This document shows, piece after piece, positions 1-64,000 of a stretch of 64,000 bases of DNA; position 1 is the stretch's first letter; each line of letters begins with the position of its first letter. The notes beneath the pieces were generated by a model that worked only from the letters and a program-made list of their open reading frames with translations, did no database searches and was not told the DNA's origin. The position numbers and the translations under genes are program-made. This DNA is from a virus: positions 64,001 to 128,000 of IMG/VR virus record IMGVR_UViG_3300042731_006512. One strand, given 5' to 3'.

Positions 1-394
1 AAATATTACTATCCTCATGTAAACACCTCAACATCAAAGCTTGATATGGTCTGTGATATCGAGAGTATCCTAATATATCTTCACCAGGATGTTTTTTAAT
101 CCAATCATAATATTCTTTTGGATTTTTTCTTTTCCAAACTTCGCCATCAGGGTCAAGACAATGCCAGTCTAACACTTCTCTCGCCCAAACTACCGGGTCA
201 AGCATTATTTCTGCAGTTTTAACTTGTTCAGCAGGAAGAATAGAATATAGGTCTTCGGTTACATATTGTTTAGGTATTCCGCTACAAGATATACGAAAAG
301 GATTTTCTTCAAGACCACTTAAACGATGCTTTTTTCTGTAGGACCGAATACAATCAAAGCAATCTTGAGAACATTCATTAAGGTCAAATGACAC
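1..394 (-). CDS. Terminase large subunit, N-terminal part (partial)
   Basis: An open frame enters from the left edge. It starts at a GTG (complement of 392-394) in the same frame as, and 3 nt after, the TAG of the preceding gene. About 131 codons are visible. Residues near the end read RYHRPYQALMLRC, which resembles the adenine-binding 'PYQ..ML' segment just before the Walker A motor of phage TerL proteins. Walker A itself lies outside the window. An N-terminal Cys patch (CSQDCFDCIRSY) precedes it. Function inferred: ATP-driven DNA packaging at the portal. The start is tentative because no strong Shine-Dalgarno is visible. Identity is by motif and by its place beside virion-type genes. Confidence 0.6.
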   Translation of the reverse strand, partial: MSFDLNECSQDCFDCIRSYRKKHRLSGLEENPFRISCSGIPKQYVTEDLYSILPAEQVKTAEIMLDPVVWAREVLDWHCLDPDGEVWKRKNPKEYYDWIKKHPGEDILGYSRYHRPYQALMLRCLHEDSNI

Positions 395-397
395 AAA

Positions 398-736
398 CTA
401 CCAACCCTTGAGACTACTTGATATTCTATTAATACCACGATTTGCCCAAAGCTTATCTCTTCTCATCATTCTCATCATACCAGTTCCAAAACTTCGAGTA
501 TATGCGCCAAGAGAACCTCTAAAGCCAAGGCCTCTTCCAGACATCGCTGCCCTTCTAAAACCAGCACCTAGATATCTAGCACCAGCAGCACCCATTAAAG
601 CTCCACCTAATACAGAAGTATTATCAGATATTCCTCCATAAGCAGCACCAGCTAAAGCACCAACCATAGTTCTATTCTTTAATAGATTAGCAGCTCCAGC
701 CCTTCCTATATTTCTAAACATACCAGCGGGTATCAT
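398..736 (-). CDS. Gly/Ala-rich small protein, virion-associated candidate
   Basis: 112 aa. Residues 10-60 are rich in Gly, Ala and Met with glycine-zipper spacing (ALAGAAYGG, GGALMGAAGARYLGAG), followed by a strongly basic tail (RRAAMSGRG, MMRRDK). I do not recognise the family. Two similar Gly/Ala proteins follow upstream in the same minus-strand block next to terminase. This suggests small structural or membrane-inserting virion components, but that is inference. Confidence 0.6.
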   Translation of the reverse strand: MIPAGMFRNIGRAGAANLLKNRTMVGALAGAAYGGISDNTSVLGGALMGAAGARYLGAGFRRAAMSGRGLGFRGSLGAYTRSFGTGMMRMMRRDKLWANRGINRISSSLKGW

Positions 737-745
737 TCTTTCCTC

Positions 746-1339
746 CTATCTTAAAGAAGCCGACAACAGTAGCGCTTCATTTCCAATACTAACACGACCA
801 TTCAAATGCGTTCTTTGTATAGCCGCCAAACTTCTTTGTCTCATTGTAGTCATAGTTCCAAATCTATCAACAAGGTCAGCCCCCATTTCAAGATTACGTA
901 ATCTCTTCCTATGTTTACGACTTGTTTCACCAAGTTTATAATATCCATATCCAGCAGCAAAAATTCCTGTAATACCAAGAGTTATTGGATTAGTAAGAAT
1001 GCCAGCGCCAGCTTCAAATGCTCCCCAAAGAGCCATTTCTTTTATTCCTTCTTTTGCTGCGCCAAGGACCCCCCCTTGCTGATATCCAGAACGAACAGAC
1101 ATACCTAAAAACAAAGGACCAAGAGCACGCATACCAAAAGCAAGTCTGCCAGCCCCAAACATTCCACCAGGCATCTTTCTTCCAAGAAAACCCATACTTT
1201 TTCCATGTTGATATTCAAAACCAAGCAGTCTACCAACACCCCGAGAAAAAGCTTGCCCAGTCTTAGTATTTAAAGCTTGTTGAGTTCTTTCTATGTATGA
1301 TTGGTCAAACGCCATCAGTGCCTCGATGAATGAAGACAT
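746..1339 (-). CDS. Gly-rich hydrophobic protein, virion-associated candidate
   Basis: 197 aa. An N-terminal helical segment (MSSFIEALMAFDQSYIERTQQ) is followed by a long Gly/Met/Phe-rich stretch (GRKMPGGMFGAGRLAFGMRALGP and a second hydrophobic block near residues 105-135 ending in ITGIFAAGYGYY), then a basic C-terminus. At least one membrane-spanning or glycine-zipper segment is plausible. It sits between two other Gly/Ala-rich genes in the terminase block. Family not recognised. Confidence 0.6.
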   Translation of the reverse strand: MSSFIEALMAFDQSYIERTQQALNTKTGQAFSRGVGRLLGFEYQHGKSMGFLGRKMPGGMFGAGRLAFGMRALGPLFLGMSVRSGYQQGGVLGAAKEGIKEMALWGAFEAGAGILTNPITLGITGIFAAGYGYYKLGETSRKHRKRLRNLEMGADLVDRFGTMTTMRQRSLAAIQRTHLNGRVSIGNEALLLSASLR

Positions 1340-1393
1340 TTTCGAATACGATTATAAAAAGATAAAGCAAAATCATATCTAAATAACACATAA

Positions 1394-1906
1394 TCAATGC
1401 CTTGAAGACCACAACCCTTGTGTAAGCCCGACAGTACTTTCCATTAATCTTTGATTACGCATAGCTGCTCCAGAGATTATTCCACCCATAGGGGCCACTC
1501 CAGCTTCGTTTAAAGCCTGTGCGGCAGCCTGTTCTTCGTTAAAACTTGCTGATAATCTAACGCCTTCAAGTCTACCTTCAAGAGAAGGACTATCATATGG
1601 AGATTTATTTGTCGCTAAGTAAGCTCCAGTTCCAAGACCAGCCATAGTCATATATGGATGACGTAAAGCAAAAGCTCCTACTGTATGCCCAGTTTTAGCA
1701 ACAGAAGATATTAAAGATGGGGTATGTGTAGCTATAGTCTTAACTGTTGGTAATAAACCTTTGCGCGCAGCAAAAGAAGAAGCTTTCAATCCAGTAGAAG
1801 CAATCTTTCCTATCGTCGGAACTAATATAGAAGAAAAAGCCCGCGCACCTACTCCAATACCAAATGTAGCACTTGCTCCTAATCCTAATATATCGATAAA
1901 AGCCAT
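1394..1906 (-). CDS. Ala/Gly-rich hydrophobic protein, virion-associated candidate
   Basis: 170 aa. N-terminal half is Ala/Gly/Ser-rich with hydrophobic runs (ILGLGASATFGIGVGARAF, then AFALRHPYMTMAGLGTGAYL). The C-terminal third is more polar (EEQAAAQALNEAGVAP). Similar composition to the two genes 3' of it on this strand, so the three may be diverged paralogs or co-assemble. It directly follows the 1425-aa modular gene with a 15-nt gap. No enzymatic motif seen. Confidence 0.6.
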   Translation of the reverse strand: MAFIDILGLGASATFGIGVGARAFSSILVPTIGKIASTGLKASSFAARKGLLPTVKTIATHTPSLISSVAKTGHTVGAFALRHPYMTMAGLGTGAYLATNKSPYDSPSLEGRLEGVRLSASFNEEQAAAQALNEAGVAPMGGIISGAAMRNQRLMESTVGLTQGLWSSRH

Positions 1907-1921
1907 TTCTTTATTATTTTA

Positions 1922-4900
1922 TCACGCTACCGTTGTATTTGAAGATTTTATAACGTGACCACGACCTGTTTTAACACTATTCTTCCAAAAATCTTGCTGA
2001 GCCTTCAAATGAAGAGTTTGTTGTTTTTTAATCCTCATTGTTTTCTGCTTAACTCCCATCATTTGTTTCTTTATTTCAGCATTTCGAGCAGCATTTTTTT
2101 GCACACGTGCTTCTTGTTTAGCAATAGCTCCTTTTCTTATTTCGGCCCATTCAACATCTCTCATAGTTCGAAGCTCGTTTCTTGAAAATATTTTTCCCTG
2201 GACCACTTGTCGATTATAAAGTTGTTCACCAAGCTCCATTTCTTTTCTTATCTCTGCCGGAGAACGAGTAACAACTTCTCTAGGTAAACCAAGTTTCCTT
2301 TCTACATACCATTTATCCATAAGTCCACTTCTAATCTGGGCAGGATTAAAAGAAGCAGCTTCACGACCAAAAATATTTGCCACTTCACTTTCTGTCATTG
2401 CCGATGTAAGTTTTTCAAATGAAGTCTTAGAAGTAGATGAACCAAATAACTTTCTTGAAAAGGTTAATATTTTCTTCCAGATTGTGCCAGACCCAAAACC
2501 ATATTTCTTTCTAAAAAGAGAAGAAAGTCCTTGTTCTTGAAATCCATCAAATCTTAACTCGCCAGCAAACTCGCCAGCATATTTAGATTGAAACTCTTGT
2601 TTTGTAATCTTCCCTTTGATTAGTCTATTAATAAAATCATCTTCCACTAACTTATTGACTGATTGACTTCCATACAACTGCGCTTGCCATCTTGCTGTAA
2701 TAGGACTACTCACAGAAGAAACTATACGAGTACCAGCTTTATATCCTAACTTTCTAAGGGCTAAAGCTTCTCTAGCATATATTTTTTTACCAAGACCAGC
2801 GCCTTTGGTCCCAACTTCTAAACTTGTAAGATATACTTCTTTAGGACTAAGAATACGAGTAATCACGGCCAATGGGTCACCAGCCTTAGTCTTAGCCATT
2901 AAGGTAATATCAAGAGCACCTTTCTCTAAAATATCTGTATAATCCCAAACTAGATTTCTAGTAGACACACCCTGGGCCTTAAGAGATGATTTTATTAAGC
3001 CTTTATAGACCCTTTCAACTCTGCCAGCAAAAGTAAAAGGACGGACTATTTTTGAAAATAATCCTCGCCAGCCAGAGCCAAAATCAGTATTTATTTTTCT
3101 ATTTTTACCTGCTATACCTTTCTCAGATAAACCCATTATTGTATTATAAAAATCATCTTTAGCAGAAAAACGAGCAACAGCTTCTTTTTCCAATTTATCA
3201 AACTCACCCGCTTTATAAAAACCAAGAATCTTCGATTCCCAAGGATGTTTTCTTCTTATTTCTTCTCGTATAGCTTGTTTCTGTTCTTCTGAAAGATATC
3301 TTACCCTTTCTACGCCAACAGCTTCTAAATGTTTTTTCTGTATACGATTTTCTATATCTAATGCCATACGCTCTGCCTTCATCCCCAAAGTCTGAGCACT
3401 TGGTACATAAGGTTCAAAAACTTTTGGTTTTAAATATTTCCATTTTCCTTCTTCTATCGCCCATTGTCTTTCAGTTTCAATTTTCCCTGGAATTAATGAT
3501 TCAACATAACGATAATCAGGATTTTTAGGATTAGCAACTATAGCTTCTACTTCCGAAGGTTTTAATCCTTTCCAATATTGTCTAGCCAAAGTCTCTATTT
3601 CTGTTTTAGGGCCTCCAGAACGAGCTATTATAGCTGCTTCAGAAACAATATCTGAACGAGTAAAAAAAGTACCAATAAAAGGCTGACGAACATCTTCTAT
3701 TGTCCTAGTAATGCGACTGATTGTAGGTTCTGTTCCACCTTTAGTATAAAAAACAGCCTCATGAGGGCTTATTGTCCAAAAACTAGACTCTAAACGAGAT
3801 GGCCTATATTGAAACTCCGTTTTTCTAATAGCTTCAAATATATTCTCAACTTGTCGAGGAATATTCGCAAGAACTGATTTTTCACCAACAGCAAAATGAA
3901 CACCAATCTTTTCTTTAGTTCCACGAAATAACTGGATACCTCTTTGTAATAACTTTTCTCTTACAGCACCACTTCCAAAATCAGTCAACTCTCTTCTTTT
4001 CTTCTCTGCCTGCCCGCCATGAAACAAACCTTCTATAGTATTGTAAGCTTTACCAAATCCAGAAAATACATTGTCCTTAGAAAACTCTTTTCTCCATCTT
4101 TTAACTAACCCTTTATATTTGGTAGATATCTCTTGTTCTATTCTTTTTCGCATATCATCAGCTTCAAAGATTAGACCTCGAAGATAATAATATGCACCAG
4201 GTATACCTTCTTCAAAAATATGACTCATACTTGCCCATACATTCTTAGCTAAACCACCAACTGATACAGCAGTACCCTTAGCTTTTTCTGCCATCCATTT
4301 TTTAAATACCATCGTGGCAGATGGATGAACATCTTCATGCATTACCCATACATCACCATGCTCATGTAGGTGATAAAGAACATTTGGATGTCTAAAGCTT
4401 TCAAATCTTGTTTGTCCAGCTTCAGGAATAGCAATCTTTACAGGAATAAAACCAAGTTCTTCTGTTAGTTCTTCTTCTGAAACAATATCCTTTGGTATAT
4501 AGATACGCTTATGAGCTGTACCTGCTTCTACACCATATTTTTTTAGTGCGCGAGTGAACCTACCAAACTTTCTTTCTACAGGAGAAACAGTATCATCTCT
4601 ATTAAAATCTAAACCTCTGTATCCAGAACCAAAGTCGGTTAGTTCTTGTCTTTTTCTTTTTGCTTCACCTTTTTCTTGAAAACCAGAGAAAATAAGTCCT
4701 ATTCCTCCAACAACAGACACTACTCCTAATCCAAAACGCAAGGGATATGATTTAATATAACTAGAAAGATTTGAGAATCTTTCTTTTAAAAACTTTAATC
4801 TACTGAAACCCTTTCCACCAACAATGAACTCTGGGCTAATATCTCCGGAAGTTCTAGCCCCTATTTCTTTTAAAATAGACAAATCTCCTATAAGATGTTT

Positions 4901-6199
4901 ATCTACTTCAAATCTTTTCCATTGCTCCACTGGAAGTTTTATAGATAAAGTTCTTTGAGATACTTCTTTAGAAAAAATATTCAAAGATTTCAACTTTGCT
5001 TTTGTAAATATAGATTTGAATCCTGATTCCAGTTTAAATCTTCTGTTTATAAAATCTTCCACAAGCTTACGTTCTTTTGATGTAGAAAGAAATCCAATAG
5101 ACTTACCAGGATGGCTCTTTAGCGCCCTTTCCTCTTTAAGAAACTCTGCAGGCTTATCAACGGCAGCAAATATTCTTGCCATAAATCTTCGTGGAGTAAC
5201 ATGAACAAAACCTTTTGAAGTTTCTCGAAAAGCACTAAAAGTATTTACTCCGCGGCCACCAAAAGAAGAAAATAGACCTTCTTGTCTAATCTTATTAGCA
5301 ATATCTGCAGATGAAGTCCCATGATAAACATTCTTATAGCCTAAAACATAAGGAAAAGATGAAACAGTTAGTCCAGTCCCAACTAACATCTCTGCTGGAG
5401 ATATATTTCTGTTATCTTGGTATCCAGAACCAAAATCAGTTAGTTGCATACGTTGCTGCCAAGCTATACCAGAATGGCCCAATCCTTCTATAGTGTTATA
5501 GGTATCATCTTTACCACTAAACCAACTACCAGGTTTTAGAGCATATAATCCAAGCAGTCCTACTGCTAATCCTAAACCCACTTTAAATCTAGTTGAAGAC
5601 CCCCAGAGCTGTTTACCTGTTCTTAAGGCCTTCTGATACCAAGGAGAAGGAGAAATCATCTCAGAAAGCATTTCTGGAGCACCTGGACCTATTCTTGAAA
5701 GCAGTTCCTTGCTTAAACCAAATCTCTGTGCTCTAGTAGTTATTTGTCTATAGAACTCAGGCATAGGAACAGGTTCAAACGGACCTTGTTTTACAGCAGT
5801 AGATAATCTAGTAAGTAGAGCTTCTCTATTCCATCGAGAAACAAACTCTGGGCTTAACTTAGAAGGAGGTACAGAAGGAGCTTGAATATCAGATAATAGT
5901 TTTTTACTCCAACCAAAGAAACGGTACCCTCGTTGTTGAAGTGTTTTAGCTGCGGCAGCAGGAGTAAATCCTTCTGCCGTTAATCTTTGAACATGAGAAG
6001 AATAGGCTTTTGCCTGAGCAAATAACTCAGGGTCTACCAACTCCGGATATTTGGATACTTCAGTAGATAATCTTACAGGCCATTCAAAAGGAGAAGGTTT
6101 TGGAGTTAAAAAAGAAGTAAAAGGAGAAGATTTTCTACCTAGTTTCCAAACTCCACCAATATTCCATTCCCAACCTTGAGAAGTCCATCTCTTTTCCAT
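1922..6199 (-). CDS. 1425-aa modular 'polyvalent-like' protein with four TDFGSG linkers, ART-like and GNAT-like modules
   Basis: Four copies of a linker ending LTDFGSG or NTDFGSG occur near residues 253, 520, 737 and 1037. Each is preceded by a related segment (NTIEGL..G..., then a basic stretch). Between linkers lie unlike domains. Around 285-345 is YHGTSSADI...QEGL...HVTPRR, reminiscent of ADP-ribosyltransferase folds. Around 750 is a second LFRGT segment of similar flavour. Around 1060-1190 is a GNAT-like core (VYLTSLEVG, GAGLGKK). A basic coiled-coil tail follows from about 1330. Phage 'polyvalent proteins' string effector domains together and are delivered with DNA, and this architecture and the location beside terminase fit that idea. 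The domain calls are by eye. The linkers could be protease sites or packaging tags. Confidence 0.65.
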   Translation of the reverse strand: MEKRWTSQGWEWNIGGVWKLGRKSSPFTSFLTPKPSPFEWPVRLSTEVSKYPELVDPELFAQAKAYSSHVQRLTAEGFTPAAAAKTLQQRGYRFFGWSKKLLSDIQAPSVPPSKLSPEFVSRWNREALLTRLSTAVKQGPFEPVPMPEFYRQITTRAQRFGLSKELLSRIGPGAPEMLSEMISPSPWYQKALRTGKQLWGSSTRFKVGLGLAVGLLGLYALKPGSWFSGKDDTYNTIEGLGHSGIAWQQRMQLTDFGSGYQDNRNISPAEMLVGTGLTVSSFPYVLGYKNVYHGTSSADIANKIRQEGLFSSFGGRGVNTFSAFRETSKGFVHVTPRRFMARIFAAVDKPAEFLKEERALKSHPGKSIGFLSTSKERKLVEDFINRRFKLESGFKSIFTKAKLKSLNIFSKEVSQRTLSIKLPVEQWKRFEVDKHLIGDLSILKEIGARTSGDISPEFIVGGKGFSRLKFLKERFSNLSSYIKSYPLRFGLGVVSVVGGIGLIFSGFQEKGEAKRKRQELTDFGSGYRGLDFNRDDTVSPVERKFGRFTRALKKYGVEAGTAHKRIYIPKDIVSEEELTEELGFIPVKIAIPEAGQTRFESFRHPNVLYHLHEHGDVWVMHEDVHPSATMVFKKWMAEKAKGTAVSVGGLAKNVWASMSHIFEEGIPGAYYYLRGLIFEADDMRKRIEQEISTKYKGLVKRWRKEFSKDNVFSGFGKAYNTIEGLFHGGQAEKKRRELTDFGSGAVREKLLQRGIQLFRGTKEKIGVHFAVGEKSVLANIPRQVENIFEAIRKTEFQYRPSRLESSFWTISPHEAVFYTKGGTEPTISRITRTIEDVRQPFIGTFFTRSDIVSEAAIIARSGGPKTEIETLARQYWKGLKPSEVEAIVANPKNPDYRYVESLIPGKIETERQWAIEEGKWKYLKPKVFEPYVPSAQTLGMKAERMALDIENRIQKKHLEAVGVERVRYLSEEQKQAIREEIRRKHPWESKILGFYKAGEFDKLEKEAVARFSAKDDFYNTIMGLSEKGIAGKNRKINTDFGSGWRGLFSKIVRPFTFAGRVERVYKGLIKSSLKAQGVSTRNLVWDYTDILEKGALDITLMAKTKAGDPLAVITRILSPKEVYLTSLEVGTKGAGLGKKIYAREALALRKLGYKAGTRIVSSVSSPITARWQAQLYGSQSVNKLVEDDFINRLIKGKITKQEFQSKYAGEFAGELRFDGFQEQGLSSLFRKKYGFGSGTIWKKILTFSRKLFGSSTSKTSFEKLTSAMTESEVANIFGREAASFNPAQIRSGLMDKWYVERKLGLPREVVTRSPAEIRKEMELGEQLYNRQVVQGKIFSRNELRTMRDVEWAEIRKGAIAKQEARVQKNAARNAEIKKQMMGVKQKTMRIKKQQTLHLKAQQDFWKNSVKTGRGHVIKSSNTTVA

Positions 6200-6217
6200 T
6201 AACTAAAGAATATCAGA

Positions 6218-6994
6218 CTATTCGTCAGAAGCTATAAGGTCATTTGGAGTTAAAGTAGAAGTTGGAATACGGCTGGTTTCTACTATACTAACACCTTCAA
6301 GTTTTCTCTGAAGCTCTTCAATCTTTTCTCTAAGTTTCGCTTGAGTAGAAGAAACATCATCTTCTTCTTTCTTTTTAAGTGCAGCTTCTTTCTTATATCT
6401 TTCTTGACGGTCACCCACCATTAGTTTAATAATACGAGACTTTCTAGCAAGCAACTTTTCTTTTAAATCCATAAAAGGAGAAACTTGTTTTTGAAGAATA
6501 GGATTACCATTTCTATCTGTTCCCATAGGTTGATTTACAATAAGCTCAGCATTAGCAGGTTTGGCAAGATTAACATTTAGTCTCCAAAGATAGATTTCTA
6601 TTTCAGCCAAATCTCTACAATAACTTACTTCTGTAAAGTTATCTGGGTCTACTTGGTAATCAGTCATATATTCTAATATGTATTGCTTTATCATATTGAG
6701 CTCTAAAAGACAGGCGCGTCCTACAGGGCATTTCTCTATTTCAGCAAGCGGACATCTTCCGCTAAAAGGACAATCTTCTCTACCCATACATATAAGAGGA
6801 ACCATAGCAGTAGAACCAGTTGATAACTTAGAGATATGATTATTTATACGGATAGCTTCTTCTCGAGTAAAAGAAATATCTGAATAGTCATCTAAATCTT
6901 TAGCTAGAAGCTTAAAAAACTTAGTCTTTACTTCTTCACCACTTGCAGTAACACCAGTGCCATCAAGATTAACTCTTACAAGTTTATCAGTCAT
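6218..6994 (-). CDS. Conserved-looking Cys-cluster protein next to terminase block
   Basis: 258 aa. Residues about 68-95 hold a dense Cys cluster (CMGREDCPFSGRCPL, then EKCPVGRACLLE), likely binding zinc or an Fe-S cluster. The C-terminal 70 residues form a Lys/Glu-rich coiled coil (KKKEEDDVSS...LREKIEELQRKL). Its place upstream of the virion genes and near TerL makes a terminase small subunit or packaging adaptor possible, but nothing in the sequence proves this. Start ATG overlaps the stop of the preceding small gene (ATGA). Confidence 0.55.
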   Translation of the reverse strand: MTDKLVRVNLDGTGVTASGEEVKTKFFKLLAKDLDDYSDISFTREEAIRINNHISKLSTGSTAMVPLICMGREDCPFSGRCPLAEIEKCPVGRACLLELNMIKQYILEYMTDYQVDPDNFTEVSYCRDLAEIEIYLWRLNVNLAKPANAELIVNQPMGTDRNGNPILQKQVSPFMDLKEKLLARKSRIIKLMVGDRQERYKKEAALKKKEEDDVSSTQAKLREKIEELQRKLEGVSIVETSRIPTSTLTPNDLIASDE

Positions 6995-7155
6995 TTTTTT
7001 AACACATTACTTCTATTCTTTTTACATCTACTACATCTTGGATACCATTTTCCATTTTTATCATATGCGTTTTCGTAATAACTATGTTGCCCAAAAAAAC
7101 ACGGAAACCTAATAAGTAATAAGACAAAAAGCAAAAGAAACAACCAACCTATCAT
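6991..7155 (-). CDS. 54-aa membrane-anchored Cys protein
   Basis: MIGWLFLLLFVLLLIRF forms one N-terminal membrane segment. A short polar part follows with C..F.GQH and a CSRC knuckle (a possible C-H-C-C metal site). The ATG overlaps the upstream TGA (ATGA), and its own TGA overlaps the next ATG, so translation is probably coupled. Family not recognised. Confidence 0.55.
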   Translation of the reverse strand: MIGWLFLLLFVLLLIRFPCFFGQHSYYENAYDKNGKWYPRCSRCKKNRSNVLKK

Positions 7156-7463
7156 CCCTCAACTCCTAACATTTCCATTATTTCGCGCGCACGAGAGAAA
7201 GAAACAACTAAATACTCTGGTACTTCCTTAATATTAAATACAATCTTATATATATCATTATAGTCTCTTCTTAAAAATATATCTAGTGACTTTCTATAGT
7301 AACTACAATCATCTCCTAGTTTATTAAGTAGCCCTAATGTTCTTTCTACTCCTGAGTTTTCTAATCTATACTTTAAAGCTAATATAGGAATACTTTCATT
7401 CTCTTTAATATTTAGTCTTATGTCATTAAGTAGCTCTAGAAGCTCTTGTCCTGGGTATTTCAT
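7152..7463 (-). CDS. Hypothetical protein (103 aa)
   Basis: Mostly alpha-helical by composition (QELLELLNDIRLNIKENE; YLVVSFSRAREIMEMLG), no catalytic motif. Overlaps its neighbours on both sides by 4 nt within the minus-strand operon. Not recognised. Confidence 0.55.
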   Translation of the reverse strand: MKYPGQELLELLNDIRLNIKENESIPILALKYRLENSGVERTLGLLNKLGDDCSYYRKSLDIFLRRDYNDIYKIVFNIKEVPEYLVVSFSRAREIMEMLGVEG

Positions 7464-7807
7464 TTATCATACCACTGAACAGCCATATTGATAAAATCGT
7501 CCGGAGGTCTTATTTGATGTATGGATATATAATGTTCATACTTCTCTGGAAAGATAAACTTCTTATCCGGAGTTATCATATCACAACAACCAAGTTCTTT
7601 TCCACATCCTCTACATGAAGCCCATCCAAGATAAGCTATATATATTTTAGATTCTTCAATGTAGGTCATTATAGCTTCATATTCATGAGATGTAATAGGA
7701 TTCTTTTGGTTATCTTTCCAAGCCTTAACTACTTCTTCATACCCGGCCTGCATATAAGCATTATTCTTCCAAAAACCTATTTTTTTCATAAATAGATTAT
7801 ATCGCAT
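7460..7807 (-). CDS. Conserved phage-type Cys protein (115 aa), first gene of the minus-strand operon
   Basis: Core YLGWASCRGCGKELGCCDM followed by FIFPEKYEHYI and RPPDDFI is the pattern of a small phage family with a CRxCGKxLG knuckle and a conserved RPP motif; the biochemical role is unknown. Ends with a 4-nt overlap to the next gene. An internal ATG 6 codons in (MKKIGFWKNN) is an equally good start because neither has a clear Shine-Dalgarno. On the minus strand a TATAAT-like string lies just before that second ATG. Confidence 0.6.
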   Translation of the reverse strand: MRYNLFMKKIGFWKNNAYMQAGYEEVVKAWKDNQKNPITSHEYEAIMTYIEESKIYIAYLGWASCRGCGKELGCCDMITPDKKFIFPEKYEHYISIHQIRPPDDFINMAVQWYDK

Positions 7808-7817
7808 TGATTTAAGA

Positions 7818-7881
7818 TTTGGAAATATTTTCTGAGGGATTTTCGTATTGGTTTGGAAATACAGAATATTTTCTGAAGGTG
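7818..7881. promoter_or_regulatory. Divergent control region with direct repeats
   Basis: Between the last minus-strand and first plus-strand genes. TTTGGAAATA occurs at about 7818 and 7853, and ATATTTTCTGAGGG / ATATTTTCTGAAGG at 7825-7838 and 7866-7879 (41 bp apart, about four helical turns). Likely operators or phage promoter parts. No transcription start can be assigned. Confidence 0.4.
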
Positions 7882-7992
7882 ACTATGTAATATTATTCAG
7901 TAATAAGGAGTCTCTTCGTGTTCATCCCCCGGTACCTTCCTACAGTAATAACCATCTATCCATCTATAAATATGGATTAATAAGAAATAAGA

Positions 7993-8060
7993 GCCGAAAC
8001 GGTAGAGTGTAATGCTCTACTGTCTACTCAGAGTGGTGTCTGAGTACTGATGATGGCAGC
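7993..8060 (+). ncRNA. Type II hammerhead-like self-cleaving ribozyme, copy A
   Basis: In order: GCC (stem II 3' strand), GAAA at 7996-7999, stem III hairpin beginning C8000 and closing at G8022 (GTAGAG/CTCTAC), UC at 8023-8024 giving the cleavage triplet G-U-C, stem I hairpin TACTCAGA/TCTGAGTA (8025-8032 with 8039-8046, loop GTGGTG), CUGAUGA at 8047-8053, then U and GGC (stem II 5' strand). All core positions of the hammerhead are present in the type II permutation. Stem II is short with an extra U after CUGAUGA. Predicted cleavage after C8024, about 60 nt before the next start codon. Activity is untested. Confidence 0.75.
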
Positions 8061-8084
8061 TTCTATCTAACAGAGGAGAGAGTA

Positions 8085-8294
8085 ATGTCTAAACTTAATC
8101 AGTTTGTTGAAATTCGTGATTCTCTGAGGTATTGGAATAATAGTTTCATAGTAAGAAAATCTGTACAATACATCCTTGAGCAGAAGGGTGAGGAAGAAGC
8201 TATTAAGTTTCTTTGTAATATACATGGTATGAGCTTGGATGAAGCTCAAAACTATGTTGCTACATGGAATGGTAGTAAGCAGTGTAAGAAGTAA
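8085..8294 (+). CDS. Hypothetical small helical protein (69 aa)
   Basis: Helical, with QKGEEEAIKFLCNIHGMSLDEAQNYV. This recalls the 'kEAkdyV' helix of L7/L12-like phage proteins, but similarity is slight. Good Shine-Dalgarno (AGAGGAGAG) before the ATG. Flanked on both sides by hammerhead-like ribozymes, so its mRNA may be released as a monocistronic unit. Confidence 0.6.
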   Translation: MSKLNQFVEIRDSLRYWNNSFIVRKSVQYILEQKGEEEAIKFLCNIHGMSLDEAQNYVATWNGSKQCKK

Positions 8295-8296
8295 AT

Positions 8297-8365
8297 GCCG
8301 AAACCAGTAGATCTTAGTATCTACTGGTCTACATACCGTGGTTGGTATGTACTGATGATGGCAGC
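8297..8365 (+). ncRNA. Type II hammerhead-like self-cleaving ribozyme, copy B
   Basis: Same arrangement as copy A with different stems. GCC, GAAA at 8300-8303, stem III CCAGTAGAT/ATCTACTGG (8304-8312 with 8319-8327), UC at 8328-8329, stem I TACATACC/GGTATGTA (8330-8337 with 8344-8351, loop GTGGTT), CUGAUGA at 8352-8358, then U and GGC. Stem sequences changed in a compensatory way while the core, the GTGGT loop and the trailing GATGGCAGC stayed constant. This strongly supports a selected RNA structure. Predicted cleavage after C8329. Confidence 0.75.
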
Positions 8366-8396
8366 CAGTTAGTCTGTCTAAGAAAGAGTATGTGTT

Positions 8397-8912
8397 ATGA
8401 AGGGTTTAGTTATTTGTTTGTTTGTTTTATCAGCATGCGGCGCGGAGAAAGAGTTTGAGTGCGAGTATGCTGCAGCTGGTATGTGTGTGAATACGAATGG
8501 TTATGATGTATCGATAGATATGATTGAGTATGTAGTGGAGAGAGTAGGTGATTACTACAATGAACTGTATGAAGAGGATATAGTTCTTGAGTATATGCTA
8601 GAAGATAATAATGTAACTCTTGAATTTGTTGATTATATAGATCCAGCAGATGCTGATTTAGGAGATGAGGTGTTGGTGGGTGGTGATTATAGTCCTGATA
8701 CTAAACATATAAGAGTAGTATATTCAGAAAGAGAAAGACTACAGTGTCAGTTGGACTATTTTGTTCTAGCACATGAGTTGTTACATTTTATTGCTCATGT
8801 ATATATGGATATGCCCGATTCTTTTCAAAGAAATCATAGTGTTAAGTACTTTTGGGGTAAGGATAGTATAGAGTCTTTTATATGGGATGAACTGGGATAT
8901 GTCTGTGAGTGA
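8397..8912 (+). CDS. Lipoprotein with HExxH metallopeptidase motif
   Basis: 171 aa. A signal peptide with lipobox (FVLSAC) indicates export and lipidation. H126-E-L-L-H130 followed by FIAHVY is a zincin active-site helix, and a later NHS could supply a third ligand. The mid region is very acidic. Predicted role: a membrane-tethered zinc protease or a protein using that fold, acting outside the cytoplasm of the infected cell. Unusual for an early-type phage gene. Substrate unknown. Confidence 0.6.
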   Translation: MKGLVICLFVLSACGAEKEFECEYAAAGMCVNTNGYDVSIDMIEYVVERVGDYYNELYEEDIVLEYMLEDNNVTLEFVDYIDPADADLGDEVLVGGDYSPDTKHIRVVYSERERLQCQLDYFVLAHELLHFIAHVYMDMPDSFQRNHSVKYFWGKDSIESFIWDELGYVCE

Positions 8913-8918
8913 GTGTTA

Positions 8919-8952
8919 GTGCCTACTACTATAGGGGGGTGGTAGTAGGTAC
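8919..8952 (+). other. Intergenic hairpin
   Basis: GTGCCTACTAC (8919-8929) pairs with GTAGTAGGTAC (8942-8952), 11 bp with one G-U, loop TATAGGGGGGTG. No U-tract follows, so it is more likely a processing, stability or translation-control structure than an intrinsic terminator. It sits between the lipoprotein gene and the next small gene. Confidence 0.45.
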
Positions 8953-8995
8953 TGTAGACTTACTCAATGGAGAGTAGTCAGAAAAGGAAAGAGTT

Positions 8996-9175
8996 ATGTC
9001 GTTCTTTAGTGATGTCAAGGCTGTTCTGAATGCATTTGTTGATGGTTGTAAAGATGGCGCGCAAGAAGAAAAAATAGACAAGGTAGAGAAGTTTGATGAA
9101 GTAAAAGTTCCTGATTGGGTGAAGAAGAGCAATGAATCTGTTGTTGTTCCTGAGTGGATCAAAAAGTCTAACTAA
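8996..9175 (+). CDS. Small acidic protein with a duplicated VPxWxKKSN motif (59 aa)
   Basis: Starts MSFFSDVKAVLNAFVDGC, contains DGAQEEK, and ends with two near-identical motifs, VPDWVKKSN and VPEWIKKSN, which suggest a repeated binding peptide. Shine-Dalgarno AAAGGAAAG before ATG. Not recognised. Confidence 0.5.
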   Translation: MSFFSDVKAVLNAFVDGCKDGAQEEKIDKVEKFDEVKVPDWVKKSNESVVVPEWIKKSN

Positions 9176-9187
9176 GAGGGAAGTGTT

Positions 9188-9367
9188 ATGTTGAAAGTTG
9201 ACCGACTGGAAGAGCTAAAGAACAAAATCGAAGTTGTTGAAGTGAAAATGGACCGTTTATTGGTTGGAGGGTTTGCTTTACTTTCAACCGCGCAAAAAGA
9301 GTATAACAGATTAGAAGATCAGTTGCGAGAACTGGAAGAAGAGAAGAAGGAGTTGATACTCGACTAG
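9188..9367 (+). CDS. Small coiled-coil protein (59 aa)
   Basis: Two amphipathic heptad-rich helices (VDRLEELKNKIEVVEVKMD and EYNRLEDQLRELEEEKKEL) around a short hydrophobic turn (LLVGGFALL). Likely oligomerises. No enzymatic motif. Twelve nt after the previous stop. Confidence 0.5.
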   Translation: MLKVDRLEELKNKIEVVEVKMDRLLVGGFALLSTAQKEYNRLEDQLRELEEEKKELILD

Positions 9368-9399
9368 GCGAGTATAAATAGAGGTTAAGCCTAGTGCGG

Positions 9400-9432
9400 T
9401 GGGTATATGGGGTTTGTATTCTCATATATCCA
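9400..9432 (+). other. Intergenic hairpin
   Basis: TGGGTATATG (9400-9409) pairs with CATATATCCA (9423-9432), 10 bp with one G-U. A smaller CCTGT/ACAGG hairpin follows. Lies in the 100-nt leader of the next gene. No U-tract. Confidence 0.4.
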
Positions 9433-9468
9433 CATCCTGTAATGTCACAGGAAGAAAAGGAAAGCGTT

Positions 9469-9663
9469 ATGAAGCATCTATCTCAAGCTCAGAAGCGGTT
9501 TCAATCAATCAAAGCTCAAGAGAAAGAGAAAGCTACTGTTATGAAGGAGATGTTTTCTTTAGCAGGAAATCTAAAGGCTGTTACTGGTCAAAGTATTGAT
9601 GACCGACAAGCAAAGATTCTGTATAACGTAGCAAAGACAAGAAAGGTTAAGGGTTGGGTGTAG
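9469..9663 (+). CDS. Hypothetical basic helical protein (64 aa)
   Basis: The start chosen at ATG 9469 follows AAGGAAAGCGTT, the same spacing used by neighbouring genes. A longer frame from 9394 would translate through the hairpin leader. Lys/Gln-rich helix (AQKRFQSIKAQEKEKATVMKEMF), basic end (KTRKVKGWV). Unknown role. Confidence 0.5.
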   Translation: MKHLSQAQKRFQSIKAQEKEKATVMKEMFSLAGNLKAVTGQSIDDRQAKILYNVAKTRKVKGWV

Positions 9664-9786
9664 AAGCTCTGTATTTTGGTTCTAAGCTCTTTTTAGTGTT
9701 GGGATGGGTTTTGTCCTGTCCCGCGCTGAAAAGAAAATCTATGGCCATTTCTGGGCCATTTCGAAGGTGTTTTGAAGGAGAAAGTG

Positions 9787-9945
9787 ATGAGAAAAGTATT
9801 TTGTTGTTTCAATAGTCGTGTCGAGTTTATTTTTGATACAGCTCTTTGGGCTGTTGGTGTTCAGTATGATACTGGTTGTTATGATTCTGATGCTCGGTCT
9901 TTTATGGTTTGTTTTCTGTGTTTTGGTATTGAGATTAAGTTCTGA
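9787..9945 (+). CDS. Small Cys/Phe-rich protein (52 aa)
   Basis: Begins MRKVFCCFNSRVEF and ends SFMVCFLCFGIEIKF. Resembles in size and layout the genes at 13169 (MRKSFIFKNG...) and 14795 (ending FFVFGIRIARWGK), which may form one fast-diverging small family. Preceded by GAAGGAG. Function unknown. Confidence 0.5.
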   Translation: MRKVFCCFNSRVEFIFDTALWAVGVQYDTGCYDSDARSFMVCFLCFGIEIKF

Positions 9946-9957
9946 GAGGAGAGTCTA

Positions 9958-10110
9958 ATGTCTAATCGTGTATTGATGAATGGAGTTCTTCGTAAGCAGT
10001 TTCGTATTGCTCGTTTGGAGTGGCATTTACAGAGGAGAGATTTTCTTTCTTGTAGTGCGCGCAAGAGAGTAGAAAGACAGATTGAGTTGCTGAAAACAGA
10101 GATTAGGTAG
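9958..10110 (+). CDS. Small basic protein (50 aa)
   Basis: Arg-rich (RKQFRIARLEWHLQRR, ARKRVERQIELLKTEIR), likely helical and nucleic-acid binding by charge only. Shine-Dalgarno GAGGAGAG. It closes the 8-10 kb small-gene run before a hairpin and a sigma54-like site. Confidence 0.45.
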   Translation: MSNRVLMNGVLRKQFRIARLEWHLQRRDFLSCSARKRVERQIELLKTEIR

Positions 10111-10117
10111 CTCTTAG

Positions 10118-10154
10118 TATCCACTATCTGGACTGTATATCTGGATAGTGGATA
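10118..10154 (+). terminator. Hairpin after small-gene run, possible terminator
   Basis: TATCCACTATC (10118-10128) pairs perfectly with GATAGTGGATA (10144-10154), 11 bp, 15-nt loop. Only a weak T-rich tail (TTATAGATTTA) follows, so an intrinsic terminator or an mRNA 3'-end stabiliser are both possible. Confidence 0.4.
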
Positions 10155-10167
10155 TTATAGATTTACT

Positions 10168-10182
10168 TGGCACAGTTCTTGC
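10168..10182 (+). promoter_or_regulatory. Sigma54 (-24/-12) type promoter sequence 1
   Basis: TGGCACAGTTCTTGC. The -24 GG (10169-10170) and -12 GC (10181-10182) are 10 nt apart, as in RpoN promoters (TGGCACG-N4-TTGC). It lies after a hairpin and before a structured leader for the gene at 10355. A near-identical site is at 13135. It could also be a phage-specific promoter. Confidence 0.5.
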
Positions 10183-10219
10183 GGATTTAATATAAAAATA
10201 GCCTAAAAGTACCTATTTT

Positions 10220-10328
10220 TTTCATTTAATAAAATGAAAATATTAATAGCTAACTCACTTTACAGCTGCACGAAGTGCGCTGAGTTGGTGCGAAGCACCA
10301 AACTTTGGGTATAAGTTTTGTTTATACC
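10220..10328 (+). promoter_or_regulatory. Structured 5' leader
   Basis: An AT-rich palindrome (10220-10240) is followed by nested stems. AACTCA/TGAGTT (10252, 10281) encloses GCAC-GAA-GTGC (10268-10278), then GGTGC-GAA-GCACC (10287-10299), then GGTATAA/TTATACC (10308-10314, 10322-10328). The repeated GAA triloops and adjacent stems suggest an RNA control element for the 10355 gene. Confidence 0.45.
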
Positions 10329-10354
10329 TATGTTGCAAGAAAGGACTCTTTGTT

Positions 10355-10747
10355 ATGCAAAAAGATGAACGGTATTTCTATCGGATAGAAAATAGTAACG
10401 GTGTTGGACCTTATCGGTCTGCTCCTCCATGTATGAATAATCCAGTATGGATGCTTGGTAACCATGGTAAACATGGTGATAATATTCATCCTCCTATTGT
10501 GGATGAAGTTTGTGCTGATGATTTGACTCGTTCTTTTGCTCGTCATGGGGTGAAACTAAGGGATTGTAAGTTTGGTTTTACTAGTCTTTCTCAGTTGCAA
10601 CGTTGGTTTGCTCCTGGAGAGATTAAGAAACTAATGGAACTGGGATATCGAATAAAAAGAGTGTTAGGTAAATCAGTGATTAATACTTCTACTCAGTCAT
10701 TGTTTATACCTAGGAAGTATTATAGGTTCAAGAAGTATAGAGTCTAA
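10355..10747 (+). CDS. Phage small-protein paralog 1 (YFYRIEN...GPY / QLQRWF type)
   Basis: 130 aa. Shares with the gene at 21633 an N-terminal YFYRIEN..G.GPY, a central FGF.SL.QLQRWF, and a C-terminal LGYR..RV.G..V..T.TQ. The two are clear paralogs of a family seen in many phages, without known activity. It is headed by a sigma54-like site and a folded leader, so it may be separately regulated. Confidence 0.6.
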   Translation: MQKDERYFYRIENSNGVGPYRSAPPCMNNPVWMLGNHGKHGDNIHPPIVDEVCADDLTRSFARHGVKLRDCKFGFTSLSQLQRWFAPGEIKKLMELGYRIKRVLGKSVINTSTQSLFIPRKYYRFKKYRV

Positions 10748-10761
10748 CAAAGGAGACAGTT

Positions 10762-11370
10762 ATGTCCTGTTATGTAGAAGTAGAGAATCTGGATGGTTGG
10801 AACGAAGAAGCATTGGGACAATTAGTGGTTGATGATGAGGAGACAGCAAGATTAGTGCTCTGTAGGGCTCTAGGATTGCCTGAGCCTGTTTTATATGACG
10901 ACATTGATAATGTCTGTACGAAGTACGACACGCCGCTGCAAAGCAGCAGGCGAGAAGATGACCAGGATAAGTTAATAGACGATTCTGGGGCATCTGAGGA
11001 GGACTACGAAGGTATTTTGAATGCTGTTGTAGAGCTACAAGAAAGAATGGCTACAGGAATAACAATGATTCAGGAGTGTAGGCATATTCTTTCTGTTGCG
11101 CGCGCAGGAAAAAGAATGCCTTATGATGCCTTTATGGCTTGGGTACAGAGAGAGAAGAAGCTCTGGAGTCATTGGTGTTTACTGAGAAAGGAGTGTATAG
11201 ATTTAGTAGGAAATGATTTGTGGTTATGGAAGCAGTATTTTTCTTTACTGGAAGTCAGTATAGATAGGAGTGGTTATACAGATGATGAGATTGAGTGTCC
11301 TGATTGGGTATGGGATATTTATATTGGTAAGCGTTGGTTGGATGATAGTGTAGATGACTATCAAGAGTAA
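10762..11370 (+). CDS. Hypothetical acidic protein (202 aa)
   Basis: Acidic (pattern DDEETARL, DDSGASEEDYEG) with several Trp-rich helices toward the C-terminus (WVQREKKLWSHW, LWLWKQYF). No catalytic motif seen. Clear GGAGAC before the ATG. Not recognised. Confidence 0.55.
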   Translation: MSCYVEVENLDGWNEEALGQLVVDDEETARLVLCRALGLPEPVLYDDIDNVCTKYDTPLQSSRREDDQDKLIDDSGASEEDYEGILNAVVELQERMATGITMIQECRHILSVARAGKRMPYDAFMAWVQREKKLWSHWCLLRKECIDLVGNDLWLWKQYFSLLEVSIDRSGYTDDEIECPDWVWDIYIGKRWLDDSVDDYQE

Positions 11371-11383
11371 AGGATGGTGCGCA

Positions 11384-11473
11384 GTGAAGAAAAAGAAGCA
11401 GAAGGAAGAGAAGAAGGATACTTGCCCCTATTGTGGTAAGGAAAAGCAGTTTGACTGTTTGTGCTGGACTTAG
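11384..11473 (+). CDS. 29-aa Lys-rich zinc-knuckle peptide
   Basis: GTG start, KKKKQKEEKK then CPYCGK and C.C, the spacing of a small zinc ribbon. Sits 14 nt after the previous stop. Small, so coding status is uncertain, but the Cys pattern favours a real peptide. Confidence 0.35.
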   Translation: MKKKKQKEEKKDTCPYCGKEKQFDCLCWT

Positions 11474-11482
11474 GAGGTTGTT

Positions 11483-11674
11483 GTGGATAATAGTGTATAT
11501 GTAGTTGTTGATAGAAAGACTGGTTTGTATCTAATAAGTCCTCGGGATAGGATTTGGACAGAGGATAAAAAGAAAGCTTGGCTTTGTACTATTGTTGCTG
11601 CAGAAATGGTGGTTGCATTGATTGCTTTGAACGATGGGAAAACCGTTGATTTTGAGGAGAGAAACGATGTTTAA
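11483..11674 (+). CDS. Hypothetical protein (63 aa)
   Basis: GTG start after GGAGGTTGTT. Beta-type N-terminus (NSVYVVVDRKTGLYLI), then a hydrophobic helix (AWLCTIVAAEMVVALIAL). Overlaps the next gene by 8 nt. Unknown. Confidence 0.5.
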   Translation: MDNSVYVVVDRKTGLYLISPRDRIWTEDKKKAWLCTIVAAEMVVALIALNDGKTVDFEERNDV

Positions 11675-11921
11675 GACTGAGACCGAAAAAGAGTATTGGA
11701 TTATTATTCAAGAACAGGCTGGGGAGATAGAACAACTAAAGAAGGAGAAATGTGCTCTTGAAGAAACTCTCTCTGAAGTTGTTGATGAAAGGGCTATTGA
11801 TGAGAATGATATTCCAATGATGCGTGGTACTCCACATTTGGCTTGGTGGATAGAAAAACTTCATGAGCGAGCAGATAGTGCTGAAAAATTGCTGTATGAG
11901 CTCGATAAAAAGATTGAATAG
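11667..11921 (+). CDS. Coiled-coil protein (84 aa)
   Basis: ATG at 11667 follows GAGGAGAGAAACG and overlaps the previous stop. Heptad-like helix (IIQEQAGEIEQLKKEKCALEE) then a second helix (EKLHERADSAEKLLYELDKK). A frame extension to 11634 lacks a ribosome site. Unknown role. Confidence 0.5.
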   Translation: MFKTETEKEYWIIIQEQAGEIEQLKKEKCALEETLSEVVDERAIDENDIPMMRGTPHLAWWIEKLHERADSAEKLLYELDKKIE

Positions 11922-11933
11922 TTAATATTGTCG

Positions 11934-11941
11934 ATAGAATA
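11934..11941 (+). promoter_or_regulatory. ATAGAATA motif / promoter 1
   Basis: TTGTCG at about 11928 and an AT-rich -10 flank the shared ATAGAATAGGATA block. The same ATAGAATA occurs at 12423, 12710, 13084 and 13604, usually followed by RRATA. Lies upstream of the first ssb gene. Confidence 0.35.
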
Positions 11942-11981
11942 GGATATTTAATATTAACTTTCAAAGAAAAAGGAAGCTGTT

Positions 11982-12407
11982 ATGTCGAATGTGAATCGAG
12001 TTTTTTTAGTTGGTAATCTTGGTTGTGATGTCGAGGCAAAGTATTTGCCTTCTGGAACTATGGCTGCTTCTTTTAGACTGGCAACTAATGAGAGGTGGAC
12101 TGGTAAGGATGGAGAGAGGCAGGAGCGTACTGAGTGGCATAGGATTGTTGCTTATGGACGTCTAGCAGAAGTGTGTGCTGAGTATTTGAGTAAGGGTAGA
12201 AGAGTAAGGATTGAAGGTTCTCTTCGTACTCGCAGTTGGACTGATAGAGAAGGTGTTAAGAGGTATGTGACTGAGATTAATGCTAAGAGTGTGGATTTTT
12301 TGGATCACGCGCGCAAGGAAGAAATCAATGAGTTTGATAGTGAAATGACAAGCAGTAATCTAAATGAAGAGGCTATTGCAGAGGCAGTAGAGAAAGGGTT
12401 GTTCTAA
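11982..12407 (+). CDS. ssb: Single-stranded DNA-binding protein 1
   Basis: 141 aa, OB-fold SSB. VNRVFLVGNLG.D.E.KYLPSGTMAASFRLATNERW, TEWHRIVAYGRLAEVCAEYLSKG and RVRIEGSLRTRSW are the classic bacterial SSB core. The C-terminal tip is EKGLF rather than DDDIPF, so contacts with host SSB partners may be altered. Shine-Dalgarno AAAGGAAGC. One of three full SSB paralogs here (also 29576 and 44890), the closest to the bacterial type. It binds ssDNA during phage replication. Confidence 0.9.
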   Translation: MSNVNRVFLVGNLGCDVEAKYLPSGTMAASFRLATNERWTGKDGERQERTEWHRIVAYGRLAEVCAEYLSKGRRVRIEGSLRTRSWTDREGVKRYVTEINAKSVDFLDHARKEEINEFDSEMTSSNLNEEAIAEAVEKGLF

Positions 12408-12410
12408 GGG

Positions 12411-12439
12411 TTGACTTATTTCATAGAATAAAATAAAAT
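12411..12439 (+). promoter_or_regulatory. Sigma70-like promoter ahead of ncRNA block
   Basis: TTGACT, 17-nt spacer, TAAAAT, immediately after ssb1 and before the gene-free region. The spacer contains ATAGAATA (12423-12430), shared with other promoters nearby. Confidence 0.5.
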
Positions 12440-12446
12440 ATTTAAA

Positions 12447-13020
12447 TGCTAAATAGATTTTTAGCTGCATCTAGCGGAAAAGATGCTACATTGCTGTTTA
12501 GCAGAGGTTATTTCCGTAGCGCTTCAGGCCCCCGTGCCCTTCAATCCAATCCCGGCGGGGCTACAAGACAAGAACAGAGGCTCACAACTCGATAAGGTCT
12601 TGATTGCAGCAGCTGGCAACTGCGAACCTGTTTGCGTAAAAAACTGCCTGATATCCTTTTAGTGCGGGATAGGAGCGTATTTGAAAGATAATAAAAATGC
12701 TTAGTGTTTATAGAATAGAAATGGCTCTATCGCTAATAAAATATGGTTCTTACAAGAAATATTTTTGTTGGTGTTTATTATAAGACGTTGTATGTATATA
12801 TGGGTTGTGTTAATGGCAGAAGTAAGCACTCTAAATAATATAGCTGCGTTAAAAGTTTTGAGCGTTGATTCTTAGTATATGTTTGTGTGTGTTAGATAAA
12901 TAAGTGTCTTGACTTTAAGGATTGAAAATAAAAATGGTGCTTTGGAAGAGAGAGTATTGTGAGGTTGTGTCCGCAAATCTGCGGAGTTAGCTACGCACAA
13001 ATATTTTAGACTAGCCGCGC
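12447..13020 (+). ncRNA. Candidate large structured non-coding RNA
   Basis: About 600 nt without a convincing gene but with nested stems. TGCTAAA/TTTAGCA (12447, 12497) encloses GCATC/GATGC (12467, 12482). GCCCC/GGGGC follows around 12529-12561, CAAGAC/GTCTTG around 12565-12602, TATCC/GGATA near 12653 and 12668, and TCCGCA/TGCGGA near 12970. The first 230 nt are clearly richer in GC than the surroundings. A strong promoter lies directly upstream. A phage 'ornate' RNA such as the GOLLD or ROOL classes is a possibility. The class was not identified, and the AT-rich 12.7-12.95 kb part may be spacer. Confidence 0.45.
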
Positions 13021-13134
13021 ATAACCCTATAGAAAGAATATACATTCTTCTTTCTTAGATGGTTTTAATAATAATCTATAGTAATAGAATACTATCGCAG
13101 CGATAAAGAATAATAAAAAGATTTTACCCGCGAC

Positions 13135-13149
13135 TGGCACGTTTCTTGC
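13135..13149 (+). promoter_or_regulatory. Sigma54 (-24/-12) type promoter sequence 2
   Basis: TGGCACGTTTCTTGC matches the RpoN consensus in every conserved position. GG at 13136-13137 and GC at 13148-13149 are 10 nt apart. The expected start (about 13161) would fall inside the Shine-Dalgarno of the gene at 13169. Either that gene is read from another start, or the motif belongs to a phage-specific polymerase specificity. Confidence 0.5.
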
Positions 13150-13168
13150 GTTCCAAAAGGAGAACAAA

Positions 13169-13333
13169 ATGAGAAAGTCTTTTATTTTCAAGAATGGTAA
13201 TCTCGATGTATACATTGGTTATAAAACAGGCCAATCTATTAAGTATTGGTTTGAGTGGAGTAAGAACTATAAAATCTGTTGGTTTATTATATGTGGTAGA
13301 ACCTTTGGCTTTGACTATGGATTACCATTCTAA
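13169..13333 (+). CDS. Small protein (54 aa), MRK...FG family
   Basis: MRKSFIFKNGNLDVYIGY, ending FIICGRTFGFDYGLPF. Similar layout to the 9787 and 14795 genes. AAAGGAG ribosome site. Immediately downstream of a sigma54-like sequence. Unknown role. Confidence 0.5.
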   Translation: MRKSFIFKNGNLDVYIGYKTGQSIKYWFEWSKNYKICWFIICGRTFGFDYGLPF

Positions 13334-13434
13334 ACATAGCTCATATGCCTCGAGAATGCCCTGTGCTGCATTTAAAAGTAATAGAGGTAAAAGACTACTA
13401 CTTTTATTTTGCGGCGCATAGAAAGGAAAGAACA

Positions 13435-13590
13435 ATGGGTAAGACCTATATCGTAGACGATAGCTTCGCAAAAGTAGTATCTGGAGAATGGTCATTTGAA
13501 GACTGGATGGCTCAGGCTGAGAGTGGTCCAGATATTGATATTCAGTTGATTGAGGATGAAGAGGATGGCGCGCAGGAGGAAAAAGAATAG
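13435..13590 (+). CDS. Small acidic protein (51 aa)
   Basis: ATG at 13435 follows AAAGGAAAGAACA. A longer frame to 13345 lacks support. Acidic C-terminus (IDIQLIEDEEDGAQEEKE) reuses the DGAQEEK string found in the 8996 gene. Could be a nucleic-acid mimic or an inhibitor, but nothing proves it. Confidence 0.5.
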   Translation: MGKTYIVDDSFAKVVSGEWSFEDWMAQAESGPDIDIQLIEDEEDGAQEEKE

Positions 13591-13620
13591 TTGACTGTGC
13601 ATAATAGAATAGGATAGAAT
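13591..13620 (+). promoter_or_regulatory. Sigma70-like promoter
   Basis: TTGACT (13591-13596), 18-nt spacer containing ATAGAATAGGA, TAGAAT (13615-13620). Begins at the stop of the previous gene and precedes the 13662 gene. Confidence 0.5.
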
Positions 13621-13661
13621 ATAATAGTGTATACAACTCTATCACATCTAAGGAGGATAGA

Positions 13662-14033
13662 ATGAGAATATGTGGATGTGGAAAACGGTTTGAGCAGAAA
13701 TACTACAATCAGTCTTATTGTACTGCGGCTTGCAGACTAGCTTATAACGAAACTGAACACGGAAGGTGGTATTTATGGGCGCGCGGGCGAGAAAAAGAAG
13801 GAAAACAAAGTTTATCTTTTAAAAAGTGGCAACTGTTACATCAGCTACCTTGCTATGTGTGTGAATATAATGGTCAATCCAGACCATACTCAATGAAAAA
13901 CAATGAGTGGAAACCCATATGTTATGATTGTTTTTCTCTTCTTATGAGAGCATCTTCTTCTCAAGCTTGGTTAGCTGCGCTTCAAACTAAAATCAACACA
14001 ATAAGACATAGGATTGACCGTGGGGAACTATAA
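13662..14033 (+). CDS. Two-cluster zinc-finger protein (123 aa)
   Basis: N-terminal CGCGKRF....YCTAAC and C-terminal CYVCEYNGQS...W.PICYDC form two likely zinc sites joined by a basic helix. Resembles small phage HNH-like or zinc-ribbon proteins but no His-Asn-His triad is visible. Good Shine-Dalgarno (AGGAGG). Confidence 0.55.
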   Translation: MRICGCGKRFEQKYYNQSYCTAACRLAYNETEHGRWYLWARGREKEGKQSLSFKKWQLLHQLPCYVCEYNGQSRPYSMKNNEWKPICYDCFSLLMRASSSQAWLAALQTKINTIRHRIDRGEL

Positions 14034-14226
14034 GAAAAAGCCGCGTGGTCCTTATTATATCTATACTGTTCGTGACGTAGCAGACCTTTTTGGTGTTCAT
14101 TATAAAACCGTGCAGTATTGGATGAGTAACCATAGAATAGATATATCTGACCTCGAAGATATAGTAGATAAATATGTTCATCGGTGGAAGGTTGACAAGA
14201 AACTTAAGAAACCTGAAAGTGTCTAA
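14020..14226 (+). CDS. MerR/excisionase-like helix-turn-helix protein (68 aa)
   Basis: Overlaps the previous gene by 14 nt. GTG at 14020 is favoured over TTG at 14014 by spacing from GGAT. YTVRDVADLFGVHYKTVQYWMSN is a winged-HTH DNA-recognition unit as in excisionase/MerR proteins, followed by a short basic tail. Likely a small transcription regulator or recombination directionality-type factor. Its target might be the ATCGTGAT repeats 700 bp downstream (inference). Confidence 0.6.
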   Translation: MGNYKKKPRGPYYIYTVRDVADLFGVHYKTVQYWMSNHRIDISDLEDIVDKYVHRWKVDKKLKKPESV

Positions 14227-14264
14227 GAGTTATATACTCTCTCATACCCAACGAGGAGATTCCT

Positions 14265-14483
14265 ATGTCAAAACTCTATCGCCAGCACTGTAGAGAACAG
14301 GAAGTGTATAGCGGTAAGGACTTCCAGAAAGATTTTTCTGCCGCGCGCGAACCAGAAAACAAACAAGGAAACACTTGTGAAAAGTGTAAAGATATTAGAG
14401 ATTTTACTCTCTGGTGTGATGAATGCATAAAGAGAGAACTTGATACAATGGAAGAGTATTATAGAGAAGAAGTAGATTTCTAA
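14265..14483 (+). CDS. Small CxxC zinc protein (72 aa)
   Basis: CEKCKD....LWCDECIKRE gives a four-Cys metal site in the middle of a charged protein. AGGAG before ATG. Ends 1 nt before the next gene's ATG. Not recognised. Confidence 0.5.
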   Translation: MSKLYRQHCREQEVYSGKDFQKDFSAAREPENKQGNTCEKCKDIRDFTLWCDECIKRELDTMEEYYREEVDF

Positions 14484-14484
14484 C

Positions 14485-14784
14485 ATGCTGTTATGTTCGA
14501 AATGTAAAAAAGAACATAACCGAAAAGGTCAACGATACTGTATATCTTGCCACGCTGAGTACATGCGTGAATGGAGAAAATCTAATCCTCTATCAGAAGA
14601 ACAAAAGAGGAAGGATATTGCACGGTCTTATGCCAATACTTATTTGCAGCGGGGTAAACTTGAAAAACAGCCATGTATACATTGTGGAGCAATAGATAGT
14701 CAAATGCATCATCCTGACTACTCAAGACCTCTCGAAGTGGTTTGGCTTTGCAAAGATTGTCATCAGAAGCATCACAAAGACTGA
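14485..14784 (+). CDS. Phage HNH/zinc-binding protein (99 aa)
   Basis: N-terminal CSKCKK...YCISCHAEYMREW and C-terminal CIHCG..DSQMHHPDYSRPLEVVWLCKDCHQKHH. The second half is the typical beta-beta-alpha metal domain of HNH-type phage proteins (C..C...HH.DY...WLC..CH...H). Probably DNA-binding or nicking, but whether nuclease activity is kept is unclear. Confidence 0.6.
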   Translation: MLLCSKCKKEHNRKGQRYCISCHAEYMREWRKSNPLSEEQKRKDIARSYANTYLQRGKLEKQPCIHCGAIDSQMHHPDYSRPLEVVWLCKDCHQKHHKD

Positions 14785-14794
14785 GAGACAAGAA

Positions 14795-14923
14795 ATGTTT
14801 AGACTTAAGTTCCTATTGATTCCTTTTGCTTCAACTACTTATGTTATATACGATAGAGGAGAGCAGTATATCTACAGAGATTTCTTTGTGTTTGGTATTA
14901 GGATAGCAAGGTGGGGTAAGTAG
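14795..14923 (+). CDS. Small hydrophobic protein (42 aa)
   Basis: MFRLKFLLIPFASTTYVIYDRG ... FFVFGIRIARWGK. Layout like the 9787 and 13169 proteins. Ribosome site GAGACAAGAA is weak. Probably a membrane-associated peptide. Confidence 0.45.
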   Translation: MFRLKFLLIPFASTTYVIYDRGEQYIYRDFFVFGIRIARWGK

Positions 14924-14939
14924 CTGGTTCTAAAAGTGA

Positions 14940-14979
14940 ATCGTGATATATCGTGATTGTAATCGCTAAATATCGTGAT
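14940..14979. repeat. ATCGTGAT iterons (operator candidate)
   Basis: ATCGTGAT at 14940-14947, 14950-14957 and 14972-14979 (10 and 22 bp apart, about one and two helical turns), with a diverged AATCGC between. In the gap before the 15065 gene. Fits a cooperative repressor or initiator site. Confidence 0.45.
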
Positions 14980-15029
14980 TTGCGGGAGGCTATATCAGCG
15001 CTAACAATAACCACAAAACAGACTACTGA

Positions 15030-15051
15030 ATTTCATTTAATAAACTGAAAA
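15030..15051 (+). repeat. Copy 2 of a TTTCATTTAATAAA box
   Basis: TTTCATTTAATAAACTGAAAA at 15031-15051 matches the palindromic box at 10220-10240 in all but one base. Both precede gene runs, so a shared promoter or control element is likely. Confidence 0.35.
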
Positions 15052-15064
15052 GTAGGAGAAACTA

Positions 15065-15286
15065 ATGAACAATCCATATACATGTAGATTGCTTCGTAGA
15101 ATAGATAGGGTTATCTATTTTCTAGTAGGTAAGAAAGTATACTGGTCTAATAGTGGTCATCTATGTCAAAGATACTTAAAGGGACATAGTGGAGAAGTAA
15201 AGAGCTTCTTTCCTGATTGGTTTTATATTTGGGCTTGTAGAGTTCAAAATAAGTATCCTCTAACAAGAAAAGTATTATCGATATAA
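15065..15286 (+). CDS. Hypothetical basic protein (73 aa)
   Basis: Aromatic and basic (RLLRRIDRVIYFLVGKKVYW; FFPDWFYIWACRVQ). May associate with membrane. First gene after the iterons and TTTCATTTAATAAA box. Unknown. Confidence 0.5.
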   Translation: MNNPYTCRLLRRIDRVIYFLVGKKVYWSNSGHLCQRYLKGHSGEVKSFFPDWFYIWACRVQNKYPLTRKVLSI

Positions 15287-15327
15287 GCTTTCAAACACCC
15301 GCGCCGCCAGAAAAAAAGGAAAAAGCT

Positions 15328-15543
15328 ATGTCAGCAGAACTAACTAAAGCTACATATATATGGAAAGAGAATGATACCTTTGAAATTGAGGTTTCTACCG
15401 ATTTAAACTCTCTAAAACACGTAGGCAAATGGACTTACAGTATCTTTTATAGCGGGCGACGTAAATACAGAGCAAAATACTTCCACACAGAAAAGGGAGC
15501 ACTGGATGACGCTCTTTTATATCTAGAAGCGAACTATAGGTAG
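15328..15543 (+). CDS. Small YIW family protein 1 (71 aa)
   Basis: ATYIWKENDTFEIEV, WTYSIFYSG, ALDDALLYLEANYR. Same architecture as genes at 16090 (CEYIWEEES) and 16657 (CIYTWREKS...FLEENYS), so a local family expanded by duplication. Its leader carries GCGCCGCC before AAAGGAAAAA. Function unknown. Confidence 0.5.
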   Translation: MSAELTKATYIWKENDTFEIEVSTDLNSLKHVGKWTYSIFYSGRRKYRAKYFHTEKGALDDALLYLEANYR

Positions 15544-15574
15544 TTTCAAAACATCCCGCGCGGCAGGAGAAAAA

Positions 15575-15754
15575 ATGACTCGACAAGAAGTTATTACTCG
15601 TCTATGTGAGCTTGTATCCTTAGTTAATGCAGAAGTATTCCAGTTTCGAGTAGCGTCAGATTGTTTTTGTGAAGAGGGAAACGTTAACTTCCAGTTTGAA
15701 GAAGAGGTTATTAGGTTTATAGAAGACGCAGTAAAAGAGAAACTTGAAAAATAA
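15575..15754 (+). CDS. Hypothetical acidic helical protein (59 aa)
   Basis: MTRQEVITRLCELVSLVNAEV ... EEEVIRFIEDAVKEKLEK. Two helices around a short polar middle. GGAGAAAAA ribosome site preceded by GCGCGGC. Unknown. Confidence 0.5.
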   Translation: MTRQEVITRLCELVSLVNAEVFQFRVASDCFCEEGNVNFQFEEEVIRFIEDAVKEKLEK

Positions 15755-15765
15755 AGGAGCCTCAA

Positions 15766-16062
15766 ATGTCCATTGATGTATCGCTAGTCATTGTCGAAAA
15801 GTCAACTGCTATAGTCTGTTATGTTTCACCAGTAGGAGGAAGTACAGCATTCCAGTACTTGATATATGATGCTGGGAGCTCACTTATTTACAGAAGAGAT
15901 AGAGACGGTTTTAGCAATGGTGTATTTGAAGCTTCGCCAGAAGCTCTGATTCAAGAACTCGAGTGTGAAGATGCAATGATTGATTTTACTCTTGAAGAGG
16001 CTGAGGTTCTTAAAGACCTCTACCCACAAGATAAATATAGATGGCAGTATGTATGTAGTTGA
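15766..16062 (+). CDS. Hypothetical protein (98 aa)
   Basis: Beta-rich N-terminus (DVSLVIVEKSTAIVCYV), acidic helical C-terminus (EALIQELECEDAMIDFTLEEAEVL). AAAGGAG ribosome site 10 nt after the prior stop. No motif recognised. Confidence 0.5.
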   Translation: MSIDVSLVIVEKSTAIVCYVSPVGGSTAFQYLIYDAGSSLIYRRDRDGFSNGVFEASPEALIQELECEDAMIDFTLEEAEVLKDLYPQDKYRWQYVCS

Positions 16063-16089
16063 TTAAGGATTTGCGCGGCAGAGGAAAAA

Positions 16090-16290
16090 ATGAATACAAA
16101 ACTAGCAGCTTGTGAATATATTTGGGAAGAAGAATCAAGTTGTAGACTTTATATTATCAGAACAGGTCTAACTGCAGAAAAAACATGGTTTGTAAAAGTC
16201 TATTGCGTCGGGTTTAAAGGAACAACCAAAGGAGAAATGGGCTTATTCAGTCAGTATGAAATGGTTACTCTAGAAAGGAAAAACCAATGA
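16090..16290 (+). CDS. Small YIW family protein 2 (66 aa)
   Basis: ACEYIWEEESSCRLYII, TWFVKVYCVG. Shorter than its relatives at 15328 and 16657, lacking the FLEENY end. The stop overlaps the next ATG. Unknown. Confidence 0.5.
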   Translation: MNTKLAACEYIWEEESSCRLYIIRTGLTAEKTWFVKVYCVGFKGTTKGEMGLFSQYEMVTLERKNQ

Positions 16291-16631
16291 CTAACAAGCA
16301 ACAACTAGCCAAGCAGATTTGCGAGCTTTGTGCCAATCAGCAGGTACAACAGAAAGCTGTGAAAAAGACCTTTGATACCTACGTACAACAGGGACTTACG
16401 ACAACAGCCGATGTGGCTGCACTAATGGAAAAGATAGAAGAAAGTGGTTTTTATGCTCGAATGGATGATATTACTGAAACTGTAATGGCGGAGAACTATA
16501 CAGAAGAGGAGCTTAGTGCTCTATTAGAGATGTATGGAAAGTGCCCAGGTATAATATCTAAGTTACCGCAGGTTTCAGCAGAAATCAATATTTGTGTTCA
16601 ACAAGCAGCAGCAGAACTCAATCTGGATTGA
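16287..16631 (+). CDS. Hypothetical helical protein (114 aa)
   Basis: All-helical appearance with Gln/Ala-rich segments (QLAKQICELCANQQVQQKAVKK; EELSALLEMYGKCPGII). The DUF2059-like 'pattern of MEKI..SGFYARMDDITETVMAENYTEEEL' suggests a periplasmic-type helical domain in other bacteria, but no signal peptide is present. Tentative. Confidence 0.5.
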   Translation: MTNKQQLAKQICELCANQQVQQKAVKKTFDTYVQQGLTTTADVAALMEKIEESGFYARMDDITETVMAENYTEEELSALLEMYGKCPGIISKLPQVSAEINICVQQAAAELNLD

Positions 16632-16656
16632 TTTATTCGGATTTAAGGAGACAGAA

Positions 16657-17067
16657 ATGAGTATAGAACTAGCAACGTGTATATATACTTGGAGAGAGAA
16701 AAGCCTTGCCTACTTTGTTGAAACAAATCTAATGTGTAGCGATACTTGGCGCGTAAGGATTTATGAGCCGGTCGATAAGAAAGCGGAGATATTCTCGAGG
16801 GGTAACTTTACTAGTGAACAGAAAGCATTTAATGCTGCAACTAGCTTTCTAGAGGAGAACTATAGCAACAGGAAATGTTTCAAAGACTTAGAAGTAGGCA
16901 CGAAGTTTAAGAAAAACGCAGAAACAATCTGGATGAAAGTAGTGGCAAATAACCAAGGAAATGCAGTGAATGTAGATGGCCCTGCTGGGGTATACATGAA
17001 AGGTATTATTAGTACCTTTTATGACTATGAGAAAGTCACTCCTTTGGAAGATGAAGAGAATGCCTAG
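16657..17067 (+). CDS. Two-part small phage protein: YIW family plus beta-barrel module (136 aa)
   Basis: ATG at 16657 follows AAGGAGACAGAA. Residues 1-70 resemble the 15328 protein (CIYTWREKS, ATSFLEENYS). Residues 75-136 (FKDLEVGTKFKKNAETIWMKVV...NAVNVDG) match the 'F.dl..G..F......K' small phage beta module also seen at 17060, 20036, 46719 and 46937. It looks like a fusion of two local families. Confidence 0.55.
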   Translation: MSIELATCIYTWREKSLAYFVETNLMCSDTWRVRIYEPVDKKAEIFSRGNFTSEQKAFNAATSFLEENYSNRKCFKDLEVGTKFKKNAETIWMKVVANNQGNAVNVDGPAGVYMKGIISTFYDYEKVTPLEDEENA

Positions 17068-17257
17068 ATTCGCTGATTTAACCCAAGGACAAGCGTTTTT
17101 AATAGACGGCGTTGGTCCTTATCTAAAAATCTGGGATGTAGATAACCAGAAGATGAAAGCTCTAAGCCTGATATCTTTTGAAGTCTGGCTATGCCCGAAT
17201 GATTTAGAAGTCAAATGTGTGCGGCTGGATATTGAAGAAGAGGAGATTAAACAGTGA
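17060..17257 (+). CDS. Small beta-module protein (65 aa)
   Basis: ATG at 17060 overlaps the previous stop. RFADLTQGQAFLIDGVGPYLKIW...ALSLISFEVW. Same 'F.dL..G..F' module as the end of the previous protein, suggesting tandem duplication. Confidence 0.55.
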   Translation: MPRFADLTQGQAFLIDGVGPYLKIWDVDNQKMKALSLISFEVWLCPNDLEVKCVRLDIEEEEIKQ

Positions 17258-17532
17258 AATATATTTATGTAATCGGTTGTGTAACTCAAGGTAATCCAAG
17301 CTCTTTTTTATTCCCCACTCTAGGAGCTTATACTTCAGAGAAGGTTGCTCAAGAAAGAATGGATGAACTAAAGCAGTATCGTAAAGATAAAGGAGATGTA
17401 ATCCGTTGGGACCACTCGCTTGAATGGCGAGGTGATGGATACGAGATCAGAACAATGATGTTCGAGCGAGTTTACAGCACATTTACAGAAACAGAGTATC
17501 TTTATCTGATTAAGTATAGGATGATAAAATGA
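17254..17532 (+). CDS. Hypothetical protein (92 aa)
   Basis: Starts MKYIYVIGCV, then YTSEKVAQERMDELKQY, a beta strand then helix arrangement used by small phage proteins of the 'MKVYxV...DxEKA' kind (see 22419). The GTG start overlaps the previous stop. Function unknown. Confidence 0.5.
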   Translation: MKYIYVIGCVTQGNPSSFLFPTLGAYTSEKVAQERMDELKQYRKDKGDVIRWDHSLEWRGDGYEIRTMMFERVYSTFTETEYLYLIKYRMIK

Positions 17533-17738
17533 TAGAAACTACTGAAGAAAAAGCCATTCGTCTAAAGCAAGAAAACGCTCATCTCAAAAATGTTGTTGCA
17601 GAACAAGATTATCTTTTAGATACAATCGCACGTATCTTAGATGGTCAGAAGGTCAGTGACTTTGCCTTATCTTTTCCTATAGTTACACAAGTAACTGAAC
17701 TAAAACGTGAGGTAGAGCACTTGAGGAGTAAGAAATGA
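17529..17738 (+). CDS. Coiled-coil protein (69 aa)
   Basis: KAIRLKQENAHLKNVVAEQDYLLDTIARIL and a second short coil (VTELKREVEHLRSK). Overlaps both neighbours by 4 nt. Likely oligomeric adaptor. Unknown. Confidence 0.5.
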   Translation: MIETTEEKAIRLKQENAHLKNVVAEQDYLLDTIARILDGQKVSDFALSFPIVTQVTELKREVEHLRSKK

Positions 17739-17863
17739 AAAGCCAACGTAGTAGAACCAATTTATTAGATATTATGGCTATACTCTGTGTTATCGCTGGT
17801 CTACTCTTTGGAATAGGCCCATGCGCGTGTTGGATGGGCGCAGAAGTAGAAACACAGGAGTAG
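17735..17863 (+). CDS. Single-pass membrane peptide (42 aa)
   Basis: Basic N-terminus (MKSQRSRTN), one membrane segment (LLDIMAILCVIAGLLFGIG), then Cys and acidic residues outside. ATG overlaps the preceding TGA. Confidence 0.5.
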   Translation: MKSQRSRTNLLDIMAILCVIAGLLFGIGPCACWMGAEVETQE

Positions 17864-17867
17864 TTTA

Positions 17868-17990
17868 ATGATTATCTCTATCTGGATACTTATTCTTGTA
17901 GTATTAGCAGCTGCAGTAGCCTTAGAGACAAGACTAAACCAAATCAGAGACGAGCTTAAAAAGCGAGAGTCCGATGTTTCACGAGATTAA
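17868..17990 (+). CDS. Single-pass membrane peptide (40 aa)
   Basis: MIISIWILILVVLAAAVAL followed by a charged helix (RLNQIRDELKKRESD). Resembles an inner-membrane spanin-like or signal-anchor peptide. It overlaps in another frame with the tiny lipoprotein at 17974, which is a hint of an i-spanin/o-spanin pair, though it is much shorter than known pairs. Confidence 0.45.
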   Translation: MIISIWILILVVLAAAVALETRLNQIRDELKKRESDVSRD

Positions 17991-18048
17991 GACCCTGTTG
18001 ATTATTATTGGCCTATTTTTGGTAGTGTTTTTGAGTAGTTGTAGCTAG
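17974..18048 (+). CDS. 24-aa lipoprotein-like peptide nested in the previous gene
   Basis: ATG within the 3' end of the 17868 gene in another frame. MFHEIKTLLIIIGLFLVVFLSSCS ends in a lipobox-like FLSSC. The overlap of a membrane peptide with a tiny lipoprotein recalls embedded o-spanins. Very short, so confidence is limited. Confidence 0.35.
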   Translation: MFHEIKTLLIIIGLFLVVFLSSCS

Positions 18049-18057
18049 GAGTCAACA

Positions 18058-18231
18058 ATGACTAAAGAGGAAGCATTTCAAAAAGGCTATTGGATGTTTT
18101 GTCTCGAGTGCGAGCAAGAAGACTGCAAGAATAAGTGTCCTCTTAAGCAACAACTAGAAGAGCAGGAAGACGTCGAGAATCTAAAGAAAAACGCAGAGTT
18201 ACTAGATAGGTTCGATGAAGACAGATTCTAA
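18058..18231 (+). CDS. Small Cys/acidic protein (57 aa)
   Basis: CLECEQEDCKNKCPL is a compact four-Cys site, followed by an acidic helix. ATG 9 nt after GGAG. Overlaps the next gene by 17 nt. Unknown. Confidence 0.5.
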   Translation: MTKEEAFQKGYWMFCLECEQEDCKNKCPLKQQLEEQEDVENLKKNAELLDRFDEDRF

Positions 18232-18361
18232 AGCTATCTGTATCAAGTGCCGAAAAGAAGAATGTAGTTGCTTCGACTGGTCACAAAAGATATCAGAAGA
18301 CAAAAACCGAAGAAGAAAGTTGGTTATGTGGCTCGGCTTTTGGACAGCAGACAAAAAGTAG
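18215..18361 (+). CDS. Small Cys/basic protein (48 aa)
   Basis: CIKCRKEECSC near the N-terminus then a basic helix (KNRRRKLVMWLGFW). Overlaps the preceding gene in another frame. May bind zinc. Unknown. Confidence 0.45.
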   Translation: MKTDSKAICIKCRKEECSCFDWSQKISEDKNRRRKLVMWLGFWTADKK

Positions 18362-18540
18362 GATTTTAGTATACTCCAACTTGATGGGTAAAATATACCC
18401 ATACCCATTTTAAAACAGACTGCCAAAAAACAGCTGAGTATTATTTTGGCGGCGCATGTCTTCAAAACATCAAAATATAGACACTGTCTAATAATATAAG
18501 TGATTAAAGTTTAACTAAAACAAAAGAAAGAGAACTCAAA
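18362..18540 (+). other. 180-bp intergenic gap
   Basis: Contains an ATGGGTA/TACCCAT hairpin near 18384-18402 and a GGCGGCGCA string. No gene or clear promoter seen. Possibly a small terminator/promoter junction. Confidence 0.3.
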
Positions 18541-18678
18541 ATGTGGTCACTAAATCTACTTAGCACTTTAGAGTTGGATTATCTCTACTCGGATGTAGAG
18601 ACACCCTATCTTCGCTCTCTACTTATTTCTACAAGATATCGAATGCTGGCTAATAGTGTAGACAGCTTCAGAAATTGA
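18541..18678 (+). CDS. Hypothetical small protein (45 aa)
   Basis: MWSLNLLSTLELDYLYSDVETPYLRSLLISTRYR. AAAGAGAAC ribosome site. Helical. Unknown. Confidence 0.4.
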   Translation: MWSLNLLSTLELDYLYSDVETPYLRSLLISTRYRMLANSVDSFRN

Positions 18679-18692
18679 AAGGAAGTAATCCA

Positions 18693-19307
18693 ATGAAATC
18701 AGCTGGTTTTTATCGAATCATTTTTGAAACCTCTTGTATGCTAAACAATGATGAAGTATTTGTTCATTGCTCAGAATATACAGATGTAGAAGCGTTTATC
18801 TCTAAAATGAAAGAAAGAATATTTAGTAGGTCTTTACTTGCTGAAATGTCGCCAAGAGTACGAGCAGTTCGACTCGTGTCTATCCAAGAGCTGGATGATG
18901 GCTTAGACTTGACACGGACTTACACGTCGAGTGACCTTTGGAATAATCCTAAACTATTTCCAGAGTCAACAAAGGCCTTAGACGCTCTGGCTAAGCTTCT
19001 ACAGGAGGTGAGTTTTTATACTGACGACTTAGAACAAGATGTAGGCAAAGCGGTCATCGAGCTTGTGGCAGCTAACTTTTATGACTGTATGTCAAGTGGT
19101 TGTTCGCCCTATTATCTTGCTGCTTGCAGATATCTTCTGGAAAAGCATAAGGTAGACTTGACTGAAGAAGTATATCCAAACTGCAATGGAGATGCAGAAG
19201 TCGAGACGTGGCATACTGTTGCTGATTTTCTGAAAGAAATAGAAGATATTCCTCGATTCGAACAGGGCTTGCTGAAAGACATGCCTTCTTTGCTGTTAGG
19301 AGCTTAA
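18693..19307 (+). CDS. Hypothetical protein (204 aa)
   Basis: ATG at 18693 follows AAAGGAAGTAATCC. Beta-rich start (AGFYRIIFETSCM), acidic middle, helical second half (AVIELVAANFYDCMSSG; YYLAACRYLLEKHKVDL). No motif recognised. Ends 1 nt before the next ATG. Confidence 0.5.
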   Translation: MKSAGFYRIIFETSCMLNNDEVFVHCSEYTDVEAFISKMKERIFSRSLLAEMSPRVRAVRLVSIQELDDGLDLTRTYTSSDLWNNPKLFPESTKALDALAKLLQEVSFYTDDLEQDVGKAVIELVAANFYDCMSSGCSPYYLAACRYLLEKHKVDLTEEVYPNCNGDAEVETWHTVADFLKEIEDIPRFEQGLLKDMPSLLLGA

Positions 19308-19308
19308 A

Positions 19309-19665
19309 ATGGTAGATTTCTCTAAGCATTTAAAGAATCCGCCCCGACCTCAACCAATCAAATACAATATCCGTGGTATTCGAAAGGATTGTCGTACAGG
19401 CTTGCCACGAGCAGTAGACCTCAAGTGGTATTTAGAACCTGTAGATAAATACGAGGATTGGACACACACTGTTCATTTGTTGGGTGGGCCAACTGGATAT
19501 GAAAGCTTTTGTATAGATAGATTCTGGCCAAAGACTCGAGAGCGGATGAGTGAAAAGGGCTGGTGCGCATGCCTTGGAACTCCAAAAGTATGGGATGAAC
19601 TAACAATATCAGCAGAAGAGATGAAAAAAATGATAACTAAGATTAAGGAGCTGACAGAGAAATGA
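19309..19665 (+). CDS. Hypothetical protein (118 aa)
   Basis: Pro/basic N-terminus, central WYLEPVDKYEDWTHTVHLLGG, C-terminal Lys-rich helix. Overlaps the next gene (ATGA). Not recognised. Confidence 0.5.
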   Translation: MVDFSKHLKNPPRPQPIKYNIRGIRKDCRTGLPRAVDLKWYLEPVDKYEDWTHTVHLLGGPTGYESFCIDRFWPKTRERMSEKGWCACLGTPKVWDELTISAEEMKKMITKIKELTEK

Positions 19666-19868
19666 CTCTAAAAGAGTTTTCTGAACAAGTAGCTAGAGCT
19701 GCTTCTTTTAATCCTGAAGCTGAGGTAGTAGTCTTCGACAGAAACCAATATGCGTGTATAGAAGCTAAGATTGCCCCAGTCATTTTTCGTGGAGAGAGAG
19801 ACGACTTCTGGAATAAAATGTTTTATGTTCACAAATGCGGCTCGGTAAAGCTTTTTGTTATTCATTGA
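19662..19868 (+). CDS. Small phage protein of the 'EFSEQV...AEVVVFD' type (68 aa)
   Basis: MTLKEFSEQVARAASFNPEAEVVVFD has the layout of a common small phage family (helix, 'P.AEV.V' strand). No known biochemical role. Overlaps previous stop. Confidence 0.5.
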   Translation: MTLKEFSEQVARAASFNPEAEVVVFDRNQYACIEAKIAPVIFRGERDDFWNKMFYVHKCGSVKLFVIH

Positions 19869-19895
19869 GAGAGTTAGATAAATAGGAGAAGGAAA

Positions 19896-20039
19896 ATGGA
19901 TAAGAGCGATTGGTACCTCATTTTTGCAGTTCTCATTTTTGCGCTTGGACTCTGGGGTTTAAAAATCACTAGAGCTATAGAAAACCTTAATCCTACTTGC
20001 GTTTGTGAAGTTGCGGCGCACAACGGAGAAAAAGAGTGA
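19896..20039 (+). CDS. Single-pass membrane peptide (47 aa)
   Basis: WYLIFAVLIFALGLWGLKI is one membrane helix, then NPTCVCEVAAHNG. GGAGAAGGAAA ribosome site. Its stop overlaps the next GTG (GTGA). Confidence 0.5.
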   Translation: MDKSDWYLIFAVLIFALGLWGLKITRAIENLNPTCVCEVAAHNGEKE

Positions 20040-20428
20040 CTCTAACTCAAACAACTTTCGGGAAGGTCGCAGTTGGACATGTCTTTTGGTCTGGAAAAAC
20101 TAAATATATAAAAGCATCTACCAGTACAGCATATGAACATCTGGAATATAGAGCTGGCAAACTTATAAGCTGTTGGGCATCCAATGCTGTGGTCTTTATT
20201 AGAGATTATATAGACCCTTTACCAGCCGGCATTTATCTAATAGGATTAAAGGATTCAAACAAAGACATATGTGGTTCTGTAACGGCATTCAGCGTTGAAG
20301 AAGGCGAAGTTTATCCGGTTACAGTAATAGGCAGTGATGAGATTTTTAACTGGGAAGAACTGTGGTATCGCGATGAAGTTCATTTTCTAAAACGCGTGTG
20401 GCCAAGCGAGGAAAACATCGATGTCTAA
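20036..20428 (+). CDS. Small beta-module protein, extended (130 aa)
   Basis: GTG start. TTFGKVAVGHVFWSGKTKYIKAS...RAGKLISCW belongs to the same 'F..v..G..F' phage module as 17060 and 46719, then a second half (PAGIYLIGLKDSN; YPVTVIGSDEIFNW) of unknown fold. Overlaps both neighbours. Confidence 0.5.
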   Translation: MTLTQTTFGKVAVGHVFWSGKTKYIKASTSTAYEHLEYRAGKLISCWASNAVVFIRDYIDPLPAGIYLIGLKDSNKDICGSVTAFSVEEGEVYPVTVIGSDEIFNWEELWYRDEVHFLKRVWPSEENIDV

Positions 20429-20684
20429 CCACAAAGAAAGCTGCAGAAATAGACACTGTCCAGGCTGCGGTACAGGCAGTGAGATAAATAAACTAAAGCG
20501 TAGAGTCCAAGAACTCGAGAAGGAGAATGCTGAGCTAAGAAAGAAGATTGAATGTGTTAAAGGTGAATGCGCAGCTTGGGAAAAGACTGCTGCTGATAGG
20601 TTAACTCCAGAGCTATCTACTATTGCCCAACAGAGAGATGCGTTGATCGATGAAAATAATAGATTGAGATCGAGTAAAGCTTGA
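20421..20684 (+). CDS. Cys-motif plus coiled-coil protein (87 aa)
   Basis: CRNRHCPGCG near the N-terminus (zinc-type) followed by a heptad helix (INKLKRRVQELEKENAELRK). Likely oligomeric. Overlaps the 20036 stop. Confidence 0.5.
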   Translation: MSNHKESCRNRHCPGCGTGSEINKLKRRVQELEKENAELRKKIECVKGECAAWEKTAADRLTPELSTIAQQRDALIDENNRLRSSKA

Positions 20685-20773
20685 TAGTAGATTTGTATAG
20701 CTTCAGTTTATGGGTATCGTTGTTATTTGCATTCGGTCTTTTCTGTGTTCTTTGGTTTACTAAAGGAGAGTGA
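20681..20773 (+). CDS. 30-aa membrane peptide (TTG start)
   Basis: TTGA overlap with the previous stop. IVDLYSFSLWVSLLFAFGL then CVLWFTKGE: one membrane helix. Short and with a TTG start, so tentative, though it fills the gap exactly. Confidence 0.3.
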   Translation: MIVDLYSFSLWVSLLFAFGLFCVLWFTKGE

Positions 20774-20775
20774 AG

Positions 20776-21003
20776 ATGATTTCGCCGGTCTTGGTTGTAT
20801 TTGTATTGTCATATTCAAATGATAGAAGTAACTTCGTTTATATTGACCAATCGAGTGGTGGATATCCGTCTGCCACGCTACTCGAAAGAGCAACGTTCTT
20901 TTACTCTAAACAAAAGGCGATTGACTATGCCAAACATTGGCCGGGAAAGTTTAGACTTGAAACACTTGAGTTGAGACTTAGGGACGGTGGTTTCCAGTTG
21001 TAG
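20776..21003 (+). CDS. Hypothetical protein (75 aa)
   Basis: ATG at 20776 after GGAGAGTGAAG. Beta-type (PVLVVFVLSYSN), then FYSKQKAIDYAKHW and basic end. Unknown. Confidence 0.5.
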   Translation: MISPVLVVFVLSYSNDRSNFVYIDQSSGGYPSATLLERATFFYSKQKAIDYAKHWPGKFRLETLELRLRDGGFQL

Positions 21004-21024
21004 GAGTTTTAAAGGAGAATGAAG

Positions 21025-21243
21025 ATGTTTAAACCAGTTACTTTTGAAGAGATTGAGGACTATTTGCAAAAAACAGAGATTGTTGCAGCAACAGAAAGTG
21101 GCCCAGGCGGCAGAAAGAAGCTTACTTGGCATCCATACAGCAACTTTTATGCTGTTAGTTATACTATGAAAGATGAAAGAGGAGTAACTGTTCATTACAC
21201 TCTGACAGAAGCTCTTGCAGATTATAATACTATTCAAGTTTGA
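21025..21243 (+). CDS. Hypothetical protein (72 aa)
   Basis: ATG at 21025 is best spaced from AAAGGAG; an ATG two codons earlier is possible. FEEIEDYLQKTEIVAATESGPG, then HYTLTEALADYN. Unknown. Confidence 0.5.
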   Translation: MFKPVTFEEIEDYLQKTEIVAATESGPGGRKKLTWHPYSNFYAVSYTMKDERGVTVHYTLTEALADYNTIQV

Positions 21244-21257
21244 AAGGAAAACAAAAA

Positions 21258-21617
21258 ATGTTATCAAATGCTGCGGCACTGGCTATTCTCACAACTTCTG
21301 GGTTTTCTATAATCTATCGTAAACTTCCACGTAAAGTGCGTAAGTTTATTCTCAAACACAATCTAGCTGCTGATATTGTAGCTCTATTGCTGACCTATGT
21401 GCTTTTAGGAGGAACTCTTACTGCTCTAACTGCTGCTGCACTGGTTGGTCTAATGACCAGCGCGCTTATTTATGTGGGCCAGCGCCCAGAAGAGTTCGAG
21501 TTTATCGCGGACTTCTTTGGTGCAGCCAAGGATAAGCTTAACAGTTTCAAGCAGTTTCTCTCAGAGAAGGGTAGAGAGTATCGCCAACGTAAGCTCGAAG
21601 CCGCGCCGGCTGCATAA
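21258..21617 (+). CDS. Membrane protein (119 aa)
   Basis: Two membrane segments (around residues 2-18 and 38-72, LAADIVALLLTYVLLGG ... LVGLMTSALIYVG) and a charged C-terminal helix (KLNSFKQFLSEKGREYRQRK). Of the right size and layout for a phage membrane or holin-like protein, but it is not beside lysis genes. Ends AAPAA. Confidence 0.5.
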   Translation: MLSNAAALAILTTSGFSIIYRKLPRKVRKFILKHNLAADIVALLLTYVLLGGTLTALTAAALVGLMTSALIYVGQRPEEFEFIADFFGAAKDKLNSFKQFLSEKGREYRQRKLEAAPAA

Positions 21618-21632
21618 AAAGAGATAGCTCCT

Positions 21633-21950
21633 ATGTATTCCTATTTCTATAGAGTAGAAAATACTTTAGGTGAAGGTCCATACCAAGCCACCAATAGTGG
21701 AGGCTCAAAGCGCTGGAGGACTCAGCTTCACAGTCATCTCAATGGTCGCCCAACTCTTTATGACGAAACAGGCAGAATGCCAACTATTAGAGACGGACAA
21801 ATCTTTGGTTTCAAAACTTTACACCAACTCCAACGCTGGTTTCGTCCAGAAGAACTTCGACGCTTAGAAAAGCTTGGCTACCGTGTCTGTAGAGTACGCG
21901 GTAGAGCTGTTTTGTCCACTAAAACACAGGTGTTATTTGAAAGAATATGA
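21633..21950 (+). CDS. Phage small-protein paralog 2 (YFYRVEN...GPY / QLQRWF type)
   Basis: 105 aa, clear paralog of the 10355 protein: YFYRVENTLGEGPY, FGFKTLHQLQRWFRPEELRRLEKLGYR, STKTQ. It lacks the longer middle of paralog 1. A family common in phages with unknown role. Confidence 0.6.
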   Translation: MYSYFYRVENTLGEGPYQATNSGGSKRWRTQLHSHLNGRPTLYDETGRMPTIRDGQIFGFKTLHQLQRWFRPEELRRLEKLGYRVCRVRGRAVLSTKTQVLFERI

Positions 21951-21973
21951 AGCAAGAGTGAAAGGAAAAAGAA

Positions 21974-22414
21974 ATGTGCTCTAACGCCCGTCGTGAAGGT
22001 ATTCGTTATCGAGTCGGTGGAAAAGTAAATGTTGAAGCTCCAGCTTATGAAGGCAAGCCGGCAGTTTCTGGAAAATCAGAATGGTCTGGCTGTGCAAAGA
22101 TTGAGAAGCACAACTATTGGAAGCAGGAAGGCAATGCTCGTCCGGTTTCCATGTTAATGGACAGCTTTTTTGAGGGCGGCGCAGAGTTTGAAGTCCCAAC
22201 AGGAAAGATTTCTGCTCTTGGACTAAGGCGAAATGTAAAGGTAAATGGTAAGATTGTAGGCAAGGCCCAGAGCGTCAAAATGTTGACTCGGGAAGCCCGT
22301 ACACAAACAGAGAAATCTCTACATCCACGTTGGCCAGTAGTATTAGTAAATGGCGAGATGTATATGTTCACAGACAAAGACATTATTGTTGGTCAACAAA
22401 GTTTGGGAGTTTGA
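21974..22414 (+). CDS. Possible SRAP-like protein (146 aa)
   Basis: Starts MCSNARREG, placing Cys at residue 2 as in SRAP/HMCES-YedK proteins that crosslink abasic sites, and has a GNAR..SM..DSFFEGG stretch recalling the 'NARxE...F' motif. The protein is short for the family and other active-site residues are not obvious. If right, it would protect abasic sites in ssDNA. If wrong, it is an unknown beta-rich phage protein. Confidence 0.35.
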   Translation: MCSNARREGIRYRVGGKVNVEAPAYEGKPAVSGKSEWSGCAKIEKHNYWKQEGNARPVSMLMDSFFEGGAEFEVPTGKISALGLRRNVKVNGKIVGKAQSVKMLTREARTQTEKSLHPRWPVVLVNGEMYMFTDKDIIVGQQSLGV

Positions 22415-22418
22415 AATA

Positions 22419-22667
22419 ATGAAAATCTATTTGGTTTTTAAGATATGGGATGATGAGTTTATTTGCGAAGAACTACTGGATATCTACACCAACAAAGAAC
22501 AGGCGATGGAAAGAGCAAAGTCTGAAACTTTCATAGAAGACTGTTATGACCGTAATAACATCCGATGGCAGTTCGTTGGAATAGTAACTCGCCAGTGGAT
22601 TAGGAGCACGAATCATCCTAACTTAATGTATGGACTAACGTTGGTTGAAGAAATGGAAGTTAAATAA
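22419..22667 (+). CDS. Small phage protein (82 aa), MKxYLV...EQAMERA type
   Basis: MKIYLVFKIWDDEF, YTNKEQAMERAKSE. Resembles a widespread small phage fold (strand, then 'EkA' helix, then strand); relation to 17254 is likely. An extension to 22350 overlaps the previous gene and lacks a ribosome site. Confidence 0.5.
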   Translation: MKIYLVFKIWDDEFICEELLDIYTNKEQAMERAKSETFIEDCYDRNNIRWQFVGIVTRQWIRSTNHPNLMYGLTLVEEMEVK

Positions 22668-22723
22668 GATTTTAATGGCTGTGCGCGACCACTTGAAATC
22701 ATTCTGTTCTTAGGAGTGAACAA

Positions 22724-22837
22724 ATGATTGTTGGACTTATAGCGTTAACCTTCCTCGCTGTTGTATGCTTTCGTTTAGGTCATGACTTTGATAAAATAAA
22801 CGAACGACTTGAAAAACTCGAGAGGAAAAATAAATGA
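22724..22837 (+). CDS. Single-pass membrane peptide (37 aa)
   Basis: MIVGLIALTFLAVVCF helix, then a charged helix (KINERLEKLERKNK). TTAGGAG ribosome site. Stop overlaps the next ATG. Confidence 0.45.
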   Translation: MIVGLIALTFLAVVCFRLGHDFDKINERLEKLERKNK

Positions 22838-22914
22838 CAACTATTTTTATTTCCTTCCTAATCTGGTCTATTGTATATTCAAGCTCCAAACAAATAGAAA
22901 AAGATTATGAGTGA
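22834..22914 (+). CDS. 26-aa membrane peptide
   Basis: MTTIFISFLIWSIVYSSSKQIEKDYE. ATGA overlap on one side and an 8-nt overlap with the next gene on the other. Supported mainly by the overlap pattern. Confidence 0.35.
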   Translation: MTTIFISFLIWSIVYSSSKQIEKDYE

Positions 22915-23149
22915 TCTACTTAACAAAACAGCACTGCTGTTTTTTGCTCTTCTAGCTGTTATGGGTGTAATAGGCCTTGTATTATGTATTGTTGATAACT
23001 TTCACCTTGTTATTGTACTATTATTCTTTATCGCTTGTATTGCTACAGTCTGTTTTCTATTGGCTGTGATTTGGAAAGTTGGAGAAACAGTATTCTTAAA
23101 GCTAAAAACAAAATATAGAGCGAAACAACTCTATATTGACGGTCTGTAA
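22907..23149 (+). CDS. Two-pass membrane protein (80 aa)
   Basis: TALLFFALLAVMGVIGLVL and LVIVLLFFIACIATVCFLL are two membrane segments, with a basic end. Unknown role, part of a cluster of three membrane peptides. Confidence 0.5.
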   Translation: MSDLLNKTALLFFALLAVMGVIGLVLCIVDNFHLVIVLLFFIACIATVCFLLAVIWKVGETVFLKLKTKYRAKQLYIDGL

Positions 23150-23169
23150 TCCTGAAAAAAGAGAGAGTA

Positions 23170-23388
23170 ATGAAGATTCATAGACATCCTTATGACAAAA
23201 AAGCAGTAGAGCTTCATACCTGTAGTTATGGAGATGTAGTAGAATTTAATAAAGAACTATATATCTTTGCCGCCCGTGGTTGGGCCTATCTTCTTGTTAA
23301 TCTTGAGACTGGAGATTCCAGTGTGTGCGTCTCAAGTCTAAAAGTTTATCCAACTGATGGTTGTTTTCAAGAAATGAAAAAAATATAA
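23170..23388 (+). CDS. Hypothetical protein (72 aa)
   Basis: Beta-rich small protein with CSYGDVVEFNKELYIFAARGW...LVNLETGDSSVCV, possibly another member of the 'G..F......NL.TG' module. GAGAGAG ribosome site. Confidence 0.5.
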   Translation: MKIHRHPYDKKAVELHTCSYGDVVEFNKELYIFAARGWAYLLVNLETGDSSVCVSSLKVYPTDGCFQEMKKI

Positions 23389-23427
23389 AACGAGATGGTT
23401 TGAATCTTTAAAAAAAAGGACATCTCT

Positions 23428-24495
23428 ATGCTAACAGTTGATACTTCTGAGATTAGTAGCTTTTTTGATTATGAGGATGAGATTTCTCCGTCTATACCTT
23501 CTGGTTTTCATGTCGAGCCAGTGGACTTATACAGAAGCAGGCCTGACAACGTGTTCTTTGATAGTTCTCTGAGTCCTGAAGAGAATGCTTTACTCAATCT
23601 CGAAGTAACTCCAGAGATTGAGCAGCTGCTCTTCGATGCAGCGAAACAGAGAGGAACTCTACTTGAAGCTCTCGTCGAAGAAGAAATGGATGATACCTAT
23701 TCTGTTTCTACTGAAGAGCAGATTGATCACGAAAAAGAACTTGGAGAAGCTATTCCGCTATTCGATGAATACTTTGGGTTGTCGGAACGGATTGACAAGC
23801 TTTGTATCGAATATGGTTGGTCAGAACTAAGCGCTGCAAAAGACTTTGCCTGGTCTCTTTTCAAGGAAGAGATGGATTATAACTGGTTGGCCTTGGATAG
23901 ATTTGATGCTAAAGCTGATACTCGTCTTGCTGTGCTTGCGACTAAAGGTCAAGAGCCTGAGGAGAGTAAGTGGCAGGCTTTTCTTACAATGCGCGCACAT
24001 CTGTTAAAACAAGTAAGCTCTCGAGAATCCTGGAGATACAACTATACTCGTAGCTTTTATGATAAAGCAATAAAGCTTAACGCAGAATGTAGAGAGTTCT
24101 GGAAAACTGATAATGGCCAACACTTAAATAGTCTTATCGCCGAACGTAAGTCTTTGTTTACTACACTAGTTGGCGCTGACCTTTGGAAGTATGTAGCCGA
24201 ATACTGGAAACTAAGAAACTCAGAGATTTCAAGGACTTATCTTTCTGAAAATGACAACGAAGGAGTAGACGACCCTGCTGCACTAAACCAACTTCGAGAC
24301 TCAGCGACTGCTCTTGCCGAAACTCATTTGTTTGAGGAAGAGAAAGAAGAACGAGGAGATATATACTGGGAGAAGTGGTATGATTCATTTCTAAGCTATA
24401 GTCTCAATCTAGCTAAACAAGGCAGAAGTTGGACGAAGTTTGGCGGAGGACAACACCTCAGTCAGGTGAAAGGAGATTTCCGTGAAAGATTTTAA
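23428..24495 (+). CDS. Hypothetical acidic protein (355 aa)
   Basis: Acidic and helical throughout, Trp-rich in the second half (WSLFKEEMDYNWLALDRF, ESKWQAFLTMRAHLL, DIYWEKWYDSF). No nucleotide-binding or catalytic motif. It is the largest unknown gene of this small-gene region. Its last 14 nt overlap the next gene. Confidence 0.55.
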   Translation: MLTVDTSEISSFFDYEDEISPSIPSGFHVEPVDLYRSRPDNVFFDSSLSPEENALLNLEVTPEIEQLLFDAAKQRGTLLEALVEEEMDDTYSVSTEEQIDHEKELGEAIPLFDEYFGLSERIDKLCIEYGWSELSAAKDFAWSLFKEEMDYNWLALDRFDAKADTRLAVLATKGQEPEESKWQAFLTMRAHLLKQVSSRESWRYNYTRSFYDKAIKLNAECREFWKTDNGQHLNSLIAERKSLFTTLVGADLWKYVAEYWKLRNSEISRTYLSENDNEGVDDPAALNQLRDSATALAETHLFEEEKEERGDIYWEKWYDSFLSYSLNLAKQGRSWTKFGGGQHLSQVKGDFRERF

Positions 24496-24886
24496 GGTCG
24501 GAGACGAGGTAGAGTTTGAAGTTATATTTATGGACGGTAAGTACTGGACACCAAGATGGAACTTTTCTCACGATAGTATGATTCATCATGATGATTCTCG
24601 AGGTCCGCCTCGAGTTGTGAAAAGTGTTGTAGAAAAGGTTTATCCAGAGATCAAAGGAATAATAACAAGGTGGTCTGACTCTACAAAAAGTGACACTAAA
24701 ACGTGGGCTTGGCCTCGACCAGGAGGCAAGGACTGCAAATACGGCTCTCCAGGATATCTTAAACATGCAGAAACTGAGAGTCTAGATAAATCAGTAAATC
24801 ATAAATGTGAATGCACTTGTCCTATCCAAGAGCTTTGGAACTTTGGATGTAAGTGTGGTGCAACGAAAAAAGGAGAAAAACAATGA
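24482..24886 (+). CDS. Hypothetical Cys-tailed protein (134 aa)
   Basis: GTG start. VGDEVEFEVIFMDGKYW looks like a beta-barrel start. C-terminal HKCECTCPIQELWNFGCKCGA is a Cys-rich metal-type tail. A similar tail (KCTCPYRNFTW...GCQCRKE) ends the 28602 protein, so the two share a C-terminal module. Confidence 0.5.
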   Translation: MKDFKVGDEVEFEVIFMDGKYWTPRWNFSHDSMIHHDDSRGPPRVVKSVVEKVYPEIKGIITRWSDSTKSDTKTWAWPRPGGKDCKYGSPGYLKHAETESLDKSVNHKCECTCPIQELWNFGCKCGATKKGEKQ

Positions 24887-25545
24887 CTAAACTTGGAATG
24901 ATTCTATTAACTGCAGTGATTTTTATTATTAGTTGCGGCGAGCCTTGCCATTGGGCGACCTACCCTGTTCTTGGACACAGAAAAAGTGATGGCTATTACG
25001 AAAAACATTTCTATAAGTTTAATACTACTTATTGGATGAGTAACGGTATTCAAGTAGACACTAATCATCCTGAGACTTTTAATCGTCTCGAAGCTGCGGT
25101 TACTTCAGCTGTAGAATGTACTAAACGTGTCGCGCCAACTCTACCAAAGCAAGAGCTGGAAGCTGCTTTTTGCAACTATCATGTCGCCGCAAATCCACGA
25201 TGTGACGAAGCAGAATGCCTAAGAGTAAAGATTACTGACAAATGGAGTCATTGGAGTAAAGATGGAAAATATCAGTTGCTGCGTGACTGGGTTGAATGCG
25301 ACCCAAACGACAAAGGTTTTACTGGAGACTGTTACTGGAGGTCAGGGCTTCAGGACGATAATATAATAGTAGCTGCGCCTCAAGCTTGTTCAGATATAGA
25401 TTACGGAGACGAAGCTTGTGCTGAAGTTCAAAGATGGGTTATCGTAGCAGTTAGTGGATGTTTAAATCCTTATACACCCAGCTGGCAACAGTGTTTTGAT
25501 TTCTCAACAGACCCTACTCGAGGTTGCGGGGGTGGATGGCAGTGA
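24883..25545 (+). CDS. Secreted lipoprotein, Cys-rich (220 aa)
   Basis: ATG at 24883 after AAAGGAGAAAAACA. Signal peptide with lipobox (FIISC), so likely exported and lipidated. Mature part has at least 12 Cys (CTKRV, CNYH, CDEAECL, CDPNDKGFTGDCYW, CSDIDYGDEACAEV, CFDFSTDP) suggesting disulfide-stabilised surface protein. Domain not recognised. Possibly superinfection exclusion or surface decoration, as inference. Confidence 0.5.
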   Translation: MTKLGMILLTAVIFIISCGEPCHWATYPVLGHRKSDGYYEKHFYKFNTTYWMSNGIQVDTNHPETFNRLEAAVTSAVECTKRVAPTLPKQELEAAFCNYHVAANPRCDEAECLRVKITDKWSHWSKDGKYQLLRDWVECDPNDKGFTGDCYWRSGLQDDNIIVAAPQACSDIDYGDEACAEVQRWVIVAVSGCLNPYTPSWQQCFDFSTDPTRGCGGGWQ

Positions 25546-26234
25546 ACCAAGACTTTCCAAATGGCATTAATGTAATAGCCGATATTGCTGGTCAATACGA
25601 CACTCTAAAGACTTTGCTTGGCTATATGCCTAAGGATGCCTATGTTCTAGCAGTCGGAGATTTAATAGATAGAGGCCCAAAATCCAGAGAAGTAGTAGAG
25701 TTCTTTATGATGCTCGATGAAGAGAATAGAGGAACTTCTTTACTAGGGAACCACGAACATATGATGCTAGACCATACTTTAGGTAAAGAATGGTATGAGT
25801 CTGGTATCTGGCTATACAATGGAGGAAATAAAACTCTCGAGTCTTTCGAGTTCTCTATTCCAAAAGAAGTGACTGACTGGGTTTCAGGGCTATCCTTATT
25901 CAAACGCGTGGAGTTTAAAGACAAAAAGATATTCATTTCTCATTCTTTTTGGCCGCCAGGGCAGACATTGGAGGAAGCATTAAATATCAACAGACGTTTT
26001 GTGCCAATGAGAAACGTAGAAGAATATTCTAATCCTCGAAATATAATCTGGTCAAGAGATGTTCCTTGTCGCAGAGATGAGTATCAAATAGCAGGTCATA
26101 ACAGTCCTTTTGGATTGCGTAAGTTCGCAGATAATGAGGGAGAGTTTGCTCTTTGTATAGATGATTCACGAATAAAACGATTAATAGGTGTTCATATTCC
26201 AAGCTTTGAAATCTATTTTCAGGAGTATCTGTAA
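25536..26234 (+). CDS. PPP-type metallophosphatase with altered first metal motif
   Basis: 232 aa. Motifs of the serine/threonine phosphatase / diadenosine-tetraphosphatase (lambda-PP-like) family: GDLIDRGPKS, GNHEHMM, FISHSFWP and AGHNSPFG. The first motif, canonically GDIHG, reads A15-D16-I-A18-G, so the metal-binding His is Ala. Activity could be reduced or use a modified metal site. In phage, such enzymes reverse host phosphorylation or break down Ap4A. ATG at 25536 preferred to TTG 25524. Confidence 0.7.
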   Translation: MAVNQDFPNGINVIADIAGQYDTLKTLLGYMPKDAYVLAVGDLIDRGPKSREVVEFFMMLDEENRGTSLLGNHEHMMLDHTLGKEWYESGIWLYNGGNKTLESFEFSIPKEVTDWVSGLSLFKRVEFKDKKIFISHSFWPPGQTLEEALNINRRFVPMRNVEEYSNPRNIIWSRDVPCRRDEYQIAGHNSPFGLRKFADNEGEFALCIDDSRIKRLIGVHIPSFEIYFQEYL

Positions 26235-26599
26235 TGAAAAAAGTATGTGAAACTTGTGCTAAAAGATACAATAAAAATGGCAATATAATAGGTGCTTGCC
26301 CAGAGTTTGTAAATGACTACAAATATTATTACGATGATAATAAAAACAACAGAAGTGATATAGAACCACCTTGTTGGGTAGAACGAAAAAACAGGCCTTT
26401 CTATGTCGTATGGAACGGAGACACTTCCCAGCCAGATTCACTTGTTCAAGTTGAAGATGTTACGCCTGAACGTGCAAAAGAAAAAGCTAAGACCATAGCT
26501 AAAAACTGTGCGAGCAACATTCCCGGACGAGAATATTTTATTCTTAGAGCAGAAGCTAAGTATGTAGCTTTTGGAGTAGAAGAAACAGAGCTTAAATAG
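26234..26599 (+). CDS. Hypothetical protein (121 aa)
   Basis: CETCAKRY...GACPEFVNDY resembles a small metal-binding start. Middle PPCWVERKNRPFYVVWN. The second half is a helix plus strand (ERAKEKAKTIAKNCASN; YFILRAEAKYVAF) of the small phage 'EKAxE' type. Overlaps previous stop (TAATG). Confidence 0.5.
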   Translation: MKKVCETCAKRYNKNGNIIGACPEFVNDYKYYYDDNKNNRSDIEPPCWVERKNRPFYVVWNGDTSQPDSLVQVEDVTPERAKEKAKTIAKNCASNIPGREYFILRAEAKYVAFGVEETELK

Positions 26600-26631
26600 C
26601 AGGGGTCATTTAAGTTGTCGCTTGGATGTTT

Positions 26632-26659
26632 GAGGGTCCGATCCCCTACTCTACCGCCA
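26632..26659 (+). other. tRNA 3'-end-like sequence (possible attachment-site remnant or degenerate tRNA)
   Basis: GAGGG-TCCGATC-CCCTA followed by CTCTACC-G-CCA looks like a T-arm, acceptor strand, discriminator and CCA. A matching 5' acceptor (GGTAGAG) and an anticodon arm are not found upstream, and the last T-stem pair is mismatched. May be a captured tRNA 3' end (att-like) or chance. Confidence 0.25.
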
Positions 26660-26672
26660 GAAAGAGCTTTTA

Positions 26673-27131
26673 ATGTTGACACAACGTATAGATATTCTCT
26701 CATTTCCAGTACTATCGAAAGCAGACGCGATTTGTTTCTGTTCAAACGGAATAGTTCGCAAAAACAATGCTTTAGTTATGGGTGCTGGAGTAGCTAAGGC
26801 CTTTCGAGATAGGTTTACTGGCTTAGATTTTTCTGCTGGCGCGGCTGTCCGAAAAAATGGGAACATATGTCAAGTTATTTGTCTGGAAAAAGCGTTTAAT
26901 AACATATTTTCTATTATAGCTTTTCCTACCAAATACCACTGGAAGGATTCTTCAGACTTAAGGCTAATAGAAAAATCAGCACGAGAACTTATGGCGCTAG
27001 TTAAAGAATATGGATGGTCTAAAGTAGCTCTGCCTGTGCCAGGTTGTAAATGTGGGGGTTTATCTTACAAAGACGTAAAACCAGTTATCGAACCTATTTT
27101 AGACAATCGTGTAGTGCTTGTCTATCTGTGA
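26673..27131 (+). CDS. Macro-domain protein (ADP-ribose binding/hydrolase)
   Basis: 152 aa. Motifs: VMGAGVAKAFRDRF (ADP-ribose loop), FPTKYHWKDSSDLRLIEKSARELM, and LPVPGCKCGGLSYKDVKPVI. This is the Poa1p/DarG/ALC1-like macro group, which removes or binds ADP-ribose from proteins, RNA or DNA. In a phage it may counter ADP-ribosylating defence such as DarT or process phage ART products; the latter would fit the ART-like modules in the 1425-aa protein. Target not determinable. Confidence 0.75.
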   Translation: MLTQRIDILSFPVLSKADAICFCSNGIVRKNNALVMGAGVAKAFRDRFTGLDFSAGAAVRKNGNICQVICLEKAFNNIFSIIAFPTKYHWKDSSDLRLIEKSARELMALVKEYGWSKVALPVPGCKCGGLSYKDVKPVIEPILDNRVVLVYL

Positions 27132-27142
27132 GGAATACACCA

Positions 27143-27559
27143 ATGCCTCTTGATTTTTCACAAAAGCTAAGTGCCCGAAAGTCTCACCTAAGACACTGGG
27201 GAAATAGATGTGCTTACTGCGGTAAGAAGCTAAGCTTAAAAGAAATGACTCTTGACCATTTTATACCTCGCGGGCGCAACGGCTCACAAGGAGCATTAAA
27301 TACATTACCAGCTTGTAAAAAATGCAACTGCTACAAAGCAAGAACACATCCAGCTAAATACATTTTCTCTATTCAAGACAAACAAACAGCTCAGCAAACA
27401 ATAGATGATATTATGACATACCTAAACTTTCGGTATTACTTAAATACAGACGCACGCCAATGCAAGCGTCAGCAGAAAGGTATTCAGACTTGGTATAACA
27501 CTCTTTGGAGTTGGATGGATAACTTCACAAGCGTAAGAAGGATTGACCATGTTATCTAA
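27143..27559 (+). CDS. HNH endonuclease
   Basis: 138 aa. CAYCGKKLSLKEMTLDHFIPRGRNGSQGALNTLPACKKCNCYK is a full HNH domain with zinc Cys pairs, DH and N residues in place. Start at ATG 27143; upstream frame overlaps the macro gene. Free-standing HNH enzymes in phages nick or cut DNA (homing or packaging related). Terminal part is a basic helix. Confidence 0.75.
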   Translation: MPLDFSQKLSARKSHLRHWGNRCAYCGKKLSLKEMTLDHFIPRGRNGSQGALNTLPACKKCNCYKARTHPAKYIFSIQDKQTAQQTIDDIMTYLNFRYYLNTDARQCKRQQKGIQTWYNTLWSWMDNFTSVRRIDHVI

Positions 27560-27959
27560 AGCAATAGTTTTTGCTACAAACGCGCACGCCGGTCAGAAAG
27601 ACAAAAATAACCAGTCTTATATATTTCACCCCTTGAGAGTAATGTTAAACTGTTCTACTAAACAAGAACAGATAGTAGCTATTCTTCACGATGTAATAGA
27701 AGATACAAAATATACCCTCTTTGATTTAAGGAATAAGCTCGAGTTGGATGGAGAAATAAGTAAGGCTTTATATGCTATTACGCGTCACGAGAACGAACCC
27801 TATTTCGACTATATAGACAGAGTAAAGACTAATGAGCTAGCACGTAAAGTAAAGATTAAAGATTTAAAGGATAATCTTGGAAGACCTGGTGCTAGCGAAA
27901 GTCTAAGAGAAAGATATTTTAAAGCGTTGGATATATTAGGAGAAGCAGAAAATGTCTAA
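27549..27959 (+). CDS. HD hydrolase, SpoT/MESH1-like (ppGpp hydrolase candidate)
   Basis: 136 aa. H13-A-G-Q-K-D, Y-I-F-H27-P-L-R-V, H47-D48-V-I-E-D-T are the HD-domain metal and catalytic residues arranged as in small alarmone hydrolases. Single-domain size matches MESH1. It could lower (p)ppGpp during infection to keep host synthesis running, or degrade alarmone signals of toxins. The synthetase domain is absent. Overlaps both neighbours. Confidence 0.75.
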   Translation: MLSKAIVFATNAHAGQKDKNNQSYIFHPLRVMLNCSTKQEQIVAILHDVIEDTKYTLFDLRNKLELDGEISKALYAITRHENEPYFDYIDRVKTNELARKVKIKDLKDNLGRPGASESLRERYFKALDILGEAENV

Positions 27960-28512
27960 AGTGATAGCTGGTATAGGAAGTCGCAAGACACCGAGTTTTA
28001 TTCTTGGTGAAATGATTTCAGTAGGTGCCTGGGCGCGAAATAATCATATTTATGTTCGCTCTGGTCACGCAGATGGAGCGGATTGGGCGTTCGAGTCGGG
28101 CGCAGACAACTATTGTATCGCTTATTTACCTTGGAAGGGTTTCAACTCAAAACTTTTTGGTTCGCGCGCACATGTCTATATCCTAGAAGACCCTATACCA
28201 CAATCTGTTCTTTCTTTAGTAGAAAAATATCATCCAGCAGCTAGTAGACTTTCTCGTGGAGCTAAAAGACTAATGGCAAGAAACTGTTATCAAGTATTAG
28301 GAGCAAGTCTGAAAGACCCTGTATCTGCAGTTGTATGTTGGTGCGAAGAGACAGAATATACCCTAACTGGTAAGACTTTATATGCTGGTGGAACTGGATT
28401 TGCTTGTCGTATAGCCCGGGATTTAGATATTCCTATTTTGAATATGTATAGAAAAGAATATAGCACTGCAGATTTAATAAAAAATAAACTTTCTGAGCTA
28501 TTGGAGGTATAA
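27952..28512 (+). CDS. SLOG/DprA-like nucleotide-binding protein
   Basis: 186 aa. VIAGIGSRKTPSFILGEM, YVRSGHADGADWAFESGA and YLPWKGFN match the phage-type DprA/SLOG (Rossmann-like) family. Members bind nucleotides or nucleotide-derived signals; some have DprA recombination roles. Here no DprA winged helix is present, so sensing or hydrolysing a nucleotide ligand is plausible. Its neighbours (macro, HD) also act on nucleotide signals. Confidence 0.7.
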   Translation: MSKVIAGIGSRKTPSFILGEMISVGAWARNNHIYVRSGHADGADWAFESGADNYCIAYLPWKGFNSKLFGSRAHVYILEDPIPQSVLSLVEKYHPAASRLSRGAKRLMARNCYQVLGASLKDPVSAVVCWCEETEYTLTGKTLYAGGTGFACRIARDLDIPILNMYRKEYSTADLIKNKLSELLEV

Positions 28513-28513
28513 G

Positions 28514-28597
28514 ATGTTGCTGTTTCTATTGGGTGTTGCTATTGGAATAGTTATTGGCGGCGTAGGTACTGTGTATTATATCTTTTTCAAGGATTAA
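28514..28597 (+). CDS. 27-aa membrane peptide
   Basis: MLLFLLGVAIGIVIGGVGTVYYIFFKD, one Gly-rich membrane helix, 2 nt after the previous stop with GGAGG upstream. Confidence 0.4.
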   Translation: MLLFLLGVAIGIVIGGVGTVYYIFFKD

Positions 28598-28601
28598 TAA
28601 A

Positions 28602-28973
28602 ATGACAGAGCACTATATTAAAGCAAAATATAAGGTAGAGCTTTCCCTTTCAGGGGATTGTATTCTTTTTCAGAGAGAAGATGATAGATTTATGTTTACA
28701 TCTTTGAGCGCATTTCCCGAATGTGTGGATTGGATAGAAGATAAGCAGTTTTCGCGAGGACTTAAATCGTGGGATGCACGAACAATCGATTATCCATCAT
28801 GGACCTCGCAGGCAAAAGATTTTGTTCGGCGTGCACTTGCTGGAGAGCTCGAACCATTTTGGACTTGTAATAAAAAAGTAGAATCAAAATCAGAAAATAA
28901 ATGTACTTGTCCATACAGGAACTTTACTTGGGCAGGTGGATTCATTGGTTGTCAGTGCAGAAAGGAAAAATAA
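28602..28973 (+). CDS. Hypothetical protein with Cys tail (123 aa)
   Basis: Beta-rich first half (KYKVELSLSGDCILFQR), C-terminal KCTCPYRNFTWAGGFIGCQCRK tail resembling that of the 24482 protein. Unknown. Confidence 0.5.
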   Translation: MTEHYIKAKYKVELSLSGDCILFQREDDRFMFTSLSAFPECVDWIEDKQFSRGLKSWDARTIDYPSWTSQAKDFVRRALAGELEPFWTCNKKVESKSENKCTCPYRNFTWAGGFIGCQCRKEK

Positions 28974-28975
28974 AA

Positions 28976-29098
28976 ATGTCTTTAGAGATTAAATGTTATC
29001 TAATAGCTATCATTCTAGCACTAAGTGTTCTTACTTTTGATGTTGGTTATTTACTTGGCCAGCGACAGTTGAGGACATTTATTGCGAGGCAAAAATAA
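28976..29098 (+). CDS. Membrane peptide (40 aa)
   Basis: ATG 28976 after AAGGAAAAATAAAA. YLIAIILALSVLTFDVGYLLG is a membrane helix, basic end (RQLRTFIARQK). Confidence 0.45.
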   Translation: MSLEIKCYLIAIILALSVLTFDVGYLLGQRQLRTFIARQK

Positions 29099-29152
29099 AA
29101 AGTAAAAAATGAGTAAATAAATACTTATTTCTGATGAAGAAAGGAAGAGAAA

Positions 29153-29395
29153 ATGTTTGAGATTGAAAAAGATTTTCCACTTCCTCCTAATGTAGGAAAG
29201 AAAGGTTGCCCAAGAAAATATCCGTTCGATAAGATGGATGTGGGAAATAGTTTTGTAGTTGGACATTCACGTAGAGATGCGCACAATGTGCGCGCTGCTA
29301 CACGGTATTACTACAAAATACCGTCAGGAAAAGGGAAAAGATTTTCTGTACAGCGCGGAGAAGACAACGTGTGGAGATGCTATAGATATAAATAA
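29153..29395 (+). CDS. Small phage protein of the 'MxVGxSF...GKRFSVQR..VWR' family (80 aa)
   Basis: YPFDKMDVGNSFVVG, Arg/Tyr-rich middle, KGKRFSVQRGEDNVWRCYR. This matches a widespread small phage family with a 'GDSFFV ... KF..R..DGVRVWR' layout; function unknown. AAAGGAAGAG ribosome site. Confidence 0.55.
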   Translation: MFEIEKDFPLPPNVGKKGCPRKYPFDKMDVGNSFVVGHSRRDAHNVRAATRYYYKIPSGKGKRFSVQRGEDNVWRCYRYK

Positions 29396-29575
29396 TAATG
29401 ATCCGCATACAAATGGTTTTAAGCCCGTATGTCAACTTAGGAGGTGAAAATGGTTTGATAATCTAGAAATGGTTAAGAGACTAAAATAATAAAATAAAAG
29501 AGTCGAAAAAATGGTTTTTTCGCTCAGACAAAGAGTAGATAGTTAAATACTACTCACATTGAAAGGAAGAAAGTT
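29396..29575 (+). other. 180-bp intergenic gap before ssb2
   Basis: Contains a CGAAAAAA-TGG-TTTTTTCG hairpin around 29505-29522 (terminator-like, AT only) and A/T-rich sequence. No gene supported. Likely a terminator/promoter junction ahead of ssb2. Confidence 0.35.
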
Positions 29576-29962
29576 ATGTTGAATCGAGCTACGTTTATTG
29601 GTAATCTTGGTGCTGATGTTGATGTTCGTCAAATGGACAGTGGAACTAATGTTGGCAATATGCGCTTGGCAACCAGCGAAGTGTATTTTGACAAGGACGG
29701 CAATCGTAAAGTTAATACTCAATGGCATCGAGTGGCTTACTTCGGTATGAGTGAGAAACTTGCCACACATCTTAAGAAGGGTCGTCAGATTCTTGTTACT
29801 GGCAGTATCGAGCATCGTCAGTATGCAGATGAGCAAGGCAATACTCGCTACTCTACTTCACTGGTTATTCGCCCTCATCGTGGCGGCGAGTTGAGGCTTC
29901 TCAATCGTCCAAAGTCAGAGGTTAGCGAGCAGCAGCAGGATGAGGTTGTTGCAGAGCTGTGA
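29576..29962 (+). CDS. Single-stranded DNA-binding protein 2
   Basis: 128 aa. MLNRATFIGNLGADVDVRQMDSG, NMRLATSEVYFDKDG, TQWHRVAYFG, LKKGRQILVTGSIEHRQY: standard SSB OB-fold. C-terminus is acidic/Gln-rich but ends VVAEL with no DIPF tip. A paralog of the 11982 protein and separately promoted. Division of labour between SSBs is unknown. Confidence 0.85.
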   Translation: MLNRATFIGNLGADVDVRQMDSGTNVGNMRLATSEVYFDKDGNRKVNTQWHRVAYFGMSEKLATHLKKGRQILVTGSIEHRQYADEQGNTRYSTSLVIRPHRGGELRLLNRPKSEVSEQQQDEVVAEL

Positions 29963-29984
29963 GATTGTAGTTTTCAGTAACCAA

Positions 29985-30404
29985 GAATAGCTATGCCAGA
30001 AAATAGATTTGTTATATAGAGGGAAACTTGCTATATAGAGGTTTATTTTCTAGTTCTGGGCGACCGGCTGTCCAGAAGAAATATAGCAACCAGAGAGTGG
30101 ATTTCTTGCAAGGGTTCACTCTCTGGCACCGGTGACTACTCCTCTACCTGAAAGGTAGAAGCTTCTACTAGACGGGAATCTCTTTTGTTTACGAAGGGGA
30201 AGTATTACGATAGAAAATATCAAATAAAAGACTGGTAGCGAACTACGAAAGAGAAAGACTGCTGTTCGAGGTCGGTCGGCAAAGTATCTTTCGTTGCTGG
30301 CAGGAAAGTCTGCCCGAGTGATAGGTAACTCGTATATACTCCAAGCTATCCTATCTTCTGCTTGGCGTGACCGGGCGCGTCAGACTTATTTAAAAATCCT
30401 GAGG
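29985..30404 (+). ncRNA. Candidate structured non-coding RNA between ssb2 and tnpB
   Basis: No gene in about 440 bp but many stems: AGAAAATA/TATTTTCT (about 29998, 30044), TATATAG/CTATATA (30014, 30031), CCAGAGAGTG/CACTCTCTGG (30090-30099 with 30117-30126, perfect), ACGAAAGA/TCTTTCGT (about 30245, 30287), GGCAG/CTGCC (30299, 30310), CGAGT/ACTCG (30315, 30328), CCAAGC/GCTTGG (30341, 30360). A transposon end fragment (30133-30208) sits inside it. Strand and ends are assumed from neighbouring genes. Confidence 0.45.
30133..30208. mobile_element. Orphan transposon-end fragment joining ends of two element types
   Basis: The left part (30133-30150, TGACTACTCCTCTACCTG) matches the outer right end of the 30405 element. 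The right part (30169-30208) is identical over 40 nt to the end of the second element at 61685-61724 (TAGACGGG ... GAAGTATTAC). The two outward-facing ends sit back to back with no coding DNA. Looks like a relic or a chimeric mini-element. Confidence 0.55.
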
Positions 30405-31589
30405 TGACTACTCCTCTACCTGAAAGGTAGGGGCTTCTACGGGTTTAATACCGATGCTCTGTAGCCCCAGAGCAAGAATATTCAGAGACGCATTAAGATC
30501 TCTGTCTATAGAAAGAAAGCAATGAGGGCATTTATGGGTGGTTTCATTCAAGGTTTTAGAGACGAGACAGCCGCAACGAGAGCAGATCTGAGAGGTATAG
30601 GCTGGGTTGACTAATACTACACAGCCACCAGCTTCTTCCGCTTTGTTAGCTGTTAGTGTGATTAGTCTGCTCCATCCTACATCTGCGATAGATCTATTAA
30701 GGTCACGCCATTTATGCATAGTCTTGACTCTTAGATCTTCAAATATGACGCCATCATATTTGTTAACCCAAGAGCGAGAAAGTTTATGTTGAAAATCACG
30801 ACGTTTATTTGCTATGCGTTCATGAATACGAGCAATGACTTTCTTGGGTTTTTCTAAACGTTGAGCTTTAGCAAGAGCTTTTAGCTCCACTTGAAGAAAA
30901 CGAGGGTTAGAGACTTCGGTATTATCAGAGAGAGTAGCTACTTTTCGCGCTCCCAAATCTATACCTACCACGGTAGAGATAGGGTGATTATCAATGTCTG
31001 GTAGCTCGACAGAGAAGCAGGCGTACCATTTATTTGTAGAAGTTCTCCGAATAGTTAGAGTCTTTACTTTACCCTGAAGCTCTCTGTGAAGTTTAATGTT
31101 CACGATACCTATCTTTGATAGATAGAGGCCATCTTCGCAGAGTTTAAATCCTGATTGAGGGAAAGTGAAGCTATCGTAACGTTTCCAACTTTTGAAACGA
31201 GGAAACCCTGGTTTCTCAGCTGTCTTGAGACGCCGAAAGAAAGCTTTAAAAGCCAAATCTACCCGTTGCTGAGCATTTTGAAGCAGTTGAGAATGTGTAT
31301 TTTTTAGAAATGGAAACTCTGATTTCCATTGTGTGAGGAATGCATTTGTGTCATAGTTGGTTAGTGTTTTTCGCTCAGCCTCATAGGTTATTTTTCGCAG
31401 TTCAAGAGTTTTATTATAAACAAAACGACAGGAATCAAGTGTAGATTTTAGCTTTATCAGTTGCTTCTTAGACGGATAGATTCTGTATTTATAAGTCTTA
31501 CGCATTAAGGAGATCATACAATGAAACACTTAAAAAATCAAGCTTTTATCCACTCTGTAAACGAAATGGCTTTAAGCTTGGGAACCGAT
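30405..31589 (-). mobile_element. IS605-type element carrying tnpB (element type 1)
   Basis: Bounded by comparison with the deleted copy at 56236-56408: ends are TGACTACTCC (30405) and GGAACCGAT (31589). The left-end side has a CAAGCTT/AAGCTTG subterminal palindrome (about 31540-31581). The gene-3' side holds the hairpin CTACCT-TTC-AGGTAG region expected at the 3' end of an omega-RNA; on the minus strand the guide would start just past 30405. No tnpA transposase is present, so mobility needs one in trans. Confidence 0.7.
30408..31505 (-). CDS. tnpB: TnpB RNA-guided nuclease, complete catalytic set
   Basis: 365 aa from the ATG giving MRKTYKYRIYPSKKQ (a longer frame to 31529 exists). RuvC residues D183 (GIDLGARK), E256 (IFEDLRV) and D336 (DRDLN) are all present, with a zinc ribbon CSRCG...CPHC. 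The N-terminal helix-turn-helix and central linker are of normal length. TnpB uses an omega-RNA copied from its own 3' end to cut DNA beside a TAM, keeping the element in the genome. Read opposite to its neighbours, which marks recent insertion. Confidence 0.9.
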   Translation of the reverse strand: MRKTYKYRIYPSKKQLIKLKSTLDSCRFVYNKTLELRKITYEAERKTLTNYDTNAFLTQWKSEFPFLKNTHSQLLQNAQQRVDLAFKAFFRRLKTAEKPGFPRFKSWKRYDSFTFPQSGFKLCEDGLYLSKIGIVNIKLHRELQGKVKTLTIRRTSTNKWYACFSVELPDIDNHPISTVVGIDLGARKVATLSDNTEVSNPRFLQVELKALAKAQRLEKPKKVIARIHERIANKRRDFQHKLSRSWVNKYDGVIFEDLRVKTMHKWRDLNRSIADVGWSRLITLTANKAEEAGGCVVLVNPAYTSQICSRCGCLVSKTLNETTHKCPHCFLSIDRDLNASLNILALGLQSIGIKPVEAPTFQVEE

Positions 31590-31602
31590 GCGAGGGTAAA
31601 AA

Positions 31603-31809
31603 ATGTCAAAGGTTATGGTTTATCCTATGAAATACAACACAAAGTTCAAAGAAGTTCGCGCAGAGTTTCCTCCAGAAGGATATAAAATAATAGGTTACCT
31701 TAGATTAAGAGATGGAGAATGGCAATATGAAACAGTTCATGGAGACCCTGCAGATATATTAAGACAAGTTGCGGATGAGCTTGACAAAGTGAACAATCTG
31801 GAGCAGTAA
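31603..31809 (+). CDS. Hypothetical protein (68 aa)
   Basis: MSKVMVYPMKYNTKFKEVRAEFPPEGYKIIGYLRLRDGEW, then a short helix (ADILRQVADEL). Starts 14 nt beyond the tnpB element; the deleted copy at 56 kb likewise ends 8 nt before a start codon. Unknown. Confidence 0.5.
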   Translation: MSKVMVYPMKYNTKFKEVRAEFPPEGYKIIGYLRLRDGEWQYETVHGDPADILRQVADELDKVNNLEQ

Positions 31810-31856
31810 TAAATATCACTTAAAATCTTATAAATACTATCTGTGAGAAAAAAACA

Positions 31857-32102
31857 ATGTTAGCACTTAAAATCATCCAGGTTGGGTTTGGCTGTATTAT
31901 TGTTCTGTTCTTCCTATCTCTTTGTCTCTACGAAGATAGAGATGGATTGAGTTGGACTGAATCTCTTAATAAAGTAGAACATCCTACATGGAAATATGGT
32001 TATGTTTTGTGTGAAGATAAAACAATAATAAATAGAGGTCATGAGTTAGACAAGGAATATTTTGAGCTATTAGAACTAGCAGAAAGAGAGTGCTCCAAGT
32101 GA
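31857..32102 (+). CDS. Membrane-anchored protein (81 aa)
   Basis: N-terminal membrane helix (IIQVGFGCIIVLFFLSLCL), then an acidic domain with two Cys. Weak ribosome site. Stop overlaps the next gene's start region. Confidence 0.5.
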   Translation: MLALKIIQVGFGCIIVLFFLSLCLYEDRDGLSWTESLNKVEHPTWKYGYVLCEDKTIINRGHELDKEYFELLELAERECSK

Positions 32103-32311
32103 ATGTATATACCGTAGACATAGGAAGTTTCTTGTATGGCCGCACAATAGAAATATCTGCTAGCACTGTTCAACATGCATACAGTCTTGCTTGCAGAGAG
32201 CTGAACGAGCTTAAGTTCGAAAAGATTATTCAAATAAGAAACTCAAATGGAGACATATTTTATGATTATTGGAACGACGGCGGATGGATGCCAAACATAA
32301 ACAAAGAATAA
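32099..32311 (+). CDS. Hypothetical protein (70 aa)
   Basis: GTG at 32099 (GTGA overlap) preferred over GTG 32090. Beta-rich (NVYTVDIGSFLYGRTIEI), helix (VQHAYSLACRELNELKF), then strand; a small phage alpha/beta fold. Unknown. Confidence 0.5.
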   Translation: MNVYTVDIGSFLYGRTIEISASTVQHAYSLACRELNELKFEKIIQIRNSNGDIFYDYWNDGGWMPNINKE

Positions 32312-32324
32312 AAAGGAGAAAATA

Positions 32325-32744
32325 ATGGATTTCGGCGCTATTGATATGTTAACTGCTATTCTTGGACGCACGCCTTCAGAGAAAGAGTTGGAGAAGTATA
32401 ATACCATTTACGAAAAACATAACCTAAGACTCAAGGAGTTACATACAGACTATGTAAAAGCTCTACACACAGGAACGTCGGAAGACAATATCGTTTCCGT
32501 AAGTGTAGATTACCGATTTTCTGTAAAAGAAATCTGCGCTAGCCAACAAATAGAACAAAATGTCTTGCTTCTAAAGATTCAAAGTGCTATGAATAATGCA
32601 CTAGATTTAAGCTCCAAAGCTCACTCAAACTATCTTACTAAGACACAGTTAATAGCTGGTCAGTTAAGGGACGAAGTTATAAAAGAGTTCTCAATAAAAA
32701 CCAGTTTGGTAGATACAAATATGGATTCCAAGAATTTAAATTAA
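32325..32744 (+). CDS. Hypothetical helical protein (139 aa)
   Basis: FGAIDMLTAILGRTPSEKELEKYNTIYEKHNLRLKELH and QSAMNNALDLSSKAHSNYL: mostly helical, no catalytic motif. AAAGGAG ribosome site. Last gene before the ubiquitin-like operon, separated from it by a 9-bp hairpin. Confidence 0.5.
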   Translation: MDFGAIDMLTAILGRTPSEKELEKYNTIYEKHNLRLKELHTDYVKALHTGTSEDNIVSVSVDYRFSVKEICASQQIEQNVLLLKIQSAMNNALDLSSKAHSNYLTKTQLIAGQLRDEVIKEFSIKTSLVDTNMDSKNLN

Positions 32745-32747
32745 GAT

Positions 32748-32771
32748 TTTTTCGAAGATAAATTCGAAAAA
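32748..32771 (+). terminator. Perfect 9-bp hairpin upstream of the ubiquitin-like operon
   Basis: TTTTTCGAA (32748-32756) pairs with TTCGAAAAA (32763-32771), loop GATAAA. Lies between the previous stop and the Shine-Dalgarno of the Ubl gene. May be a weak terminator, a 5' processing stem or an operator palindrome (TTCGAA). Confidence 0.4.
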
Positions 32772-32791
32772 CAAACAAAAAGGAGACTATC

Positions 32792-33019
32792 ATGTCAGTA
32801 CGAGTTCGATTCGCTAATTTCGCCGAGGACAGTTTTGCTTCTGATTATCTAGCAGATGATGGCACTACTCTCGCGCAGTTTCTTGATTCACAAGATGTCG
32901 ATGTGGATGAGGGCAACTTTCGCATTTCTGTTAACGGTCAAGAAGCTACAAGAGATTATCTGCTTCATGACAACGACAGAGTTCGCCTCACTCCGCGCAA
33001 GATGAAGGGCGCCGCGTAA
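32792..33019 (+). CDS. Ubiquitin-like beta-grasp protein (Ubl)
   Basis: 75 aa. Strand-strand-helix-strand pattern: VRVRFANFAED, TTLAQFLDSQ, FRISVNGQEA, DYLLHDNDRVRLTPRKMKGAA. The 'VNGQxA...L.DxDxVxLxxxxxKG' C-terminal half is the layout of ThiS/MoaD and prokaryotic ubiquitin-like proteins that are partners of E1 enzymes. The tail is KGAA rather than GG; a JAB peptidase is two genes away and could trim to Gly. First gene of a six-gene operon. AGGAGAC ribosome site. Confidence 0.75.
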   Translation: MSVRVRFANFAEDSFASDYLADDGTTLAQFLDSQDVDVDEGNFRISVNGQEATRDYLLHDNDRVRLTPRKMKGAA

Positions 33020-33034
33020 GAAAGAGGTCTCATT

Positions 33035-33889
33035 ATGGAGAATCTGGCTATACTTGAAAGCGAGCGCTCGTTTTGTGTAAAAAATAGAATAGAAGATATC
33101 ATTCTCTGTTTAAAAAGATGGTCTGTTTGTCGTAAACATGCAATAAGAATCAACTCATTAGAAAAAAGACTACATACAACATCTTGTCCAAAGATAATAC
33201 TAAGCTCTCTGTTAGATAAAGGTGGACGATACGGCCTTACGGACTATGATGCTAGATTATTGAATAGTATGATAGCAAGCTTGTTATACCTAATGCACAC
33301 AGCAGATGAGATAAAGTCTATTTTTACAAGAGGTCTGTTTCAAGAATATTTTCCAAGGGTTTTTTGCTCGAAACTATACCTAACTACGCCCGAGGTAATA
33401 CTTAGCGGTATAAACTTTGGCAGATTTAGGATAAGTTATAACTGGAAAAACAACGAGTTCACTTATAACTGTGTAAATACTCCAGTATATTCATACATGG
33501 ATAGGTTTCATTTTTGTAGAAGTCAGATATGTCACCCGCTTTTTTATTACCTGCGAGATGATCTATGTATGGATATAAAGGAATATCTGAACGCTTCAGA
33601 CTTTTCTCTTGTCGAAAAGCTCGAGCGGCTGGTTGGAACCATTTCTGGTAAAGAGATAGATTTTTCTGAAATAATAGAATATTACTGGGGACCGAGAATA
33701 TGTGCATATTGCAGCCGAAACATAAAATCCAAAAGTGACATAACCAAATGCATAGTATGTGGCCGACAGATTTGTCCTAACTGCTTAGTACTAGAAACTT
33801 GGAGAGAATTTATAGAGGGATGTACGAAAATTTGTGACTTATGTCAAGATTGCGCTAAAAACCTAATGGAGAGACCTCAATGGCTTTAG
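33035..33889 (+). CDS. E2-like protein A with C-terminal RING/treble-clef-like domain
   Basis: 284 aa. VILSGINFGRFRI aligns with VLEGAELGRFSL of the next protein, and C-H167-P168-L...R-D-D-L-C178 occupies the place of the E2 active site (HPN...IC). From C223: CAYC, CIVCGRQICPNC and CDLCQDC give a binuclear zinc pattern like RING or treble-clef E3 domains. Either an active conjugating enzyme with divergent site or a scaffold/inactive partner of protein B. Overlaps the next gene by 10 nt. Confidence 0.6.
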   Translation: MENLAILESERSFCVKNRIEDIILCLKRWSVCRKHAIRINSLEKRLHTTSCPKIILSSLLDKGGRYGLTDYDARLLNSMIASLLYLMHTADEIKSIFTRGLFQEYFPRVFCSKLYLTTPEVILSGINFGRFRISYNWKNNEFTYNCVNTPVYSYMDRFHFCRSQICHPLFYYLRDDLCMDIKEYLNASDFSLVEKLERLVGTISGKEIDFSEIIEYYWGPRICAYCSRNIKSKSDITKCIVCGRQICPNCLVLETWREFIEGCTKICDLCQDCAKNLMERPQWL

Positions 33890-34935
33890 ACGAATTTATT
33901 TCTCAGGCAGAACAGGTTTTTTGCTCATCAGTGAATGACATACAAAAACAGTTGAAACAAGACTTTTTTAATCAAATACCAGCCTGTTGTAGAGTAGAAA
34001 ACGAAGTATTAATAAATGAGATTTTAGTAAAGAAACAAATAACTTTGGAAAATATTTCAAAACTAAAATCCAGATTAACTTTACCTAAAAGGCTCGAGAA
34101 GCGATTAAGAAAACTGACGGCTATTTCCAAGCCAGATTTGAAGGAAGCAAGGCAATCGATTGAAATATTAAAAGATAGATTTGGTGATACAGTCAAAATT
34201 TATAGTGACGTAATAACTTACATAACAGAACCTATAGTTTTAGAAGGTGCAGAACTAGGAAGATTCAGTCTACGTTTTACATTAGATGTATTATCTTCAG
34301 CAATAGTCGATAGAATCTCTAATGTTCAAGCTATGGCATTAGACCCAAATGTTAAACAAGGACATAGTCACCCACATATAGACTCTGGTGGAAGAGTATG
34401 TTTCGGAGACGCCCAAAATGCGTTAGCCATGGCTGCGGTTTCTCTTGACATCGCAGCATATTTTGAAATATTAGAAGCGGTCCTGAGCACGTATAATCCA
34501 GAAAGTCCTTATGTAGGTATAGAAGAATGGATAGGATACACGTGCGATGATTGTGGACAGTCAGAAGTGCAAGAATGTTACACATGTGTAAGTTGTGAAG
34601 AAGGCACTCTATGTAGTGACTGCGCTCTATATTGTGATGAGTGTCACGAATATTATTGTATGAACTGCTATACAGAGGGTGTTGACTTAGAGTATCTCAA
34701 GTGTCCAGAATGTGGACGCAGGCAGTGTAAATGCTGTTGTGAAAACGAGTCAGCTCAATGCGAAGACTGCGGTCGATATATGTGTGGTGATTGTATAGTA
34801 TTTAGTTGCGACGAATGTGAAGGAATGTTTTGTGCAGAATGTAGTCGAGATGCTCTACATTGTCGTGATTGTGAGAAAAGTTTCTGTCCCGAATGTGCAC
34901 GCAGTCATTCGTGCGAAGAAGGAGAAAACAAATGA
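33880..34935 (+). CDS. E2-like conjugating protein B fused to Cys-rich RING-like array
   Basis: 351 aa. H164-P165-H166-I-D-S-G-G-R-V-C174-F-G-D matches the E2 signature HPN-I-x-x-x-G-x-I-C with active-site Cys174. Residues about 215-350 hold some 35 Cys in CxxC pairs (CDDCGQ, CVSCEEG, CDECHEYYCMNC, CPECGRRQC, CEDCGRYMCGDC, CDECEGMFCAEC, CRDCEKSFCPEC), like tandem treble-clef/RING or IBR fingers. A fused E2-E3 architecture is inferred. Stop overlaps the JAB start (ATGA). Confidence 0.75.
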   Translation: MALDEFISQAEQVFCSSVNDIQKQLKQDFFNQIPACCRVENEVLINEILVKKQITLENISKLKSRLTLPKRLEKRLRKLTAISKPDLKEARQSIEILKDRFGDTVKIYSDVITYITEPIVLEGAELGRFSLRFTLDVLSSAIVDRISNVQAMALDPNVKQGHSHPHIDSGGRVCFGDAQNALAMAAVSLDIAAYFEILEAVLSTYNPESPYVGIEEWIGYTCDDCGQSEVQECYTCVSCEEGTLCSDCALYCDECHEYYCMNCYTEGVDLEYLKCPECGRRQCKCCCENESAQCEDCGRYMCGDCIVFSCDECEGMFCAECSRDALHCRDCEKSFCPECARSHSCEEGENK

Positions 34936-35822
34936 AAACCCTAATATTTTCACCCAAAGCCTGGCTTAAAATACTCTATATGAAGAACTCTGCAGAGACT
35001 GAAGTATCTGGCTTCGGTATTTCACAAGTAGACAATCCACTATATGTAGAAGACTTTATTACTGTCGAACAAGAGTGTACGGCTGTAACCACAGATATGG
35101 ATGAAAATGCTCTCGAGAGATACTTTGAAGAGCAAGAAGAAAAAGGATTACCAATCTCATCTTTCTTTCGTATCTGGATACATACTCATCCGAATATGAC
35201 TCCGTCTCCATCGAGTGTTGACGAAGAAAACTTCAAAGATATGTTTTCTACTTGTACTTGGGCAATAATGGTCATTGTAGGCAAGGATGAAGAAGTCTAT
35301 GCTCGACTACAGCTTAATAAAGTTGATGTAGTCGGCAAGTTCGAAACGAAACTGAACGTAGAAATAGACTGGGATTCTCTATATTCAGAGTTGAAAGAAA
35401 GTTGGCAAGCAGAGCTAAAAGAAAATATTAAAAAGAAAGTCTGGACTACATCTGCTTCTCAGCCTTGGCGAACATATCAAAACTGGATGCCAAATCAGTT
35501 TGGTAGTCAACAAAACTGGCAGACTAAAGCTGCTGTTCAGCAATCGACTTCACTTACTTCAGAATACTCAAAAGCAAATGAAACTATTCTTTCAGAGTTG
35601 GATAAAGAACAAAGCGCTCAATCTTCCTCTTCGCCAGGTCTTTTAAAAGGTAAACTAAAAAAGATTATTGATAGACTAGACGACTTTGACAAGACAGCTC
35701 TAATAGATGAGATTGATGACTACTACGACCTTGAATACTTGTATTCGAATACGGTAGGTGTCGAAGATTCAGAAGGCTGGTCAGCTAATGTATTCACTGG
35801 AAAGGACGGAAACGATGAGTGA
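34932..35822 (+). CDS. JAMM/JAB metalloprotease (deubiquitinase-like)
   Basis: 296 aa. E24 in EVSGFG and H84-T-H86-P-x6-S94-x2-D97 reproduce the JAMM motif (E, HxH-x7-S-x2-D) exactly. About 150 residues of JAB domain, then a Gln/Ser-rich linker (QQNWQTKAAVQQSTS) and a helical tail. Predicted to cleave isopeptide bonds or process the Ubl tail. ATG 34932 follows GGAGAAAACAA and overlaps the E2 stop. Confidence 0.85.
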   Translation: MKTLIFSPKAWLKILYMKNSAETEVSGFGISQVDNPLYVEDFITVEQECTAVTTDMDENALERYFEEQEEKGLPISSFFRIWIHTHPNMTPSPSSVDEENFKDMFSTCTWAIMVIVGKDEEVYARLQLNKVDVVGKFETKLNVEIDWDSLYSELKESWQAELKENIKKKVWTTSASQPWRTYQNWMPNQFGSQQNWQTKAAVQQSTSLTSEYSKANETILSELDKEQSAQSSSSPGLLKGKLKKIIDRLDDFDKTALIDEIDDYYDLEYLYSNTVGVEDSEGWSANVFTGKDGNDE

Positions 35823-36048
35823 AAATCAAAGACCAAGTAAGAAAATATCTTTTACTTATTCTTTGGATACTTGTGTTTTATGTCCGCTTGTACATTCAGA
35901 AAGAACTTCAAGGGCTGGTTTTGCCTTAGATTACTATTGTTTAGAAGTATACCCCAGAAGAAAAGTTATGAGTTATGTTGAGGGCGAGCGCGATTTCAAA
36001 GAAGTACCTGACTGGTGTCCACATTTAGTGAAAGATATAAAAAGATAA
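35815..36048 (+). CDS. Small Cys protein within the Ubl operon (77 aa)
   Basis: ATG at 35815 overlaps the JAB stop. CVLCPLVHSE ... YYCLEVYPRRK ... PDWCPHL is a small four-Cys phage-type pattern with a 'PDWCP' end. No link to ubiquitin chemistry is known; it may be a metal-binding accessory. The 36713 protein has a loosely similar Cys/aromatic make-up. Confidence 0.5.
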   Translation: MSENQRPSKKISFTYSLDTCVLCPLVHSERTSRAGFALDYYCLEVYPRRKVMSYVEGERDFKEVPDWCPHLVKDIKR

Positions 36049-36062
36049 GGAGCAAATATAAG

Positions 36063-36716
36063 ATGGCTTCTGACAGATATTCTCGCCAAGAAGGACTCGT
36101 ATTGCTAGACGAGCTGGAAAGAGATGAAGTTTCAGTTGTTGGGGTAGGTGCAGTTGGAAGAAATGTTGCTATTCAGTTGGCAGCAATGGGTGTACCAAAT
36201 CTTCATCTTTTAGACTTCGACCAGGTCGAAGAAAGTAATGTTGCTTCTCAAGGTTATTCTGAAAGCGATATTGGTAAATATAAAGTAGAGGCAGTAGCAT
36301 CATCTTGTTTAGCAATAAACTCATCAATAAACCTTCGTCTCGAGAACGATAGATATAGAAAAAAATCGTCTCTTGGAAAAATAGTATTTTCTTGCGTTGA
36401 TTCAATGTCTGCGCGCAAGCTAATATTTGAAGGCACTAACTATAAACGCAGATTACTTGTAGATGGCCGAATGCTTGGTGAAGTATTTCGTGTATTGTCA
36501 GCTTGGGATGAAAGTTCGAACCAGTATTATTCCACGACTCTATTCTCTGATAGTGAAGCAACTCAAGGTAGGTGTACAGCACGTTCAACTATTTATTGCG
36601 CTAGTATTCTTGCAGGTTTTGAGATTTCTTGCCTGGCGCGCTGGTTAAGAAAAGAAGATTTAGATAAAGACGTATTAGTCAATCTATCTTGTAACGAGTT
36701 GGAGATTACAGCGTGA
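36063..36716 (+). CDS. E1/ThiF-like Ubl-activating enzyme
   Basis: 217 aa. D-RYSRQ at the start, nucleotide loop V-G27-V-G29-A-V-G32, LLDFDQVEESNVASQGY...GKYKVEA, and candidate catalytic C171 in GRCTARSTIYCA. These are the ThiF/MoeB/E1 landmarks: adenylation of a Ubl C-terminus then thioester on Cys. It is shorter than most ThiF proteins and lacks obvious zinc Cys pairs. Last gene of the six-gene run; stop overlaps the next start. Confidence 0.8.
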   Translation: MASDRYSRQEGLVLLDELERDEVSVVGVGAVGRNVAIQLAAMGVPNLHLLDFDQVEESNVASQGYSESDIGKYKVEAVASSCLAINSSINLRLENDRYRKKSSLGKIVFSCVDSMSARKLIFEGTNYKRRLLVDGRMLGEVFRVLSAWDESSNQYYSTTLFSDSEATQGRCTARSTIYCASILAGFEISCLARWLRKEDLDKDVLVNLSCNELEITA

Positions 36717-36919
36717 ATAAATCTAAAAACCTAATACCTAAAGGCCCATATTGCTACGATAAAAATGGTGTTTGTCCATATTGGTCTCTAAACAAAGATA
36801 GAGAATATCAAAACAATGGATATTGTTCTTTCTTGGAAAGGGGTGATTGGCAAGAAGATTGGTTTTCTTTACTTTGGGACCAAGTCAAGGAGTGCGGGGT
36901 TAACGAGGAGGAAAAATAA
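36713..36919 (+). CDS. Hypothetical Cys/Trp protein (68 aa)
   Basis: GTG start overlapping the E1 stop. KGPYCYDKNGVCPYWSLNKDREYQ...GYCSFLERGDW resembles small Cys proteins that follow phage accessory genes. Ends on the ATG of the ligase gene. Unknown. Confidence 0.5.
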   Translation: MNKSKNLIPKGPYCYDKNGVCPYWSLNKDREYQNNGYCSFLERGDWQEDWFSLLWDQVKECGVNEEEK

Positions 36920-38070
36920 TGGCAAATGAAGCAGTTATACTTCGGCCCTACAAGATAGAAAAACATCCAAATGCCGATCGCTTGGACCTTCTCACTCTGC
37001 GTGGAGAAGGCGGCTTCACTTGTGTAGTAGGCCGAAATCAGTTTTCAATGTCAGATTTTGTGCTCTACATCGAGCCGGATTCAGTTATTCCAGACAACAT
37101 TAAAGAATACCTAGAAGAAACCAGTAAGATTAAAATATCCAGCAGAATACGAGCTATCAAGCTGCGAGGCATTATTTCTGAAGGACTATGTTTGAAGCCT
37201 GAAGACTTTTTAAAGCCAATAGATATTGTTGAAGATAAAGATGTATCTTCTTTGATTGGAGTTACTCACTACGAACCACCACCACCAAAAGGACAAGGCT
37301 GGAAAAGCGTAAAAGGCACAAACCCTTGGTATAAGAACAAAGCTTTTCGCATTTATAATCATATAGATAGGTTTGAAAAAGTCTGTCGTTGTTTTGAAGA
37401 AGGTATGAACGTTCATATTTCTACCAAACTGCATGGAATGAACTGGAGAGCTGGTATTTGTCCCAAAGAGCCAAAAAACTGGTGGCAGAAGTTATTACAA
37501 AAGCTTTGTATTTTGCCAAAAAACGAGTTCCTTGTTGGTTCACATAAAACTGTGCGCAATGTAGGTAAAAAAGGCAAGCCCTTGCCTCCAGAAATGGAAA
37601 ATCAAGACAACTTTATTTTGGCTGCGCGCAAGTATGACATAGAAACAAAACTTAGAGAACTATATCATAAGCTTAATGACAAAAATATAGTTCTTTACGG
37701 AGAGCTTATAGGCTGGGGAGTAAATGTTCCTTTACAAAAAGGATATTGGTATGGTATTCCCAAGGGAGATGTTGAGCTTCGTATATTTGATATTATGGTA
37801 GATGGTAAATACTTAGACATGGATATTGTTCTTGGTTTATGTCGAGAGTATAATCTTCCACATGTAGATACTCTTTATGAAGGACCATTTAATCTTGATT
37901 TACTAAGCCTCGCGCAAGCAGTAGATAAGATTGGCAACTGGAAAGGTAATCGAGAAGGCATTGTTATCAAAGCACAACCAGCAAAGCACGACCCAAGAAT
38001 GGGTTATGTTGTAGCCAAGAAAATCAATCCAAAATACTTGTTGGATAAGTCCAACACAGAGCATCACTAA
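36919..38070 (+). CDS. RNA ligase (Rnl5/DraRnl-like)
   Basis: 383 aa. N-terminal OB-type module (KIEKHPNADRLDLLTL...CVVGRNQF) as in Deinococcus DraRnl. Catalytic motif I is K170-L-H-G, with motif III-like VLYGELIGWGV, IV EGIVIKA, V VAKKINPKYL. Joins RNA ends via a lysyl-AMP. Sits directly after the Ubl operon, and an RlaP nucleotidyltransferase, whose name comes from RNA-ligase association, is at 52339. Suggests RNA repair against host anticodon nucleases (inference). Confidence 0.85.
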   Translation: MANEAVILRPYKIEKHPNADRLDLLTLRGEGGFTCVVGRNQFSMSDFVLYIEPDSVIPDNIKEYLEETSKIKISSRIRAIKLRGIISEGLCLKPEDFLKPIDIVEDKDVSSLIGVTHYEPPPPKGQGWKSVKGTNPWYKNKAFRIYNHIDRFEKVCRCFEEGMNVHISTKLHGMNWRAGICPKEPKNWWQKLLQKLCILPKNEFLVGSHKTVRNVGKKGKPLPPEMENQDNFILAARKYDIETKLRELYHKLNDKNIVLYGELIGWGVNVPLQKGYWYGIPKGDVELRIFDIMVDGKYLDMDIVLGLCREYNLPHVDTLYEGPFNLDLLSLAQAVDKIGNWKGNREGIVIKAQPAKHDPRMGYVVAKKINPKYLLDKSNTEHH

Positions 38071-38421
38071 ATGCAAAATACTCGACTAAATAACCTTCGA
38101 GCTTTTCTTAAATCCTTGGGGGAAGACTGGAAACCAAATGGTGGAACAGCAAAGATACCAAAAATCTGGGACCCGAATCGCCGACAGTTTAACCTCTCTT
38201 TCTTTGCCTCAAAAAGATACACGGCTATACTCAAAACAGAAGAAACCTTTGACTATTTATTGGAGTTGGACAATGAAGAACAAGCTAGAGCCTACTATAA
38301 GTGGAACTCGGTAGGAAATAGTGAGTTTGTCATTCTAGATTTAGATAGTGGATTGGTGGTGGCTGAATATTTATGGCCCGATAACTTTGGAAATCCGGCA
38401 AAGAGTTGGAGTAAACTATGA
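38071..38421 (+). CDS. Hypothetical protein (116 aa)
   Basis: Directly abuts the ligase stop. LRAFLKSLGEDWKPNG, then a beta-rich body (FNLSFFASKRYTAILK). No motif recognised. Overlaps the next gene by 4 nt. Confidence 0.5.
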   Translation: MQNTRLNNLRAFLKSLGEDWKPNGGTAKIPKIWDPNRRQFNLSFFASKRYTAILKTEETFDYLLELDNEEQARAYYKWNSVGNSEFVILDLDSGLVVAEYLWPDNFGNPAKSWSKL

Positions 38422-38735
38422 CACTTATTCTAAATAAAACTCTAAGAGAAATCTGGTATTTAGCTCTCTGCTTCTGGCTACCTATTGCAAGTCTTAGTAC
38501 TTTAGGCTTTAGTTTATATTCCTACTTTACTACTGTGCGCGATTCTGCAACAGAAACAGCAGAGTTGTTAGAGGATATGGCTACTTTATGTGAAGAAGAA
38601 GGTGGACAGTTTTTGCTTGAATATAATGCAGAAACACTTTATATTTATGGAGAATGTGATTACGAGCTAGACGATAAGCTCGAGTTCTATCCTATGGCAA
38701 TACCTGAAGCGCCGTGGGATAGTGATTCTTTATAG
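38418..38735 (+). CDS. Membrane-anchored acidic protein (105 aa)
   Basis: N-terminal membrane segment (IWYLALCFWLPIASLSTLGFSL), then a long acidic domain (ETAELLEDMATLCEEEGG). Unknown. Confidence 0.5.
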   Translation: MTLILNKTLREIWYLALCFWLPIASLSTLGFSLYSYFTTVRDSATETAELLEDMATLCEEEGGQFLLEYNAETLYIYGECDYELDDKLEFYPMAIPEAPWDSDSL

Positions 38736-38748
38736 GAGGATAGGAAGG

Positions 38749-39336
38749 TTGAGACATTCATGGAAGGAAATAAAAAATAGCGAAGGTTATTATTCAAGTG
38801 CAGAATGTTCTAACTGCAAGAAGATTAGCACAAAAGAAAACTATAACGAAGATTGTCCAGGTTCGATTCAAAAGGACACAGCACTAAAATATGATAGTGG
38901 TGGAGATAAACTCAGCTGGTCTTTAATGCCTTACGATGGAGTAGAAGGTCTTTTAAGAGTAATGGAATATGGCAAGCGCAAATATACAGTATGTGGTGAT
39001 TGTGGTGCTCGAGTCTATAAAATAGAAACAAATAAAAGTGGCGAGATAGTATTAAACGAAGCACGTCTTTTAGATAAAGGCGGCGCGCCAACCAAAACTG
39101 AATGTCCAGATTGTGAATCAAAAAATATTGTAACAGGTTGTCATAACTGGAGAAAAGGATTTGCGTGGACAAGATTGATTGACAGTGCATATAGACATCT
39201 GACTTCTATTCTAAAGGGCGAGGATGTGGATTTTGAGAGCTTGGAACCACACGCATTCCATCTTACTTTTTGTGCTGCTACACTAGCGGAGCATTATACT
39301 CGACAGCTAGGAACTGATGATAGATTCAAATATTGA
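38749..39336 (+). CDS. dATP/dGTP diphosphohydrolase-like protein with zinc-ribbon insertion
   Basis: 195 aa from TTG 38749 (after AGGAGG). LKYDSGGDKLSWSLMPYDGVEGLLRVMEYGKRKY, HNWRKGFAWTRLIDSAYRHL, GEDVDFESLEPHAFHLTFC match the phage dGTP-diphosphohydrolase N-terminal-type all-helical family. Two CxxC pairs (CGDCG..., CPDCES) are inserted between the first two motifs. Likely trims a deoxynucleoside triphosphate pool during infection. Confidence 0.6.
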   Translation: MRHSWKEIKNSEGYYSSAECSNCKKISTKENYNEDCPGSIQKDTALKYDSGGDKLSWSLMPYDGVEGLLRVMEYGKRKYTVCGDCGARVYKIETNKSGEIVLNEARLLDKGGAPTKTECPDCESKNIVTGCHNWRKGFAWTRLIDSAYRHLTSILKGEDVDFESLEPHAFHLTFCAATLAEHYTRQLGTDDRFKY

Positions 39337-39372
39337 AAAGACCCTTACTTCAACACGAAGAAAGGAAAGACA

Positions 39373-39582
39373 ATGAGTGAAGAAACTAAACTAGACATAT
39401 TAGTTGGCCTTGCATTCTTTATTATCGCAATGACATTACTTATTGGAGGAGGTTTTTTAAAATATAAACAAGATCAACGAAAACAGCAGCTTTTAGAAAA
39501 ATGCATAGAAGCTGGTAATCCATTATCGGAATGTGGAGAACTACTAAATAATCGCGTAGTAATAAAAAGGACAAAAGAATAA
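39373..39582 (+). CDS. Membrane protein (69 aa)
   Basis: One membrane helix (VGLAFFIIAMTLLIGGGFL), charged Cys-containing tail. Good AAAGGAAAG site. Unknown. Confidence 0.5.
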   Translation: MSEETKLDILVGLAFFIIAMTLLIGGGFLKYKQDQRKQQLLEKCIEAGNPLSECGELLNNRVVIKRTKE

Positions 39583-39596
39583 GTGAGAAACTTAAG

Positions 39597-39785
39597 ATGG
39601 GCAAGACATTTAGACGAAATAATGAACATACTGCTAAGTTTTCCTCAAAGACGCGCAGGTCAAGAAGAAAACAACAACTGAAAGATTTTGAGCAGGATTG
39701 CTATGAAAACAGATTATTTGGACCCCAACCATATGCGCATACATCTAGAGACAGATATACGAGTGCTGAACGGCAGAATAGATGA
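39597..39785 (+). CDS. Small basic protein (62 aa)
   Basis: Highly basic (KTFRRNNEHTAKFSSKTRRSRRKQQLK) then aromatic (NRLFGPQPYAHTSRDRYTS). Overlaps the next gene in another frame. Possibly nucleic-acid binding by charge. Confidence 0.4.
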   Translation: MGKTFRRNNEHTAKFSSKTRRSRRKQQLKDFEQDCYENRLFGPQPYAHTSRDRYTSAERQNR

Positions 39786-39927
39786 GCTTACGCGAATACT
39801 TAATCAACAAAACAAAGTTGGACTGATTAATAGAGATGTTCTTTCTCGAGTTAGAGATTTGACACTAACGAGAGATAGATTAGCTTCTACATTAGAAACT
39901 ATCAAACAAGGAAAACTCGATGGATAG
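39703..39927 (+). CDS. Coiled-coil protein (74 aa)
   Basis: ATG 39703. MRIHLETDIRVLNGRIDELTRILNQQ, LSRVRDLTLTRDRLASTLE: two helices with heptad pattern. Overlaps genes on both sides. Unknown. Confidence 0.45.
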   Translation: MKTDYLDPNHMRIHLETDIRVLNGRIDELTRILNQQNKVGLINRDVLSRVRDLTLTRDRLASTLETIKQGKLDG

Positions 39928-40243
39928 CACAACAAAGAATATTCGTATTTCTTATTTGCGCGGGCACGACAGAAACATCCAAATAACTCTTGCCACTCGA
40001 GAGTTCGAGGGAAAAACATACTTTGGATTAGCTAAATATAATCCATCCGACAGACATACGATTAAAGTTCAACCAAGTAAAAAGTTTGGTAGAACAAAAG
40101 CTATAGAAAGGCTTTATGAAGCAGAACAGCTTCTTTACGATTGTACAGAAGAGTTTCTAGTGCTAGAAGGCGGAGTTGCTGGAGTAGCGAGTGATTCCTA
40201 TTTTCCTAAACTATGGGCAAAATATTTTTGGAATAGACAATAA
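39920..40243 (+). CDS. Hypothetical protein (107 aa)
   Basis: IRISYLRGHDRNIQITLATREFEGKTYFGLAKYN, a beta-rich start with His/Arg. Then a helix (FGRTKAIERLYEAEQLLYDC). Ends on the start of the next gene. Unknown. Confidence 0.5.
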   Translation: MDSTTKNIRISYLRGHDRNIQITLATREFEGKTYFGLAKYNPSDRHTIKVQPSKKFGRTKAIERLYEAEQLLYDCTEEFLVLEGGVAGVASDSYFPKLWAKYFWNRQ

Positions 40244-40575
40244 TGCAAAAACTAAAGTTTGGATGGAAAGTTGTCTTAAATATAAATGGACGTCTTAAGT
40301 CAGTTTGTCGCTTCTTTCATTCAAGTGTTGAGTACAAACTCTATCAAGCAGTGGAACCAAAAAGAGGTTATGGTCCACTCTGTGTATTTAGGACAAGACG
40401 GCAAGCACGAAGATTTAAAAAAGAGACTCATGAAGATTTCGTTCGTATATACCGTTGTGTATACTGGCCATCTTCGAAAAATCAGGTATGGAATCAATAT
40501 GGGTACCGACCCATTGGTGACTTACCAAATGGTACCGTTCTAGCAGACAGAGTCAAACTATTATATCAAGCTTAA
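40243..40575 (+). CDS. Small basic phage protein (110 aa)
   Basis: GWKVVLNINGRLKSV...YGPLCVFRTRRQARRFKKETH...IYRCVYWPS: this 'G.LcvF.t...A..F' layout recurs in many phages with no assigned role. Basic, possibly nucleic-acid binding. Confidence 0.5.
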   Translation: MQKLKFGWKVVLNINGRLKSVCRFFHSSVEYKLYQAVEPKRGYGPLCVFRTRRQARRFKKETHEDFVRIYRCVYWPSSKNQVWNQYGYRPIGDLPNGTVLADRVKLLYQA

Positions 40576-40586
40576 TGGGGTGAACA

Positions 40587-40829
40587 ATGTGCTCTTTTAT
40601 TGAAAGTAATACTGTTATTGCTTATGAATACTCTATATGGCTAAATAAAAGAATATATGGTTCTAAGAATAAACCAAAAGACCCACTATGGGTTAAAAAC
40701 TGGGAAAAGCTATTTGAAGACTCCTATGAAAGATGGCTGTTTAGTTCTTTTGTAGGCACGCGCGCTGGACAAAAATGGCTAACAACTGAGTTCGGAAGAC
40801 TATATTTGAAATGGCAGGAGGAAAGCTAA
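40587..40829 (+). CDS. Hypothetical protein (80 aa)
   Basis: Aromatic and charged (AYEYSIWLNKRIYGSKNKPKDPLWVKNWEKLF). Overlaps next ATG by one base (TAATG). Unknown. Confidence 0.5.
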   Translation: MCSFIESNTVIAYEYSIWLNKRIYGSKNKPKDPLWVKNWEKLFEDSYERWLFSSFVGTRAGQKWLTTEFGRLYLKWQEES

Positions 40830-40951
40830 TGGAAGAGTTGGTGGAGCTATTAGACAAGCTCGTTTTAGATATAGAGGAGATTAAGAAGTTACTAAAAGAC
40901 AAAAAGCTTGTGCCCAAAGAAGAAAAGAAAAAAGATATTTTTCACACGTAG
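40829..40951 (+). CDS. Small coiled-coil peptide (40 aa)
   Basis: MEELVELLDKLVLDIEEIKKLLKDKK then Lys-rich end. GGAGGAAAGC ribosome site. Unknown. Confidence 0.45.
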   Translation: MEELVELLDKLVLDIEEIKKLLKDKKLVPKEEKKKDIFHT

Positions 40952-40959
40952 GATTTTTT

Positions 40960-41178
40960 ATGCTGCGCGCACCTTCTAAACCTCAGTATGCTCGAGACCT
41001 AATACTCAACATTGATTCGATAGATACTATGAAAAAGGCGGTCGCGAATATAGACAAAAAAGCAGATAATAGCCCAGTAACTCTATTTCGTCTTCAGATA
41101 GAAAATATGGAGAAAGCGGTGGCTTCTTTGAAGAAAGAGGTCGAAAAAATGGAGAAAATAAATGACGAAGGGCGATGA
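40960..41178 (+). CDS. Helical protein (72 aa)
   Basis: Coiled helices (LQIENMEKAVASLKKEVEKMEK). Overlaps the next gene by 17 nt. Unknown. Confidence 0.45.
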   Translation: MLRAPSKPQYARDLILNIDSIDTMKKAVANIDKKADNSPVTLFRLQIENMEKAVASLKKEVEKMEKINDEGR

Positions 41179-41587
41179 GATAATAGCTCTTGAGACCCTA
41201 CAAGAAGCTATAGAACAAGATATAAAATACGGCAGGCTCGGCGATATGTTTTCACGCTATGATTATAATATGGAAGAAATTTCGAATATGGAAGATTGGA
41301 TATCTAATGTTGTAAAAGACTTGCCACGCATATTAGAACAAAATGAGCGTATGCAGACCGAGTTAAAAAACATCCGCTGCGAACTGATTTTACCCATAAC
41401 CTCTGTAAAAGATCGTATGGTTATGTCAGAAAGTATTACAGAAGCTTTAGGAGAAGAAGGTAGATTTACAGCTGATTTCAACCTAAGAAAAGGTTTTCTT
41501 TATAGAAGAGGAGAAAAAGATAGAGAATGTGGACATCCGCCAGCAGAGGCCTCGTTTGAATATATAGCTGGATATGAGGGATTATAA
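41162..41587 (+). CDS. Hypothetical protein (141 aa)
   Basis: Helical first part (ETLQEAIEQDIKYGRLGD; LPRILEQNERMQTELKNIR), then DFNLRKGFLYRRGEKDRECGHP. No motif. Its stop is 2 nt before the deaminase ATG. Confidence 0.5.
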   Translation: MTKGDEIIALETLQEAIEQDIKYGRLGDMFSRYDYNMEEISNMEDWISNVVKDLPRILEQNERMQTELKNIRCELILPITSVKDRMVMSESITEALGEEGRFTADFNLRKGFLYRRGEKDRECGHPPAEASFEYIAGYEGL

Positions 41588-41589
41588 AA

Positions 41590-41965
41590 ATGATTCATTT
41601 TCCTCGGAGGTTACTTCTATACTGCTATACTCGAAGCTAAAAAAGGAGACTATCGTCATCGACACGGCGCAGTTCTTTTAAAAAACAAAAGAATAATATC
41701 TGTTGGTAGAAATCGCCCAGGAGTAACCAGTAAATATTTCTATCATCGATGGAATCTTAGAGATACTCACGCTGAAGTTGATGCTCTAATAAAAGCAAAC
41801 TTCTCGCCTGCTGATTCTATACTTGTTATTAGACTACACGCAAAGAGCACTCGGTTAATGAATAGTAAGCCTTGCCTTTCCTGTAGGGCTATTTTAAAAC
41901 AGTTTGGCATTAGAAAAGTATATTATTCTAATAAGCAAGGAAGTATTTCAAAAATGGAGATATAG
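41590..41965 (+). CDS. Deoxycytidylate/cytidine deaminase-like protein requiring a frameshift or non-standard start
   Basis: Frame ...TAILEAKKGDYRHRHGAVLLKNKRIISVGRN...RDTHAEVDALIKANF...KPCLSCRAILKQFGIRKVYYS has the zinc deaminase motifs H-A-E and P-C-x2-C. No ATG opens it; a TGA lies at 41591-41593. An ATG at 41590 reads MIHF in frame 0; a +1 slip at TTT-C gives MIHF-LGGYFYTAILEAKK, a good deaminase N-terminus. Alternatives are ATT start at 41597 or a sequencing error. Short deaminases of this type act on dCMP or free bases/nucleosides. Confidence 0.6.
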
Positions 41966-42006
41966 AACAACTGCAATATTTTCTTTTTCTAAAGAAAGGG
42001 CTTTCA

Positions 42007-42492
42007 ATGGGTGATGAACGTAGAGGACCTCTTTTTGCCAAGTTCATAGTAAAACAGTTTCCTAAAGTATCTTCTGTCTTAGATATTGCTGGTGGTAAAG
42101 GGCAAGTCGCGCGTAGTCTTGCAAACAAAGGTATTTCAGTTCACGTAATAGACGCAAAACCAAGGTTAGAGGGCAGACAACATCCTAAAATCTCATATCA
42201 ATCTGGATTTTTTACATCCAGTACAACATTGCGCCAACATGTGAAGCCAGATTTAGTAGTGGGAATGCATCCAGATGAAGCGACAACAGAAATAATAGAG
42301 TTTGCTTGCAAACATAGACTTCCATTTGCGGTTGTTCCTTGTTGTATAAAAGGAAAATACAGCGCAGGAATAAATGGATACAAAGATTGGATAAAAAAGC
42401 TGAAATCTCTAGCTATAGGTTACGACTTGAATGAGTACCAACTAAAGATGAGAGGTAAAAATCTTGTTTTATACGGCCGGCCGCGGCGATAA
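42007..42492 (+). CDS. SAM-dependent methyltransferase, TRM13/METTL25-like motif set
   Basis: 161 aa. VLDIAGGKGQVARSLANKGISVHVID is Rossmann motif I plus the acidic residue. DLVVGMHPDEATTEIIEFA and FAVVPCCIKGKY resemble the 'GLHxCGxLt ... vPCC' signature of TRM13-like RNA methyltransferases and relatives. Acceptor is unknown; an RNA substrate would fit. Ends near a GGCCGGCCGCGG string. ATG follows AAAGGGCTTTCA. Confidence 0.6.
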   Translation: MGDERRGPLFAKFIVKQFPKVSSVLDIAGGKGQVARSLANKGISVHVIDAKPRLEGRQHPKISYQSGFFTSSTTLRQHVKPDLVVGMHPDEATTEIIEFACKHRLPFAVVPCCIKGKYSAGINGYKDWIKKLKSLAIGYDLNEYQLKMRGKNLVLYGRPRR

Positions 42493-42505
42493 AGGAGAAA
42501 AACAA

Positions 42506-42832
42506 ATGGATATGAACGAGTATCAAGAAAAAGCACTATCTACAGCCATCTATCCAGAAGATATGGCTCTCCCATACTGTGTAATGAAGCTTGCTGGTGA
42601 GTGTGGTGAGTTGTCAGAAAAAGTCGCTAAAGCATATCGTGATGAAAGGGGATATTTCAGCCCAGAGCGTATACTTGCTATTAAAAAAGAGCACGGGGAT
42701 ATTTTATGGTATTTAGCTAATATTGCTGAGCTTTTAGGATTTACTATGTCTGATTCAGCGAAAGTTAATATTACTAAGCTTGCTGACAGAAAAGCTCGTG
42801 GTGTCCTTCATGGCGATGGCGATTCAAGGTAG
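42506..42832 (+). CDS. MazG-like nucleotide pyrophosphohydrolase
   Basis: 108 aa from ATG 42506. YQEKALSTAIYPEDMALPYCVMKLAGECGELSEKVAKAYRD, KEHGDILWYLANIAELLGF: the all-alpha NTP pyrophosphohydrolase (MazG/dUTPase-2) pattern E..GEL.EK...E..DiLWY. Splits (d)NTP or alarmone to monophosphate. Common in phages; may prevent ppGpp build-up or clean nucleotide pools. Confidence 0.8.
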   Translation: MDMNEYQEKALSTAIYPEDMALPYCVMKLAGECGELSEKVAKAYRDERGYFSPERILAIKKEHGDILWYLANIAELLGFTMSDSAKVNITKLADRKARGVLHGDGDSR

Positions 42833-42837
42833 AAAAA

Positions 42838-43068
42838 ATGGAACACTGTACCACTTCAATAATCCAAGATGACCTATCTGAACTTTTTGAAGAAAACGAT
42901 TTTTCTGCAGAAATAGTGGACGACTTAATAACAAAGATTAAGAATGCGATTCGTTCACTGGAGGATTTAAAGCTGGCTGGACAAGGCACTATTCATTTTT
43001 ATGAAGAAGTGGAAAACAAAAGCCCACAACTAGAAAGAGCACTCAAACAACTAGAAAGGTTGATATAA
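42838..43068 (+). CDS. Hypothetical helical acidic protein (76 aa)
   Basis: DDLSELFEENDFSAEIVDDLITKIKNAIRSLEDLKL: helical, no motif. Unknown. Confidence 0.5.
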   Translation: MEHCTTSIIQDDLSELFEENDFSAEIVDDLITKIKNAIRSLEDLKLAGQGTIHFYEEVENKSPQLERALKQLERLI

Positions 43069-43079
43069 AGGAGAAAGCC

Positions 43080-44096
43080 TTGCTAGAATCAACAAGAAAC
43101 AGAATACTTAATACTATAAATGACTTTGCCGATAGATGCTATGACATAAGCTTAGATTCAGAAAGTTTAATACCAATAGTGAATGGTAAGCTCGAGTTCT
43201 GTTATAAGAAAGAAGATAAACAAGAAAGTGTAGTTTCGAGTCCATCAGCAGAAAGCCAGTTTCTTACTAAAATATCGGTGCCAGTAAACTTCTTTCATCG
43301 TTGCTCCACGAGCTTACAGCAGCAAATACTGGACTATTTCAACAAAAACAGAGATTATCTCCTTCGTTGTGTAACAAACAATGAAAAAGAAGATTCTTGT
43401 AGAGCAGTGCTATCTCCTATATTTACAACCAACTATGACAATAAACTAATATTTCCGGTTATACTGCAAGCGCTTCAGGATATAGATGTATCTCTACGTA
43501 ACTTTCTACTTGACCCACTTCTTACTCGCCTAGAACTGACACTAAATAACTCCACAGTTAACTATGAAAATATAAAGCTGACTCCTGGTATAATGATAAC
43601 TAATAGTGAGACTGGACACTCATCTCTTTGGATAGAGCCGATTGTTGTAATAAATAACTCCTATTTTCTAGCTTCAAGAAGACATATCCGTTCTGAAATG
43701 CCATCTTTTAGGCGTATACACAAGGGTAGCGGAGTATCTCTCGAGCAAATATCTTTGACTGTTTCTGAGGCTGTCAAGGCTTCTCAAGTTGGTGTAGTTC
43801 AATATATGGAACTAAAAAATACGCCAGTTAAGGTAGAAAAAGCAGTAGATTTTGTTTCTTCTTTGGATGCGTTGCCAAAAAGATTTGTTGGTATTTTTGA
43901 AGATGAATGGAAACGAGAACAAGAACTGAAAAAAGACAGGGTATTAAGAGATATTTTAACAGCAGCAAAGGAGTTACCAATACTCAACCAGATAGCTATT
44001 GAACAAGCTACTGGCAGTTGGGTAGGTATTTTTGAAAAATATACAAGTAGATTGGCTAAGATACAGCAATCTATAGGAGAGTTGAATGCATCTTAA
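43080..44096 (+). CDS. Hypothetical protein (338 aa)
   Basis: TTG start with AAAGGAG. Mixed alpha/beta, central VILQALQDIDVSLRNFLLDPLLTRLELTLNN, then GHSSLWIEPIVVINNSYFLASRRHIR and a helical C-terminus. No signature motif. It overlaps the 44086 gene and probably acts with it. Confidence 0.5.
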   Translation: MLESTRNRILNTINDFADRCYDISLDSESLIPIVNGKLEFCYKKEDKQESVVSSPSAESQFLTKISVPVNFFHRCSTSLQQQILDYFNKNRDYLLRCVTNNEKEDSCRAVLSPIFTTNYDNKLIFPVILQALQDIDVSLRNFLLDPLLTRLELTLNNSTVNYENIKLTPGIMITNSETGHSSLWIEPIVVINNSYFLASRRHIRSEMPSFRRIHKGSGVSLEQISLTVSEAVKASQVGVVQYMELKNTPVKVEKAVDFVSSLDALPKRFVGIFEDEWKREQELKKDRVLRDILTAAKELPILNQIAIEQATGSWVGIFEKYTSRLAKIQQSIGELNAS

Positions 44097-44439
44097 CTTA
44101 GATTTTATTCAAAAAGAACTTGCCAGTCTTGCAACAGCTATTCTTACTTCAAAACAAGAAACAGAAATGATTACTCTACCTTTAGAAATACCTAGGCAGT
44201 TGATTAATATAGCTGTCTATATTGGTCAACAAAGTGGTAAATCAAGAGATGAAGTGCTTTCAGAAATGTGTCTGAATAATCTAAACTCGTCTATCTCTGA
44301 GTTGGTAGGTAAAAATCCTCCCAATGAAATGAGTTCTTTAAATAATAAAATGAACGAGTTAACAGATGTTATGAGCTCGTTTACTTCAATAGTGGATAAG
44401 TTGAACTCTTTGCAAATGAATCTAGGAGAAAATAAATGA
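44086..44439 (+). CDS. Hypothetical helical protein (117 aa)
   Basis: LPLEIPRQLINIAVYIGQQSGKSRDEVLSEMCLNNLN recalls a ribbon-helix-helix-like opening; the rest is Asn/Ser-rich helix (NNKMNELTDVMSSFTSIVDKL). Overlaps both neighbours. Confidence 0.45.
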   Translation: MHLNLDFIQKELASLATAILTSKQETEMITLPLEIPRQLINIAVYIGQQSGKSRDEVLSEMCLNNLNSSISELVGKNPPNEMSSLNNKMNELTDVMSSFTSIVDKLNSLQMNLGENK

Positions 44440-44609
44440 ATAAAAAAGAGATTTTAGACTTACTGTCAGACTTGGCTAAGGCTGCTTGTGAAGTTCTCGG
44501 TAAGCTCGTAGTAAAGCTTGTTGAAAAGTTTCCATTCTTAGTTTCCTATCTGACGCCCTTTTTGATTGGCGCGCAAGATTTGAATAAATCGCTATGCCTA
44601 ACAGAATAA
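44436..44609 (+). CDS. Small membrane-leaning helix protein (57 aa)
   Basis: MNKKEILDLLSDLAKAACEVLGKLVVKLVEKFPFLVSYLTPFLIG is amphipathic to hydrophobic; may bind membrane. Overlaps the next gene by 16 nt. Confidence 0.45.
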   Translation: MNKKEILDLLSDLAKAACEVLGKLVVKLVEKFPFLVSYLTPFLIGAQDLNKSLCLTE

Positions 44610-44875
44610 CCTTTACAAAGCACACAGTCTCATACTTGTGCCCAGTTTGTAGCTCCCGAATAAATCGAGAAGTTCTGTATCCAGACCCAAAGAACTATAG
44701 TCATAAAGACCATTCGGTAATAATATCAACCTGGTGCAGTCGGTGTGAAGCAATACACGAATATGAGATATCTATTAATGATCTGAAAAAGGGAGGATAT
44801 AGAATAAGCACAAAATACTTTTTGCTTAATCACGAAAGATTTAATAGACGGCTGAGACTGAAAGTCAGCCACTAA
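44594..44875 (+). CDS. Zinc-ribbon protein (93 aa)
   Basis: CPVCSSRINRE ... TWCSRCEAIHEYEI gives two CxxC pairs about 40 residues apart, a zinc ribbon. Unknown role, basic C-terminus (RFNRRLRLKVSH). Confidence 0.55.
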   Translation: MPNRITFTKHTVSYLCPVCSSRINREVLYPDPKNYSHKDHSVIISTWCSRCEAIHEYEISINDLKKGGYRISTKYFLLNHERFNRRLRLKVSH

Positions 44876-44889
44876 AAAGGAGAAACCTT

Positions 44890-45270
44890 ATGGGAAGAGA
44901 TGTCAATCGTGTATTTATTCAAGGGCGAGTGAAAAGACCTATCGAGCTAAGAGAATGTCCAGACGGCAAGCCTGTTGCTGATTTTGTTCTTGTTTCAAAT
45001 CGCCGACAGTTGTCAAAAGATGACCCTGATAGGCCGAAGTTTGCAGTAAGTGTAAAGGTGACTGTTTGGAACGAAGATGCTCTTTATTGGAGTGGCGAAC
45101 GTATGATCGAGCCATTAGAAAAGGGTGATGAGGTTATGGTCGAGGGACAGCTATTTTCCGATGACTTTGAACCAAAGGGCACAGGTCAAAAAACTTCTGG
45201 AAGACTAAGAATAGACAATGCTAATATTAAGCTAATGAAGCGAGCACGAAGGGATTCTGACTCTGAGTAA
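44890..45270 (+). CDS. Single-stranded DNA-binding protein 3 (divergent)
   Basis: 126 aa. VNRVFIQGRVKRPIELRECPDGKPVADFVLVSNRRQ, KVTVWNEDALYW, PLEKGDEVMVEGQLFSDDF: SSB-like OB fold, more diverged than the other two. C-terminus RRDSDSE is acidic. May coat a different ssDNA form or serve a recombination role. Confidence 0.7.
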   Translation: MGRDVNRVFIQGRVKRPIELRECPDGKPVADFVLVSNRRQLSKDDPDRPKFAVSVKVTVWNEDALYWSGERMIEPLEKGDEVMVEGQLFSDDFEPKGTGQKTSGRLRIDNANIKLMKRARRDSDSE

Positions 45271-45282
45271 CTGGGAGTAACT

Positions 45283-46074
45283 ATGTTTAAACCTAAACTG
45301 TCTGGAATAGAACTCTTTTTTATTGCATCATCTATTCTTTATCTTTTAACTTTTTGCGGATATTCTTTGACTGTTTACTCTTTAGAAACTGAACTGAAAG
45401 CTTCCGTATCTCGAACCGAAATATTAAGTAATCAACTTGAGGTTTTGCAGCAGCAACAGAAAAGTTTCAAACAAAAGACATTTTTGGATTTTACTGCTGC
45501 TCAAAAACAAAGAGATTCATTGTCTAATAGAACTTTAGTGCTTGAATCCTCACTTGATAGTCATGAAACTCGCTGGGCACGTATTAAGTTAATAAGAGAT
45601 GCTATAAAGGAAGTCTCTACATTAAATCTTCCAGTCGACGAACGTACACTTATAGCTTCTGCAGTCGTAGATTATTCTGATGAATATGATGTCGCACCAA
45701 GTCTTGTATTAGGAGTTATTCGACAAGAGTCAAACTTCTACTCTCGAGCTATTTCTAAGGCCGATGCCAAAGGTATTATGCAGATATTACAGTCAACTTC
45801 AAACGACATTCGCTCTTGGTTAGGAGTTAAACACTATAGTTGGTCAAATCCAAATCAAAATATTCGCTTTGGAACTTTATATCTGGCGCGCATGCTTGCT
45901 GCTTTTGAAGGAAACGAAACTCTTGCCGTAGCAAGTTATAACTGTGGTGCTGTATGTGTTGAACACGTAAGAGCTGGAACTTGGCGAGCATATCCAGTAG
46001 AAACACAAGATTATATAGAGAAAGTTGCTCGATGGAAGACCCAGTTCGAATCACTGGGTGTAACTTGGAGATAA
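45283..46074 (+). CDS. Lytic transglycosylase (SLT domain), membrane-anchored
   Basis: 263 aa. N-terminal membrane segment (LFFIASSILYLLTFCGYSL), coiled coil (about 35-95), then SLT: LGVIRQE149SNFYSRAISKADAKGIMQI, NIRFGTLYLARMLAAF, AVASYNCGA. E149 is the catalytic Glu, cleaving peptidoglycan between MurNAc and GlcNAc. Likely cell-envelope opening, for release or wall remodelling. The coiled coil may multimerise it. Confidence 0.85.
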   Translation: MFKPKLSGIELFFIASSILYLLTFCGYSLTVYSLETELKASVSRTEILSNQLEVLQQQQKSFKQKTFLDFTAAQKQRDSLSNRTLVLESSLDSHETRWARIKLIRDAIKEVSTLNLPVDERTLIASAVVDYSDEYDVAPSLVLGVIRQESNFYSRAISKADAKGIMQILQSTSNDIRSWLGVKHYSWSNPNQNIRFGTLYLARMLAAFEGNETLAVASYNCGAVCVEHVRAGTWRAYPVETQDYIEKVARWKTQFESLGVTWR

Positions 46075-46103
46075 AACAATAAAAACAAAAAAAGGAGGAA
46101 ACG

Positions 46104-46370
46104 ATGGCACGCAAAAAGGTAACCGTAAGTAAGAAGACTGTCGAAAGAAAGGTAGTCAAAGTAGAAGAGGCAGTATGTAAGGTTTTAAGCATTCCACTGA
46201 AAGGGAAAAGGCGAAACAATCTCGAAGTAGAAATCGGATGTTGGGATGAGATGTCAGAAAAAATGGCTCTAGATGGGGTTCTTTTCAGAATGCCTTGCGG
46301 AGATTCGTTTGTCTGTTCGAGAGAAGACGCTAAGCTTATCGGAGAAACTTTAATAAAGCATCTAAACTAA
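46104..46370 (+). CDS. Hypothetical protein with basic N-terminus (88 aa)
   Basis: MARKKVTVSKKTVERKVVKVEE then EIGCWDEMSEKMALDGVLFRMPCGDSF. AGGAGG ribosome site. Adjacent to the SpoVG-like gene; unknown. Confidence 0.5.
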   Translation: MARKKVTVSKKTVERKVVKVEEAVCKVLSIPLKGKRRNNLEVEIGCWDEMSEKMALDGVLFRMPCGDSFVCSREDAKLIGETLIKHLN

Positions 46371-46382
46371 AGGAGAAAAACT

Positions 46383-46709
46383 ATGTCAGAGGTAATAACA
46401 GAAGTCCGAGTATATCCACTTTCAAAGCCAGCTGGAACGCTACTGGCTAATGCTTCTATTACAGTAGCGGGTGCCTTTGCTATTAAGGTAAAAGTTGTCG
46501 AGACAAGCAAAGGAAAAATGGTTAGTGTGCCAAGCCAAAGGTATGAAAAGGACGGAGAGGCAAAATATTCGGATCTAGCTTTCCCGATTACTCAAGCAGC
46601 CAGAGAAGAGATGATCGAAAAGGTAATAGCTGAGTATGAGAAACAGGTTGAAGGCGGTTCTTCAAATAGTTCCTCGAAAAAGAAGAAGGGCAGTGGTTTG
46701 CCGTTTTAG
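46383..46709 (+). CDS. SpoVG-like DNA-binding protein with GLPF tail
   Basis: 108 aa. ITEVRVYPLSKPAGTLLANASITVAGAFAIKVKVVET...VSVPSQRY and a helix close to SpoVG (VG motif, small DNA/RNA-binding regulator of Firmicutes and others). Tail SSSKKKKGSGLPF ends like an SSB C-terminal tip (IPF). That could recruit SSB-binding proteins. AAAGGAG ribosome site. Confidence 0.7.
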   Translation: MSEVITEVRVYPLSKPAGTLLANASITVAGAFAIKVKVVETSKGKMVSVPSQRYEKDGEAKYSDLAFPITQAAREEMIEKVIAEYEKQVEGGSSNSSSKKKKGSGLPF

Positions 46710-46718
46710 AGGTAAAGA

Positions 46719-46940
46719 ATGAGAGTAGAGTCTATTTCTTCAGATCAAAAAGTTAAGTTCGAAGATATCCGTATAGGAGAGTGCTTTTGGGCAGGCGACC
46801 ATTTGTATATCAGAGTAGAAGATTTTGCAGCCAAAGCTGTAAATCTAAGAACTGGTCATTTACATTGCCTTTATTGGAATCAACTCGTATTACCAGAGCC
46901 ACGAGCGAAAATAATCTTTGACCAGGGGTATCAGAAGTGA
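46719..46940 (+). CDS. Small beta-module protein (73 aa)
   Basis: VKFEDIRIGECFWAGDHLYIRVEDFAAKAVNLRTGHL: same small phage module as 17060 and 20036. Tandem with the next gene. Overlap TGA/GTG. Confidence 0.5.
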   Translation: MRVESISSDQKVKFEDIRIGECFWAGDHLYIRVEDFAAKAVNLRTGHLHCLYWNQLVLPEPRAKIIFDQGYQK

Positions 46941-47176
46941 AAATCAATCCCCGTCCACGAACAGAAGAAGTAGAGTTTCGACTCTTGCTTAAAGGTCAAT
47001 GTTTCTGGGACTTAAACGAGCTATATATTAGAACAGAGGGAGGTATTGCTTTTTTTACAGATCACAGCACAGAAGTAAATGCAGTTCGTCTTAGAGATGG
47101 TTTTTTAAAAGGATATTCTGACAACTATCCTATAACCCCAGAGTACGGAGAAGAAGTAGTTTTTAATAAAGACTAA
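46937..47176 (+). CDS. Small beta-module protein (79 aa), tandem copy
   Basis: VEFRLLLKGQCFWDLNELYIRTEGGI...AVRLRDGFL aligns with the preceding protein (F..i..G.CFW...LYIR.E....AV.LR.G.L), so a tandem duplicate. Unknown function. Confidence 0.5.
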   Translation: MKINPRPRTEEVEFRLLLKGQCFWDLNELYIRTEGGIAFFTDHSTEVNAVRLRDGFLKGYSDNYPITPEYGEEVVFNKD

Positions 47177-47190
47177 AGGAGAAAAAATTT

Positions 47191-47436
47191 ATGCCACGAA
47201 TACCAACTGCAGAAATGGAAAAAAGGGAGGAAGCACTTCAAGAGGTAATGGAGCAAAATCTGGATGGCCTAACGGTAAGCCAGTTAGTAGATGCACTTAA
47301 ACAAAAGAGTGTTCCTCTTCCAAAGAATGAATATCAAGCAGTATATGTTGTTCTCAAACGTGCTGAAAAGGCAAAGATTGTAGAATGCAAAGAAGGAAAA
47401 TGGAGACTTCTGGAAGATGAGGAGCCAGCTGCTTAA
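47191..47436 (+). CDS. Winged-helix-like protein (81 aa)
   Basis: EEALQEVMEQNLDGLTVSQLVDALKQKSVPLPKNEYQAVYVVLKRAEKAKIVECKEGKWRL has the helix-turn-helix with a wing layout of small DNA-binding proteins. Likely phage transcription or DNA-binding factor. Confidence 0.5.
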   Translation: MPRIPTAEMEKREEALQEVMEQNLDGLTVSQLVDALKQKSVPLPKNEYQAVYVVLKRAEKAKIVECKEGKWRLLEDEEPAA

Positions 47437-48139
47437 ATCTAAAGAGCAACATTTAAGAGTTTCTCGATCTGCGCGACTATCCAAAAAACTGAAAATAGTT
47501 TCAAGTTTTCGACCAAGTATTGAACAAACAAGAAAAAGTAGAAAAAATAAGGCGGAGGTTTACAAAAGAGCCAGTGTTATTGCTAAAAAGCGCGGTATTG
47601 TCGGAAGTTATATTGGCCTTGCTGCTGCATATGCTCCAGATATTTATGAAACATTCTATCCAAATATTACGCAAACGTTTTCCAACTGTGAGAAAGATAG
47701 AGGACATTATAAGAAGCTCTTATCTTTTACAAGAGAACTCAAAAGTTTATACAACAATATAGACTTTCGTATTTATAATGACGACATATTTTGGTGTTTG
47801 CAAAACATGCAGCTATTGCAAGAAAATAAGTTTGCAATCGTAGACTTAGATTTAATGTCTTGTTTAGCAACTACTCGTAAGACTGCCTCTGATATAGTCA
47901 TTCCTATAATAGATTCTTTTGAACAAGCAACAAAAAATAGATTTCTATTGATGTTGTGGAGTGCATATGGTATGAAGGTACTAACAGAGAAAAGATACGA
48001 TAAAGAAGTAAGGCCATTTGTTTTAAAAATGTTAAGTAAAAGATACGCTATATTAGAGCACTCGCCACTAAAATATTGTGATAACTGTATACCTATTAAA
48101 GCAGAGATTTTTGCTTTGAGAAAAAGAAAAACAGGCTGA
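47417..48139 (+). CDS. Hypothetical basic helical protein (240 aa)
   Basis: ATG 47417 overlaps the previous gene by 20 nt. Strongly basic N-terminus (KSKEQHLRVSRSARLSKKLK) and helical, Tyr/Lys-rich. No catalytic motif. Unknown. Confidence 0.5.
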   Translation: MRSQLLKSKEQHLRVSRSARLSKKLKIVSSFRPSIEQTRKSRKNKAEVYKRASVIAKKRGIVGSYIGLAAAYAPDIYETFYPNITQTFSNCEKDRGHYKKLLSFTRELKSLYNNIDFRIYNDDIFWCLQNMQLLQENKFAIVDLDLMSCLATTRKTASDIVIPIIDSFEQATKNRFLLMLWSAYGMKVLTEKRYDKEVRPFVLKMLSKRYAILEHSPLKYCDNCIPIKAEIFALRKRKTG

Positions 48140-48175
48140 GATAATCAGCTACAACCAAAAAAAGGAGAAAAAATA

Positions 48176-48403
48176 ATGACATCAGCACAGAAAGCAGTAA
48201 AGACCAAGGCCGCACGCAAAGCATTTCGAGACCAGTATGGCGATGAGAGTTACGAAGTAGTGAGCCGTATTGTCCGTGGCGAAAAGACAGGTGAAATCTA
48301 TGATTACGCACCTCACTATGTGCCCTGGGATTCTATTTCGAGTTATCGAGCCAACGTAACAAGAGGAACTTACGACCACGTTCTTGCCGATTGTAACTTC
48401 TAA
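48176..48403 (+). CDS. Hypothetical protein (75 aa)
   Basis: KAARKAFRDQYGDESYEVVSRIVRG, DYAPHYVPWDSISSYRANV. Basic helix then aromatic patch. AAAGGAG ribosome site. Unknown. Confidence 0.5.
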   Translation: MTSAQKAVKTKAARKAFRDQYGDESYEVVSRIVRGEKTGEIYDYAPHYVPWDSISSYRANVTRGTYDHVLADCNF

Positions 48404-48450
48404 TATTTTCTATTTCTAAACCCTAGCGAAAGGAGGGCAACTACAAATAG

Positions 48451-48783
48451 ATGCCTTTAAAAAACATTTCAGCGCCGCAATCTTCTGAAACTCAAAAAGT
48501 GCAGATCGAGATTGATTCCAATACTTTAGACTACTCCCTTACTTGTATAAACGCTTATGTAGAAGATATATATGTAGTATTTAGAGAAATAGTTCATTCT
48601 TTTGAAACAGGAGAAATAAGCGGCGTTTTTTCATTGGAGAATGTAGAAAGTGGACAGCCAGCAACCAAAGAAGAGTTTGCGCAAGTTATCGCAGAAGTCA
48701 AACAAAAAGTTGACGAGTCACTCTATGAGCCAGACTGGAGTGGAGGATTCTCGCTTGGAAGACCAGATGACTTCTCGAACTGA
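48451..48783 (+). CDS. Hypothetical protein (110 aa)
   Basis: Mixed; IEIDSNTLDYSLTCINAYVEDIYVVFREIVHSF. No motif. Overlaps the next gene. Confidence 0.45.
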   Translation: MPLKNISAPQSSETQKVQIEIDSNTLDYSLTCINAYVEDIYVVFREIVHSFETGEISGVFSLENVESGQPATKEEFAQVIAEVKQKVDESLYEPDWSGGFSLGRPDDFSN

Positions 48784-49039
48784 AATCTTTACTCTACCAT
48801 TTCAAAAATGGTTAGATACATCAAATGGATTTGTTGCAGCAAGTAAGCTTCCACTTTTCTCTGAAACAGAGTTTCTATTTTCTGTTTCGAACGGAAATAA
48901 TATTATAAACTTCTACTTTAATATAGAGGATGATACAACCCGCAAACAAGCATCAAAAACACTTTCTATATTTAAAAATGCCATCGTAAGTCTTGAGCAA
49001 TCTATTTTAGACCTCAAACTTTCAGAGGCGGGAGAATAG
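48767..49039 (+). CDS. Hypothetical protein (90 aa)
   Basis: ATG 48767 overlaps the previous stop. TLPFQKWLDTSNGFVAASKLPLF, then helix. Pair with the 48451 protein. Unknown. Confidence 0.45.
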   Translation: MTSRTEIFTLPFQKWLDTSNGFVAASKLPLFSETEFLFSVSNGNNIINFYFNIEDDTTRKQASKTLSIFKNAIVSLEQSILDLKLSEAGE

Positions 49040-49333
49040 ATGTTTTTATGCGAAAACTGTGGTGTACTAACAGAAAGCGGCCAACCCTCAAATAAAGTTG
49101 TAACTTTATATAGAGACGTAGAATACGTTCATACAGTATCGAGCCGCAAACAAGAAAAGAAATATGGCTTGTCACGTGGAGACACCTGGACAACTTATGG
49201 TAAAGAAATAGAAAAAGAAATAGATGTATGTCCAGAGTGTTTTTCTAATATAACAGGGCAAGCCCCCAAAAGAAAAGTTGAACAAAAGCCAAAAAGGAGG
49301 CAAAGAAGAAGAAATGCATTTACACGGCGATGA
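49040..49333 (+). CDS. Zinc-ribbon basic protein (97 aa)
   Basis: CENCGVLTESGQPS ... CPECFSNI, then Arg-rich tail (KRRQRRRNAFTRR). Likely nucleic-acid-binding zinc ribbon. Overlaps the next gene. Confidence 0.5.
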   Translation: MFLCENCGVLTESGQPSNKVVTLYRDVEYVHTVSSRKQEKKYGLSRGDTWTTYGKEIEKEIDVCPECFSNITGQAPKRKVEQKPKRRQRRRNAFTRR

Positions 49334-49571
49334 AATCGCTCCAGATATTCTTGTTTTTGTAAACGGAAAGCAGATATCAGCCGATGTTAAGGAGTTGGAT
49401 ACAAAAGAAGGCTGGGTTGATGTTGACTTGCCTATTATTAAAAGCGAAAATCGTATATCCAAAGAAAATGGCGTAAATGAGAGATATGTTCCACTATTTG
49501 ATTATCAAACTAAAAGATTAACCGGCAAGGTCGAGCTAAAAAGAATGCAGCCACCCCAAACAGATTCTTGA
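49314..49571 (+). CDS. Hypothetical protein (85 aa)
   Basis: ATG 49314 after AAAAAGGAGGCAAAGAAGAAG. MHLHGDEIAPDILVFVNGKQ, WVDVDLPIIKSENR: beta-rich, phage tail-type small protein. Unknown. Confidence 0.5.
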   Translation: MHLHGDEIAPDILVFVNGKQISADVKELDTKEGWVDVDLPIIKSENRISKENGVNERYVPLFDYQTKRLTGKVELKRMQPPQTDS

Positions 49572-49617
49572 TTTTTAGTCATTAAACTGGTAGCGTGGTC
49601 TTCAAGGAGTAGTAAAT

Positions 49618-50205
49618 ATGAATAGGGCAGTTTTGCTCTGCGATATGGATTTAACAATCGCAGATACTTATTCAAAATTGATTGAAAGGTTGAACGAGTA
49701 TTACGATTTAGGTTTAGAACAATCAAAAGCGTTTGAATACTTTGGAGACCACAGTCCACCAGCTCCACCTATTACTCGCAAACAAGTAGAAGAAGTATTT
49801 TCCAGAGATAGTTTTTTTCTTTCTTTGGAGCCTATTGATGATTCGCAAAAAGCTTTGAAAAGGCTAAGTAGGAACTTTGATATTTATATTGTTACAGCCC
49901 CGTGGATGAGCGCACAACATCCATATATGGATAAATATAAATGGTTAAAGAAATATTTCCCAGAGTTTGCAAATAAAATGATACCAACGTGTCATAAACA
50001 AGTTATATTTGGGGATATATTGATTGATGACCATACTACTTTTTGTCTTGATTGGAAAGTTTTTTGGCGAACAAGAGGAGGTTGTCCTATTGTTGCATCT
50101 TTAGAATATCCATGGACAGATAAAGAAATAGTAGATATTACTGCACTCAATTGGAATGATTTGACTCTAAAAATAGAAAAGCATTTTGACATTCTAGGAG
50201 GATAA
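49618..50205 (+). CDS. 5'(3')-deoxyribonucleotidase-like HAD hydrolase
   Basis: 195 aa. D9-M-D11-L-T, IYIVTAPW, and FGDILIDDH are HAD motifs I, II and IV in the NT5C layout, with helical cap (SKLIERLNEYYDLG...). Dephosphorylates dNMPs; in phage, may remove dUMP/dTMP-type nucleotides not used by a modified DNA. ATG after GGAGTAGTAAAT. Confidence 0.8.
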   Translation: MNRAVLLCDMDLTIADTYSKLIERLNEYYDLGLEQSKAFEYFGDHSPPAPPITRKQVEEVFSRDSFFLSLEPIDDSQKALKRLSRNFDIYIVTAPWMSAQHPYMDKYKWLKKYFPEFANKMIPTCHKQVIFGDILIDDHTTFCLDWKVFWRTRGGCPIVASLEYPWTDKEIVDITALNWNDLTLKIEKHFDILGG

Positions 50206-50209
50206 GACC

Positions 50210-50413
50210 TTGGGATACGTTATAGCATTGCCAAATCCTTTTGACCCAGAAGGAGACAAAATACTTCTTGGAGAAGAGTTTGTATCAGACGAAGAAGCTA
50301 TAGAATGGGCAGCTGAAATGTTTGGTGCAGACGAAGAAGGAAAGGTTCAGATAGTAATGGAGTACGAAGAAGACGATGAAATATATGCAACAGAAAACGA
50401 TGAAATATTCTGA
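50210..50413 (+). CDS. Acidic protein (67 aa)
   Basis: TTG start after GGAGG. LPNPFDPEGDKILLGEEFVSDEEAIEWAAEMFGADEEGK..., highly acidic, with EEAIEWA helix. Last part overlaps the ClpP-like gene. Unknown. Confidence 0.5.
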   Translation: MGYVIALPNPFDPEGDKILLGEEFVSDEEAIEWAAEMFGADEEGKVQIVMEYEEDDEIYATENDEIF

Positions 50414-50951
50414 CTTTTATGAGACCACAGATGTGTCCGTAGGTCCAGGAATCATTTTTATAACTGGCGAAATAGAACTTGAAACTGCCTCTAAAGTCAA
50501 CTTTGGACTTTGGGAGTTTGAATGGGATCCTGAGTTTGAAGGAGACATAACTTTGATTATTAATAGCCCTGGTGGCAAGGCAGCTGCAGGCTGGTCAATA
50601 ATCAATACAATGAAAACTATAAGTCACAAAGTTAATACGATAGGCAATGGTAATATTGAATCAATGGCAATATTTCTTTTTGCCGCAGGACATCATAGAA
50701 GTCTATACGAAAATACTCTTTGTCTTCTTCATCACTTTTCTGGAGAAATGTCAGGAACCTACCTTGACTTCAAGGCTTCCCAAAGAAGCTGTGATATTGA
50801 ATACGATCGATGTATAGAACATCTTAAAAAAGTAAGTAAGTACAAGACCGAGAAAAGAATAAGACAGCATTTACTTAAAGACCAAGATTATTTTCTGACT
50901 GCATCGGAAATGGTAGAACACGGTCTTTGCGATGAGATTATAAAGGTATAA
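50376..50951 (+). CDS. ClpP-like serine protease
   Basis: 191 aa from 50376; ATG at 50400 is also possible. LIINSPGGKAAAGWSIINTM, IGNGNIES96MAIFLFAAGHHRSLYENTLCLLH119HFSG and a C-terminal LTASEMVEHGLCDEII give the ClpP fold with Ser, His and Asp in order. Protein-degrading subunit or phage head-maturation-like protease; no ATPase partner is adjacent (AAA+ at 56975 is not Clp). No signal peptide. Confidence 0.75.
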   Translation: MKYMQQKTMKYSDFYETTDVSVGPGIIFITGEIELETASKVNFGLWEFEWDPEFEGDITLIINSPGGKAAAGWSIINTMKTISHKVNTIGNGNIESMAIFLFAAGHHRSLYENTLCLLHHFSGEMSGTYLDFKASQRSCDIEYDRCIEHLKKVSKYKTEKRIRQHLLKDQDYFLTASEMVEHGLCDEIIKV

Positions 50952-50953
50952 AG

Positions 50954-51100
50954 ATGGTAGTGTTGGTACTATGGACATTCGCTGTATTTACCATCGGAGC
51001 GATAAGTAGCCACGTCTCTGCTCCTATAACAGTTTTTGCCGCTATAGCTGCGGCAGTCGTCACTTGCTGGGTAAGTAATCAAGTAGCAAGAGGAGATTAG
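50954..51100 (+). CDS. Two-pass membrane peptide (48 aa)
   Basis: VVLVLWTFAVFTIGAISSHV and ITVFAAIAAAVVTCWVS form two membrane helices. Two nt after the ClpP stop. Unknown. Confidence 0.45.
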   Translation: MVVLVLWTFAVFTIGAISSHVSAPITVFAAIAAAVVTCWVSNQVARGD

Positions 51101-51102
51101 TT

Positions 51103-51327
51103 TTGAGTCGAAGCATAAACAAAATCAGAAGAGTAGCCACAAGAAAAAATCCGCTTGGTTTATCTATTCGAGATACTCGTAGGGCTTATAAAAAAGCATC
51201 CCGAGCATTTCACATAGAACTTGCTACAGATGCAGATAAATATAAATGTCCTTGTGGCTGTAATATTAACTATGTCTTGAAACCAAAGCAATATGCAGAA
51301 GCCCACGACGGACAGTGTTATCCATGA
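51103..51327 (+). CDS. Small zinc-type protein (74 aa)
   Basis: TTG start. Basic helix (RRVATRKNPLGLSIRDTRRAYKKASRAFH) then CPCGCNINYV...C. Overlaps next gene. Confidence 0.45.
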   Translation: MSRSINKIRRVATRKNPLGLSIRDTRRAYKKASRAFHIELATDADKYKCPCGCNINYVLKPKQYAEAHDGQCYP

Positions 51328-51518
51328 GCGAAAAACGCATAAATGAAATAGTGGCTGATATCGAAGGAGTTCCTAAGCTTCGATGTCCTAAGTGTAAAAG
51401 TAGAAGCATAGCTACTGATATAGAGTTAAATGCCGAAAGATTTCCTATGGGCCCGAACTGGAGAAGATGTAAAAACTGCGATACGCTTTTTTTGAAGCCG
51501 CGCGACGGAGAGGAATAA
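51324..51518 (+). CDS. Zinc-ribbon protein (64 aa)
   Basis: ATG 51324 overlaps the prior stop. LRCPKCKSRS...NWRRCKNCDTLFL: two CxxC pairs. Ends on the ATG of the next gene. Likely small nucleic-acid-binding ribbon. Confidence 0.5.
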   Translation: MSEKRINEIVADIEGVPKLRCPKCKSRSIATDIELNAERFPMGPNWRRCKNCDTLFLKPRDGEE

Positions 51519-51739
51519 TGAATAGACAACTTCAGATAGATATTCAGTGTGGCGAAAAAACTTGTGCCTGGAAGAAAGGTAAGTTCTGTTATTGGTTTGG
51601 AACTACAAACTTTGGAACACAGCCCTATTGTCACCTCTTTAGCGAGCGCTTAGGCCTTACAGAAAATGGCTGGACCGCTAGATGTAAAGAGTGCTTAAAA
51701 TACGACAATAACAAGGAGAATATCAATGAACCTTTCTGA
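51518..51739 (+). CDS. Cys-rich protein (73 aa)
   Basis: CGEKTCAWKKGKFCYWFG...YCHLFSERL...CKECLKYD. This is a common phage 'CxxxxC....C..F' pattern. Unknown. Overlaps the next gene by 14 nt. Confidence 0.5.
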   Translation: MNRQLQIDIQCGEKTCAWKKGKFCYWFGTTNFGTQPYCHLFSERLGLTENGWTARCKECLKYDNNKENINEPF

Positions 51740-52046
51740 GTTAGAATCTTCAAAAGAGTTCGATACAGAAAGAGTTCAAAAATGCTTGGCTTTAATAGAA
51801 AATATTCTAGCTTCTACTAGTCTAAATGTTGGAGAGTTACTTCTTCTTTATGGAAATCTTGGATATAAGCTTGGAGCCAACCTAAGACGAGCACTTTATG
51901 ACAAAGATTTTATATCTGAGCCGCCAAATATTGAAGAACTTAATAAACTCTATTATTCTAATCCTGCTGAAGATGTAGCACTTATGATAACAGGACTTAC
52001 AGTAACTTCGTGGCTGGATACTATTCTGGAAAGAGAAAAAAAATGA
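51726..52046 (+). CDS. Hypothetical helical protein (106 aa)
   Basis: Helical with VGELLLLYGNLGYKLGANLRRALY, a layout seen in phage 'DUF' helical proteins. Overlaps both neighbours. Confidence 0.45.
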   Translation: MNLSELESSKEFDTERVQKCLALIENILASTSLNVGELLLLYGNLGYKLGANLRRALYDKDFISEPPNIEELNKLYYSNPAEDVALMITGLTVTSWLDTILEREKK

Positions 52047-52330
52047 AACGTAATCCTCCAAAACCTATCTACAAACAGCCGTGGGAAACCATAGAAATAA
52101 AACCCTGGTCCTGGAAACTCTGCTCTGCTTGTAGACAAGAGTTTCGCAGAGAAAACGGGTGGAGAGTAAGTAGAAGATATTTTAGTAGATTATTGGAAAA
52201 TGGTCATATAGAAGAGAACTTTGGAAGTTCAGTAGAACACATTTTCTATTTTTGCGCCAGATGTCTAAAAACAGAGAAGGCTGTAAATGACTATTTTGCA
52301 AAAAACTACGAGAAGATGTATATTCGTTGA
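52043..52330 (+). CDS. Zinc-binding basic protein (95 aa)
   Basis: ATG 52043 overlaps the previous stop. CSACRQEFRRENGWRVSRRYF...FYFCARCLKTEKAV: CxxC...CxxC metal site with basic residues. Unknown. Confidence 0.5.
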   Translation: MKRNPPKPIYKQPWETIEIKPWSWKLCSACRQEFRRENGWRVSRRYFSRLLENGHIEENFGSSVEHIFYFCARCLKTEKAVNDYFAKNYEKMYIR

Positions 52331-52338
52331 GGATACAT

Positions 52339-53418
52339 ATGGATAGCCAATACATATTAGATAATACCATCTTTCTAACACGTGCAGGTTCTCATGCCTA
52401 CGGAACTTCCACTCCAGAAAGTGATGAAGATTACCGAGGAGTAGCAATAGTGCCAGACAAAGCGTATTATTTTGGAACTGGCATGAAATCATTTTCTCAA
52501 ATGGATAAAGGATTTCAAGATGATAGAGTAATATATGACATTAGAAAGTTTGTATCCCTTGCTGTTCAAAACAACCCGAACATAATAGAACTTTTGTTTG
52601 TAGATAATAGATTTGTTTTACAAAGTAGTACATACTGGGAAAAACTTGTTGAAAATAGACAAAAGTTTCTTTCTAAAGCTTGTCGTTATAGATTTGGCGG
52701 CTATGCATTTGCCCAGTTAAAACGTATTAAAAATCATCGTGGCTATCTGATGAATCCGCCTAAAAAGAAACCTGAACGCACAGACTTTGGCTTACCAGAA
52801 AGAAAACTTATCAGTTCTGACCATATGGGAGCTTTTACTTGGTTAATAGCTTCCTTTCTCAAAGGAAGTGTAGAAGAGCTGAATCTTTCTGACACAACAA
52901 AAAGCGAACTTAGAAATGTAAACTGGATAGGATTAGCACAAAGCAAGACAGACAAGTTACCAGTTGAATGTTATAACAGTCTTAAGGATTTAACTGGGGC
53001 ATCCGATGAGTTTGTCGATGTAATGACGAGAGAAAAAGCTTACGTCAGTGCATTAAATAACTGGAATGCTTATCTAGATTGGCAAAAGAGAAGAAACCAA
53101 TCCAGAAAAGAGTTAGAAATAAAGTTTGGATTTGACACTAAACATGCGATGCATTTGGTTAGGCTTTTAAGAATGGCAAAAGAAATATTGGAAACTGGTA
53201 AGGTAACGGTCTATAGGCCAGACAGAGAAGAGCTACTTGCTATACGTAACGGTGCTTGGACATATGAACAGATTGTTGACTATGCGGAACAATCAGAATG
53301 TACATTAAACAAGCTCTACGAAGACAGTTGTCTTCCGCGAAAACCAAAAGCGGCTTTTATAGAAAGTCTTTGTTGTGAGATAGTAGAGGATTACATCTAT
53401 AATCGAGCCATAAACTGA
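52339..53418 (+). CDS. RlaP-type nucleotidyltransferase (RNA-repair family)
   Basis: 359 aa. G17-S18-HAYGTSTPES-D29-E-D31-YRGV is the pol-beta nucleotidyltransferase signature (GS and D-x-D), followed by Lys/Arg-rich helical domains as in RlaP (RNA-ligase-associated) proteins. Transfers nucleotides to an RNA or other acceptor. The RNA ligase at 36919 gives a likely partner. ATG at 52339 preferred to TTG 52327. Confidence 0.75.
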   Translation: MDSQYILDNTIFLTRAGSHAYGTSTPESDEDYRGVAIVPDKAYYFGTGMKSFSQMDKGFQDDRVIYDIRKFVSLAVQNNPNIIELLFVDNRFVLQSSTYWEKLVENRQKFLSKACRYRFGGYAFAQLKRIKNHRGYLMNPPKKKPERTDFGLPERKLISSDHMGAFTWLIASFLKGSVEELNLSDTTKSELRNVNWIGLAQSKTDKLPVECYNSLKDLTGASDEFVDVMTREKAYVSALNNWNAYLDWQKRRNQSRKELEIKFGFDTKHAMHLVRLLRMAKEILETGKVTVYRPDREELLAIRNGAWTYEQIVDYAEQSECTLNKLYEDSCLPRKPKAAFIESLCCEIVEDYIYNRAIN

Positions 53419-53515
53419 AAATCGCATTGTTTTTAAAAATCCAAAAAATTTTTGGAAAGAAGATTCAGCAAATAATGATTCAGAGAAAACTTCACATTGG
53501 AAAGGAATCGTTCCT

Positions 53516-54055
53516 GTGCATTTCAAAAATCTTTCTTATCTGAATCGAAAGGGCCCAAGATATATTCGGCAAAGGGACAACTATTCATGTGCAGCTGTCG
53601 CTTTATTAAATGCCGATAAATGGAGAGGAAAGAAAGTTACCTATAGCGACTTGCCCAAATATCGAAAGGTATTATCAGTGGACAATAAACGTGGCCCATC
53701 GGCAAAAAAGTTACATGATTTTCTTATGCAAGATCCTGTAATAAAATATTACTTCGAATCTCCAACGTTAAAAGAAGTTGATTCTATTTTGGAAAGAAAT
53801 GGTATTTTATATACAATCTGCCTTGACAGAGGTAGTTCAAAAAGTAAGTCTCTAATAAAAATGCACGCATTTTTAATAACTTCTAAAACGAGAAAAGGTT
53901 ACAAGTGTATAGGTGTATATTCTGCAAGTCATACAATAACTTTTTTATCAAGAAACAGACTTTCAAGAATACTAAGAAGAAAGTCCAAAACTTTCGATGT
54001 AAAATCTAAGGCCTGGCCAATATACAAAAAGGAGGAGAATCTTGATACAGTATAA
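53516..54055 (+). CDS. Papain/C39-like cysteine peptidase fold protein
   Basis: 179 aa, GTG start. Q19-RDNYS-C25-AAVALLNADKWRGKKVTY and M-H117-AFLI are Gln, Cys and His in the order of C39-type or related papain-like peptidases; a later acidic or Asn residue is not obvious. No signal peptide. Cytoplasmic protease or inactive homolog. Its link to the Ubl system (17 kb away) is speculative. 97-bp upstream gap holds an AT-rich palindrome only. Confidence 0.55.
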   Translation: MHFKNLSYLNRKGPRYIRQRDNYSCAAVALLNADKWRGKKVTYSDLPKYRKVLSVDNKRGPSAKKLHDFLMQDPVIKYYFESPTLKEVDSILERNGILYTICLDRGSSKSKSLIKMHAFLITSKTRKGYKCIGVYSASHTITFLSRNRLSRILRRKSKTFDVKSKAWPIYKKEENLDTV

Positions 54056-54533
54056 TATTTACAAGGGTAAAAGTAGGTCTGGAATACCTAAGTTTGGAGC
54101 AATCCAGTTTAGCTTCAAGCCTCCAGTATTATCAGATGATTTTAGAAAAGAAAGAGAAGGCATTATTTTCGTAAATGCAGCAAGCGCTACTACTTCCGAT
54201 GTTTATGATTGGTCAAATAAGTTTGTATTTGCTCTTGGATTAACCGACCTTGGTAAAATACTTCACTTTTTTATTTCTGCCGGCGCAGGAGATAGTGCAA
54301 GTCTCTACCATGACCCAGATAAAGGAAAAGAAAACGAGGGCACAAAAGTTAAAACTATGTCCTTCTATACAAAAGAAGGATGTCTAAACGGTTGTATGAT
54401 TACTTGCTCGACTAAGCAAGATAGCAACATAGTTAGTCACAAGATACCAGTATCAGGAGACGAAGTAATAATATTACGTTCTTTATTTGACGCAGCTATT
54501 CCAGCGATGTTAGGATGGAATCATGCTATTTGA
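54042..54533 (+). CDS. Whirly/PC4-like ssDNA-binding protein
   Basis: 163 aa from TTG 54042 after AAAAAGGAGGAGAATC. IYKGKSRSGIPKFGAIQFSF, DVYDWSNKFVFALGLTDLGKILHFF, LYHDPDKGKENEGTKVKTMSFYT, IPVSGDEVIILRSLFDAAIPAMLGW follow the KGKxAL ... YDW.kK ... HDP...K.L ... PvtxxEf...f...lPxxxGW layout of Whirly ssDNA-binding proteins. Suggests a role in phage replication or recombination beside SSB. Confidence 0.65.
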   Translation: MIQYNIYKGKSRSGIPKFGAIQFSFKPPVLSDDFRKEREGIIFVNAASATTSDVYDWSNKFVFALGLTDLGKILHFFISAGAGDSASLYHDPDKGKENEGTKVKTMSFYTKEGCLNGCMITCSTKQDSNIVSHKIPVSGDEVIILRSLFDAAIPAMLGWNHAI

Positions 54534-55140
54534 AAACGAATATAGAGACCGGCTAAATATAGTTAGAGAAATGGTCGGCAACAGGTTAGATGACAATGCT
54601 TCAGATATGTTAAGAAGCACTCAAGCCTTTCTATATGACATTTTAGATGTAGTCAGCCCCACCTGTATAACCTCGAGTAAGATTACTCAAAAAGTAGTTA
54701 TTTCTGCGATGGCTGTCGATTGGAATGGTTCGAATCCAGCTCCTCTTTCGTGGATAGCAGTCAATATTAGCCGTCCAAATATTAGTGACCATTTCTTTGT
54801 GCGCGTGGTTCCAAATAAAAATGTAGAACATTCGTCGACCTATGATGCTATATATGAAGGTCTTACTTCTTTGTTTGGGTTAGTAAACAATCCAAATATA
54901 CCAGTAGAGATTCATTGTGATGACCAACTTGTAGTAAGACAAATGAATAATGAGATTAGTACTCGAGACAAAGCTCTACTTAACAAACAAGAAAGTGTTA
55001 CTTCTTTGATAAAAGAGCTTCCAGTAGAAGTTACAGTTAAATGGCAGCCAGCAGTAAGTACAGCTACCATGAAAACAGCAAGAAATACTCTTTCAAAAAT
55101 AAGAAACAACTATATAAATCAGGAGAAGCGAAAATGTTAA
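54523..55140 (+). CDS. RNase H-like fold protein
   Basis: 205 aa. Pattern AVDWNGSNPAPLSWIAV, ...SSTYDAIYEGLTSLFGLVNNPNIPVEIHCDDQLVVRQMNNEI matches RNase HI beta1 and the E..A...L...V.I..D...VV.Q.N segment, with D in CDD. The first Asp is followed by W-N-G-S, slightly unusual. May cut RNA in RNA-DNA hybrids. Overlaps next gene by 7 nt. Confidence 0.55.
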   Translation: MLFENEYRDRLNIVREMVGNRLDDNASDMLRSTQAFLYDILDVVSPTCITSSKITQKVVISAMAVDWNGSNPAPLSWIAVNISRPNISDHFFVRVVPNKNVEHSSTYDAIYEGLTSLFGLVNNPNIPVEIHCDDQLVVRQMNNEISTRDKALLNKQESVTSLIKELPVEVTVKWQPAVSTATMKTARNTLSKIRNNYINQEKRKC

Positions 55141-55454
55141 ATGTCTTTGGACTAGCAGTAGTTCCGGCCGAGCCAAATCTACAAATAAAAGAGACAAATA
55201 AGGGAGCATTTTTTAACTTCACCTTAGCTGCACCAGACGATAAAAAGAATATTCATCGCTACAATGCTAATATATTTATACCAGAAAATGAAATAACTGA
55301 CTGGAAAAACAAGTTGGTTCCAGGCAATGTATTTTTTATTTCTGGCGCAAGATGGGAGATGAGAGAATACGAAGAAGGCAAATACCCGATACCAAGACTT
55401 AAACTCGATAGATATCATTTTCACAAAACAAAAGAACCTTTTTGGATGGAGTAA
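55134..55454 (+). CDS. OB-fold SSB-like protein (106 aa)
   Basis: ATG 55134 after GGAGAAGCGAAA. MLNVFGLAVVPAEPNLQIKETNKGAFFNFTLAAPDDKKNIHRYNANIFIP...PGNVFFISGARWEMREY follows the SSB strand order (gLavV..EP.L....G..F..F.LA......Y.A.IFI....PG.V..ISG..W). A fourth OB protein for ssDNA in this window. Confidence 0.6.
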   Translation: MLNVFGLAVVPAEPNLQIKETNKGAFFNFTLAAPDDKKNIHRYNANIFIPENEITDWKNKLVPGNVFFISGARWEMREYEEGKYPIPRLKLDRYHFHKTKEPFWME

Positions 55455-55459
55455 AAACT

Positions 55460-55768
55460 ATGTCCCTAGATGGAAAAGCAGGACCAACTGGTAAACACTC
55501 ATTAGGATTTGTTTGTCCAGTGCCAAACGCAAAATGTTCAGGTACACCAGACAAAAATCGTAGGTATACTTTTCATGGAACACCAGAAGCAGTTCGTAAG
55601 TGTCAGCAACAATATCTTATCAAACAAGGATACAAGAAGTTAAATCCCAGGGAGTATGAAGACCCAGAAACAGGTAGAGTTTTAGTTTTATCAAAACGTC
55701 CAGCAAGACATAAACCAGGCAAACAAGATAGGCCAATGCCAGCTACACATATCAAAGTGGTGTGGTGA
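55460..55768 (+). CDS. Hypothetical basic protein (102 aa)
   Basis: ATG 55460. MSLDGKAGPTGKHSLGFVCPVPNAKCSG..., YTFHGTPEAVRKCQQQYLIKQGYKKLNPREYEDPETGRVLVLSKRPA: compact basic protein with three Cys. Probable nucleic-acid interaction. Stop overlaps the next start. Confidence 0.5.
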   Translation: MSLDGKAGPTGKHSLGFVCPVPNAKCSGTPDKNRRYTFHGTPEAVRKCQQQYLIKQGYKKLNPREYEDPETGRVLVLSKRPARHKPGKQDRPMPATHIKVVW

Positions 55769-56254
55769 GTGCCTAGCCTTCTGAAAGAACTGTCTTGGCA
55801 GTTCTCAAAGCCAGCAGGTTTGATATACGATAATATATTAGACAATATACTCGAGTTTTTTCCTGCAGGCTACGCGCAGAGTTTTATAACAAAGTCATCC
55901 AACACCTCTGGTGCAGCAGCAAAAATAAATCGTCAAGAAGTATTCAGAGAAATATATGAACGAGCTGAGCTGATAGGTAAAGAATCAGAACAGTTTCCCT
56001 TCGCAGATAATACTTACTACCTATCCTTTATTCCTGAAGAGTATAATAAATATGATTCTTTTGCTATTCGCATAGAGTTGTTTTTTGAAGATGTCACTTA
56101 TAATATTGGTTATGTACCAGCGCGCATTAATAAAAAGCTATTGGAAAACAGAGAACGTATTACAGACAAAAAAATATTATTTGTTACTAAATCTCTTAAC
56201 GACAGATTTTATTGTTTACGTATTGGAGTAGAGTATGACTACTCCCCTACCTGA
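55769..56254 (+). CDS. Hypothetical protein whose 3' end lies in a transposon remnant (161 aa)
   Basis: GTG start just after the previous TGA. QFSKPAGLIYDNILDNILEFF..., then SKLNDRFYCLRIGVEYDYSPT. The last six codons and stop lie inside the deleted IS605-type element (from 56236), so the native C-terminus may have been replaced by the insertion. Unknown function. Confidence 0.5.
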   Translation: MPSLLKELSWQFSKPAGLIYDNILDNILEFFPAGYAQSFITKSSNTSGAAAKINRQEVFREIYERAELIGKESEQFPFADNTYYLSFIPEEYNKYDSFAIRIELFFEDVTYNIGYVPARINKKLLENRERITDKKILFVTKSLNDRFYCLRIGVEYDYSPT

Positions 56255-56408
56255 AAAGTAGGGGCTTCTACGGGTTTAATACCGATGCTCTGTAGCCCCA
56301 GAGCAAGAATATTTAGAGAAGCATTAAGGAAAGTATATAACGAAACACTTAAAAAATCAAGCTTTTATCCACTCCGTGAACGAAATGGCTTTAAGCTTGG
56401 GAACCGAT
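56236..56408 (-). mobile_element. 173-bp internally deleted copy of the 30405-31589 tnpB element
   Basis: Outer 93 bp match 30405-30497 and inner 80 bp match 31510-31589 with few substitutions. The intact element is 1185 bp; loss of 1012 bp leaves exactly 173. The junction is at GCATTAAG (56321-56328), a direct repeat present at both deletion ends (30490-30497 and 31502-31509). No tnpB remains, so it is a MITE-like non-autonomous copy or relic, still with both element ends. Confidence 0.85.
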
Positions 56409-56416
56409 AAGTAAAA

Positions 56417-56959
56417 ATGTCTTTTAAAGCTTTAGCTTTTAATATTTTGGCACATCACTTAGAAATCATTAACAATATAGCTTTGTCTATCTTTAAAGAA
56501 AAGATAAATGTGATTGATATCAAAACCTCAGAAGTAGAGTTAAATAATACAGATGTAGTTCTGGCTTTTGGTAAAAAAGCACATCGATTAGCAAAAAACA
56601 AGTGCCTAGCTCTGCAACTTCCGGAACTATCTAAACTCGAAGACAGAAAAGGAAACGAAGAGATTCGAGTAGCTACTTACACCTCTTTACTAGAGTTTAA
56701 AAAACAGATTGATTTATTACAAACGATTATAGAAAGTGATTTAAATCTTACTTGTAATGAACTCTTATCTCTCGAGAACTCTTTGAAAAATAAAAAAGAA
56801 GTCATATGGAAAGGTAATACAAAAGCTGGAAAAAGTATTGAGCTTTCTCTAGTGCCGCAAAAAGAAAAAAATGCTGATATTTCTCTGACTTTCGCTGAAA
56901 TGTATGCTATAAGAACTGCTATGGATACTTTAAATGTAGAGAAGATTATTGTTTCTTAA
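56417..56959 (+). CDS. Hypothetical protein (180 aa)
   Basis: Starts 8 nt after the element remnant. Alpha/beta: FNILAHHLEIINNIALSIFKEKINVIDIKTSEVELNNTDVVLAFGKKAHRLA..., end ELSLVPQKEKNADISLTFAEMYAIRTAMDTL. No catalytic motif. Followed by the AAA+ gene. Confidence 0.5.
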   Translation: MSFKALAFNILAHHLEIINNIALSIFKEKINVIDIKTSEVELNNTDVVLAFGKKAHRLAKNKCLALQLPELSKLEDRKGNEEIRVATYTSLLEFKKQIDLLQTIIESDLNLTCNELLSLENSLKNKKEVIWKGNTKAGKSIELSLVPQKEKNADISLTFAEMYAIRTAMDTLNVEKIIVS

Positions 56960-56974
56960 GAAAAAGGAAAGAAA

Positions 56975-58561
56975 ATGCCTTCTGTTATGTCAGAAATATC
57001 AAACTTTATTGCTGCGCGTGTGCCATTAATCTGGGTCACAACACACGAAGAGAACCGTTTTCTTACTGAGTTTACTTCATCGGTAGTATCTTCTCTTAAG
57101 CTATCTCTTTCTGTATGGTCACAAACCTCTGGCCTTAGGTCATTGGTTAGAACTAAAGCTGAAACATTTACTGGAACTGAAGCTCCTATTAATGCTTTCA
57201 AAAAGATATCAAGTCTGCCAGAAGCCAACTATCAACAAGTATTTGTTATGAAAGATTTGTTTCTCAATCCACTAGAAGTTCGCTATCTCCGTGATATGTA
57301 TGAGGATTTAGCTGATTCTGGCAAGACTATAGTAATAGTTTCTCCTTTTCTGGCGCACAATCCTGGAGGAAGCAGAGAAGGTATACCAGCTACTCTAGAA
57401 AAACAAGTATGTGTTGTCGAATATTCACTACCATCTTTTGAAGATATAGTTCAGCGAATAAAGAAGTTCATATCTTCTGTTAATAGTAAAAGAAAATACT
57501 CAGAAAAAGAAATAGAAGAACTTGCACGAGCATTAAGTGGTCTTACATCTTTGGAAATAGATAATGCTATATCTACCTGCCTAGCAGAGCTTAAACATTT
57601 GGACAGTGAATACCTTCTATCTTTTAAGAAACAGTCCATACGCAAGTCTCAAGTATTAGAGTTTATGGAGACAGACGTAGATATAGATAGTGTTGGTGGT
57701 CTTGACAGGGTAAAAGAATATTTTGGTAGATACAAAGATTGTTTTGACAGCAGCGCTATAGAGTTTGGAGTTGAACCACTGAAACTTGTTCTAATGACAG
57801 GGCCGCCTGGAGTAGGTAAAAGTCTGACGTGTAAGACGATTGGGCATCTGTTTAAACTGCCACTATTGAAGCTAGATATGGGCAGAATATTTGGAAGCTT
57901 AGTGGGTGCTTCAGAATCCCGCATGAGAGAAACTCTTAAACAAATCGAAGGATTAAGTCCTGCCATCGTAATGATTGACGAAATAGAAAAAGGACTATCC
58001 GGAACGCGCTCGAGTAACCAAAGTGATGGAGGAACAACATCTCGCGTGTTTGGAACATTACTTACTGCTATACAGGATGGTCTTAAAAATGTATTGATTG
58101 TTGGAACCGCAAATGATGTGACATCTATTCCTCCAGAGTTTATACGAAGAGCTAATGAAGTATTCTTTGTCGACTTGCCCGGCCCAGAAGAAAGATGGGA
58201 TATATTACGCATTCATTTAGAGAAAAGAAAGAGGAAGTTTTCTCGGTTTAATGATATGAGGGATAAGTTTCTGTTAGCTTCCCAAGGTTTTACTGGTGCA
58301 GAAATAGAAAAAGCAGTCAAGGATGCTATTGCTCGTGCCTTCTATGAAAAAAGTGACGACGTAACATCCCAACATATTCTTGCGGCGCTATCTGAAACAA
58401 AACCTATTTCACAAGTAATGGAATCTCAAATAAAAGAGCTTCAAGAATGGGCACGTAACCACGCAAGATATGCAAGCAGTTATTCTGAACAACAAAATAG
58501 AACTGTAAGTATAGAACCAACTGATTCTAAGCGAATGAAGAAGCTAAGGAGTTTAAACTAA
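56975..58561 (+). CDS. Ycf46-like AAA+ ATPase
   Basis: 528 aa. Walker A GPPGVGKS (276-283), Walker B IVMIDE (D335, E336), sensor VGTAND, Arg-finger-type EFIRRAN, and a helical lid (GFTGAEIEKAVKDAIARAF). Preceded by an N-terminal domain (about 1-240) typical of Ycf46/FtsH-like single-AAA proteins. Likely remodels protein complexes. It sits with DUF1257 (59645) and DUF2997 (61944) genes, a conserved companion set. ATG after AAAGGAAAGAAA. Confidence 0.85.
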   Translation: MPSVMSEISNFIAARVPLIWVTTHEENRFLTEFTSSVVSSLKLSLSVWSQTSGLRSLVRTKAETFTGTEAPINAFKKISSLPEANYQQVFVMKDLFLNPLEVRYLRDMYEDLADSGKTIVIVSPFLAHNPGGSREGIPATLEKQVCVVEYSLPSFEDIVQRIKKFISSVNSKRKYSEKEIEELARALSGLTSLEIDNAISTCLAELKHLDSEYLLSFKKQSIRKSQVLEFMETDVDIDSVGGLDRVKEYFGRYKDCFDSSAIEFGVEPLKLVLMTGPPGVGKSLTCKTIGHLFKLPLLKLDMGRIFGSLVGASESRMRETLKQIEGLSPAIVMIDEIEKGLSGTRSSNQSDGGTTSRVFGTLLTAIQDGLKNVLIVGTANDVTSIPPEFIRRANEVFFVDLPGPEERWDILRIHLEKRKRKFSRFNDMRDKFLLASQGFTGAEIEKAVKDAIARAFYEKSDDVTSQHILAALSETKPISQVMESQIKELQEWARNHARYASSYSEQQNRTVSIEPTDSKRMKKLRSLN

Positions 58562-58827
58562 TGCTTACCGCACAACAAGCAAAAGAAATAGCAGATGAAG
58601 TAACTGGGCGGAAGAATATTTCTAGCCTAATGGGCCATATAAGAAAGCGAGCCGAAGTAGGGTTTTATGACTATACTATGCAACTAAAACTATTCTCTGA
58701 GTATACGTGTTCACCTGAAGAACTTGAAGGGTATGGGTTTAAGGTAAAGATATACTTCAGTGAAGTATATAAACGACAGTTTATAGAAATAAATTGGGAA
58801 GAAGGAGAAGAAATAAATGCCAGATAA
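58561..58827 (+). CDS. Hypothetical protein (88 aa)
   Basis: Abuts the AAA+ stop. LTAQQAKEIADEVTGRKNISSLMGHIRKRAEVGFYDYTMQL: helical then beta end. Overlaps the GroES gene by 11 nt. Unknown. Confidence 0.5.
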   Translation: MLTAQQAKEIADEVTGRKNISSLMGHIRKRAEVGFYDYTMQLKLFSEYTCSPEELEGYGFKVKIYFSEVYKRQFIEINWEEGEEINAR

Positions 58828-59161
58828 CTATGACATAGAAAGTATTTCAGTAGAATCCAATCCAGAAAAGATGAAACCAATAGGTAATCAAGTTGTTATT
58901 AAACTTGAGCCATTGCCAGAAAAGACAGAAAGTGGATTATATCTACCGGTAGATAGTAAAGCTCACGAACATTGTCAAGGTACAGTAGTAGCAATGGGTC
59001 CTGGAAAAGTTGCTCCCAAGACAGGCATTCGATATCCAATGGAGCTTAAGGTTGGAGATAAGGTTCTAATAGGAAGGTTTGGCGGCGCAAACTTTGACTT
59101 TGAAGGACAAACCTATCGTATTATTAATGAAGAACAAGTTTATTGTGTAATAGAGGAGTAG
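58817..59161 (+). CDS. groES: GroES-like co-chaperonin
   Basis: 114 aa. GNQVVIKLEPLPEKTESGLYLPVDSK, GTVVAMGPGKVAPKTGIRYPMELKVGDKVLIGRFGGANFDFEGQTYRIINEEQVYCVIEE is full-length Cpn10 with an N-terminal extension of about 20 aa. The mobile-loop region is present. No GroEL gene in the window, so it would work with host GroEL, as known for phage T4 Gp31. Suggests a phage protein needing a custom cap for folding. Confidence 0.85.
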   Translation: MPDNYDIESISVESNPEKMKPIGNQVVIKLEPLPEKTESGLYLPVDSKAHEHCQGTVVAMGPGKVAPKTGIRYPMELKVGDKVLIGRFGGANFDFEGQTYRIINEEQVYCVIEE

Positions 59162-59163
59162 AA

Positions 59164-59391
59164 GTGATTGACTGGATAAATCCAACGGAAGACATGTGGC
59201 AATGTAGAGAAGCAGGCCATAGAGATAGAGATAATGAAGTAGAAAACCTGGAAAGTGAGGTCAGTTTTTTGGAAGAAAAACATAACGAGTTAAAGCAAGC
59301 CCTCTCTTTTGCGGCTTGTTGCATAAAATCTGGTGAATCCTGGACTGAAACCTGTGAAGAAATAATAGGTAAACTTCTAAAGGAGAAATAA
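59164..59391 (+). CDS. Coiled-coil protein (75 aa)
   Basis: GTG 59164 after GAGGAG. DRDNEVENLESEVSFLEEKHNELKQALSFAACCIKSGESW: coiled coil, then WTETCEEIIGKLL. Unknown. Confidence 0.5.
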   Translation: MIDWINPTEDMWQCREAGHRDRDNEVENLESEVSFLEEKHNELKQALSFAACCIKSGESWTETCEEIIGKLLKEK

Positions 59392-59640
59392 ATGACAACT
59401 CTACCCAATGCGCCTTGTTTATATGTAGCGTTAGCTGATTATCGTTCTCCAATCGACCGAGAGAGAAGTACAGGTGAATGGAATAATATTTTTATTGGTC
59501 ACGACTATGCAGAAGTAATGACGGAACTTTGGAAGGCTCGACAACTATGGAAAGAACATCACGAGAAGGCAACATTAGAAGATTTAAAAACAAGATTTAA
59601 ACTTGGTAAGTTCGAGTTAGTTAATACTGCAGAGGAATAG
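59392..59640 (+). CDS. Hypothetical protein (82 aa)
   Basis: MTTLPNAPCLYVALADYRSPIDRERSTGEWNNIFIGHDYAEVMTELWKARQLW. Mixed; no motif. Directly follows the previous stop. Confidence 0.5.
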   Translation: MTTLPNAPCLYVALADYRSPIDRERSTGEWNNIFIGHDYAEVMTELWKARQLWKEHHEKATLEDLKTRFKLGKFELVNTAEE

Positions 59641-59644
59641 AAAT

Positions 59645-60004
59645 ATGTCACATCGAATCGAAGCGCATGTGCGCATAACAGAATCAAAATATATTATTAA
59701 TGCTCTTTCTGCTTTAGGCTGGTCTTACAAACAAGTATCAAATACAGAGATACAGCTTGGAAATAATGCTGCTTTATCTCTAAGACAAGCACAGGATGGT
59801 AGTTGGAAAATAGAAGGCGACCCTTGGTATGATAGAGGAGAACTAAGAAAATACTATGGTAATACACTAGGTTTGGTCGCTGATTTGCAAGCAGCTTACA
59901 ATACAGAAATGAGTAAAGATAAGTTATATTCTATGGGTTTCTACCTAGAAAACGAAGAAGAGAACCAAGAAGAGATAGTATTAACTTTCGACAATGGCAT
60001 GTAG
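59645..60004 (+). CDS. DUF1257 (Ycf35-like) protein
   Basis: 119 aa. MSHRIEAHVRITESKYIINALSALGWSYKQVS, a DUF1257-type opening (MSH.., '..L..AL..LG'), and YYGNTLGLVADLQAAYN. In cyanobacteria, plastids and phages DUF1257 genes lie near Ycf46-type AAA+ and DUF2997 genes; the molecular role is unknown. Confidence 0.6.
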   Translation: MSHRIEAHVRITESKYIINALSALGWSYKQVSNTEIQLGNNAALSLRQAQDGSWKIEGDPWYDRGELRKYYGNTLGLVADLQAAYNTEMSKDKLYSMGFYLENEEENQEEIVLTFDNGM

Positions 60005-60017
60005 AAAGGAAGAATAG

Positions 60018-60551
60018 ATGGCTAAATATAAACCACCTTTCAAGATAGGTGATTGGGTAAAAGTAAAAAGAGTTGCAGTACCAGTATATATTAACAGGTA
60101 TAATAGAAAGATTGAGTCCTCTGTACTAGAAAAAGAAGCAATAGGTCAAATCTGTGGTGCTGTATATAGATATGAAGGTAAAAGAGACCCAGGGTATTCT
60201 GGTACAGGATTTCTTGGAGACTACGGCGAACCACCGAGTTGGACAGCTCAAAAAGCTCATCTACTCTGGCAAATAAAAGCAAGTATTACAGGTAAACCAA
60301 TAGAAGCATTTGAGAAAGATGTCGAACCTATTAAGTTTCAAGAATATATCTATCCACCACTTCCCTTCCGTCCGCTACAAGAACATTGGGGAGAAAAATA
60401 TCCTGCTGCCGTAGAAGAACTAAGAGAAAATATGAAACACTGGGCACGAGATGAGAAGGGTAGATTCAAAGCATACGTGAATATGACACAAGAGGAAAGA
60501 GATATCTGGCGTAAGAGGCTAATGGAACTATATGGATATCGCCATGGCTAG
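60018..60551 (+). CDS. Hypothetical protein, SH3-like start (177 aa)
   Basis: FKIGDWVKVKRVAVPVYINRYNRKIES..., then long basic-aromatic C-terminus ending RLMELYGYRHG. The 'GDWVKVK' start suggests a small beta-barrel. Last gene before the second tnpB element. Confidence 0.5.
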   Translation: MAKYKPPFKIGDWVKVKRVAVPVYINRYNRKIESSVLEKEAIGQICGAVYRYEGKRDPGYSGTGFLGDYGEPPSWTAQKAHLLWQIKASITGKPIEAFEKDVEPIKFQEYIYPPLPFRPLQEHWGEKYPAAVEELRENMKHWARDEKGRFKAYVNMTQEERDIWRKRLMELYGYRHG

Positions 60552-60555
60552 ATAC

Positions 60556-61724
60556 ATAATCGTAGGTTTTCCTCGGCATAGAAACCTCTTCTTTTAAGTG
60601 AAAGAGGAAATGCCGCTCCTTTCTTTCGATTTTTGTTATAGATTAATGTATCATTGATTTCAGGATGATATTGACTTTCCGATACAGAATCAAAAATCCA
60701 AAGCACCTTGCTGACAAAGCTATTGCTGTCAATCAGGTCTGGAACTATTGTTGTGATGTCCAGAGGCAAGCTCACAGAAGAAGACGAAGATGGCCTACTG
60801 GATTTGATTTGTGTAAGTTGGTTGCTGGCAGCACAAAAGAGCTTGGTCTTAACTCTGATACAGTTCAGAATATAGCAACACAGTTTGCAAAATCTCGAGA
60901 CCAACATAAAAGAAAGCCAAAATGGAGAAAGTCTTTCGGCAGTCGTCGCTCCCTCGGATGGATTCCATTCCAAGCAGCTCGAGCTATTAAAGTTGGCAAT
61001 GGCTTTGTTAAATATCTCGGAGTCAAATATCCAATATGGATGCACAGACCAATCGAAGGTGTTATTAAATGTGGTTCGTTCAACGAAGATGCCAGTGGCA
61101 GATGGTATATTAATCTGCAATGTGATGTCCCTGAGGAAATATGTGTTGGCAGTGAGTCTATCGGTATAGACCTTGGATTGAAAGATATGGCAACACTCTC
61201 TACTGGCGAGAAACTTGCCAACCCAAGGTATTACAGACAGAGTGAAGAGAAGCTTGCTAAAGCCCAACGCGCAGGCAGAAAGAAACGAGTTCAGGCAATA
61301 CATAGAAAGATTAAAAATAAAAGAAAGTATGATTTGCATGTAGCTTCTAAGCAACTCGTACAAAGATGTAAGGAAATATACGTTGGTAACGTAAACTCGT
61401 CCCAGCTCGCTAAAACAAGAATGGCAAAATCTATTTATGATGTAAGCTGGTCGCAGTTTCGAGAGATGCTCCGCTACAAGGCCATTAGGCACGGAGTAAC
61501 TTTCGCGATTGTCAACGAAGCATATTCTTCCCAGACCTGTTCTATGTGTGGAATACTCAGCGGTCCGAAAGGACTGGAAGGTCTTGGAGTAAGAGAGTGG
61601 GTATGTGATTGCGGCGTTATTCATAATCGTGATGTCAATGCGGCTATCAACATTCTCCTCTCGGGCCAGAGTGCTGGCCTCCAGTAGACGGGAATCTCTT
61701 TTGTTTACGAAGGGGAAGTATTAC
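60556..61724 (+). mobile_element. Second IS605-type tnpB element (type 2)
   Basis: Left end holds a nested hairpin: CGGCAT/ATGCCG (60574-60579 with 60610-60615) enclosing CCTCTT/AAGAGG (60585-60590 with 60602-60607). The right end starts at the tnpB stop (61685) and runs 40 nt to GAAGTATTAC (61724), identical to 30169-30208. A GGCCAG-AGTG-CTGGCC hairpin near 61667-61682 fits the omega-RNA 3' region. Left boundary approximate. No tnpA. Confidence 0.6.
60665..61687 (+). CDS. tnpB: TnpB-family nuclease with apparent relocated catalytic Glu
   Basis: 340 aa. RuvC D169 (GIDLGLKD) and D323 (HNRDVNAA) are present, and a zinc ribbon C..CG...C.CG. The usual RuvC-II Glu site reads IYVGNVNSSQL (about 240-244) with no Glu, while VNE285AYSSQTCS has Glu where the other TnpB has P. 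TnpB clades with a moved catalytic Glu are known; this matches that pattern. Different clade from the 30408 protein, consistent with two separate element families. Confidence 0.8.
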   Translation: MILTFRYRIKNPKHLADKAIAVNQVWNYCCDVQRQAHRRRRRWPTGFDLCKLVAGSTKELGLNSDTVQNIATQFAKSRDQHKRKPKWRKSFGSRRSLGWIPFQAARAIKVGNGFVKYLGVKYPIWMHRPIEGVIKCGSFNEDASGRWYINLQCDVPEEICVGSESIGIDLGLKDMATLSTGEKLANPRYYRQSEEKLAKAQRAGRKKRVQAIHRKIKNKRKYDLHVASKQLVQRCKEIYVGNVNSSQLAKTRMAKSIYDVSWSQFREMLRYKAIRHGVTFAIVNEAYSSQTCSMCGILSGPKGLEGLGVREWVCDCGVIHNRDVNAAINILLSGQSAGLQ

Positions 61725-61750
61725 AGATACACAGACAGGAGAGATTATAG

Positions 61751-61951
61751 ATGGCTAAAGAAGAGATTATTCAAGTAATAGAACAGGTAACTGTATTAGA
61801 AGAAAGTTTTATTCCTTGCCCTGAACACGAGGTATGGTTATCGTTCTGTAACGACTCTGGAGCTGAGTTGTTTCTTAACTGGTGGTATACAACAGGGCAC
61901 GCTGCTTTTCAGGAGTATTGCAAGGAAGAACTGGAGAAGTCTAATGGCTAA
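61751..61951 (+). CDS. Hypothetical protein (66 aa)
   Basis: EEIIQVIEQVTVLEESFIPCPEHEVWLSFCNDSGAELFLNWWYTTG. Aromatic acidic small protein; after the tnpB element. Overlaps the next gene. Confidence 0.5.
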   Translation: MAKEEIIQVIEQVTVLEESFIPCPEHEVWLSFCNDSGAELFLNWWYTTGHAAFQEYCKEELEKSNG

Positions 61952-62132
61952 AGTAATCGCGCGCATAGACAAAAAAACTGGCAATATATCTTTTGAAGTC
62001 AATGGAATAGCTGGAGCCTCGTGTAAAGATATTACTGATTTACTGTCTTCTGATTTAGAAGTCTTAAGTGAAGAAGACACTGAAGAAATGTATGCTACCA
62101 ATGAACTCTACGAAGAAGTAGAGAATCGATAA
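61944..62132 (+). CDS. DUF2997-like protein (62 aa)
   Basis: AKVIARIDKKTGNISFEVNGIAGASCKDITDLLSSDLEVLSEEDTEEMYA: 'I.V.I...G.v.feV.G..G.sC...T..L' is the DUF2997 layout. A partner of DUF1257 and Ycf46-type AAA+ in other genomes; here separated from them by the tnpB insertion. Confidence 0.65.
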   Translation: MAKVIARIDKKTGNISFEVNGIAGASCKDITDLLSSDLEVLSEEDTEEMYATNELYEEVENR

Positions 62133-62435
62133 ATGGATAGAAAGACTCTTTTTCTTTTTCTGGCTGCCGTAGTCTTTAAAACCATAGATATAATCACTAC
62201 ATTTATAGCAGTATCCAGCTTTGGAACTAAAGGAGAACTAAACCCTATTTTAAGAACTGCTATGAATAGTTCTCTTGGAGTAGAAATAACATTACTTCTT
62301 AGTTGGTTGGGTGTTATTCTAATAACAACATATGGCATTGTTCGACTATCTTATAATAAGTGGTTAGCACCGGCTTTAACTTGTGGAATATACTTACCTA
62401 TAGCGATAGGAAATAGTATCTCCTTGTTTATTTAA
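62133..62435 (+). CDS. DUF5658-like membrane protein (100 aa)
   Basis: Three membrane segments: LFLFLAAVVFKTIDIITTFIAV, LLLSWLGVILITTYGIVRL, PALTCGIYLPIAIGNSISL. KGELNPILR between them is typical of DUF5658. Starts right after the previous stop. Role unknown. Confidence 0.55.
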   Translation: MDRKTLFLFLAAVVFKTIDIITTFIAVSSFGTKGELNPILRTAMNSSLGVEITLLLSWLGVILITTYGIVRLSYNKWLAPALTCGIYLPIAIGNSISLFI

Positions 62436-62448
62436 AATGGAGAAACTT

Positions 62449-63336
62449 ATGAACCAAATCTTTAGAATCACAGAAAATGAAGTCTATATAGATAGTCTGA
62501 TTATAGAGCCAACCTGGAACTGCGCAAAGAACTGTCAAGGATGTTATTTGGAAACGCATAATAATCAAAGTGAAGAGATTGAGTTCTGCGAGCTTGGAAA
62601 TCTGGTTGAGGCATTTCTATCAACGAATAGTTCTTGTTATTCTACTAATCAAATATCTATATCTGTTAACGAAGTCGGTAATCACTTCTCGTGGGACGCA
62701 GCAAAAATCGAAGAAATAATATATACAAACTTCTATTATAAAAACAAAGAACCAAGAAAAGATACAAAGTTTCACCTAACTATGTATAGTCCTTCTACTA
62801 TTGGAAACTACATAGAGGCTTGTAAAGAAGAGTACTCTGATATAGATATCTTTCCCTATTTTGCTGCAGTGGATGCAATCTATTTCTCTAATATATCAGA
62901 AGAAGAAATAGGTATTATTAAGAACTTGCGCGCGTTAAACGAAAACATTGAGATTGGGTGGAACTGTAGACCATGGCATAGCTATATAAGCCCTATCGTT
63001 CCAGGTAGTAAAGTTATAAACGGTATCTATAGTCTTGCTGATAAATCTAGAAAACAACCTCCAATTTTTCGACCAGGCGCGCTACCAGAAAAAGTAGTCG
63101 AAGACATCTGCTATATAGACTATACCAACTGGAAAAAAGACTGGCATAACACTACTTGCTCTGCTAATATTTCAAAGTTTACAGTATGGCCAGATGGAAG
63201 TGTTTCAGGATGTCCCTACATTAAACAATCAGATACAGGACCTGCTACTACCTGGAAAGGCATACTTGCGAATATTGTAGAAGCAAGTAAATCTTATGAT
63301 TTTAATAAATGTCCGATGAAAGAGGTATATAAATGA
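62449..63336 (+). CDS. Radical-SAM-like protein with CxxxxCxxCY site and SPASM-like end
   Basis: 295 aa from ATG 62449 (GGAG upstream; an ATG at 62437 is also in frame). IIEPTWNCAKNCQGCYLETH is near the radical-SAM CxxxCxxC (here C-A-K-N-C-Q-G-C), and FTVWPDGSVSGCPYIKQ...FNKCPM resembles a C-terminal Cys motif. Fits a twitch-type or peptide-modifying radical SAM fold. No precursor peptide recognised nearby. Confidence 0.6.
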   Translation: MNQIFRITENEVYIDSLIIEPTWNCAKNCQGCYLETHNNQSEEIEFCELGNLVEAFLSTNSSCYSTNQISISVNEVGNHFSWDAAKIEEIIYTNFYYKNKEPRKDTKFHLTMYSPSTIGNYIEACKEEYSDIDIFPYFAAVDAIYFSNISEEEIGIIKNLRALNENIEIGWNCRPWHSYISPIVPGSKVINGIYSLADKSRKQPPIFRPGALPEKVVEDICYIDYTNWKKDWHNTTCSANISKFTVWPDGSVSGCPYIKQSDTGPATTWKGILANIVEASKSYDFNKCPMKEVYK

Positions 63337-63509
63337 AAAAAGAAGCAACGCGTTACAAAGAAAAGTTTCTTTGGCTACCTAAAAAACTGCCCACTCCTAA
63401 CTACAATGGAGCAGAATGGAAGTGGTTAGTTAAAACCACCATTGAACAAGTTTATTGTAAATGTGGAATAGAGAGTTTCAGGTGGATAGATTTGAACTGG
63501 GCGGAATAG
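63333..63509 (+). CDS. Hypothetical basic protein (58 aa)
   Basis: Overlaps the radical-SAM stop. MKKEATRYKEKFLWLPKKLPTPNYNGAEWKWLVKTTIEQ...CKCG. Basic/aromatic. Unknown. Confidence 0.45.
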   Translation: MKKEATRYKEKFLWLPKKLPTPNYNGAEWKWLVKTTIEQVYCKCGIESFRWIDLNWAE

Positions 63510-63512
63510 GGT

Positions 63513-64000
63513 GTGAACAAAGCTAATAACTTATATTCTAAAGTTGAATGCGGAAAAGATACATATTCTTCTTTTTCGGCGCGCATACAAGAAAGCCTAA
63601 AAATATACGGCAAAACAATAGATGAATGGTGGAAACACTTTGGAATACGTATAGAAGTTGACAATCTAAACCCAGAAATATGTAAGCAGTTACTTATAAA
63701 AATCTCAAATCTATATCAAGAAGCAAGCTACTATTATTCACTCGCCAATAGCTCATCTTCTGCCTTAGAAAACAGTCAAGCAAGTAACCATACGGAACAA
63801 TATGCTAAAGTAATATCTTCTTTTAGAGATAAAGAAGAAAAAATACCTGCTGCTGCTACTATAGAACAGCTTGTTAAAGCAAAACAAAATGAAGTATACT
63901 CTGCTATTGCAACATCGAAAATAGTAAAGGATTTTTTTAAAACAGTGCTCGATAGTCTAAATACAGTAAGGAAGATAGTTGATACAGCAACGATAAATAG
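63513..64000 (+). CDS. Hypothetical protein, continues past window
   Basis: GTG at 63513. Frame open to the right edge: KDTYSSFSARIQESLKIYGKTIDEWWKHFGIRIEV...LLIKISNLYQEASYYYS...EKIPAAATIEQLVKAKQNE. Helical with no motif visible. Incomplete. Confidence 0.5.
   Translation, partial: MNKANNLYSKVECGKDTYSSFSARIQESLKIYGKTIDEWWKHFGIRIEVDNLNPEICKQLLIKISNLYQEASYYYSLANSSSSALENSQASNHTEQYAKVISSFRDKEEKIPAAATIEQLVKAKQNEVYSAIATSKIVKDFFKTVLDSLNTVRKIVDTATIN

Follow-up and report, generated by a model that had tools for sequence, protein, structure and literature searches.

Organization of the locus

The locus lies in a 64-kb window, the whole stretch of DNA that was analysed, within a 191 kb record of a contractile-tailed phage. 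A preliminary description had read it as a phage-encoded operon for ubiquitin-like protein (Ubl) conjugation. All of the ORFs it listed were found where it had placed them, on the plus strand and packed as an operon:

32792-33019, + strand: Ubl, 75 aa, predicted beta-grasp, tail ...LTPRKMKGAA, in which Gly73 is the predicted conjugating residue and two more residues follow
33035-33889, + strand: 'E2-like A' (E2A), 284 aa, 19 Cys, with CxxC pairs at the C-terminus; may be a degenerate E2 paralogue
33880-34935, + strand: putative E2 (E2B), UBC fold, 351 aa, with a helical N-terminus, HPHI...C174-F-G-D and a C-terminal Cys array
34932-35822, + strand: JAMM/MPN+ isopeptidase, 296 aa, with E24, H84, H86, S94 and D97; predicted to act in Ubl processing and deconjugation
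35815-36048, + strand: small Cys protein, accessory, 77 aa
36063-36716, + strand: E1 with a single ThiF/MoeB-type adenylation domain, 217 aa, with GVGAVG, D51, K74, D113 and C171 (CTAR)
36713-36919, + strand: second small Cys protein, accessory, 68 aa

The Ubl and E2A genes are separated by 15 nt, E2A and E2B overlap by 10 nt, E2B and JAMM by 4 nt (ATGA), and JAMM and the first small Cys protein by 8 nt. A gap of 14 nt then leads to E1, which overlaps the second small Cys protein by 4 nt. The operon had been described as a set of six genes. These are all present, but relatives share only Ubl, E2B, JAMM and E1. No homologue of 33035-33889, 35815-36048 or 36713-36919 was found in close-clade loci, and the small Cys protein at 35815-36048 gave no convincing family match. 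Judged from sequence, the core of the cassette is the four genes Ubl, E2B, JAMM and E1.

The Ubl is probably made as a precursor

The Ubl was folded together with E2A as one read-through translation (TAA read as Q at residue 76), so that the junction between them is artificial. A beta-grasp was predicted confidently for the Ubl (AF2 pLDDT 81-96, with one block at 69), and Foldseek matched the model to SUMO, Ub and SAMP1 with a probability of 1.00. The tail reads KGAA and lacks GG, as had been claimed. In an alignment of 21 Ubls, Gly73 was the sole invariant column, while the residues that follow it were AA, ASR, AH, P, A, AVC, ELN, ALN, N, nothing or an extension of ~130 residues. Ubls of the crAss/Flavobacterium type carry ...K-S-G followed by 100-200 aa. 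Because an invariant Gly followed by a variable tail is the pattern of Ubl precursors, the protein is probably processed, and its earlier characterization as an unprocessed Ubl is unlikely to hold.

One UBC-fold E2 and a tandem cysteine array

The HPHI...C174 motif claimed for E2B was borne out by 24 homologues, in which C174 and G176 were invariant and H166 nearly so. The PDB matches of an E2B profile were almost all UBC E2s, although individually these matches were weak (best E 0.022). In Foldseek searches with the E2B model the top matches were likewise nearly all E2s (probability up to 0.94), with E-values above 0.01. These profile and model matches support, with moderate confidence, the assignment of E2B as a UBC-fold E2 with an HPx motif and a catalytic cysteine.

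C174 is followed by 30 Cys, versus only 3 His, spaced mostly by 2, 4 or 3 residues in a tandem C-x2-C-x4-C-x2-C-x3 repeat. This array had been called RING-like. We rejected that label, since the spacing is not that of a C3HC4 cross-brace; Pfam gave no RING match in E2B.

The first description had also proposed a second E2 in E2A, with C178 as its catalytic residue. We found no sequence match of E2A to E2s (HMM E=34) and obtained a low-confidence AF2 model. E2A has neither an HPx nor a CxG motif, and an active E2 is unsupported here. When E2A was aligned with E2B, the equivalent cysteine was C161, not C178, and hhalign against the E2 family matched nothing beyond TTPEVILSGINFGRFRIS, which aligned with the E2B strand pair. 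No homologue was detected in any relative, either in the IMG/VR scan or in close-clade loci. E2A is possibly a degenerate E2 paralogue that is accessory to this phage. The proposed pair of E2-RING fusions thus comes down to one substantiated E2, whose Cys array is not a RING.

JAMM and E1 have intact active sites

The JAMM protein has the E...HxH...SxxD motif at the residues previously named, and all five are conserved: E24 in 72/75 sequences, H84 in 76/77, H86 in 77/77, S94 in 78/78 and D97 in 78/78. Its family profile matched RPN11 (1.5e-11), as well as Caldiarchaeum Rpn11, AMSH and CSN5. Among PADLOC models it matched JAB models at 6.8e-9 and, weakly, Cap3 at 4.8e-6. Such matches could indicate that the set, and above all its JAMM, counteracts Ubl-based defences of the host (BIL, CBASS Cap2/Cap3). 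We consider this quite unlikely, since a lone JAMM or a decoy Ubl would suffice for it, whereas the E1 and E2 catalytic residues are tightly conserved.

E1 matches PF00899 at 2e-25, and its family profile matched UBA1 (1.8e-17) along with MoeB, ThiF and BubCD. The GVGAVG motif and C171 are as first described, with C171 kept in 80/80 sequences, and G27, G29, D51, D53, N59, K74, D113 and R118 are each present in 83/83. A ThiF/MoeB-like E1 would also suit a sulfur carrier of the ThiS/MoaD/SAMP2 type, serving cofactor or tRNA thiolation rather than protein conjugation. So would the Ubl, which matched ThiS in Pfam (2.5e-4) and whose family profile found SAMP2 as the nearest solved Ubl (2.3e-7), in addition to ThiS, MoaD and SAMP1. 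This explanation is nonetheless very unlikely: an E2 with conserved HPx and Cys and an RPN11-like JAMM are linked in nearly every well-covered locus, and the nine proteins of the cassette region include no other sulfur-transfer family.

The four genes recur in phages and in some chromosomes

Relatives in IMG/VR were found by alignment queries; scans with the single proteins Ubl, E2B, E1 and E2A found nothing, and an E2 alignment used as the query of a genome scan gave no result, the E2 being too divergent. Over ~80 viral loci the genes keep their order and the catalytic residues are conserved, these residues being near-invariant among sequences that are ~25-45% identical. JAMM is present in 78 of ~82 loci, adjoining E1 in nearly all, with E2 upstream of JAMM. 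Where enough sequence is available, the Ubl mostly precedes E2, while in a few loci it lies downstream of E1; some relatives, L039 for example, carry two Ubl domains. The order Ubl-E2-JAMM-E1 recurs in many phages, including gut crAss-like phages. Flavobacterium phages carry the set too, the cultured FpV4 among them. In annotated phages, tblastn with E1 hit only crAss-like phages, a bajarodcaudo virus and Flavobacterium phages, and none were hit with E2, JAMM or Ubl. A plasmid search gave no match. Folds, profiles, catalytic residues and synteny all point to a phage-encoded Ubl conjugation operon, with a beta-grasp predicted for the Ubl, UBC folds matched by E2B and the linked set present in related phages.

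Planctomycetota chromosomes, with the gene order also retained, and one Heimdallarchaeota MAG hold the same four genes; their operons are among the closest relatives. One viral E1 (L098), whose contig also carries a terminase, clusters with the E1 of a Lacipirellula chromosome, with modest support (93/72). Such mobility would fit inter-phage defence, in which a phage-borne BIL-like cassette tags structural proteins of competing phages; BIL combines the same four activities, Ubl, E2, JAMM and E1 (PMC11354881), and is an immune pathway (PMC13373217). We regard this role as rather unlikely. The setting of the cassette in crAss-like and Flavobacterium phages, a stable early/DNA-metabolism block with primase and UDG, fits a core role better than a defence island, and BIL-specific features are absent. 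Acquisition from Planctomycetota-like genomes is also conceivable for a degenerate cargo with no current function, and E2A does look degenerate. With all catalytic residues intact and the reading frames intact and overlapping, we give this idea hardly any weight.

A Cdc48/Rpt-clade AAA+ unfoldase is encoded at 56975-58561 of the window, and homologues lie at most ~6 kb from the cassette in 8 loci, including that of the Heimdallarchaeota. This gene is not a universal part of the system, because it is confined to the close clade (6/131 viral loci) and is also present in phages without the cassette.

A candidate conjugation cascade

From sequence and structural models, we consider it likely that the cassette encodes the whole of a Ubl-conjugation cascade, probably an active and reversible one, in a contractile-tailed phage. 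JAMM would trim the Ubl precursor after Gly73, taking off AA. E1 would then adenylate Gly73 and hold the Ubl as a thioester on C171, from which it would pass to C174 of E2. The E2-fused, putatively Zn-binding Cys array may provide built-in target or E3-like recognition while E2 joins the Ubl to lysines of target proteins, and the same JAMM would remove it again. Counted against this cascade are the mature Ubl, whose tail would finish with one Gly (KG) and not GG, the E1, which has no distinct Cys domain or UFD on which E2 could dock, and the fact that no separate E3 was identified for it.

Phages may thus tag proteins reversibly during infection, since this set of four genes, arranged alike, is found in many other phages. 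Our best guess at the purpose is that host (or phage) proteins are remodelled in the course of infection. A broader and more tentative reading, which we regard as rather unlikely, is that of an undescribed Ubl conjugation machine common to crAss-like, Flavobacterium and large contractile phages, with exchange between these, Planctomycetota and an Asgard-like archaeon. The machine of the present clade would use an E2 that carries a Zn-array recognition module of its own, and it may act together with the AAA+ unfoldase as a phage-run tag-and-unfold pathway. No account of phage-borne sets turned up in the literature open to search.

In bacteria, Ubl conjugation has been seen chiefly as a defence of the host. 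If a full cascade is routine among phages, protein tagging is also a viral strategy, and with Flavobacterium phages in culture and crAss-like phages of the gut among the carriers, tagging is testable at once in cultured phages. The cassette genes of cultured phages currently go under the name 'thiamine biosynthesis protein' or are listed as hypothetical. The versions in Planctomycetota and Heimdallarchaeota are relevant to where eukaryotic-like E1/E2/JAMM sets moved between genomes, and the fusion of an E2 to a Zn array hints at how E2-E3 function could be had within one chain.

Comparison with known systems

In type II CBASS (Cap2/Cap3) and the E1-E2/JAB operons (6a/6b), the likeness lies in E1 and JAB homology. 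Type II CBASS has a CD-NTase and a fused E1-E2, whereas the phage cassette has separate E1 and E2 genes, a Ubl gene and no CD-NTase. The eukaryotic/archaeal Ub system (Caldiarchaeum Ub, Rpn11) shares a JAMM nearest to RPN11, a UBC-fold E2 and a Ubl fold resembling SUMO/CsUb; unlike it, the phage set has a minimal E1 and no canonical RING E3.

PRTRC/class 6d plasmids also carry separate Ubl, E2, JAB and E1 genes. Their order, C(Ubl)-F-B(E2)-A(JAB)-ThiF(E1), is matched by the phage order Ubl..E2-JAB-E1, and their Ubl tails (TKG, AKG or RKG, some of them extended) resemble that of the phage. However, ParB, E and F are not among nine neighbouring proteins of the cassette, and the E1s separate in trees. 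Class 6d E2s have no His before the Cys (PMC1779556) and a conserved His after it, whereas phage E2B has HPHI ahead of C174. Among PRTRC models, ThiF scored 41.5 against a cut-off of 144.75, and A, B and C gave no match. The E2 profile reached PRTRC_B only at E 0.07-4.6. A first apparent E2-PRTRC_B link was circular and weakened on a re-run without L084/L085; hhalign does not support homology of the phage Ubl and E2 to PRTRC_C and PRTRC_B.

BIL (BilABCD) likewise has four genes with Ubl, E2, JAMM DUB and E1 activities. Its JAMM DUB trims the Ubl tail (PMC11354881), and the intact phage JAMM site and the Ubl tail pattern would fit the same step. BilA has two Ubl domains, whereas the 75-aa phage Ubl has one beta-grasp. 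The CEHH motif of BilB, an E and two His after the Cys (PMC11354881), is absent from E2B, which has FGDAQNALAMAAVSLDIAAYFE after C174 with no E-x-H...H, and HPH ahead of the Cys. BilD has an inactive and an active adenylation domain and a ~80-aa Cys domain; the phage E1 has one ThiF domain in 217 aa. By sequence comparison, the cassette has the gene order of plasmid PRTRC and the gene content of BIL, but lacks defining features of both.

A predicted Ubl conjugation cascade in a contractile-tailed phage

The best reading of the cassette is a predicted, active and reversible conjugation cascade for its ubiquitin-like protein (Ubl), a chemistry that we base on known E1/E2/JAMM mechanisms and intact catalytic residues. 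The virus record is 191,113 bp long, the window being its bases 64001-128000. Outside the window it carries portal (8.8e-43), tail sheath (1e-78) and major head protein (2e-19) genes, a ribonucleotide reductase and a weak terminase match, and thus belongs to a contractile-tailed phage. The ORFs of the preliminary description are present and closely packed as a plus-strand operon:

32792-33019, plus strand: Ubl (ThiS-like Pfam, 2.5e-4; SAMP2-like profile, 2.3e-7)
33035-33889, plus strand: E2A, 284 aa, having only a strand-pair motif (TTPEVILSGINFGRFRIS) in common with E2B
33880-34935, plus strand: E2B, recognized by family profile against PDB and AF2 fold matches
34932-35822, plus strand: JAMM, with E24, H84, H86, S94 and D97 near-invariant in about 78 members
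36063-36716, plus strand: E1 (PF00899, 2e-25)

Family-wide conservation bears out the catalytic residues proposed for the JAMM and for E1, whose C171 is kept in 80/80 members and whose key nucleotide-binding residues are invariant across 83. Against solved structures, the E1 profile of the close clade (the cassette's nearest relatives) matched UBA1 (1.8e-17), MoeB, MccB, ThiF, UBA5 and bacterial BubCD, while the JAMM profile matched RPN11 (1.5e-11), Caldiarchaeum Rpn11, AMSH and CSN5.

E2B had no Pfam match. Nearly all matches of its family profile in PDB were ubiquitin-conjugating enzymes (UBE2A/RAD6, UBE2T; best E 0.022). Ubc13, UbcH5 and other UBC or RWD folds made up almost the whole top 50 for its AF2 model (24 sequences; mean pLDDT 64.8, core mostly 55-90). 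C174, the proposed active cysteine, is invariant together with G176, and H166 almost so. The Cys-rich C-terminus recurs in the close clade, with 10-45 Cys after the active Cys. It had been called RING-like, an identity that we reject, since the array is a His-poor tandem repeat of C-x2-C-x4-C-x2-C-x3.

E2A, described earlier as an E2 with C178, could not be established as such: it has neither the HPx nor the CxG motif, the Cys aligned to E2B C174 is C161, the AF2 model is poor in the aligned region, and searches found no homologue. A divergent second E2 is nevertheless plausible, because locus L007 has, ahead of its Ubl, a second E2-like gene that the E2 profile recognizes better than E2A (1.5e-9). 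Downstream of E1, L007 also encodes a possible third E2-like protein (6934-7476; YHPHIEF...CWGQ; E 0.0099 to the E2 profile).

The Ubl is confidently modelled as a beta-grasp fold (pLDDT 81-96, one block at 69), matching SUMO, Caldiarchaeum ubiquitin and SAMP1 at probability 1.00. Gly73 is the sole invariant column among 21 aligned Ubls and is followed by nothing (L011), P, A, N, AA (window), AH, AL, ASR, AVC, ELN or ALN, by about 130 residues in L007 and L108, or, in L029 and L039, by a second beta-grasp-like stretch. Ubls of crAss-like and Flavobacterium phages have a conserved K-S-G end, then 100-200 further residues; plasmid PRTRC_C tails are TKG, AKG or RKG, with or without extension. A constant Gly in front of a tail that varies typifies a precursor cleaved by its partner protease, and the Ubl, previously described as lacking GG and taken as unprocessed, would be trimmed behind Gly73. 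The operon's JAMM may do this, as BilC cuts BilA (PMC11354881). The Ubl of L156, a Heimdallarchaeota locus, ends in KIDGGSR, a true GG.

Distribution in viruses and cells

Scanning by E1 gave 80 viral loci, overlapping with the 51 of the close-clade E1 alignment. The linked set was found in related phages: JAMM is present in 78 of about 82 loci and almost always adjoins E1; E2 lies upstream, preceded in most loci by the Ubl (which follows E1 in L010, L017, L029 and L039). It follows that the set is also carried by crAss-like phages (cr128_1), by bajarodcaudo virus and by cultured Flavobacterium phages. Their E1 bears the annotation 'thiamine biosynthesis' or 'E1 enzyme family', and their E2 and JAMM belong to PHROGs of unknown function.

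Among prokaryotic genomes, E1 relatives 42-49% identical were found in 17 records of Planctomycetota, one of them the complete Lacipirellula limnantheis chromosome, and in one Heimdallarchaeota MAG. Apart from L165, where E1 alone was detected, every such record with a sufficiently long contig shows the complete Ubl-E2(Cys array)-JAMM-E1 order. The MAG chromosome (L156) holds all four genes; MAG contamination is possible. The sole portal-gene match in Lacipirellula lies about 0.57 Mb from the cassette, so that no prophage obviously surrounds this copy. On a terminase-bearing contig (L098), a viral E1 groups with that of Lacipirellula (support 93/72), which suggests phage-cell exchange; the window E1 has no settled position in this tree. 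Some close-clade IMG/VR contigs could be misclassified cellular DNA.

Neighbouring genes

56975-58561: classical AAA+ ATPase, Cdc48/Rpt-clade (PF00004 and AAA_lid_3)
36919-38070: RNA ligase, DRB0094-like (phrog_968), immediately downstream of the cassette
52327-53418: RlaP RNA-repair nucleotidyltransferase

In crAss-like phages the cassette has primase and uracil-DNA glycosylase as neighbours, a setting that speaks for a part in the infection cycle rather than for a defence island. The AAA+ protein has homologues no more than about 6 kb from the cassette in eight loci (L098-L103, L156 and the planctomycetotal L159), two of them cellular, and could serve as an unfoldase partner. Homologues occur in cassette-free phages too. 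An RNA ligase likewise stands right behind E1 in L100, and a RlaP homologue 1.1 kb after E1 in L103. A phage-encoded Cpn10/GroES (58817-59161; 9.3e-22) adjoins the AAA+ gene, an ORF that by eye resembles an IS200/IS605 TnpB-type protein (30408-31529, minus strand) lies just upstream of the cassette, and a transposase family gene is at 60665-61687.

Comparison with known systems

The open-licence papers searched described no phage-borne E1/E2/JAMM/Ubl set; a crAss survey contained no ubiquitin-system terms, and a jumbo-phage survey unrelated mentions only. Two IMG/VR contigs (L084, L085) carry PRTRC-like E2 genes (TIGR03737, 3e-21 and 6e-15, below cut-off). The window cassette has the gene order of the plasmid cassette PRTRC and the gene content of the bacterial Ubl system BIL (PMC11354881), but lacks defining features of each, and we therefore file it under neither. 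By analogy, it would work like both.
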